Shown: positions 1 to 25,008 of the stretch, piece by piece
Layout of the letters: each line of letters starts with the position of its first letter
Position numbering within the stretch: the stretch's first letter is position 1
Virus record (IMG/VR): IMGVR_UViG_3300010150_000147
Span: 1-25,008 of that record
DNA: 25,008 nucleotides
Direction: 5' to 3' (one strand)
Source of the DNA: a virus
Notes under the pieces: model-generated
Told to the model about the DNA's origin: nothing
Seen by the model: only the letters and a program-made list of their open reading frames with translations
Databases searched by the model: none
Position numbers and translations under genes: made by a program

Positions 1-1165
1 CCAGTTTAACAGACTTGGTCATCAATTCATTGACCATCTGCTGCCACTTCTGAGCCTTTAGGTTGGGCGGCATCATACTCAGTTGCTCCATGCATTGCCG
101 TTGCCAAAGGTTCTGGTTCTGTAACTGCTCCGTAGTAAGTTGCATCCGCTGACCATCAACATCCATGAAATACAAGCGAGGCTCGGACATCAGTATCGTT
201 AGCCCCCCTACGTTTGGCATGTCGGGTGCTTGGTTGCCTACCCCAAAGGGTCGAGTCTTACACACGTTCTTGTCACAGAAATCTTTGAGGGGGCACACGT
301 CACATTGGTAGAAGTATGTAGGCTTCTTTTCCAGTGACCGCTGTATGTTTACAATCTCTGTTGCCTCAAGCGCAGGTTCACATAGTATCCGGTTAAACTC
401 TTCATGGTGTTTCTTCCAATCGTCAGCCCACTTGAGCCTACAATATACCCCGACGGCAAACATGGTAATGTTTCGGTTGTCTTGAATCTTACCTTGACTA
501 GCCATCACCTCTAAACAGTAAGGCCCGTCGGTGAAATATTTACGCTGTCCACCAAACTTCATCTCGTTTAGTTCCGCTGCGCTAACCCGTTTCGCGTTGA
601 CCATCTTGAAAAACTTGTCAAAGTCCACGGCTTCCCCGTCTTTGTCCATCGCGTACCGAGTGGTGATGTCACCTCCATAGTAAGGCATGTTAATAAAGTT
701 ACCAACGTCGCCACGCTCGGCTAAAATTTTATCTTGCTTTGGAAATATCTCACACCCACTGTACCCCAGTGCGATGGACATCTCGGTTAAGTATTCTCGG
801 ATGAGTGCTGCAGGTTCCCAGTCTTTCAGAAACAGGAACAAGTGTGCGCCGCCCGACTTGGAACGGCATAGTATAAGAGGCATCTTCATTGCTTGAACCT
901 TTCGGTTCAACGCTTGGAGATCCAGGTCATAGGTGTCTATGTCTAAGGCTCCGAACTTACATACGTTCTCGGAGTTAATAGGAATTGACCCCACACCTAG
1001 CTCACCATTAATGTGAGCCTGTATTTTTTCTTCGTCCAACTGACCGTGGACCACGCGACTATTAGATTCGGTTTTACCGTTTCTCCCCACGCGACCAACG
1101 ACTGTCGTACCGTACGCTGCCCTCGAACCTTCGAAAGCAGCCAACAATCTTTTTGCATCAGACAT
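1..1165 (-). CDS. Archaeo-eukaryotic-type primase (primase-polymerase), partial
   Basis: 388 codons read without a stop to the window edge, so the C-terminus is missing. Likely the phage replicative primase, making primers on single-stranded DNA. Visible motifs: an acidic pair LDIDTYD at about residues 74-80 (metal-binding DxD), CRSKSGGAHLFLF at 100-112 (the SxGxH nucleotide-binding motif), and FPKQDK...GNFINMPYYGG at 141-165, which matches the AEP domain of TOTE-type primases. A cysteine cluster C-x2-C-x5-C-x4-C at about 288-302 could bind zinc or an Fe-S cluster. The start ATG follows AGGAG at good spacing. It is the last gene of a minus-strand operon after a probable SSB. A helicase domain could follow beyond the window edge. 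Family call is from motif memory, not a search. Confidence 0.82.
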   Translation of the reverse strand, partial: MSDAKRLLAAFEGSRAAYGTTVVGRVGRNGKTESNSRVVHGQLDEEKIQAHINGELGVGSIPINSENVCKFGALDIDTYDLDLQALNRKVQAMKMPLILCRSKSGGAHLFLFLKDWEPAALIREYLTEMSIALGYSGCEIFPKQDKILAERGDVGNFINMPYYGGDITTRYAMDKDGEAVDFDKFFKMVNAKRVSAAELNEMKFGGQRKYFTDGPYCLEVMASQGKIQDNRNITMFAVGVYCRLKWADDWKKHHEEFNRILCEPALEATEIVNIQRSLEKKPTYFYQCDVCPLKDFCDKNVCKTRPFGVGNQAPDMPNVGGLTILMSEPRLYFMDVDGQRMQLTTEQLQNQNLWQRQCMEQLSMMPPNLKAQKWQQMVNELMTKSVKL

Positions 1166-1188
1166 GCTTGGCTCCTGTTGAGGTTAAC

Positions 1189-1225
1189 TGGGCGCGGTTG
1201 ACAGTTAACTTTGCCACCGCGCCCA
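1189..1225. other. 10-bp perfect inverted repeat between SSB and primase genes
   Basis: Arms TGGGCGCGGT (1189-1198) and ACCGCGCCCA (1216-1225) enclose a 17-nt loop. It lies in the only real gap of this operon, between the SSB stop and the primase ribosome binding site. No T-run follows on either strand, so it may be an attenuator, an RNA processing site or an mRNA-stabilising hairpin rather than a strong terminator. Confidence 0.6.
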
Positions 1226-1232
1226 TGGCTTA

Positions 1233-2030
1233 CTAGAATGGGATTTCGTCATCCGCTGCTGGAGTAGCTGGCTTTTCAGCCGCCTGTCCTTCTGAAGCCT
1301 TAACCTCACCCGCAACGATGCTTTGACGAAATGTCTTGGCTTCGTTGTACAGGTTACGATCTTCTACCATGCCGACTTTGGAGACTGCGTAGTTGGCATA
1401 GGTTTCGTTCCGCTTGTTAGTCTCGTCCACAGTGGTGAGTTTCCAAACGGTACTAAAGATAGGTACGATTTGCATCGTTCCTGTCTTCGGGTTCTTCGCT
1501 TTGTTCATCGCGATCTGTGTCTTCCAACGCTTGGACACTTTCATCTGCGTAACTTTGAAGTCTACGACAGCAGGTTCCCACCCACCTTCATCATCCAAAA
1601 CCAAGCAGTAATACTCGTCAGCCTTAACCAACTGGTTGCCGCTAGGGAGCATGTCCATAGTGCCTTCTTTGTGTGTCTGTGCAATGACTGGGTCGCTTGC
1701 ATCAAGCTCCTGCACAAAACCTCCCCCGTTCTCACGAGTCACGAACTCTTTATACTTGGTTATGACGTGACACGGTACGACATTGAGGCCACCCTCTCCA
1801 TCGTACACCGCATTGGTAAGTGTGTTGAACATATCACCAGAAGATAAACCCTCAATATACTGAGCGTCCTTCTTGTTGATCTGCGGTGACATCTGTTGTG
1901 CCAACCGAACGAACGGAATCTGTAGTTCGCTGGAGTCAAAGGCCGCACCTTCCCCACCATCTTGAAAGATATCGTCCATTACATCTGTGCTTAACTCTGC
2001 ACTTTTTGTTTTTGTTACTGCGTTACCCAT
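1233..2030 (-). CDS. Probable phage single-stranded DNA-binding protein
   Basis: 265 residues. The last residues are acidic and end in DDEIPF, like the DDDIPF tip of bacterial SSB and the acidic tails of phage ssDNA-binding proteins, which recruit replication partners. The tail follows an Ala/Glu/Pro-rich linker (about 240-258). The body (about 35-225) is rich in predicted beta strand with conserved-looking aromatic and basic residues (VSKRWKTQ, FSTVWKLTT), as expected of an OB-type domain, but I do not recognise a specific SSB family. Position between helicase/coiled-coil genes and primase supports a replication role. The start overlaps the end of the upstream gene by 8 nt, suggesting coupled translation. 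The tail is direct observation; the function is inferred. Confidence 0.65.
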   Translation of the reverse strand: MGNAVTKTKSAELSTDVMDDIFQDGGEGAAFDSSELQIPFVRLAQQMSPQINKKDAQYIEGLSSGDMFNTLTNAVYDGEGGLNVVPCHVITKYKEFVTRENGGGFVQELDASDPVIAQTHKEGTMDMLPSGNQLVKADEYYCLVLDDEGGWEPAVVDFKVTQMKVSKRWKTQIAMNKAKNPKTGTMQIVPIFSTVWKLTTVDETNKRNETYANYAVSKVGMVEDRNLYNEAKTFRQSIVAGEVKASEGQAAEKPATPAADDEIPF

Positions 2031-2244
2031 TTTTATTTACCTCATATTTATAATCACTAAGAATAGTTTTAATTATAGAGATGCGTTCCTTTGCCATATT
2101 GGCTCCCGCTTTCTCTGCCAGATGTGTGTATGCAACCTTCTGCACCTCACTCAGATCGGCCTCAAGTTCCAAAAGAGTTTGAAGCTCGTCTTCAATCTGT
2201 TGCTCGATCCAACGATCTTCGCACTGTTCTTCAAAATTATCCAT
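2023..2244 (-). CDS. Small acidic helical protein, unknown function
   Basis: 73 residues, largely charged and predicted alpha-helical throughout, with an N-terminal acidic stretch (residues 2-35) and a more basic C-terminus ending KYEVNKNG. No recognised domain. Its start codon overlaps the last base of the upstream coiled-coil gene (TAATG-type junction near 2244), and its end overlaps the SSB gene by 8 nt, so all three are probably translated from one message. The position suggests an accessory replication factor, but nothing in the sequence proves it. Confidence 0.7.
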   Translation of the reverse strand: MDNFEEQCEDRWIEQQIEDELQTLLELEADLSEVQKVAYTHLAEKAGANMAKERISIIKTILSDYKYEVNKNG

Positions 2245-2804
2245 TATGCTTTCCTCTTGATCTGTGCTGCGTTGGTTATAAATGCCCCGAACATATCGAG
2301 GTCGATTGGTTTGCCGTTCTCAAAGCGTTCTTTAACAAATGCCTTGAGGGTTGACGGATGAATATGGGTCTTCATTGTTACTGGAAACCCTTTCTCTTGC
2401 AGGATACCAACGACATCTCCTGCTAGATTGTCTTGCCCTTTGCCGAAAGAACATATGATGTCATTCTTAATGATGTCATCAAGATGATTGTCTCTCAGCC
2501 ACTCAAAAGCCTCTTCGCGTTTAGCCACAGGGATAGACGCTTGCACGATCAACTTGCGATCAACGGTCACCCCGTCAACATCAAGACGTTCGACACCCAT
2601 CTCGTCCATGAGATTAGGTATGCCTTCTATTGTGAGCTTATGCTTCTCAGCCTTCAGATCTTTTAAATGCTGCTCCGTATCCTCAATCTGTTGCTCAACG
2701 CTACGGAGTTGCCGAACCAGTTGGCTTAGTTGCTTACCAGTTCCTGCGTCGATATCGGATAGCGCACTAGCCTCATCGAACATGTCTTCAAATACTTCTG
2801 TCAT
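2244..2804 (-). CDS. Conserved phage coiled-coil protein, unknown function
   Basis: 186 residues. Residues 20-60 form a heptad-like coiled coil (QLVRQLRSVEQQIEDTEQ), followed by a compact domain with motifs DVDGVTV, AFEWLRDN, DIIKN and, near the end, HPSTLKAFVKER and an IKRKA terminus. This arrangement is familiar from many unannotated tailed-phage proteins encoded beside replication genes. I cannot assign a function; a nucleic-acid-associated role is a guess from context. An almost ideal GGAGGT ribosome binding site precedes the ATG, overlapping the stop of the oxygenase gene, which implies strong translation. Confidence 0.75.
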   Translation of the reverse strand: MTEVFEDMFDEASALSDIDAGTGKQLSQLVRQLRSVEQQIEDTEQHLKDLKAEKHKLTIEGIPNLMDEMGVERLDVDGVTVDRKLIVQASIPVAKREEAFEWLRDNHLDDIIKNDIICSFGKGQDNLAGDVVGILQEKGFPVTMKTHIHPSTLKAFVKERFENGKPIDLDMFGAFITNAAQIKRKA

Positions 2805-2808
2805 TTTA

Positions 2809-3360
2809 TTACCTCCACCTTGGACCTTCGAACCATGCGACTAAGGAACGACGAACGCCCTTGGTGACAGGTTCAACTCTATGCAACATGTAACTTGGGA
2901 ATACCAAGACAGTGCCTTTCTCCCTATGCCAGTCGGGTAGTGACTGGTTATGAATACCAAAGCTCCCGCCTTCGTACTCGCTCGGGTCACTCAGTTGCAC
3001 CGTTAATGATATCTTGCGGTCATAAGGAACGTCATGGCTGAATGCCACATCAACGTGCCAATCATAATGACCCTTCTCATCCGCATGATACTCGGTGTAC
3101 TGGACATCGCAACAACGCGTAACGTCGAAAGCAAACGCTCGACGATTCGCTTCTTCCGCGAAACCCCATAGTCGGTCCTTGAGCCAAAGGTTTTCGGATA
3201 GCCAAGAGATACGGCTACGACGAGCCTTATCATTCTCCTCTTTCCGAGCGCCTAGTTTGGCCTTAGTTGATTGCGCGGTAGCCGCAATCTCCGCGACACG
3301 ATCTAAGTCAGCTGACTCAAACCCCTCTTTGCCGCGCCATAGTCTGTGTAGTTCTCTCAA
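2809..3360 (-). CDS. 2-oxoglutarate/Fe(II)-dependent oxygenase (PiuC/PKHD-like)
   Basis: Likely hydroxylates a protein, small molecule or DNA base using Fe(II) and 2-oxoglutarate; substrate unknown. The iron-binding set is visible: HVD in GHYDWHVDVAF, the distal His in MLHRVEPV, then the 2OG-binding Arg in RRSLVAWFEG. RRSRISWL and the EYEGGSFGI stretch also match the family. I chose a TTG start at 3360 because GAGGAG lies six bases upstream; the product is then 183 residues. In-frame ATGs at 3414 and 3447 give 201 or 212 residues, but they lie inside the divergent promoter region and lack a ribosome binding site. First gene of the left minus-strand operon; its stop abuts the next gene's ribosome binding site. 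Confidence 0.85.
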   Translation of the reverse strand: MRELHRLWRGKEGFESADLDRVAEIAATAQSTKAKLGARKEENDKARRSRISWLSENLWLKDRLWGFAEEANRRAFAFDVTRCCDVQYTEYHADEKGHYDWHVDVAFSHDVPYDRKISLTVQLSDPSEYEGGSFGIHNQSLPDWHREKGTVLVFPSYMLHRVEPVTKGVRRSLVAWFEGPRWR

Positions 3361-3386
3361 AGTTTTCTCCTCTTCAGGTGTTGTGG

Positions 3387-3415
3387 TTGACACACAAGTT
3401 CGCGTGTCGTACATT
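3387..3415 (+). promoter_or_regulatory. Sigma70-like promoter for the helicase operon
   Basis: A perfect -35 TTGACA (3387-3392), 17-nt spacer and -10 TACATT (3410-3415, 4 of 6). Transcription would begin near 3422, just before GGAGG at 3426-3430 and the helicase ATG at 3437. It overlaps the opposing promoter for the oxygenase operon. Confidence 0.6.
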
Positions 3416-3417
3416 GG

Positions 3418-3447
3418 ACTATATCGGAGGAAACAAATGAATGTCAA
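3418..3447 (-). promoter_or_regulatory. Sigma70-like promoter for the oxygenase-primase operon
   Basis: Reading on the minus strand: perfect -35 TTGACA (3447-3442), 18-nt spacer, -10 TATAGT (3423-3418, 5 of 6). The predicted start of transcription near 3411 lies upstream of the TTG codon at 3360 but downstream of the ATG at 3414, which supports the TTG start. The -35 sits inside the first codons of the helicase gene. Confidence 0.6.
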
Positions 3448-4903
3448 CTATAAATTCAAAACAACCCCATACGACCATCAGCGGACAGCTTTGGACGCTG
3501 CGGGTAGCCGCGATGCTTTTGGTTTCTTTATGGAAATGGGGACAGGTAAATCAAAGGTACTGATCGACAACCTGGGTGTGCTTTTCCAACAAGGTAAGTG
3601 CAACTTCGCCCTGATCATTGCACCTAAAGGTGTGTATCGCAACTGGGTTGCCAAAGAAATACCAGAGCATATGTCTGATGACGTGCCGAATCGCGTCATC
3701 AGGTGGGTGTCGAGCCCAAATAAGAAACAGAAGAAAGAATTAGAAAGCATTAAGGAACCATATTCGGGGCTCACTATATTCGTGATGAATGTCGAAGCGT
3801 TCTCGACCGTCAAGGGACAGACCGCAGGCAACTGGCTTGCTAAAAAGTTTGGTAGGTTTGGCATGATAGCCATCGACGAAAGCACCACAATAAAAAATCA
3901 CAAGGCCAAAAGAACAAAGGCTCTAATGAAGATAGCCTCTGGCTTCTCGTACCGTCGGCTCTTGACTGGATCACCAGTAACTAAATCGCCACTAGATATA
4001 TATTCTCAGTGTGAGTTTCTTAGGTCTGGTCTGCTTGGATACGATTCGTATTACGCTTTCCAAGGAAGGTACGCTGTTGTGCAAAAGAGAAGTACAGGAG
4101 CGCACTCGTTTTCTCAGGTTGTGGGATACCGTAACTTGGAAGAACTGTCCGAAAGAATGGATCGCTTTAGCTTTCGGGTACTAAAAAAAGACTGCCTCGA
4201 TCTGCCGGAGAAAACATACACCGCACGGTATGTGCCCCTAACCAAAGAACAAAGGGAAATGTATGAACGTATACAGTACGAGGCGTTAATGTTGTTCGAC
4301 AACGGAGAGATGGTTACTGCTCCGGCAGTCATTACACAGCTACTACGTTTACAGCAACTGATGTCAGGTCACCTTAAAACAGACGATGGTACGATGATGA
4401 CCTTCCCGACCAAACGCATGGATGCTTTGGAAGAACTCATGGATGAACATGACGGTAAAGCAATCATCTGGTCTAGGTTTCGCCATGACATAAAATCTAT
4501 CGTGGTTATGCTACAAAAGAAGTACGGCAAGAATGCCGCTGCTGGATACTTCGGGGACACATCAGATGATGAACGTGCCCGTATAGTTCGAGACTTTCAG
4601 AATCCAACACACCCACTCAAGTTCTTTGTGGGTAATCCCGCTACCGCAGGTTACGGTTTAACTCTGACCGAGGCCAACCTTGTGGTATACTACGCCAATG
4701 ACTTTAACCTGGAGACAAGAATCCAGTCTGAAGATCGGGCGCATCGTATCGGTCAGAAGAACCCAGTTACCTACGTTGATTTAATCTGCGAGGGAACCAT
4801 CGATGAGCGCATAGTGAAGGCTTTACGCGCTAAGATAGACATCGGTGCAAAAGTATTAGGAGAGGAAGCACGAGAATGGCTGACACTAAAACCAACCAAA
4901 TAA
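3437..4903 (+). CDS. SNF2-family superfamily 2 DNA helicase/translocase
   Basis: 488 residues from an ATG preceded by GGAGG. ATP-driven DNA translocase, probably serving replication, recombination or replication-fork remodelling. Motifs in order: Q-motif-like YDHQ (12-15), Walker A MGTGKS (34-39), motif II DEST (147-150), motif III LLTGSP (175-180), the second RecA-like domain with AIIWSRFRHD, and motif VI QSEDRAHRIGQ (430-440), the SNF2 signature. Length fits the compact phage SNF2-like helicases with no extra DNA-binding domain. It opens a three-gene plus-strand operon divergent from the primase operon. A longer in-frame extension upstream to 3095 exists but runs through the promoter and the oxygenase gene and is unlikely to be translated. 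Confidence 0.93.
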   Translation: MNVNYKFKTTPYDHQRTALDAAGSRDAFGFFMEMGTGKSKVLIDNLGVLFQQGKCNFALIIAPKGVYRNWVAKEIPEHMSDDVPNRVIRWVSSPNKKQKKELESIKEPYSGLTIFVMNVEAFSTVKGQTAGNWLAKKFGRFGMIAIDESTTIKNHKAKRTKALMKIASGFSYRRLLTGSPVTKSPLDIYSQCEFLRSGLLGYDSYYAFQGRYAVVQKRSTGAHSFSQVVGYRNLEELSERMDRFSFRVLKKDCLDLPEKTYTARYVPLTKEQREMYERIQYEALMLFDNGEMVTAPAVITQLLRLQQLMSGHLKTDDGTMMTFPTKRMDALEELMDEHDGKAIIWSRFRHDIKSIVVMLQKKYGKNAAAGYFGDTSDDERARIVRDFQNPTHPLKFFVGNPATAGYGLTLTEANLVVYYANDFNLETRIQSEDRAHRIGQKNPVTYVDLICEGTIDERIVKALRAKIDIGAKVLGEEAREWLTLKPTK

Positions 4904-5130
4904 AACATGACGCTGCTATCGAAACGATGGTGGACTATAAACGTGGGCTCCGACGATTGGATACCGGAGCAAAGGAACTCGCGTTGCAGACAGGATTAAG
5001 CCAGGACGTAGCCGAAGCATTCTTAAAGGGGATGAAGAAGCACAACGTCACGCAGATCCGAGGCTACAGTAAGGAGCCCGAACGCATGCTACGCGCAAAG
5101 AAAGGTAAACCAAACGAGGCTAAGAGATGA
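4876..5130 (+). CDS. Small basic protein, possible HTH, unknown function
   Basis: 84 residues, strongly basic C-terminus. It overlaps the helicase 3' end by 28 nt and has AGAGG ten bases before its ATG. Residues 32-52 (AKELALQTGLSQDVAEAF) resemble a helix-turn-helix (ELA-x2-TGLS), so DNA binding is possible but unproven. Translation coupling to the helicase suggests they act together, for example as a loader or accessory factor. No family recognised. Confidence 0.65.
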   Translation: MADTKTNQIKHDAAIETMVDYKRGLRRLDTGAKELALQTGLSQDVAEAFLKGMKKHNVTQIRGYSKEPERMLRAKKGKPNEAKR

Positions 5131-5498
5131 CTCAAGCAGAGATGAAGTTTTTTTCCCGCAATAGATTTGAGCAGATGGAGAAGTCCGCTCTTAAATATCA
5201 CAACGAGAACCCTGAGATATACGATCTGTTCTGCAAGTTTACTTTGGATATTATATCTCGAGGATTTCATCACTACGGATCCCAGTCTATCTTTGAGCAG
5301 ATCCGATGGCACACTGATCGACCCGACGTTGACGGGAAAACCACGTTCAAACTCAACAACAATCACCGAACCTTCTATACTCTGTGGTTTGCTCGAGACT
5401 ACCCGCAACACGATACGTTCTTTCGGCAACGAAGAAAGATTAGCTTGCTCTCACCACCTTCGAGACACAAAGAACTAACACCACAAGACTTCTCATAA
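5127..5498 (+). CDS. Conserved phage hypothetical protein
   Basis: 123 residues, starting in an ATGA overlap with the preceding stop. A compact alpha/beta sequence with conserved-looking segments: SALKYHNENPEIYDLF, IRWHTDRP, KLNNNHRTFYTLWF and HDTFFRQRR. This type (helix, then NNxxxxFYxxxF, then a final FFxxR) recurs in unannotated phage proteins near replication genes. No catalytic signature is seen. It is the last gene of the operon; a strong GC hairpin begins seven bases after its stop. Confidence 0.75.
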   Translation: MTQAEMKFFSRNRFEQMEKSALKYHNENPEIYDLFCKFTLDIISRGFHHYGSQSIFEQIRWHTDRPDVDGKTTFKLNNNHRTFYTLWFARDYPQHDTFFRQRRKISLLSPPSRHKELTPQDFS

Positions 5499-5504
5499 AA
5501 GAAA

Positions 5505-5522
5505 GCCCCCCGAAAGGGGGGC
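5505..5522. terminator. GC-rich hairpin terminator between converging operons
   Basis: Seven-bp stem GCCCCCC/GGGGGGC with a GAAA loop. Read on the minus strand the stem is followed by TTTCTTTTAT, a good U-tract, so it should stop the long minus-strand operon. On the plus strand no T-run follows, so plus-strand termination would be weaker. It sits just after the stop of the upstream plus-strand gene. Confidence 0.75.
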
Positions 5523-5571
5523 CAGTATGAGGTAGTAAGGCCACAGGCGTGAGCCATACCGAGCAGTATAG

Positions 5572-5745
5572 TTACACCTTATCCGATACGGGTAAGGAAT
5601 CATAGGCTTTTCGTATCAATACAGATAGCTGCCGTGCCATAGATCTCTGATCCAAGTGTGCCAATTTGTTTAGCATGGCGTGATCATCGAGCAGGACAGC
5701 TACGTTTTTGAACTTAGGCTCCTCCTTCTTTTTTAATTTCGACAT
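5572..5745 (-). CDS. Small ribbon-helix-helix-like protein
   Basis: 57 residues. After a Lys-rich start (SKLKKKEE) comes KNVAVLLDDHAMLNKLA, a short strand then helix, and RSMARQLSVLIRKAYD, a second helix: the layout of Arc/CopG/MetJ ribbon-helix-helix repressors, where the N-terminal strand of a dimer reads DNA and RSxARQLxxLIRKA packs the core. AGGAG lies seven bases before the ATG. It is the last gene of the long minus-strand operon, just before the terminator. A role as phage transcription regulator is inferred; its target could be one of the palindromes noted elsewhere. Call based on pattern only. Confidence 0.65.
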   Translation of the reverse strand: MSKLKKKEEPKFKNVAVLLDDHAMLNKLAHLDQRSMARQLSVLIRKAYDSLPVSDKV

Positions 5746-5808
5746 GTAAATCTCCTGTTGTACGAAATGTGTTGTCCACTTCTACACCATATGTTTGTGA
5801 TGCGCAAG

Positions 5809-6222
5809 TCACATGAAGTAAACCAACGTACTCATGATTGACTTGTCGTTAATCAACACTGTACGCACAACCTCGGTGTCTTCGTCCAACTCTTCAGCAA
5901 GTTCCGTCAACGTCCAGTGCCCATCATCTTCTTTCAGAAGACGGCGAATCTTTTCATTCAAGTTAAGTGGTGCGTTTTCTTGAGTTATTATGTTCAATCC
6001 ATCATGCGTTACCTCAACACGCATCGCTCTCCAGGGTATGCTCTCCCGTTTGTCCGGAAAGTTAGGGACTAAACAGGCTTGCACCGTTTGTCCTGCCTTC
6101 AGCCCAACCGCATCTACAATGCGAGAGTTAAAGAACACCCCGTCACCCTGCTCGGTTACGCCGAACGCGCTGCCGGAATACGTTTGCTCTTCGATAATTA
6201 CTTCTTTTAGTTCTGTTATCAT
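5809..6222 (-). CDS. Probable OB-like plus winged-helix protein
   Basis: 137 residues in two parts. Residues 13-72 (SGSAFGV, GDGVFFNSRIVDA, VQACLVPNF) look like a small beta-barrel similar in layout to cold-shock/OB domains. Residues 85-132 (NEKIRRLLKEDDGHWTLTEL and what follows) read as a winged helix with a recognition segment AEELDEDTEVVRTVL. This suggests a nucleic-acid-binding regulator, function not established. It begins two bases after the stop of the gene before it. Unusual for combining both modules in so short a protein. Confidence 0.65.
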   Translation of the reverse strand: MITELKEVIIEEQTYSGSAFGVTEQGDGVFFNSRIVDAVGLKAGQTVQACLVPNFPDKRESIPWRAMRVEVTHDGLNIITQENAPLNLNEKIRRLLKEDDGHWTLTELAEELDEDTEVVRTVLINDKSIMSTLVYFM

Positions 6223-6223
6223 A

Positions 6224-6394
6224 TTAAAATTTGGGCTCGAAAACCTCGCCCTTCTCCTCTTGTTGCTTGTAGTAGTTAAGTTCTTTTATTAGGTACTCGA
6301 TCCTCGGATCTGATGGGTTCTCCCATTCTATGTCGTCAAGTTTTTTTTCTGTCCTGATAACTAAATCTCTGATTGCTTCTATTCTTGAATCCAT
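6224..6394 (-). CDS. Small charged helical protein, unknown function
   Basis: 56 residues, starting exactly at the stop of the upstream gene (TAA immediately followed by ATG) and ending two bases before the next ATG. The upstream GAGGAA acts as ribosome binding site. Residues 1-20 form an amphipathic helix (RIEAIRDLVIRTEKKLDD), then a turn with NPSDPR, then a second helix (IEYLIKELNYYKQQEE). No domain recognised. The tight junctions on both sides and helix-rich, well-formed codon use support a real gene. Confidence 0.65.
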   Translation of the reverse strand: MDSRIEAIRDLVIRTEKKLDDIEWENPSDPRIEYLIKELNYYKQQEEKGEVFEPKF

Positions 6395-6577
6395 TTATTC
6401 CTCCTCCTTGGGGTCGGCCTCATGGGTCGGCTCCACGATATCTTCTAGAGAGTCAAACATAAACTCTATAAAGTCCGCCGCCTCTTCTAATATTGATACA
6501 GCTTCCTCGCCCTGGATAGGTAAACCTTTCCGTAAGGCCAGTGCCATAATACGCAGTCGTTCCTCGTGATCAGTCAC
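6395..6577 (-). CDS. Small acidic protein, GTG start, unknown function
   Basis: 60 residues from a GTG that overlaps the end of the upstream HTH gene by 8 nt. The protein is acidic: helix LRIMALALRKG, then EEAVSILEEAADFIEFMFDS, and a tail rich in Glu ending DPKEEE. No domain recognised. An alternative ATG at 6547 would remove ten residues; a longer form from 6664 would run deep into the preceding gene and looks wrong. The acidic tail could suit a partner-binding or DNA-mimic role, which is speculation. Confidence 0.55.
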   Translation of the reverse strand: MTDHEERLRIMALALRKGLPIQGEEAVSILEEAADFIEFMFDSLEDIVEPTHEADPKEEE

Positions 6578-6899
6578 GCGGTAACCCGTACCGAGATTTG
6601 ATTTGAGTAACGGATTTAACTGTAAGATCCATAATGTCCGCAGCTTCTCGCAACGAGATCTCACGGCTTAGAAGTTTGTTTAACATCGTAGCATCCTTAG
6701 ACAGTTCTTTGATAATCTTGGGTCTGCCACCCTTGTGTCCATGTGCCTTGGCTTTCTCTCCGTTTCTCGCATGTGCGTTTTGTATTTCTAGTTTAGGGTT
6801 TTTTATTTTATCTAACCGTGTCTGTTCTTCCCAACGCGCACGATAGATTTCCTCGTATCTGATCCTGTCCGATGGACTCATTGGTTTAGATATTCCCAT
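6570..6899 (-). CDS. Helix-turn-helix DNA-binding protein
   Basis: 109 residues. The C-terminal 35 residues (LSREISLREAADIMDLTV, then QIKSRYGLP) form a clear helix-turn-helix of the sigma/resolvase type. The middle is highly basic and carries GHKGGRPK, an AT-hook-like GRP core, giving a second DNA contact. N-terminal residues 8-35 form a charged helix. Probably a phage transcription regulator. It overlaps the upstream cupin gene by 22 nt and the next small gene by 8 nt, so all three are likely co-translated. Confidence 0.75.
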   Translation of the reverse strand: MGISKPMSPSDRIRYEEIYRARWEEQTRLDKIKNPKLEIQNAHARNGEKAKAHGHKGGRPKIIKELSKDATMLNKLLSREISLREAADIMDLTVKSVTQIKSRYGLPRD

Positions 6900-7453
6900 G
6901 GTGCGTTATCCTCTTTGCTTGCCGCATCCTTGAATGTGAGGTTCTTCTGTCCCCCCTTGCTACTGGCGTCTCCTGCCTTGACACCCTCGAGATGTCGATC
7001 ACCCATCGTAGGTCCGTTGTAATCTAATGCCACGCAGTGAGGCTTAACACCTCGCAACCATTTCTGCACTGACATGAACACACCGCCCCGCCGTCCCGCG
7101 ATACCGCCATGCATATCGTTAGGTCTTACCCTGATAGCAGAACCACGGCGACGACTGAACGGATCTGAGTTGATGTTCAACACTTCGAAATCAGAATCCT
7201 CCACCCATCTACCATGTTTGCTTAACAGCATGCGTCCCCCCATCATCACCTCATAGCTATCCACGTTTGTGTGTGTATGCTCGGGCACAATACAGTTGGG
7301 CGGCATGGCAAATAATTGGATCTGAAACTGACCCTGCCTGTACCATGTGATCGATGTTACATCCTCAACCATGTGAGTCGGTGAATCCTCTGGAATCTTT
7401 CCGAACGCCCACGGATTGGACACAACCTCTTTGACTAACTCTTCTAGACTCAT
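6878..7453 (-). CDS. Cupin-fold protein
   Basis: 191 residues. The two cupin motifs are visible: PEHTHTNVDSYEVMMGG (H59, H61, E68) and IRVRPNDMHGG (H115), the usual metal-binding His-His-Glu-His set, within a beta-barrel region from about 30 to 130. The C-terminus (140-191) is low-complexity and charged. Members act as metal-dependent enzymes, isomerases or ligand-binding proteins, so the substrate cannot be named. It overlaps its neighbours on both sides (ATGA upstream, 22 nt downstream). A metabolic or modification enzyme inside an early operon is consistent with host takeover. Confidence 0.8.
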   Translation of the reverse strand: MSLEELVKEVVSNPWAFGKIPEDSPTHMVEDVTSITWYRQGQFQIQLFAMPPNCIVPEHTHTNVDSYEVMMGGRMLLSKHGRWVEDSDFEVLNINSDPFSRRRGSAIRVRPNDMHGGIAGRRGGVFMSVQKWLRGVKPHCVALDYNGPTMGDRHLEGVKAGDASSKGGQKNLTFKDAASKEDNAPWEYLNQ

Positions 7454-7635
7454 ATGTGAAACCCCTCCTTCCTTCTGTTACTTACAAACTTCGTTAAGTC
7501 TTCTTTGGCATGCCAGTATCTATTCTTGACAGATGGTGAAGCATCCTTTTTAATCTGCGCCTCCATCCAAAAATCTACCTGTTGCTTCAAGAATTTATAC
7601 TCGGCCTCAAGCGCCGGAGTTAATGACTTAGCCAT
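7450..7635 (-). CDS. Small helical protein, unknown function
   Basis: 61 residues, basic, with two predicted helices (PALEAEYKFLKQQVDFWMEA and KNRYWHAKEDLTKFVSNRR). It ends in an ATGA overlap with the cupin gene and begins 8 nt inside the end of the gene before it. No domain recognised. Coupled translation on both sides is the main evidence that it is a real gene. Confidence 0.65.
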   Translation of the reverse strand: MAKSLTPALEAEYKFLKQQVDFWMEAQIKKDASPSVKNRYWHAKEDLTKFVSNRRKEGFHI

Positions 7636-7876
7636 TGCCTAATCCCTCGGGTCTAAGTTTCGGGCGGATTAGTTCGCGAGACACCTCGTCCGATACCTCG
7701 CACCGCATCATGATCCCGTTGCCATACAAGCCCATCAAATAATTATATAACGGTGCCGCAAGATCTTCCTGCATAACATGTTGGCATTCTCGATGGTTCT
7801 CAAACCAAATGACTGCCTCAACAGACTGATCCCGCAACCCGTAACTGATCACAAGTGCCGTGAAGTATTCGATCAT
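7628..7876 (-). CDS. Small conserved-looking protein, unknown function
   Basis: 82 residues from an ATG that shares bases with the TGA of the upstream winged-helix gene (ATGA). An in-frame ATG 15 bases earlier is possible but would deepen the overlap. Sequence starts MIEYFTALVISYG and contains WFENHRECQHVMQEDL and a LYNYLMGLYGNG helix-turn. One Cys-His pair (ECQH) is present but no zinc-finger pattern. No family recognised. Confidence 0.65.
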   Translation of the reverse strand: MIEYFTALVISYGLRDQSVEAVIWFENHRECQHVMQEDLAAPLYNYLMGLYGNGIMMRCEVSDEVSRELIRPKLRPEGLGNG

Positions 7877-8115
7877 TTCACAACAACCCACACACCTTCA
7901 GACCCAGAATCTTTTCCCGTGTCCCTGATCAACCCCGACTTGTGTAGGGAGGACAAAGTCACACGAACTATAGTCAACTTCAAACCCATGCGGTCAGATA
8001 ATTGCTTCGCGGTTCCCGCACCTCTGTTCAACTCCGCAAGGATCTGTTCTTTGCGTGTTAGTTTTTTATTGGTTTTTTGTTTCTTTGTTAGCCGCTGCCA
8101 AAACTCTTTAATCAT
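7873..8115 (-). CDS. Winged-helix DNA-binding protein
   Basis: 80 residues from the ATG at 8115, chosen because AAGGAG lies just upstream; an upstream in-frame ATG at 8169 lacks such a site and overlaps the zinc-finger gene. A Lys-rich N-terminus (WQRLTKKQKTNKKL) leads into a winged helix: RKEQILAELNRGAGTAKQL, recognition helix KLTIVRVTLSSLHKSG, and wing LIRDTG...VWVV. Likely a small transcription regulator. It ends in an ATGA junction with the next gene. Confidence 0.75.
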   Translation of the reverse strand: MIKEFWQRLTKKQKTNKKLTRKEQILAELNRGAGTAKQLSDRMGLKLTIVRVTLSSLHKSGLIRDTGKDSGSEGVWVVVK

Positions 8116-8128
8116 TTTCTTTCTCCTT

Positions 8129-8404
8129 TTATAAACTTTCCGCGCAGTCCGCGCATATGTAGGCATCATCGCCTCTGATTAAGGTAACCCATTCCTCGCA
8201 CTCAGTGCAAAGACGCTCAACCTTTCCGTCCCCGTTGCACGTCTCGCATTCCTCAGAACGGGTCTCCAAATATCCCACGTCCCTGTTGATGTTATGGGGA
8301 ACCGCGTACTCTACTTCGACAAAACCTTCCCCGTGGCAGTCGCGGCACTTGTCCATGATTGGCGTCTCGCTCAATCGTATGAACTCATCTCTCATCTTAC
8401 CCAT
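8129..8404 (-). CDS. DnaJ-type zinc-finger (CxxCxGxG) protein
   Basis: 91 residues. Contains two CxxCxGxG modules, CRDCHGEG (C20, C23) and CETCNGDG (C53, C56), plus CTEC (C66, C69) and CADC (C84, C87). The first two can form one DnaJ-like zinc site and the last two another. There is no J domain. Such stand-alone modules occur in phages and may bind unfolded protein, RNA or a partner. The start overlaps a tiny upstream ORF (TGATG), and I prefer it to an ATG two codons earlier for that reason. Function beyond zinc binding is unknown. Confidence 0.8.
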   Translation of the reverse strand: MGKMRDEFIRLSETPIMDKCRDCHGEGFVEVEYAVPHNINRDVGYLETRSEECETCNGDGKVERLCTECEEWVTLIRGDDAYICADCAESL

Positions 8405-8472
8405 CACCAACGATCCCCGAATACTTTTTTGAATATCTCATCAAGCATCTTATCCATTTCACGATCTGTCAT
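8404..8472 (-). CDS. Tiny 22-residue ORF, translationally coupled
   Basis: Encodes MTDREMDKMLDEIFKKVFGD plus RW, an amphipathic helix. It begins in an ATGA overlap with the end of the Api92-like gene and ends in a TGATG overlap with the start of the zinc-finger gene, so it fills the 60-nt space between two genes exactly. This fits a real micro-gene or a coupling cistron. Length is too small for homology judgement. Confidence 0.5.
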   Translation of the reverse strand: MTDREMDKMLDEIFKKVFGDRW

Positions 8473-8927
8473 GCTACTGTCTCCTTCAATAAGTTTTTAA
8501 AAATGTTTATGGTATCCTCAATACCTTCCTCCTCAATCTCAGGTTCCCACGAACGATCTTCCCCGTGATGATACTCACCCTCAAACATACCACCCTCGTC
8601 CTGATAATCCGCTTGAACCTCAATGCCCATCGCATGCAACTTATCCCACACTGGGATAGGCGCACCCCATGCCGTCCAACAGTTAAACGTGAACCACGCC
8701 TTGCCGCCATCCTTCTCAATGTCGTTGGTGATATCGACATCCACGACATCCCACTTCGTACCCCAGTTTTTCCACCGCCACTCGTACCAGTTCTCGGATT
8801 CAGATAAGGGCATCGGGATTACAAGATCACAGAACCTCGGATCCTCACGCTTCAAGCTAGAGTATAGTTCTTCCACGATGGTCTTGTCCCCGTGGATGTA
8901 CACTTGTTGATCACAATGATTAGGCAT
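8469..8927 (-). CDS. Api92-like (YubB ferredoxin-like) phage protein
   Basis: 152 residues. Opens [14 protein letters not shown] and contains WYEWRWKNWGTKWDV, WFTFNCWTAWGAPIPVWDKL and YQDEGGMFEGEY, the conserved landmarks of the Api92-like/YubB ferredoxin-like family found in phages and plasmids. Molecular function of the family is not established; a role in host interaction or anti-defence is sometimes suspected. An AAGGAG site precedes the ATG and overlaps the methyltransferase end by 8 nt. The C-terminus is acidic (PEIEEEGIEDT). Confidence 0.85.
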   Translation of the reverse strand: MPNHCDQQVYIHGDKTIVEELYSSLKREDPRFCDLVIPMPLSESENWYEWRWKNWGTKWDVVDVDITNDIEKDGGKAWFTFNCWTAWGAPIPVWDKLHAMGIEVQADYQDEGGMFEGEYHHGEDRSWEPEIEEEGIEDTINIFKNLLKETVA

Positions 8928-10110
8928 GTCTCTCTCCTTCTATGTATGTTTCTATTAAACCTTGCGCGACTTGCGCCGTGATGGCATTTCCGTAGGCGCG
9001 CAGTCGTCCCACTCTGGCGGTAGCCCCATCAACCAACGGGCATGTGCTGGGTTCAACTGGCCTCCACTTGCCATCTCGGCAGAAGAGCCAGTCCGCATCT
9101 CTCCAGAAACCGTTAGTCTCATAGGCTCTGTCGGCGGGGAAACTTCCCCCTTCGCTTCCATCACCGCTTCGATCATCGATGGCGCTACCTGCTCCCGAAG
9201 ATTGCACGGGAACGACCTGCCCTTGCGCGTGGTCTGATGCATCCGGATCATCGCCTCCTTGCTCCGCAAGGGTAGACTGTCCATCGTGTTGGGTGTCGCC
9301 CAACCCGACATCTGTCCCTGCTCCGGTAGGTTGTGCCCCCGCTTGTCCCACTTCTTCACCGACTCCGGCTTCGCCGCCCCCTTGTGATCCGATGTCGTCG
9401 GCGTTGCCCAACCCGTGAGTTGCGCTTGCGCTCCCGTGTTCCAACCGTGCTTCCCGTTCAAGTGAGACGGAGCTATGCCCGTGCCCCCCGTCATGGAGGT
9501 CGGCGTTGCCCAACCCGATAGTTGCGCCGTCACGTCCAACGTGTCCGTACTGATCTTCCCGTTGCGAATCCGACCCCCTTGATAACCACCCTTGTGATCT
9601 CGGGTTGTCGGTGTCGGCCACGAACCAGAGACGTTGCCGGATGTGCGGCGCACCGAAGCCCGCAGAGCAAAGATCGAATGCTCCGATGGAGTAGTCCGCT
9701 CCTTCCATGTCAGCTTGTACAAGGTCGATCCAACCGAGCCCGTCTTTGCTTGCAACCTGCTCCCCAAAGACTGTTGAAGGTCGGCACTGTTCGATGAGGT
9801 GGAACCAGTGAGGCCAGAGGTGCCGCTCGTCAGCAACCCCTTTTCCTTTGCCTGCGTTGCTGAAAGGTTGGCAAGGGCAAGAACCCGTCCAGACCGGACG
9901 GTCGTCGTCCCAACCCGCACGTCGGAGCGCGTGACTCCAGACTCCAATCCCTGCAAAGAAGTGGCACTGAGTAAATTCAAAAAGTTCTTCTGGTCTGACA
10001 TCACTGATGCTCCTAGTATCGACAACACCATCTGCGATGTGTCCTGATTTAATTAAATTGCGTAGCCATTGTGCGGCATACGGATCTATCTCGTTGTAAT
10101 AAGCAGACAT
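8920..10110 (-). CDS. DNA (cytosine-5) methyltransferase
   Basis: 396 residues from the ATG at 10110, which overlaps the upstream stop (TGATG) and follows GGAAGG. Transfers methyl from AdoMet to cytosine C5, probably protecting phage DNA from host restriction. Motif I FFAGIG (51-56), catalytic C80 in SCPCQPFS, motif VI as FGEQV in place of the usual ENV, motif [14 protein letters not shown], then near the end [12 protein letters not shown] (motif X). Between about 165 and 345 the expected target-recognition region is low-complexity and Gly/Asp-rich, with repeats GLGNAD, GLGNADD and GLGDTQ. This region is also read in another frame (see 8955-10001), which probably explains its odd composition. 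Recognition sequence unknown. Confidence 0.93.
8955..10001 (-). CDS. Nested overlapping ORF inside the methyltransferase gene
   Basis: 348 codons open in the +1 frame relative to the methyltransferase, same strand. The ATG at 10001 has AGGAG exactly eight bases upstream, though that stretch also codes for methyltransferase. The product is Ser/Thr/basic-rich and contains repeated W-x-T-P-T modules: [46 protein letters not shown]. It ends with [20 protein letters not shown] and a basic RRKSRKV tail. I recall separately deposited phage proteins with this same layout, without known function. It has no obvious enzyme motif. A longer start at 10031 is possible. It may instead be a by-product of methyltransferase codon bias, so confidence is moderate. 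Confidence 0.5.
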
Positions 10111-10610
10111 CAGGTCGCCTTCCAAATAGCCAACGCATCTTCAAAAGGCATGTCGTTTAAGATGCGGCGACCACGCCAAAAATTGCCGTCTGTCTTTGGA
10201 GGGTAATACTTTGTCCCAAATACACCCGCTTCCTCCTCGCCTTCTTTCTGAAACAAAATCTGTGTCCGCATCATACGTCTTAACTCACGAGCACTGAGCC
10301 AATCGTTGACCGCATCACAGCACCAACCCTCCAACGTCTGAGGTAAACTGTCATGGATCATAACACCATCCGCACCCTCGTAGCTAAAAGGAGAGGCAGG
10401 AAGACTGTCAAAATACTCGTTGATTGATCTCATCTTGGCGCGGTAATCACCCTTGAACTTCGGGTGGTCATAGTCACGGTCACATCCACCGTGTCCGTCG
10501 TTGCTTACTATGGCAACAGGCTTACCATCCACATACAAACTGGCTTGATAGCAATGCGTCTCTTCACTTGCCCATGCGGTGTGCTTGATGTTTTTTAATT
10601 CTAATTTCAT
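10110..10610 (-). CDS. Conserved phage hypothetical protein
   Basis: 166 residues from the ATG at 10610, which follows GGAG by seven bases; the open frame extends further upstream, but that stretch is the regulatory region. The N-terminus MKLELKNIKHTAWASEETHC and YVDGKPVAIVSNDGHGGCDR form a beta-rich motif that recurs in unannotated phage proteins. Later segments: EGWCCDAVNDWL and NFWRGRRILNDM. Two cysteines pair in WCCD. No function known. It is the first gene of the long minus-strand operon and sits under the divergent promoter. Confidence 0.8.
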   Translation of the reverse strand: MKLELKNIKHTAWASEETHCYQASLYVDGKPVAIVSNDGHGGCDRDYDHPKFKGDYRAKMRSINEYFDSLPASPFSYEGADGVMIHDSLPQTLEGWCCDAVNDWLSARELRRMMRTQILFQKEGEEEAGVFGTKYYPPKTDGNFWRGRRILNDMPFEDALAIWKAT

Positions 10611-10653
10611 TGTTTTGCTCCTACTAATATAAAACACATGTTGTGTAGTTGTG

Positions 10654-10682
10654 AGAATAGAACAACTAATATTTGCTGTCAA
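10654..10682 (-). promoter_or_regulatory. Promoter of the long minus-strand operon
   Basis: Perfect -35 TTGACA (10682-10677), 17-nt spacer, -10 TATTCT (10659-10654, 4 of 6), about 45 bases before the first ATG at 10610. It faces away from the small terminase promoter and has a GTTTAC box ten bases upstream of its -35. Confidence 0.6.
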
Positions 10683-10691
10683 CCCCACTGA

Positions 10692-10938
10692 GTTTACATA
10701 TAGAGTGTTGCCAGAGATTTTTGTTTTTTTCATCGTTGATAGGGCAACTTCTTGTAAACAACGTAAACAGGGCGAGAGAGACAAGGAAAAAGTAAATGAT
10801 ATCAAGTACCTCGTACCGTGCAACGTGTTTACGGTATAGAAAATAAGGGTGTAAACAGTTTACAAAATAGCGTAAACAATTACGAACTCCGAAGAACTTA
10901 CTACTATGCCCTTGGCTGTTTTTGCTCAAAGTGTTTAC
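10692..10938. promoter_or_regulatory. Array of eight GTAAAC/GTTTAC boxes (iterons or operators)
   Basis: Copies at 10692 (GTTTAC), 10754, 10763 (both GTAAACA, 9 bp apart), 10826-10832 (TGTTTAC), 10851 and 10858 (together the perfect inverted repeat GTAAACAGTTTAC), 10872 (GTAAACA) and 10932-10938 (TGTTTAC). A six-base word in either orientation is expected about 0.1 times in 250 bases of random sequence. The array occupies the divergent space between the early minus-strand operon and the terminase gene. Candidate roles are repressor or activator sites, replication iterons or a packaging (pac/cos) recognition array. Confidence 0.75.
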
Positions 10939-10955
10939 ACTTTATCTCTGGGAAC

Positions 10956-10969
10956 TTCCTATATAGGAA
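10956..10969. promoter_or_regulatory. 14-bp perfect palindrome TTCCTATATAGGAA
   Basis: Perfect dyad two bases upstream of the predicted -35 box of the small terminase promoter. Typical size and place for a dimeric regulator's operator; an activator or repressor here would control late genes. It is distinct from the GTAAAC boxes. Confidence 0.6.
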
Positions 10970-10971
10970 AC

Positions 10972-11000
10972 TTGGCAAAGACCTCTACTTGTTGTATGGT
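10972..11000 (+). promoter_or_regulatory. Promoter for the terminase/packaging operon
   Basis: -35 TTGGCA (10972-10977, 5 of 6), 17-nt spacer, -10 TATGGT (10995-11000, 4 of 6). Transcription would start near 11007, followed by GGAG at 11013 and the ATG at 11023. The weak -10 would suit a regulated late promoter. Confidence 0.5.
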
Positions 11001-11022
11001 TGTGGAATAACTGGAGACGGGC

Positions 11023-11571
11023 ATGGCATCGGTAAAAAAGAAGATCGAAGAGGAACACGGAAGAACCTTGACCAATAGGCAGATGACGTTTGCTAGAAAT
11101 GTGGTCGAAGGTATCTACTCAAATGCAGAGTGTGCAAGGAAGGCGGGATACGCCCATGATATCGCACCTAAACAAGCCTCGGTTCTATTGAACGGACGAG
11201 ATTACCCTCACGTTGTGGAATATATTACCGAGTTACGAGAGGAACGAGAGCGAAGGTATAGCGTCTCAACTATCGGACAGCTTCAACGTCTGCAAGAACT
11301 GTCGCAAGGGGCAGAAGAGGCAGGTCAATTCTCTGCGGCGATCAACGCTGAGAAGATCCGGTCTGCTCTTGGTGGATTGACCATCGATAGGCGGGAAACA
11401 ATTAACACCATCGATCAACTTTCAAGGGACGAGATTACGGCACGACTTGCCATGCTACAGAAGCAGTATCCACAAGCCTTTGTTATCGAAGGAACAGCGA
11501 AGGATATAACCCCAGATGAGCAAAGGTCCAGAGTCGAACTTTTGGAACACGATAAGGACGAACTTACCTAA
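11023..11571 (+). CDS. terS: Terminase small subunit
   Basis: 182 residues. Recognises phage DNA for packaging and positions the large subunit. N-terminal LTNRQMTFARNVVEGIYSNA then ECARKAGY is the helix-turn-helix DNA-binding region typical of small terminases (about 16-46). Helices in the middle (QLQRLQELSQGAEEAGQF, NAEKIRSALGGL) fit the oligomerisation core, and the C-terminus (DEITARLAMLQ and acidic end) would contact the large subunit. A GGAG site precedes the ATG. The 3' end overlaps the nuclease gene by 56 nt. Its partner gene is 8 kb away, an unusual arrangement. Confidence 0.85.
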   Translation: MASVKKKIEEEHGRTLTNRQMTFARNVVEGIYSNAECARKAGYAHDIAPKQASVLLNGRDYPHVVEYITELREERERRYSVSTIGQLQRLQELSQGAEEAGQFSAAINAEKIRSALGGLTIDRRETINTIDQLSRDEITARLAMLQKQYPQAFVIEGTAKDITPDEQRSRVELLEHDKDELT

Positions 11572-11989
11572 GAATGCCTATGCCACACGCATTGAAAACG
11601 TGCATGGTGGTGGTGTTCCTGATGTCCATGTGGTTTGGGATGGCCTACCATTTTGGATGGAATTAAAGGTAACCAAAGGAAACGCAGTAAAAGTGTCACC
11701 TCATCAGGTCGCGTGGCATATGGCCTATTTCGCCCGAGGTGGTCTTAGTTTCTTCTTAGTAAAGAGCCTCTCTACCAAGGATATATATTCATTTGAGGGG
11801 GATCAGGGTTCTAATTTACTACGGGGTGGGGTGTCTGCGGCTCACGGTACGCGGTTCGCGAACCCTGCGGCTTTATTTCAAAGTCTGCGGCCTCGGCTGC
11901 GGTCGCATTACTCTGCGACCCTGCGCCCTGACAGCTCTGCGACCCTGCGCCCTGATGGCGACGGGGAGATGTCCCTCGATCCGGAGTAG
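11516..11989 (+). CDS. PD-(D/E)XK (VRR-NUC-like) nuclease with repeat-derived tail
   Basis: 157 residues. The first 100 form a small endonuclease domain: GGGVPDVHV (D36), FWMELKV (E49, K51), the PD...ExK catalytic set, and SPHQVAWH as the following helix. Such phage enzymes cut branched or damaged DNA and may help resolve replication intermediates before packaging. From residue about 107 on, the sequence changes to SATLRPDS/SATLRPDG and similar Arg/Pro-rich text, because the DNA here consists of GC-rich repeats; related domains usually end before this. The tail is probably a late insertion tolerated by the enzyme. Overlaps the small terminase gene by 56 nt. Confidence 0.8.
   Translation: MSKGPESNFWNTIRTNLPKNAYATRIENVHGGGVPDVHVVWDGLPFWMELKVTKGNAVKVSPHQVAWHMAYFARGGLSFFLVKSLSTKDIYSFEGDQGSNLLRGGVSAAHGTRFANPAALFQSLRPRLRSHYSATLRPDSSATLRPDGDGEMSLDPE
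11834..11955. repeat. GC-rich CTGCGGCC/CTGCGACC repeat cluster within the nuclease 3' end
   Basis: At least five partial units start with CTGCGGC or CTGCGAC. The clearest is a 21-bp unit beginning CTCTGCGACC, present identically at 11911-11931 and 11935-11955, offset by 24 bases (eight codons), so the repeat keeps the reading frame. Confidence 0.75.
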
Positions 11990-11993
11990 AGAA

Positions 11994-12011
11994 GGAGCCT
12001 TTTCAGGCTCC
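11994..12011. terminator. Hairpin between convergent nuclease and minus-strand island genes
   Basis: Stem GGAGCCT/AGGCTCC with a TTTC loop, flanked by imperfectly pairing AGAAG and CTTCT. It lies between the plus-strand nuclease stop and the stop of the first minus-strand island gene. No strong T-run, so it may be a weak bidirectional terminator. Confidence 0.6.
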
Positions 12012-12017
12012 CACTTC

Positions 12018-12698
12018 TTAATGTTCTACTATTGCGATGGATTTTGCAAGGCTTGATCCGCGGCACAGCTTGCACGCGGTGCATTGTGCGCGGCGTCCGG
12101 CTTCTTTCGACGCGGGGCATAGTGCCTCGTTGCTTTTGTCTAGGTCGCCAAGGTCCGCAATGACTCGAAACGTGCGCCGTCCGGCTTTCCAATGGTCTAT
12201 TGCTTCTTGCATGTTGTCCGCGGATTGCATCGCGATATCGGGACGCCATCCGGATTGGTGAGAATAGGCCGTCCAAGTGTCCGCTTCACTCAATAGGTCG
12301 TCCCAAACTTGAGACGGCACCGCGCCAGGATCCCCATAGGTTCCGACGCGCACGAAACGACCGCGCCCCATGGTCGCCGCGTCGCCTTCTTGATATACGC
12401 CGCGCTTGTATGCTTTCCAAACGATCAAGACGCCTTGTCCCAAGTTAACATAACAGCGCCGCCCCTTGGCTTGCTTGCGCTGCGGATCCGTTGTGACCTC
12501 GCCGCGCATGGTACAGTTGCCGCAAATTGAGAAGTCTTGTCCTGTTTTGCTGGCCTCGAGCGGGTTAATGTCCGATCGCAAAATATAAGTTTGCACGACG
12601 TGCCCCGTCTTTTTGTTTCTGTTTGAATATGTCGCGATAACGACGATTGGTTGACCATCCAAGAGGCTCGGCCCATTGTAGATGATTGCACTTTTCAT
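12018..12698 (-). CDS. Cysteine-rich conserved phage/plasmid protein (DUF7227-like)
   Basis: 226 residues from the ATG at 12698, preceded by AGAAGGA. Hallmarks: GPSLLDGQPIVVIATYSNR, TYILRSDINPLEASKTG, CGNC (C59, C62), RRCYVNLGQG (C82), and a C-terminal CPASKEAGRR followed by C-x2-C-x2-C (C194, C206, C209, C212). The seven conserved-position cysteines suggest a zinc or Fe-S site. I associate this layout with a family of unknown function in phages and plasmids; the family number is from memory. The gene looks GC-richer than most neighbours and is bordered by GC-rich repeats on both sides, suggesting it arrived as a cassette. Its own extended -10 promoter lies just upstream. Confidence 0.75.
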   Translation of the reverse strand: MKSAIIYNGPSLLDGQPIVVIATYSNRNKKTGHVVQTYILRSDINPLEASKTGQDFSICGNCTMRGEVTTDPQRKQAKGRRCYVNLGQGVLIVWKAYKRGVYQEGDAATMGRGRFVRVGTYGDPGAVPSQVWDDLLSEADTWTAYSHQSGWRPDIAMQSADNMQEAIDHWKAGRRTFRVIADLGDLDKSNEALCPASKEAGRRAQCTACKLCRGSSLAKSIAIVEH

Positions 12699-12711
12699 TT
12701 TTAGATTCCTT

Positions 12712-12737
12712 CTTGTTAATGTGTTTTGATTGTAGCA
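12712..12737 (-). promoter_or_regulatory. Extended -10 promoter and leader shared with the gene at 13742-14014
   Basis: Reading on the minus strand, TGCTACAAT is an extended -10 element (TGn plus TACAAT, 5 of 6) at 12737-12729; the -35 is weak. The 23 bases 12712-12734 recur at 14026-14048 with only two mismatches, in the same position before another island gene's ribosome binding site. Confidence 0.5.
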
Positions 12738-12764
12738 TTTAAACAACAGCGCCACAAGTTAAAA

Positions 12765-12822
12765 ACTCTGCGACCTTGCGGCCTTGTTAACTCTGCGGCC
12801 TTGAGACTCTGCGGCCTTGTTG
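12765..12822. repeat. GC-rich ACTCTGCGGCCTTG repeats, three units
   Basis: Three tandem-like units starting ACTCTGCG at 12765, 12790 and 12806, with bodies CGACCTTGCGGCCTTG or CGGCCTTG. Same family as 11834-11955 and 13172-13224. It occupies most of the gap between the promoter of the cysteine-rich gene and the hairpin at 12854. The rest of 12699-12900 holds hairpins and no credible gene. Confidence 0.75.
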
Positions 12823-12853
12823 CTTTTTGTTTCTGTTGCCTGTTGCCAGGCAC

Positions 12854-12868
12854 GCGCACCAGGTGCGC
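12854..12868. other. Inverted repeat GCGCACC-A-GGTGCGC
   Basis: Perfect 7-bp arms with a one-base centre. Without a loop it cannot fold well as RNA, so a DNA-level protein-binding dyad is more likely. It lies eight bases from the terminator hairpin at 12876. Confidence 0.5.
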
Positions 12869-12875
12869 AAAAGGT

Positions 12876-12895
12876 AAGGGCCCCGAAGGGCCCTT
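12876..12895. terminator. Bidirectional hairpin terminator
   Basis: Eight-bp stem AAGGGCCC/GGGCCCTT with a four-base loop (TTCG on the minus strand, a stabilising tetraloop). Followed by ACCTTTT on the minus strand and GGTTTT on the plus strand. It lies five bases after the stop of the 12900-13082 gene. Confidence 0.8.
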
Positions 12896-12899
12896 GGTT

Positions 12900-13082
12900 T
12901 TAATCGTCCATCGCGTAGCTGATTGAGCTTTGCAGATTTCGCAGCGACTCTTGGTGGAGTCGCTCCCACTTGCGCCGGATCGCGCTGTCCTCTGGAAGTT
13001 TCGAGATAGTGTCCTCGATGTCGCTGATCTCGACCACTGTCTCAATCATCATGCGGCGGTGTGTGTTGTATCCTAGTTTCAT
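12900..13082 (-). CDS. Small helical protein, unknown function
   Basis: 60 residues; AGGAG lies nine bases before the ATG. Residues 12-55 are predicted helical with hydrophobic heptads (IETVVEISDIEDTISKL, then AIRRKWERLHQESLRNL), suggesting a small helical bundle or coiled coil. Codes alone between its own leader and a strong terminator, i.e. a single-gene transcription unit. No family recognised. Confidence 0.65.
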   Translation of the reverse strand: MKLGYNTHRRMMIETVVEISDIEDTISKLPEDSAIRRKWERLHQESLRNLQSSISYAMDD

Positions 13083-13099
13083 ATTAAGCTCCTATTAAA

Positions 13100-13117
13100 A
13101 TAGGCGACATTGCCTAT
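13100..13117. promoter_or_regulatory. Inverted repeat ATAGGC-N6-GCCTAT in a gene leader
   Basis: Perfect 6-bp arms located between a possible promoter (TTGACG at 13152-13147, GATAAT at 13131-13126, only 15-nt spacer, hence weak) and the ATG at 13082. Could be an operator or a leader hairpin. Confidence 0.4.
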
Positions 13118-13147
13118 GAGATTAGATTATCAAGTAAACAACAGGCC

Positions 13148-13166
13148 GTCAACAACTAAATCACAA
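13148..13166 (-). repeat. 19-bp promoter-associated repeat, copy 1
   Basis: The minus-strand sequence TTGTGATTTAGTTGTTGAC is identical to 14668-14650. In both places it ends in the TTGAC of a candidate -35 box ahead of a minus-strand island gene, which points to a shared regulator or a duplicated promoter. Confidence 0.7.
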
Positions 13167-13171
13167 GTAGA

Positions 13172-13224
13172 TCCTGCGACCTTGCGACCCCACAAAAAAA
13201 CCCTGCGGCCTTGCGGCTGCAGGG
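13172..13224 (-). terminator. Terminator built from the GC-rich repeat
   Basis: On the minus strand the stem CCCTGCAGCC/GGCCGCAGGG (one mismatch) closes a GCAA tetraloop at 13201-13224 and is followed by seven T (13200-13194): a textbook intrinsic terminator for the gene at 13269-13592. The same bases contain CTGCGGCCTTGCGGC, a member of the dispersed GC-rich repeat family, with another unit at 13173-13190. Confidence 0.85.
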
Positions 13225-13268
13225 TTCAAGGAGCTTGGCGCAATATACCCTGCGCCTGGGTGTTCTTA

Positions 13269-13592
13269 TCAGAACTGACCGAAGTCGATCCCTTTCGTTA
13301 TGACCTTAGATCCATTCCGAATTGTACCTTGTGACATGTCCACAACGTAATGTCCGTTGTCCCATTCTTCTTTGTGAGTGGTTACGCCCAGCGATAAGCC
13401 CCCATCTATCTCGATGTGATAAGCTCCGATCAATCGAGCCATGGCATAAAAGCTATCGGTCTTTCGCATGTTAGGCGCTGCCTTGGTTACTACATCGATC
13501 ACTTGCTCGGGTGATCCTCCCCAGTGTAAGTACGCATAGCAAGGTGCGCTGCTGTCTTTGTCTTTCACTTCTATTGTTGCTCTGTTTCCCAT
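13269..13592 (-). CDS. Conserved phage hypothetical protein
   Basis: 107 residues, ribosome binding site AGGAAGAG before the ATG. Starts MGNRATIEVKDKD and contains AYLHWGGSPEQVIDVV, then ARLIGAYHIEIDGGLSLGV and NGHYVVDM. The HWGG-P-E-x-V core and SLGV motif recur in unannotated phage and bacterial proteins that I know only as hypothetical. No active-site pattern is obvious. Its own terminator lies downstream and another terminator precedes it, so it is probably expressed from a separate unit or by read-through. Confidence 0.75.
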   Translation of the reverse strand: MGNRATIEVKDKDSSAPCYAYLHWGGSPEQVIDVVTKAAPNMRKTDSFYAMARLIGAYHIEIDGGLSLGVTTHKEEWDNGHYVVDMSQGTIRNGSKVITKGIDFGQF

Positions 13593-13616
13593 TGTGTTCT
13601 CTCTTCCTGGTTAAAA

Positions 13617-13656
13617 GCCCAGGCGGCGTAGCCGTCATATAGCGTAGCGCCTGGGC
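13617..13656 (-). terminator. Intrinsic terminator, 9-bp stem
   Basis: Arms GCCCAGGCG and CGCCTGGGC at 13617-13625 and 13648-13656, 22-nt loop, followed on the minus strand by TTTTAA. It ends transcription coming from the tiny membrane gene at 13666-13752. Confidence 0.8.
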
Positions 13657-13665
13657 GTGTTGATG

Positions 13666-13752
13666 TTATACCCATCCCATGATCATGGGACCGAATAGGG
13701 CCAGTGAAATCACCAGCCCCATTGCAAACCCTGTTACGATATCACGAAGCAT
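13666..13752 (-). CDS. Tiny single-pass membrane protein (28 residues)
   Basis: Encodes MLRDIVTGFAMGLVISLALF then GPMIMGWV: a short charged start and one hydrophobic helix of about 22 residues with a Gly/Pro break. Its ATG lies inside the last codons of the upstream gene (11-nt overlap), and the strong terminator begins ten bases after its stop. Such peptides can regulate membrane complexes or act as holin/antiholin partners, but nothing here decides that. The perfect fit between overlap and terminator supports it as a real gene. Confidence 0.6.
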   Translation of the reverse strand: MLRDIVTGFAMGLVISLALFGPMIMGWV

Positions 13753-14014
13753 ATTCTTCCAACCATCCCGTGTCGGCTAGTACCAAGTGACCGTGGTTCA
13801 AGATATCTCGAGCGTAGGTGTCACCAAGCTCAAACTGACCATCATGCATCATGGGTGATGTTGCAGCGACAAACCATCGAGCGTATGGATCTTTACGTTC
13901 AGCGTCCGAATGCTTGTATGTTTTTAGTACGCGCCATTCCCAACCCTGGCTGTTCTTGTATATCGCGTATGGTTTCTCTTGTGGTCTTGATTTACCGAAT
14001 GATGTTCTAGGCAT
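13742..14014 (-). CDS. Conserved phage hypothetical protein
   Basis: 90 residues, AAGGAG before the ATG. Contains KPYAIYKNSQGWEWRVLK, then DPYARWFVAATSPMMHD and ELGDTYARDIL: a small beta-rich domain whose W-E-W-R-V-L-K and P-Y-A-R-W-F motifs recur in unannotated phage proteins. Preceded by the leader repeat shared with 12712-12734. Its end overlaps the tiny membrane protein gene. Confidence 0.75.
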   Translation of the reverse strand: MPRTSFGKSRPQEKPYAIYKNSQGWEWRVLKTYKHSDAERKDPYARWFVAATSPMMHDGQFELGDTYARDILNHGHLVLADTGWLEEYAS

Positions 14015-14044
14015 ATTGTTTACTCCTTGTTAATGTGGTTTGAG

Positions 14045-14070
14045 TGTACCCCACCTGTTGATGGGGTACA
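14045..14070. terminator. Hairpin, 9-bp stem, overlapping a possible promoter
   Basis: Perfect arms TGTACCCCA/TGGGGTACA with an 8-nt loop, seven bases downstream of the stop at 14077. No T-run on the minus strand. It overlaps TACACT, the possible -10 of the next gene, so it could act as terminator, operator or both. Confidence 0.5.
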
Positions 14071-14076
14071 AGTGTT

Positions 14077-14223
14077 TTATGCAAGTTTGTCAAACTCTTC
14101 TATTAGCTGGTCGTACATCTTAGCTGCCTCGTCGCGACGATCTGCCATCAGCATCATCATCATGAACTCGAGTTTAAACTTTAGTTTGTTTCCTAGTGTT
14201 GTTTCTTTTTCTTTAGTTTCCAT
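14077..14223 (-). CDS. Small helical protein with a Met-rich patch, unknown function
   Basis: 48 residues from an ATG preceded by AAGGAG. Lys-rich N-terminus (METKEKETTLGNKLKFKLEF) followed by four consecutive Met plus LM, then a charged helix RRDEAAKMYDQLIEEFDKLA. Predicted all-helical. The four-Met run is odd for a small protein but the ribosome binding site and hairpins on both sides support a gene. Confidence 0.65.
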   Translation of the reverse strand: METKEKETTLGNKLKFKLEFMMMMLMADRRDEAAKMYDQLIEEFDKLA

Positions 14224-14247
14224 TGTATTTGCTCCTTGTTGAATGGT

Positions 14248-14264
14248 GGGGGGCAATGCCCCCC
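14248..14264. terminator. GC hairpin, 7-bp stem
   Basis: GGGGGGC/GCCCCCC with an AAT loop, between the gene at 14272-14574 and the one at 14077-14223. No T-run on the minus strand, so partial termination or message stabilisation is likely. Confidence 0.55.
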
Positions 14265-14271
14265 TTGTTGA

Positions 14272-14574
14272 TTAGTCGTTCCAAGTGAATGTTTCAGGTG
14301 CTTTGCCTGATCGCTTGATCTGATTGAATGCGTCAAGGCCATGGGCTTTGATGTACATATCGCGGGTGGGTGCAAGCTCCCGTGGTTTACCTACTACCAT
14401 ACGAGCCAAGCCCAGTGTGATAGCTGCATCGCGTAGCTCAGTCTGACGATCTGATAGCTCCTTGCGTAACTCTTCCAAGATTGCGATCTGTTCTCTGACA
14501 TCATCAGCTGTAGAGTTTGTGAGTGCATTCTTGAACGTGGTGCTTGCTCTTCTTAATGTTGTTACGTTTGACAT
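14272..14574 (-). CDS. Small helical protein, unknown function
   Basis: 100 residues, AGGAG ten bases before the ATG. Residues 20-55 (STADDVREQIAILEELRKEL) form a long charged helix likely to coil with a partner; the C-terminus carries KPRELAPTRDMYIKAHG and a FTWND end. No domain recognised. It is the first gene of the minus-strand island and has a promoter with an operator-like palindrome directly upstream, so it may be the island's controlled gene. Confidence 0.7.
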   Translation of the reverse strand: MSNVTTLRRASTTFKNALTNSTADDVREQIAILEELRKELSDRQTELRDAAITLGLARMVVGKPRELAPTRDMYIKAHGLDAFNQIKRSGKAPETFTWND

Positions 14575-14597
14575 TTTGTTTTGCTCCTAATTAAAAT

Positions 14598-14646
14598 GGT
14601 CTGCGTTATTGCTTTCCATAACAGAGTTATGGGGTCTGCGTTATGG
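14598..14646. promoter_or_regulatory. Operator: palindrome CCATAAC-AGA-GTTATGG plus repeats
   Basis: The perfect palindrome lies at 14616-14632. A 12-bp direct repeat GGTCTGCGTTAT flanks it at 14598-14609 and 14633-14644, and a further GTTATGG half-site is at 14640-14646. It covers the predicted -10 of the promoter for 14272-14574, a classic repressor-site placement. Confidence 0.65.
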
Positions 14647-14654
14647 AATGTCAA
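14626..14654 (-). promoter_or_regulatory. Promoter of the minus-strand island
   Basis: Perfect -35 TTGACA (14654-14649), 17-nt spacer, -10 CATAAC (14631-14626, 4 of 6), lying inside the palindrome. The second copy of the 19-bp repeat (14650-14668) runs into the -35. Confidence 0.55.
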
Positions 14655-14955
14655 CAACTAAATCACAACTAAATCACAAATAATGCATCTTTTTTAAATT
14701 AATTTGACCCCATCGCGACCCCACCAACCCCGCGACGCGACCCCCCCCTTGCCCCCTTGGGGGTTACTGGGGGCAAAACAGGCAATCGATAGGCCAACAC
14801 GCCGACCCCACCCCCCTTTATCTGGCGGTACGTCAACGCATACGGGCTCTATATACCAGTTTAGTAAATTCATCGTTCGGTAATTACGTTGGAGTCCCAT
14901 GCCCTCCGAAAAATCGCGGGTGTATTTTCATTTGGGTTTGTTGTAGAGTGCGGAT
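14655..14955. other. Gene-poor junction with AT-rich and GC-tract segments
   Basis: About 300 bases between island and structural genes. 14656-14677 holds an 11-bp tandem repeat (AACTAAATCAC twice); 14684-14703 is AT-rich; 14704-14785 is C-rich, with a strand-asymmetric run and GGGGG/CCCCC segments that can form alternative hairpins; 14815-14955 shows no clear promoter or gene. A minus-strand open frame of 68 codons crosses it but has no ribosome binding site. Confidence 0.6.
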
Positions 14956-15423
14956 ATGATTAAATATACTACACTAGAATCTCTTACATGGGACATGGAA
15001 TCCGACTTTGTTGAGATGGGGCGGCTTGCGTTTGAAGAGAGCCAGTTCCACGAAACGGTGACCTTTGACCCTGATAAGTTGATTGAGATTGCGCGTTCCC
15101 ATGTCCACGACGCGGGAAAAGTGCTTCATATTGCGGAAGATAATGGCGTTGTTGTTGGTGTTTTTGCTGGTTACAAATCGTCATTTTACTTTAGCTCTGA
15201 CATTTTGTGCCGAGATGTGTTATGGTTCGTCCGAAAAGAGTACCGTGAAACGGGTGTTGGTTTGGTTTTATTGGGGATGTTTGAGGATTGGTCTAAGGGT
15301 CAGGGTACGGATGTGATTTGGCTTAGTCAGGATTCTGGTGTAGACACAGATAAATTTTCGCGGATATTGGGTAAGCGGGGCTATAGTTTCGTTGGCGCGA
15401 ATTACAGTTTAGGAGTTAGCTGA
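14956..15423 (+). CDS. GNAT-like N-acetyltransferase
   Basis: 155 residues. AcCoA-binding motif A appears as RKEYRETGVGLVLL (R97-x-x-G-x-G102), preceded by strands VLHIAEDNGVVVGVFAG and followed by VIWLSQDSGVD; ends GYSFVGANYSLGV. This layout matches GNAT proteins often found among phage structural genes, where they may modify virion or host proteins; the acceptor is unknown. The ribosome binding site is weak. The stop overlaps the ATG of the next gene (TGATG), so the pair is co-translated. It begins the right-hand structural block. Confidence 0.75.
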   Translation: MIKYTTLESLTWDMESDFVEMGRLAFEESQFHETVTFDPDKLIEIARSHVHDAGKVLHIAEDNGVVVGVFAGYKSSFYFSSDILCRDVLWFVRKEYRETGVGLVLLGMFEDWSKGQGTDVIWLSQDSGVDTDKFSRILGKRGYSFVGANYSLGVS

Positions 15424-18400
15424 TGGGCTATTCATTATATAATCCGTTTATGGCGTGGAAGATGGAGCAGCGTACGTTTGGTGATCCGGAACCGAGTCCA
15501 AGTCCGAGTAGCGACCCGAGTCCCTCGCCTTCTCCGTCACCCAGTCCGGCTCCTGCGCCTGCTCCTGCACGTTCTGAGACTGAGGTACAGGCTGACATTA
15601 ACGCGGCATTAGAAGCGAGTGGCGGCGACTGGACTCCTGAGTTAAATGATTTGGTATCTGAGCGGACGGCGGTTCGGGAATCCCCATCACCTGCACCTGC
15701 TCCAGCCCCGTCTCCGACCCCTGCGCCATCACCGAGTCCGACCCCGTCTCCGTCTCCGTCTCCATCACCGTCTCCGAGTCCCAGCCCAACACCGGCTCCT
15801 GCTCCGGCGACTATTGGTTCTGTGTCTTCGACGGGTCAGTATGCTGGTGACGGATTTGAGTGGGTTGAGAACGATGGCGGTTATTTAACTCGAACGTACA
15901 CTGGTGCGAATGCAGATGCGGGTTTGGGGTCGGATGTTATTGCTGGCGGTACGGCGGACAAGGACACTAAAGAGGCTATTGCTCAACTATCTTTAGACGA
16001 GGGTACTCCTTTTGCGAACAGCGCGGGATCGGCTACGGATGGCGACTTATTAAACTTATTTAAGGACGGCACCTTTGGTGCGAGTGACTCTTACGCTGAT
16101 CAGATTGGAGCGGCGACTCCTGCTACTCAGAAGACGGATTACAGTACCGAGAGTAGTTTTGACGATGCTTTTGCGGAAGCTCGTAACAACTTGGGTGCGG
16201 GTCAGACGTTTACTTACAACGGCAGTTCTTATTCTACGGCGGTAGCTGGCGAGGATTCTGCTCTGGACGCGGCGATAGCGTCGTCTTCTGAACCTGGCGG
16301 CACGACATCAGTGCCTGATGTAGAGGTTGGACTATCTCCTGAAGAGCAGTTAATGGAGCAATCTGTAACGACACCAGGTTCTCAGGATTATTTAGATTCT
16401 CTGGGAGAGTTTGATTCATCGGTATTTACGGAACCAGTTTCGACTACGGGTGGTTATGACGAGATCCCTGCTGATTTGTTGGATAGTTCAGGTTCAGGTG
16501 CCAGTGTTTCGCAGGATCTGTTAGATCAGATAGGCGGGGCACCCGGCACGACTATTGAGAGCCTATTACCTGGCAACGCTACTGGCGACACAGATTTAGC
16601 GGACATGAATTTTCAGGAGCGTTTTGATCGTCAGAGTGAGTTGGCTGATGCTGATCCTACGGGTCAGAGTACGGCGACGGGCACACTTCTTTCGGATGGC
16701 TCTACTGTTGACACGTTGGTTTCAGATACGGATGACGGACTCAAGACGTTTGAGGCGACTCGGGTTGCGGGTAGCGACGACCCTGCGAGTATTCAGGAGG
16801 TTAGTTACACTGATTCGCGGGGCAATTCGTTTAGTACGCTTGCTGAAGCTCAGTTATCTGACTCTCAAGATTTGAATCGACAGTTAGCGGCACTTAACAC
16901 AGCGCCTCAAGAGATTAGTTACGTCAATCCGATGGGTGGTCCGGAGCGGTTAATCAACGCTCAAGTTGTTGACGGACCTATTGGTTCGCTGGATCCCAAC
17001 GCGAACAGCAGTTATTCGGGTTCCACTACTTCGTCTGGCAGTGGTGGCATGAGTTATGCTGATATGTTGCGAAGTTCTGGTGTTTCTGACGCAGAAATCT
17101 CAGGAATGCAGGACACAATTCGCACAACACCTGTTGACACGAGAGATCCTCTTAACGCGTTTCCGACGGGCAGTGACATGGGTTCTGACACGTTTGGGAA
17201 CTTTCTTCCTGGTGGTGCAGCGGATACTCTTAAAATAATTGGTTCGGGGCTTGAGTCCATTGGGAACAGGTTTGCGGGTCAGGATATTGCACAGGTTGGT
17301 TATGGCGAGGGTCAAGTTGACCCTGCACTGGCTCGAGCGGTCGGCGTAACTCCTGGGCAAGAAAGTTTTGCGTACGGTGACGAGGCTGCGCTTACGACAT
17401 TTGGTAGGGACATGAAGGACGCGGGACAGGTACTGTCGGACCGCGTAACGGGGAACTTGAGTGAGAGTTACCGTGAGAACCTAGAAGCTCCTATATTTGG
17501 AGACGACGGGTTTAATCTTGACGCTTTGACATCCAAAGTAACGCGGGGCGTTGTTCCGGTTGCTACGGCGGCATCTGGTCTTCTATTTGGCGCACCTGGT
17601 GCATTAGCTACGGGTGCAGTAATGACCACGGGTGACGTTGCGGACAGTACCGATAAACTGGTGCAACAGGCATATGACAACGGGGAACTCGGTCCAATCA
17701 GCGAATCAGAGTTGCAGACTGTCAAGAACGATGTAAGGAACACAGGGTTCGTTCCATCCATGGTTGGTGGTGCGGCGTTGAATCTTATTCCGTTAGCCAA
17801 AGGTCCGATAGCCCAGCGTTTCTTAGCGAACGCGGCGGGTGAGGCATTTGAAGAGGGGATTTACGAGCCCAATGTAGCAAATATAGCTACGGATGTAACT
17901 ACGGGAACGAATTACGGATTGACTGCGGATCCAGATGCCGCGCTAACAGCTGCGGTATTGGGTGGCCCTGTCTCTCTGGCGGGTACGAGTACAACTACGA
18001 ACGCGGCGTCGAACAACGAAGCGGGTCCTAATGTACAAGCGGAATCTCCGGGGAACCCATTTGCGGGTGGACCAGCTAGTGACGTAATCAGCGGCACGTC
18101 GTTGTCATCATCAACGACCAGCGATCCAGTGGTTAATACAGCCCCACCGTCTGTTTTATCTCGTACGCAAACAAGTACGGCTCCTAACATAATCACTATT
18201 CCAGGTACGAATGTTGAGGTTCAGGCTATAGCTCCTGCACAGAACACGGCACCTTCGGGTCCACAAAACTCGGGGCTTGGTTCTTTGGGTACGGGCGGTA
18301 CGTTTGTACAACCTAACCAAGGTTCTGTTCCGGCGTTGCCTGCACCGTCTGATGTGGATTCGGCACCGAATGTAGATGCATCCCCACCTGGTCTAACGGC

Positions 18401-19670
18401 ATCGGAGATCTTGCAAAACGAGGTTGATATTATCACGACGGACACGAACACTTCGGTTGAGGACGCGAAAGCGGGGGCGGCGAGTCTGTCTCTGATTGAA
18501 ACGGCTCAAGCTGCGGGTGCGAATGTACAGAATGGCGATAGCCGAGCCAAGGTTGAGCAGGAACTAGGTATAATTACCGAGTCCCAGCCTGAAGCAGGCA
18601 CAGGTTCGTTGGATGCCGCGGAGGCGTCGTCACAAACTACACTTCCGGAAGTTGATGTAGGTTTGATTAATCAAACACCGCAAGTTGATTTACCTGCGGG
18701 AGTTGGTTCATTGGATGCTGCTGCGGCATCGTCTCAGCCGGATCCTACGAGTCAGACAGATCTCTCTAACGTGGATGTAAGCAATATTAACGCAAGTCCC
18801 GATCTTCCTTTAGGTGTAGGATCTTTGGACGCGGCGGTTGCTGGTTCTCGTCAGAACTTAACTCCTGAAGGTATTATTAGCCTTGAGGTTGCTGAAACAG
18901 GTGCCTTATCGAATGAGACGGCTCAAAAACTTGCAACAGAAAACAATCTGTCTATGCAGGATGTAGCAAACATGGCTGAGAATGCTATGGGGTTAGAGAC
19001 TTCTCAAGCTACAGGTCCGAAGACGGACGTAGATGTAGCTGCTACTGTTGAGGTTGTTGACCCATCGACTGGTGGTACGGCAATGGCTGCGGGTCAGCAG
19101 GGTGCAAAAACTGCAACAGAAGGGTTTGTGTTTGATGGCGAAGTCATAGATCCTGTCTCAGATGTCAGTGTTGACGTTCAAGAAGAGGTTGACCCATCGA
19201 CGATTGAGGGAACCCTTGGATCTAGAGATGTGCAGGTGTCAGAGCCATCGACCACAGTGGAGACAAGTATTCCCGTGGAGACAAACGTCCCCGTTGATAC
19301 TTCCGTTACTACAACGACTAACGTCCCTGTTGATACTTTCCCACCTGACGCAGAAGAAGAAGAAGATGAGGTTGTTGTTGAAGTTGATGAGCCAGTGGTG
19401 TCGGATCCAAGTGGTCCCGGCGATGACGACGATGACGACGTAGTGGTGGATATTGACACGGGTGACAGGGATGACGACGATGACGACGAAGTTGTTGACG
19501 AAGCTCCGTTCACATGTCCAGATGGATATGAGGCGGTGAAGATCAACGATGAGTGGCGTTGTCAGGCCACGGACGCTGCACCAGCGAGAATGCGACCAAC
19601 AGGTGGCTCTTACTATCAGCCCCGCAAACCTTCTCCTGCATCCAAGGCGAAAGCCTATAGGTTCCGCTAA
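15423..19670 (+). CDS. Large low-complexity protein, probable virion component
   Basis: 1415 residues. Two Pro-Ser/Pro-Ala runs (about 22-50 and 87-129) lead into a long Ser/Thr/Asp/Gly-rich region. A hydrophobic stretch at about 708-736 (VVPVATAASGLLFGAPGALA) could insert in membrane. Residues about 1060-1145 hold three copies of a module around GSLDAA with intervening D-V-S/G-L-I-N, and acidic runs near 1345-1360 precede a final TCPDGYEAVKI / RCQ two-Cys motif and a basic tail. Its size, repeats and place directly before terminase and portal suggest a virion protein, perhaps an internal or ejection protein, but no catalytic domain is visible. It is co-translated with the GNAT gene upstream and the terminase downstream. 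Confidence 0.75.
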   Translation: MGYSLYNPFMAWKMEQRTFGDPEPSPSPSSDPSPSPSPSPSPAPAPAPARSETEVQADINAALEASGGDWTPELNDLVSERTAVRESPSPAPAPAPSPTPAPSPSPTPSPSPSPSPSPSPSPTPAPAPATIGSVSSTGQYAGDGFEWVENDGGYLTRTYTGANADAGLGSDVIAGGTADKDTKEAIAQLSLDEGTPFANSAGSATDGDLLNLFKDGTFGASDSYADQIGAATPATQKTDYSTESSFDDAFAEARNNLGAGQTFTYNGSSYSTAVAGEDSALDAAIASSSEPGGTTSVPDVEVGLSPEEQLMEQSVTTPGSQDYLDSLGEFDSSVFTEPVSTTGGYDEIPADLLDSSGSGASVSQDLLDQIGGAPGTTIESLLPGNATGDTDLADMNFQERFDRQSELADADPTGQSTATGTLLSDGSTVDTLVSDTDDGLKTFEATRVAGSDDPASIQEVSYTDSRGNSFSTLAEAQLSDSQDLNRQLAALNTAPQEISYVNPMGGPERLINAQVVDGPIGSLDPNANSSYSGSTTSSGSGGMSYADMLRSSGVSDAEISGMQDTIRTTPVDTRDPLNAFPTGSDMGSDTFGNFLPGGAADTLKIIGSGLESIGNRFAGQDIAQVGYGEGQVDPALARAVGVTPGQESFAYGDEAALTTFGRDMKDAGQVLSDRVTGNLSESYRENLEAPIFGDDGFNLDALTSKVTRGVVPVATAASGLLFGAPGALATGAVMTTGDVADSTDKLVQQAYDNGELGPISESELQTVKNDVRNTGFVPSMVGGAALNLIPLAKGPIAQRFLANAAGEAFEEGIYEPNVANIATDVTTGTNYGLTADPDAALTAAVLGGPVSLAGTSTTTNAASNNEAGPNVQAESPGNPFAGGPASDVISGTSLSSSTTSDPVVNTAPPSVLSRTQTSTAPNIITIPGTNVEVQAIAPAQNTAPSGPQNSGLGSLGTGGTFVQPNQGSVPALPAPSDVDSAPNVDASPPGLTASEILQNEVDIITTDTNTSVEDAKAGAASLSLIETAQAAGANVQNGDSRAKVEQELGIITESQPEAGTGSLDAAEASSQTTLPEVDVGLINQTPQVDLPAGVGSLDAAAASSQPDPTSQTDLSNVDVSNINASPDLPLGVGSLDAAVAGSRQNLTPEGIISLEVAETGALSNETAQKLATENNLSMQDVANMAENAMGLETSQATGPKTDVDVAATVEVVDPSTGGTAMAAGQQGAKTATEGFVFDGEVIDPVSDVSVDVQEEVDPSTIEGTLGSRDVQVSEPSTTVETSIPVETNVPVDTSVTTTTNVPVDTFPPDAEEEEDEVVVEVDEPVVSDPSGPGDDDDDDVVVDIDTGDRDDDDDDEVVDEAPFTCPDGYEAVKINDEWRCQATDAAPARMRPTGGSYYQPRKPSPASKAKAYRFR

Positions 19671-21133
19671 TGAACTTACAGGCACTTCCCGAGGACGCAT
19701 TAAAAGAAATACTCGCGCTCACAGAGGCGAAGAAAAAACTGGACTTGCGTGAAGAAGCGCAAGACCATTTCATGCCGTTTGCACATCATGTGTACGAAAA
19801 CTTTATTGAGGGTCGTCATCACAGGGTTATTGCAGAAAAACTTGAGCTTGTAGCACAAGGTAAGCTCAAGCGGCTCATAATTAACATGCCACCTCGACAT
19901 TCCAAGTCAGAGTTCGCGTCGTTTTTGATGCCAGCTTGGTTCTTGGGACGCAACCCAAAGTTAAAGATCATACAAGCTACACACAACACAGAGCTTGCGG
20001 TGCGTTTTGGGCGTAAAGTTAGGGATCTTATTGATGATCCTGCGTACAAAGAGGTGTTTCCAGAGACAAATTTGAAGGAGGACAACAAAGGTGCGGGTAA
20101 ATGGCAGACTGATAAAGGTGGGGAATACTTTGCGGCGGGTGTGGGAGCGGCTGTCACAGGCCGTGGTGCGGATTTATTCATCATTGATGACCCGCATTCG
20201 GAGCAAGATGCGCTAAGTGAGAGCGCATTTGACAATGCGTATGAATGGTACACTTCGGGGCCACGCCAACGTCTACAACCGGGTGGTTCAATCATTCTGG
20301 TTATGACGAGATGGGGAAAGAAAGACTTAACGGGTAGATTAATCTCTGCGCAAGGCAGTGATATCATGTCTGATCAGTGGGAAGTTGTAGAGTTTCCAGC
20401 GATTCTTCCTTCAGACAAAGCCTTATGGCCTGAGTTCTGGGAAAAAGATGCGTTACTGGGAATAAAAGCCTCTCTTCCGGTGTCTAAGTGGAATGCGCAG
20501 TGGCAACAACAACCTACAGCGTCGGAATCTGCTATAATCAAACGAGATTGGTGGCAGTCGTGGACGGAAGAGAAGATACCTCCTGTAAAATATATATTGC
20601 AAGCGTATGACACGGCTTTTTCTAAGAAGGAAACAGCAGACTATTCAGCTATCACAACATGGGGGATCTTTGAGCCTGAAGAAGGTGGCCCTGATAACAT
20701 AATTATGATGGACGCTCGACGAGGTCGTTGGAATTTTCCTGAACTAAAGGAGATAGCGTATGAGGAACACGAATACTGGGAGCCCGATATGGTGTTGGTC
20801 GAAGCAAAAGCGACGGGTACACCACTCATTGACGAGTTGCGGCTTCGTGGTATTCCAGCCTTGGGCTTCTCCCCTGGTAAAGGAAGGGATAAGGTGACAC
20901 GAATGCACATGGTTGCGCCATTGTTTGAGGCGGGAATAGTGTGGGCACCAGAAGACCAGAAGTTTGCGGATGAAGTGATTGAAGAAGTTGTTTCATTTCC
21001 TAATGGTGACTATGACGACTTTTGTGATAGTATGACGTTAGCATTGATGCGTTTTAGACAGGGTGGGTTTATTTCCTTGCAGAACGAGGACGAGGGGAAC
21101 GACTTTGTTCCTAGAACACGGGAGTATTACTGA
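19670..21133 (+). CDS. terL: Terminase large subunit
   Basis: 487 residues. Packaging motor ATPase and headful/cos nuclease. Walker A-like PPRHSKS (74-80), Walker B LFIIDDPH (169-176), coupling-region motif VMTRWGKKDL, then an RNase H-fold nuclease with D314 (AYDTAF), E378 (LVEAKATG) and D450/D453 (DYDDFCDSM). All required residues are present and the length is normal. Start overlaps the preceding stop (TAATG); stop overlaps the portal ATG. Its small-subunit partner is encoded 8 kb upstream across the minus-strand island. Confidence 0.95.
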   Translation: MNLQALPEDALKEILALTEAKKKLDLREEAQDHFMPFAHHVYENFIEGRHHRVIAEKLELVAQGKLKRLIINMPPRHSKSEFASFLMPAWFLGRNPKLKIIQATHNTELAVRFGRKVRDLIDDPAYKEVFPETNLKEDNKGAGKWQTDKGGEYFAAGVGAAVTGRGADLFIIDDPHSEQDALSESAFDNAYEWYTSGPRQRLQPGGSIILVMTRWGKKDLTGRLISAQGSDIMSDQWEVVEFPAILPSDKALWPEFWEKDALLGIKASLPVSKWNAQWQQQPTASESAIIKRDWWQSWTEEKIPPVKYILQAYDTAFSKKETADYSAITTWGIFEPEEGGPDNIIMMDARRGRWNFPELKEIAYEEHEYWEPDMVLVEAKATGTPLIDELRLRGIPALGFSPGKGRDKVTRMHMVAPLFEAGIVWAPEDQKFADEVIEEVVSFPNGDYDDFCDSMTLALMRFRQGGFISLQNEDEGNDFVPRTREYY

Positions 21134-23619
21134 TGGCACTGCCACCACGCCCAATGGGCTCAATAGTAGATTCGGGACAAACGCAAGGTGGGTTTGATGA
21201 GAACCTCCCATCGGTAGACGTATCCGTACCACAAGTAGAAGATTTTGCCGGAGGGGCAGAAGTTATCCCTCAAGAAGACGGCACAGCGGTTGTTCAGGCT
21301 TTAGCGGACATGATCCAGCAGGCCGAGGCCGAAGCGCCTATGGAACACAACGCCAACCTAGCAGATTTTCTTGACGAGGGTTATCTTGGTGAGTTGTCAA
21401 CCGAGTTGAGAGCGGCATACGAGGACGATCAGGAGTCCAGATCCGAATGGGAAGAAGCCTACACAAAAGGCTTGGATCAGCTAGGCGTTAAGGTAGTAGA
21501 GCGTACAGAGCCATTTCAGGGTGCCAGTGGAGTAACACACCCTCTGATAGCTGAGAGCGTCACACAGTTCCAAGCACAGGCGTATAAAGAGCTTTTACCA
21601 GCGGGTGGGCCAGTTGCCACACAGATACTTGGCAAACAGGATCCAGAGCGTGAGGCGCAAGCCCAGCGCGTAAAGAATTTTATGAACTACAACATTATGG
21701 AAGTGATGGAAGAGTACGACCCAGACATGGATCAACTTCTGTTCTATTTGCCGTTGTCGGGTTCTACGTTTAAAAAAGTTTACTACGACGAAGCCAAACA
21801 GCGGCCCGTAGCAAAGTTTATTCCGGCTCAAGATTTGGTTGTACCGTATCACGCGAGTGATTTGGCGACGAGTCCGCGAGTGACGCATGTTCTTCGCATG
21901 GATTACAACGAAGTTCGTAAGATGCAGGTTGCTGGTTTCTACCGCGACGTTGACCTACAGACTAGCGATGCGGGACCGGACGAGGTACGCGAGAAGGTAG
22001 ACGAAATACAAGGCACAAGCAAAACGTATGCAGATGATGTATATACATTGCTTGAGATGCATGTTGACGTTGACCTCGAGGGTTTTGAGGACATGTCACC
22101 TGACGGCGAGGCCACAGGTATTCAGCTGCCTTACATTGTTACCATAGACCAAGAGTCTGGAGAAGTATTAGGTATTCGCCGGAACTTTGAGGAAAATGGC
22201 GAGTTAGCTAAGAAGCAGCAATATTTCGTACACTACAAGTTCATGCCTGGTCTTGGGTTCTACGGCTTTGGTTTAATCCACATGATTGGTGGTTTAGGTC
22301 GTGCGGCTACCAGTATCTTACGTCAGTTGATCGACGCTGGTACTCTAGCGAACCTTCCGGCTGGTTTTAAGGCTCGTGGAGTGCGTGTACGCAATGATGA
22401 TGAGCCACTACAGCCTGGAGAGTGGAGGGACATTGACGCCCCTGGTGGGAACATTAGAGACTCTATTATTCCACTGCCATACAAGGAACCATCAGCCACC
22501 TTGGCGCAGTTGCTTGGTGCGTTGATCGAAGGTGGTCGTAGGTTTGTGTCGTTAGCTGACCAGCAAGTCAGTAACATGAATCAAGAGACGCCTGTTGGCA
22601 CAACGATGGCGATGCTAGAGCGCGGCATGAAAGTTATGTCCGCTATTCATAAGCGACTACACTACGCTCAGAAGACAGAGTTTCGGATTCTAGCAAGAAT
22701 CATTTCAGAAAATCTACCGCCTGAGTATCCTTACGAGGTTGCTGGGGCAGAGCAGTCGGTAAAAGCGCAAGATTTTGACAGGCGCGTGGATATTATACCT
22801 GTTAGCGACCCAAACATCTTTTCCATGGCTCAACGAGTGACTTTGGCGCAGACTCAGCTACAGTTAGCTCAGTCGAACCCTCAAATGCACAACCTTCATG
22901 CGGCATATCGACGCATGTATAACGCACTTGAGGTTCAAAACATAGATGAAATCTTACCACCACCGCCACAACCTAAACCTATGGATCCAGCATTAGAGAA
23001 TGCTCGTGGTCTAATGGGTCAGTTGTTGCAAGCCTTCCCCGATCAAGACCATGATGCACATATTCAAATACATGTGATGTTTATGAAAACGCCGTTGGTG
23101 AGTACATCTCCGCAGGTGATGGGTACATTCTACGCTCACTTACAAGAACACATCGCCATGAAAGCGCGTCAGGTGGTTATGCAAGAAATTGAGGGACTAA
23201 TTAGTCAGGTACAATTAAATGCTCAGATGGGTGCGGTCGATCCTATGCAGGCGCAACAGAAGATCCAAGAGGTTCAGCAGCAGATGCAGAACCCAGCAGA
23301 GGTTGAGAAACTGGTTGCCATGCAGGAAATGCAGATCATGCAGAAGACTCTCGCGGAGATTACGCCGCAAGGACAGAGTGCAATGGATGATCCATTGGTT
23401 CAAATACGCATGCAGGAGCTTGCCCTTAAACAGCAGTCGGAGCAACGCAAAGCGGAAATGGATCAAGCGGACATGATGATGGACGCGGCAAGACTTCAAC
23501 AACAAGCGGCAACAGACGCGGCTCGGATTGAAAGTTCAGAGGAAATTGCCGACAATCGAAACGAAGTTAATCGTGAGCGCATTGCTGTGCAGAGACAAAA
23601 TGTGTTGAGGAGGGGATGA
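21133..23619 (+). CDS. Portal protein (SU10-like)
   Basis: 828 residues. Forms the dodecameric ring through which DNA enters and leaves the capsid. Typical SU10-portal landmarks: EWEEAYTKGLDQLG, ERTEPFQGASGVTHPLIAES, KKVYYDEAKQRPVAKFIPAQ, FVHYKFMPGLGFYGFGLIHM, and QQVSNMNQETPVGTTMAMLERGM. From about 640 the C-terminus is very Gln/Met-rich and coiled-coil-like (QQKIQEVQQQMQ), longer than many portals. Directly after the large terminase, as usual. This portal family is known mainly from podoviruses, which supports a short-tailed virion. Confidence 0.93.
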   Translation: MALPPRPMGSIVDSGQTQGGFDENLPSVDVSVPQVEDFAGGAEVIPQEDGTAVVQALADMIQQAEAEAPMEHNANLADFLDEGYLGELSTELRAAYEDDQESRSEWEEAYTKGLDQLGVKVVERTEPFQGASGVTHPLIAESVTQFQAQAYKELLPAGGPVATQILGKQDPEREAQAQRVKNFMNYNIMEVMEEYDPDMDQLLFYLPLSGSTFKKVYYDEAKQRPVAKFIPAQDLVVPYHASDLATSPRVTHVLRMDYNEVRKMQVAGFYRDVDLQTSDAGPDEVREKVDEIQGTSKTYADDVYTLLEMHVDVDLEGFEDMSPDGEATGIQLPYIVTIDQESGEVLGIRRNFEENGELAKKQQYFVHYKFMPGLGFYGFGLIHMIGGLGRAATSILRQLIDAGTLANLPAGFKARGVRVRNDDEPLQPGEWRDIDAPGGNIRDSIIPLPYKEPSATLAQLLGALIEGGRRFVSLADQQVSNMNQETPVGTTMAMLERGMKVMSAIHKRLHYAQKTEFRILARIISENLPPEYPYEVAGAEQSVKAQDFDRRVDIIPVSDPNIFSMAQRVTLAQTQLQLAQSNPQMHNLHAAYRRMYNALEVQNIDEILPPPPQPKPMDPALENARGLMGQLLQAFPDQDHDAHIQIHVMFMKTPLVSTSPQVMGTFYAHLQEHIAMKARQVVMQEIEGLISQVQLNAQMGAVDPMQAQQKIQEVQQQMQNPAEVEKLVAMQEMQIMQKTLAEITPQGQSAMDDPLVQIRMQELALKQQSEQRKAEMDQADMMMDAARLQQQAATDAARIESSEEIADNRNEVNRERIAVQRQNVLRRG

Positions 23620-23620
23620 C

Positions 23621-23818
23621 GTGCCTTTAAAAAAGGGTAAGTCACAAGATGTTATCAGCCAGAACATTAAGACCGAAATGGCTGCTGGAAAACCGCAAAA
23701 CCAAGCGGTTGCCATTGCTTTAAGCAAGGCGGGTAAAAGTAAGTATGCTTCTGGCGGTATGGTCAATAAACGGTTTAGCCCGATAGCCCGACCCCAGAGG
23801 TTCGTCGGAGAGTTCTAA
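23621..23818 (+). CDS. Small basic phage protein, GTG start
   Basis: 65 residues; GTG start six bases after GAGGGG, one base after the portal stop. Contains PLKKGKSQDVISQNIKTEMA and GKPQNQAVAIALSKAGKSKY, a motif common in small phage proteins encoded beside portals. The basic charge suggests DNA or capsid contact. Function not established. Confidence 0.8.
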   Translation: MPLKKGKSQDVISQNIKTEMAAGKPQNQAVAIALSKAGKSKYASGGMVNKRFSPIARPQRFVGEF

Positions 23819-23854
23819 TTTTGGAACCCTCCTCCAGCCAAGGCGGGTATACAC

Positions 23855-24328
23855 ATGATAGATCCTATCACAGCAGTTGGCCTTGCCACTTCAGCCTATA
23901 ACGCTATTAAACAAGGCGTTGCCGTAGGCCGTGAGTTGCAGGATATTACAGGTCAGCTTGGCAAGTGGGGCAAGGCTTGCAGTGATTTTGCATTTGCCGA
24001 AGAGCAGATTAAGAACCCCCCTTGGTATAAATTCAAGGGATCGGACACGCACAGTGCCATTGAGATATTTGCGCAAAAGAAGAAGATGTCTGAAATGCGT
24101 AAGGAAATAAAAAACTTCATTAGTTTTCAGTACGGCCCCTCTGCTTGGGAGGAAGTGTTGCAAATAGAGGCGCAGATGCGAAAACAGCGCAAACAAGAAA
24201 TTTACAAAAAAGAAGAGTTTAAACGCGCTCTTATAGAGTGGACTGTAGGTATTTTGCTCGTGCTTGCAGGCATAGCTGGTCTGGCTCTTGTACTGTATTT
24301 CATGGGTAGAAATCAGGGGAAATGGTAA
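23855..24328 (+). CDS. Phage membrane protein with C-terminal TM helix
   Basis: 157 residues. An N-terminal segment MIDPITAVGLATSAYNAIKQ is mildly hydrophobic, then a helical charged body with a Lys/Arg-rich stretch (MRKQRKQEIYKKEEFKRALI), and one strong TM helix at about 129-150 (WTVGILLVLAGIAGLALVLY). The basic residues just before the TM give an N-in topology by the positive-inside rule. Possibly a lysis or DNA-ejection component. The weak upstream ribosome site is a caution. Confidence 0.75.
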   Translation: MIDPITAVGLATSAYNAIKQGVAVGRELQDITGQLGKWGKACSDFAFAEEQIKNPPWYKFKGSDTHSAIEIFAQKKKMSEMRKEIKNFISFQYGPSAWEEVLQIEAQMRKQRKQEIYKKEEFKRALIEWTVGILLVLAGIAGLALVLYFMGRNQGKW

Positions 24329-24493
24329 ATGTGGTTCTTAGTCTGGTTTATGTTTACGAATAACAAGTTAGAGTATTATCAGCTTGCTCAGTTGTCCACT
24401 GAACAGGAATGCAACCAGGCGCTGGAGGATGCCAAAGTGTTAGTAACGAACAGCACAACGGTGGTGTATTGTTTTGAGGTTATACCGGAATAA
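24329..24493 (+). CDS. Small protein with N-terminal membrane helix and two cysteines
   Basis: 54 residues starting on the base after the stop of the membrane protein (TAA then ATG). N-terminus MWFLVWFMF is an aromatic hydrophobic anchor or signal; the rest (TEQECNQALEDAKVLVTNST, then VVYCFEVIPE) is soluble with two Cys that could form a disulphide outside the inner membrane. Such small anchored proteins occur next to phage lysis genes. No family assigned. Confidence 0.65.
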   Translation: MWFLVWFMFTNNKLEYYQLAQLSTEQECNQALEDAKVLVTNSTTVVYCFEVIPE

Positions 24494-24599
24494 ACGCGGG
24501 GATTACGTTGTATATGACAAATCTGGAAAAGTTGTTATAATAACGCATCACAAAGGGTACGCGATTGCGTACGCAAGGAGTATAGAAGATGCCGAATGA
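24474..24599 (+). CDS. Hidden small protein gene, probable TTG start
   Basis: About 41 residues from TTG at 24474: RLYRNKRGDYVVYDKSGKVV, then IITHHKGYAIAYARSIEDAE. It reads well as a small beta-hairpin plus helix domain and overlaps the previous gene by 20 nt and the next by 11 nt, filling what would otherwise be a 95-base gap. The start codon is uncertain because no ATG or GTG is in frame before the nearest upstream stop. Confidence 0.5.
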   Translation: MRLYRNKRGDYVVYDKSGKVVIITHHKGYAIAYARSIEDAE

Positions 24600-24891
24600 G
24601 TATGATCTAAACGGGAACGGCAAGATTGATCCAGTTGAGCATGAGATAATGCTGGAGGATCGCCGTCGCCGCATGGAAGATGCAGACGCAAAGAGAGACG
24701 CGCAGAGACGCATGACTTGGTTTTCGCTATCTGGTATGATTCTTTATCCCTTCGTCATTCTAGTAGCCTCTATGACGGGTCTAGAGACGGCAGCAAAGTT
24801 GATGGCAGATATTGCTGCTGTGTATGTAATCGGTGCATCTGGCATAGCCGCTGCTTATTTCGGGTTTAATGCGATGGAGTCCAAGAAATGA
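24589..24891 (+). CDS. EF-hand protein with two TM helices
   Basis: 100 residues, AAGGAG before the ATG. An EF-hand-type Ca-binding loop DLNGNGKIDPVE at 6-17 carries ligands at D6, N8, N10, D14 and E17. A charged helix (about 18-41) leads to two TM helices (WFSLSGMILYPFVILVASM and MADIAAVYVIGASGIAAAY). The topology resembles small holins, with a cytosolic calcium sensor in front. Function is not proven; a calcium-sensing lysis or membrane protein is a reasonable hypothesis. Stop overlaps the next ATG. Confidence 0.8.
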   Translation: MPNEYDLNGNGKIDPVEHEIMLEDRRRRMEDADAKRDAQRRMTWFSLSGMILYPFVILVASMTGLETAAKLMADIAAVYVIGASGIAAAYFGFNAMESKK

Positions 24892-25008
24892 TACAATCAC
24901 TTATAGGTCCAATAGCGAACCTCGCAGGCTCTTGGTTACAAGGCAAAGCTGATAAGAACGCAGCATCCGCAGAGTTGAAGCTCACAGAGGCGAAGGCGAA
25001 AGCTCAAA
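24888..25008 (+). CDS. Partial membrane/coiled-coil phage protein
   Basis: ATG overlaps the previous TGA (ATGA) and the frame runs off the window. The visible 40 residues, MIQSLIGPIANLAGSWLQGK then ADKNAASAELKLTEAKAKAQ, show an amphipathic or membrane-associated N-terminus followed by an Ala/Lys/Glu-rich helix. This type recurs in phage lysis or ejection gene clusters. No further assignment possible. Confidence 0.7.
   Translation, partial: MIQSLIGPIANLAGSWLQGKADKNAASAELKLTEAKAKAQ

Follow-up and report, generated by a model that had tools for sequence, protein, structure and literature searches.

A phage C5-cytosine methyltransferase gene with an overprinted +1-frame gene that probably encodes the target-recognition half of a two-chain enzyme

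The window analyzed here is a 25 008-nucleotide stretch of viral DNA (IMG/VR record IMGVR_UViG_3300010150_000147, positions 1 to 25 008). Its minus strand carries a C5-cytosine DNA methyltransferase (C5-MTase) frame of 396 aa, here called alpha (8920..10110), which contains motifs I to VIII and motif X, and, inside this ORF, a second ORF of 348 codons in the +1 frame, here called beta (8955..10001). All coordinates of the locus are on the minus strand. The beta start codon ATG (9999..10001) spans the alpha codons D-V and is preceded, 8 nt ahead, by the Shine-Dalgarno (SD) sequence AGGAG (10010..10014), which lies in the alpha codons R-S. Upstream of alpha motif VIII (9625-9642), beta contains a 16-residue pre-module segment (9684..9731) that is strongly conserved in the alignments. 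It is followed by four W-x-T-P modules: module 1 of type T0 (9513..9620, WPTPT at beta residue 128), module 2 of type T2 (9411..9512, WATPT at residue 164), module 3 of type T5 (9303..9410, WATPT at residue 198), and module 4 of type T4 (9140..9302, low end approximate, WATPN at residue 234). An 18-residue motif IX candidate (9009..9062), in register with RxLSxxFxEWMMGLPxGW of single-chain actinophage methyltransferases, and a basic tail ending in PSRRKSRKV complete the protein. In the alpha frame, the segment beneath the modules is a low-complexity linker (residues 167-330, 9121..9612), a passenger frame by its dN/dS and its shifted wobble position, and the chain ends with a 19-residue motif X containing GNA (8950..9006). 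The first-pass annotation had reported the +1 ORF with its AGGAG and ATG, four W-x-T-P-T/N modules and basic tail, and all of these were found as claimed.

Elsewhere in the window, a protein of 1415 aa (15423-19670, plus strand) without a match in Pfam, PHROG, or PADLOC is encoded directly ahead of the terminase large subunit (19670-21133) and the portal (21133-23619). A 2OG-Fe(II) oxygenase is encoded at 2809-3447 on the minus strand (PF13640, E = 1.6e-14).

A close examination of alpha identifies it as a C5-MTase catalytic chain, with motifs I, IV (PCQ), VI, and VIII, the sequences CPCQPFS and IRQR, and the large-domain fold. The family phrog_363 matches it with E = 8.6e-86, and Pfam PF00145 with E = 2.8e-10 over residues 75 to 165 only, the similarity ending by motif VIII. 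In the AlphaFold2 model, residues 1 to 169 are mostly well modelled, as is the C-terminal helix of motif X (residues 379-395), and residues 170 to 343 have a mean pLDDT of about 30. The best Foldseek matches of this model are M.HhaI (E = 6e-7 over ~170 columns) and M.HaeIII, with ~170 to 200 columns aligned in the large-domain part only, and the model has no small domain. No target-recognition domain (TRD) or motif IX of its own was found in the alpha chain, where residues 167 to 335 are neutral and modelled with a pLDDT of ~30. The same division is seen in 71 complete loci: GNA of motif X lies in the alpha frame in 61, and motif IX lies in the alpha frame in only two, both with a frame disturbance, the motif IX candidate being in the +1 frame in 64. 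Motif VI of the alpha family (9751-9768 in the window) reads G-E-Q-V and is invariant in 49 sequences, where usual C5-MTases have E-N-V. Some loci depart from the layout of the window. In two loci of identical sequence (L173 and L326; the main frame of L173 starts at 2346), alpha meets a stop codon within the linker, ahead of a motif X that is still encoded, and beta is uninterrupted. In five others (L083, L324, L338, L352, and L346) alpha and beta swap frames or are interrupted; single-base indels or a stop codon seem to be the cause, and these may be natural or sequencing errors.

None of the 46 non-redundant relatives interrupts the +1 frame with a stop. When the codons of the window methyltransferase frame were shuffled synonymously, the beta stretch acquired 5.6 stops on average and remained stop-free in 0.05% of cases; across the 46 relatives the mean was 4.9 stops, and 0.16% stayed open (P = 0.0016 per gene). 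Of 71 complete loci collected by the alpha catalytic domain only and without the use of beta, 70 have a +1 ORF of 200 aa or more (median 309), compared with a median of 24 codons in the +2 frame. In the 80 genome loci fetched by beta, it always overlaps alpha in the same +1 offset. Synonymous changes in the methyltransferase frame that freely break the beta frame, which the first-pass annotation had named as the sign of a by-product, did not occur in the relatives. Openness by itself is nevertheless weak evidence in GC-rich genes, because an ordinary C5-MTase taken as control (L166) also has an open +1 run of 258 codons. Such a run is what can be said for the reading that the +1 frame is an untranslated codon-bias by-product of a GC-rich methyltransferase gene, together with the lack of any Pfam or PDB match to beta alone, and it is the substitution pattern that decides.

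The start region of beta already speaks against a by-product. The SD and ATG are built from alpha codons for (D/E)-R-S-I-x-D-V, and the choice among synonymous codons at these positions is far from that of the background, as expected of codons under selection. The Asp codon at the beta start is GAT in 134 of 152 relatives (88%), against 419 of 1563 in the background (27%; p = 3e-51), and the Arg codon at the SD is AGG in 74 of 155 relatives (48%), against 93 of 1214 (8%; Fisher p = 4e-33). The ATG occupies the same position in 45 of 46 loci. SD and ATG are both present at this site in 93 of 155 loci, and an SD with a start codon up to 30 nt upstream in 27 more; in the remaining 35 of 155, no recognized SD and start were seen at the expected places. 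A clade that lacks AGGAG here has GGAG and an ATG 18 nt upstream instead. An alternative in-frame ATG 30 nt upstream (10031) would give a protein of 358 aa; the SD and the conservation favor the start at 10001. Codon choice at the SD and ATG thus suggests that beta has its own translation start, from which it is probably translated.

To compare rates in the two frames, as the first-pass annotation had proposed, we used an OLGenie-like count, in which changes are split by their effect in both frames. The count was run on 630 pairs, which are non-independent and include saturated sites, and the values given here are instead bootstrapped estimates from 19 independent pairs. Before the beta start, where the two genes do not yet overlap, dN/dS is 0.11 for alpha and 1.54 for the beta frame, which is unconstrained there. 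Along the catalytic overlap alpha remains at 0.09 to 0.13, and beta falls from 0.83 to 0.42 and then to 0.30, with an alternate-frame NN/NS of 0.30 to 0.42 in the stretch ahead of the modules (reference codons 81-166). In the module region (codons 167-335) the constraint changes frame, with 0.87 (0.68-1.22) for alpha and 0.23 (0.12-0.33) for beta. At the C-terminus (codons 336-388) the values are 0.27 and 0.43, respectively. Purifying selection therefore acts in both frames over the shared codons 81 to 166 and 336 to 388. The raw differences per codon position agree with this: under the modules they amount to 0.336 at frame-0 position 1, where beta has its wobble, and to 0.039 at position 3, whereas in the non-overlapped 5′ end the two values are 0.121 and 0.490. 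The compared segments and loci are related, so that the substitution counts are not independent events; the contrast is nonetheless large.

It follows that beta is confirmed as a real gene, overprinted and with an initiation site of its own, as the first-pass annotation had described. That the +1 frame is a codon-bias by-product is extremely improbable: the frame stays open against the shuffles, the start and SD codons are selected, alpha is neutral and beta constrained in the module region with the wobble moved accordingly, and homologues of beta sit in frame within single-chain methyltransferases (see below). We discarded this explanation on the shuffles, the dN/dS by frame, the wobble position, and the SD and start codon choice. 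The idea of two proteins sharing codons holds in the catalytic and C-terminal parts of the gene and fails over ~170 codons between them, in which selection is confined to the +1 frame. From motif VIII to motif X, alpha is carried along as a passenger, and for this reason the low complexity of the methyltransferase segment is a by-product, not, as had been proposed, the mark of two constrained proteins.

What beta encodes was approached by homology. A Pfam and NCBIfam search of 43 beta members and a PDB profile search returned nothing relevant, and AlphaFold2 applied to beta alone with 38 relatives gave a pLDDT of 39 and no usable fold. Two PHROG families match beta, phrog_31772 (E = 8.1e-34) and phrog_1008 (E = 1.9e-32), and both are already labelled “DNA methyltransferase”, so that the gene is less undescribed than the first-pass annotation supposed. 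The family phrog_1008, which was built independently, also matches the beta of Salmonella phage epsilon15, Mycobacterium phage Zaka gp90 (9e-86), the Chickaboom beta, and residues 258 to 493 of Gordonia phage MelBins gp5 (9.7e-56), and phrog_363 matches both the window alpha and MelBins gp5. In reciprocal searches, an actinophage beta HMM was run against 6112 six-frame ORFs, and the best 25 matches listed are all at beta-ORF positions. Single modules match between window-type and actinophage betas with E-values down to 3e-9, and shuffled proteins gave none below 1e-3; module type T4, for example, matches the actinophage beta ORFs L297 (E = 3e-6) and L276 (by inspection). For the motif IX candidate, HHalign against actinophage methyltransferases gave probabilities of 33% to 53% (E = 2e-5 to 8e-5), and against ordinary C5-MTases a plausible register with a weak score (probability 1%, E = 0.018). 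By phrog_1008 and the reciprocal HMMs, beta is homologous to the part of a single-chain C5-MTase that runs from motif VIII to motif IX.

Among actinophages, these parts are put together in several other ways. In the first, represented by Mycobacterium phage Zaka gp91/gp90, Lilbooboo gp32/33, and Chickaboom gp41/42, a catalytic ORF is accompanied by a +1 ORF with LPTP modules, motif IX, and motif X. These “DNA methylase” pairs resemble the window locus in having a catalytic ORF and a +1 ORF with modules and motif IX, and the betas of Zaka and Chickaboom share PHROG 1008 with that of the window; they differ in that the ORFs overlap by just ~190 to 440 nt and that motif X is on beta instead of alpha. 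In the second, MelBins gp5, a single chain contains the catalytic domain, in-frame LPTP modules, motif IX, and motif X. It has all parts of the window locus and matches both phrog_363 and phrog_1008, with the difference that everything is in a single reading frame. In the third type, the catalytic domain, a linker, motif IX, and motif X are in frame 0 and the modules alone are in the +1 frame. Here the wobble goes to the +1 frame beneath the modules (0.471 at position 1 and 0.071 at position 3) and returns to normal in the motif IX-X region (0.453 at position 3). A further actinophage gene, Mycobacterium phage Graduation gp47 (L168), is annotated as one methyltransferase and has a 107-codon +1 run from about position 1384 with one LPTP module, which the beta HMM matches with E = 1.7e-4.

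The best reading of beta is then as the other half of the enzyme, with putative target-recognition modules and motif IX. The first-pass annotation was on the right track with a methyltransferase partner, although the gene looks like the missing half of the enzyme and not an unrelated partner. One may argue that beta, although a real protein, does something unrelated, for instance as a methyltransferase regulator or an anti-restriction protein, and that the overlap is incidental. Beta has no match to a solved fold, and much of its N-terminal third, which overlaps the catalytic motifs, has no match of known function. This is still very unlikely, given that the same segment of modules and motif IX is found within single-chain C5-MTases and that alpha lacks motif IX and modules precisely where beta carries them.

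Taken together, the locus is highly likely to encode a two-chain C5-MTase that is assembled in trans. According to this model, one DNA stretch would give both chains. The main frame would supply the catalytic motifs I to VIII and motif X on alpha, and initiation at the internal SD and ATG, 109 nt into the alpha gene, would produce beta, which would supply four modules of ~35 residues as target-recognition units, and then motif IX. Alpha and beta would join into one active enzyme, and the alpha frame beneath the modules would be an unselected, disordered linker from motif VIII to motif X. A swap, gain, or loss of modules would change the methylated sequence or sequences and, with them, the host restriction enzymes that the phage may evade. 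Such an assembly is compatible with what is known of C5-MTases, in which the small, DNA-reading domain consists of the variable region and motif IX, and which can be split between motif VIII and the TRD and then reassemble (PMC3404938). The two frames might also be joined by programmed ribosomal frameshifting, from the alpha N-terminus into the +1 modules and motif IX and perhaps back for motif X, and it is true that single-chain relatives fuse the same parts in the order I-VIII, modules, IX, and X. However, a frameshifted product would not need the selected SD and ATG of beta, reaching motif X would require a second shift back, and the constrained beta segment upstream of alpha motif VIII could be used only by sacrificing that motif. 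In the third actinophage type, moreover, a single shift would lose both motifs IX and X. A simple frameshift fusion is thus disfavored by the selected SD and ATG and by the type-3 arrangement, and we regard it as improbable.

Turning to the modules of the two-chain enzyme, 559 of them were delineated in 176 betas, with a median length of 35 aa and 1 to 6 (mostly 2-4) per protein, and they sort into 72 sequence groups, the largest of which is a loose single-linkage lump. When betas with N-termini at least 85% identical are compared, the module string differs in 157 of 192 pairs and is the same in 35, and gains and losses concern one module at a time. Xanthomonas phages PhiXhv-5 and PhiXhv-28 are an example of natural variants with different modules. 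This exchange between close phages is what one would expect of specificity cassettes. By this behavior and by analogy, we think it fairly probable that each module reads its own DNA sequence, which would make the enzyme multispecific. In a variant of the two-chain model, beta would use one module at a time and keep the rest as a reserve for recombination, the enzyme being monospecific. The range of 1 to 6 modules and the single gains and losses fit such a reserve, which is nonetheless unlikely, though worth keeping in mind: purifying constraint on the beta frame is clear for the module region as a whole, and Bacillus phage enzymes array several TRDs in one protein (PMC8936443, PMC12707154).

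The arrangement is present across phages and prophages of many Proteobacteria. A tblastn search with beta against phage records returned 203 records from many genera, including Salmonella phage epsilon15 and phages of Klebsiella, Pseudomonas, Xanthomonas, Burkholderia, and Vibrio, and confirmed relatives number at least 595 in IMG/VR and 145 among prokaryote genomes. A plasmid search gave 16 records, mostly non-mobilizable, of which most are annotated as DNA cytosine methyltransferase. Most annotated records inspected call just one of the two frames; both are called in a few records of Xanthomonas phages. In Erythrobacter phage vB_EliS_R6L (L002), alpha and beta are both open at full length, and the annotation at the locus consists of just a 384-nt “cytosine-specific methyltransferase” and the antisense gp54, which looks spurious. 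In a distant search of E. coli, DNA related to the methyltransferase gene of ESSI2_ev129 was found in 66 of 5426 complete genomes; the matches listed carry the annotation DNA cytosine methyltransferase, and a VRR-NUC protein overlaps some of them. If the two-chain model is correct, many phage and prophage “DNA cytosine methyltransferase” genes (in epsilon15, Klebsiella, Pseudomonas, and Xanthomonas phages, and proteobacterial prophages) are half-annotated, the protein that chooses the methylated DNA is missing from many records, and cloning alpha alone is expected to fail. The gene is also an unusually strong case of a long, widely conserved same-strand overlap, for which selection switching frames along the gene serves as an internal control, and an exchange of its natural modules makes the specificity of this phage methylation directly testable. 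On balance we lean toward a still broader view, namely that these loci form a very widespread class of phage methyltransferases, whose specificity would reside in a hidden +1 cassette array with the methyltransferase frame above it neutral, in which motifs IX and X changed frame in different lineages, and which would act as multispecific heterodimers with the second chain absent from many records.

The nearest precedent is M.EcoHK31I, whose small gene lies within the large gene in another frame. In this two-polypeptide C5-MTase (YGGCCR), motifs I to VIII and X are on the large chain and motif IX on the smaller one, as at the window locus, and the predicted TRD was assigned to the large chain (PMC3404938). 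The window locus differs in the last respect, with its modules encoded by beta and a neutral TRD region in alpha, and also in that beta carries 1 to 6 repeated modules and that the genes are those of phages and prophages. M.AquI, an alpha/beta C5-MTase, is likewise split in two chains (PMC3404938), but within the variable region, and its small chain carries motif IX as well as motif X. The multispecific methyltransferases of the Bacillus phages SPR, SPbeta, phi3T, and H2 carry tandem TRDs with several targets in one chain, which protect against several restriction systems (PMC8936443, PMC12707154); like the window locus they are phage C5-MTases with modules in tandem, and they differ in being a single polypeptide and in having the multispecificity that is only predicted for the window enzyme. 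No overprinted phage methyltransferase partner was found in the literature searched. The split principle is thus already known from M.EcoHK31I, and so are the PHROG families of these proteins, whereas the module array and its exchange, the wide and mostly unannotated distribution, and the shifting of motifs IX and X between frames in actinophages are new.
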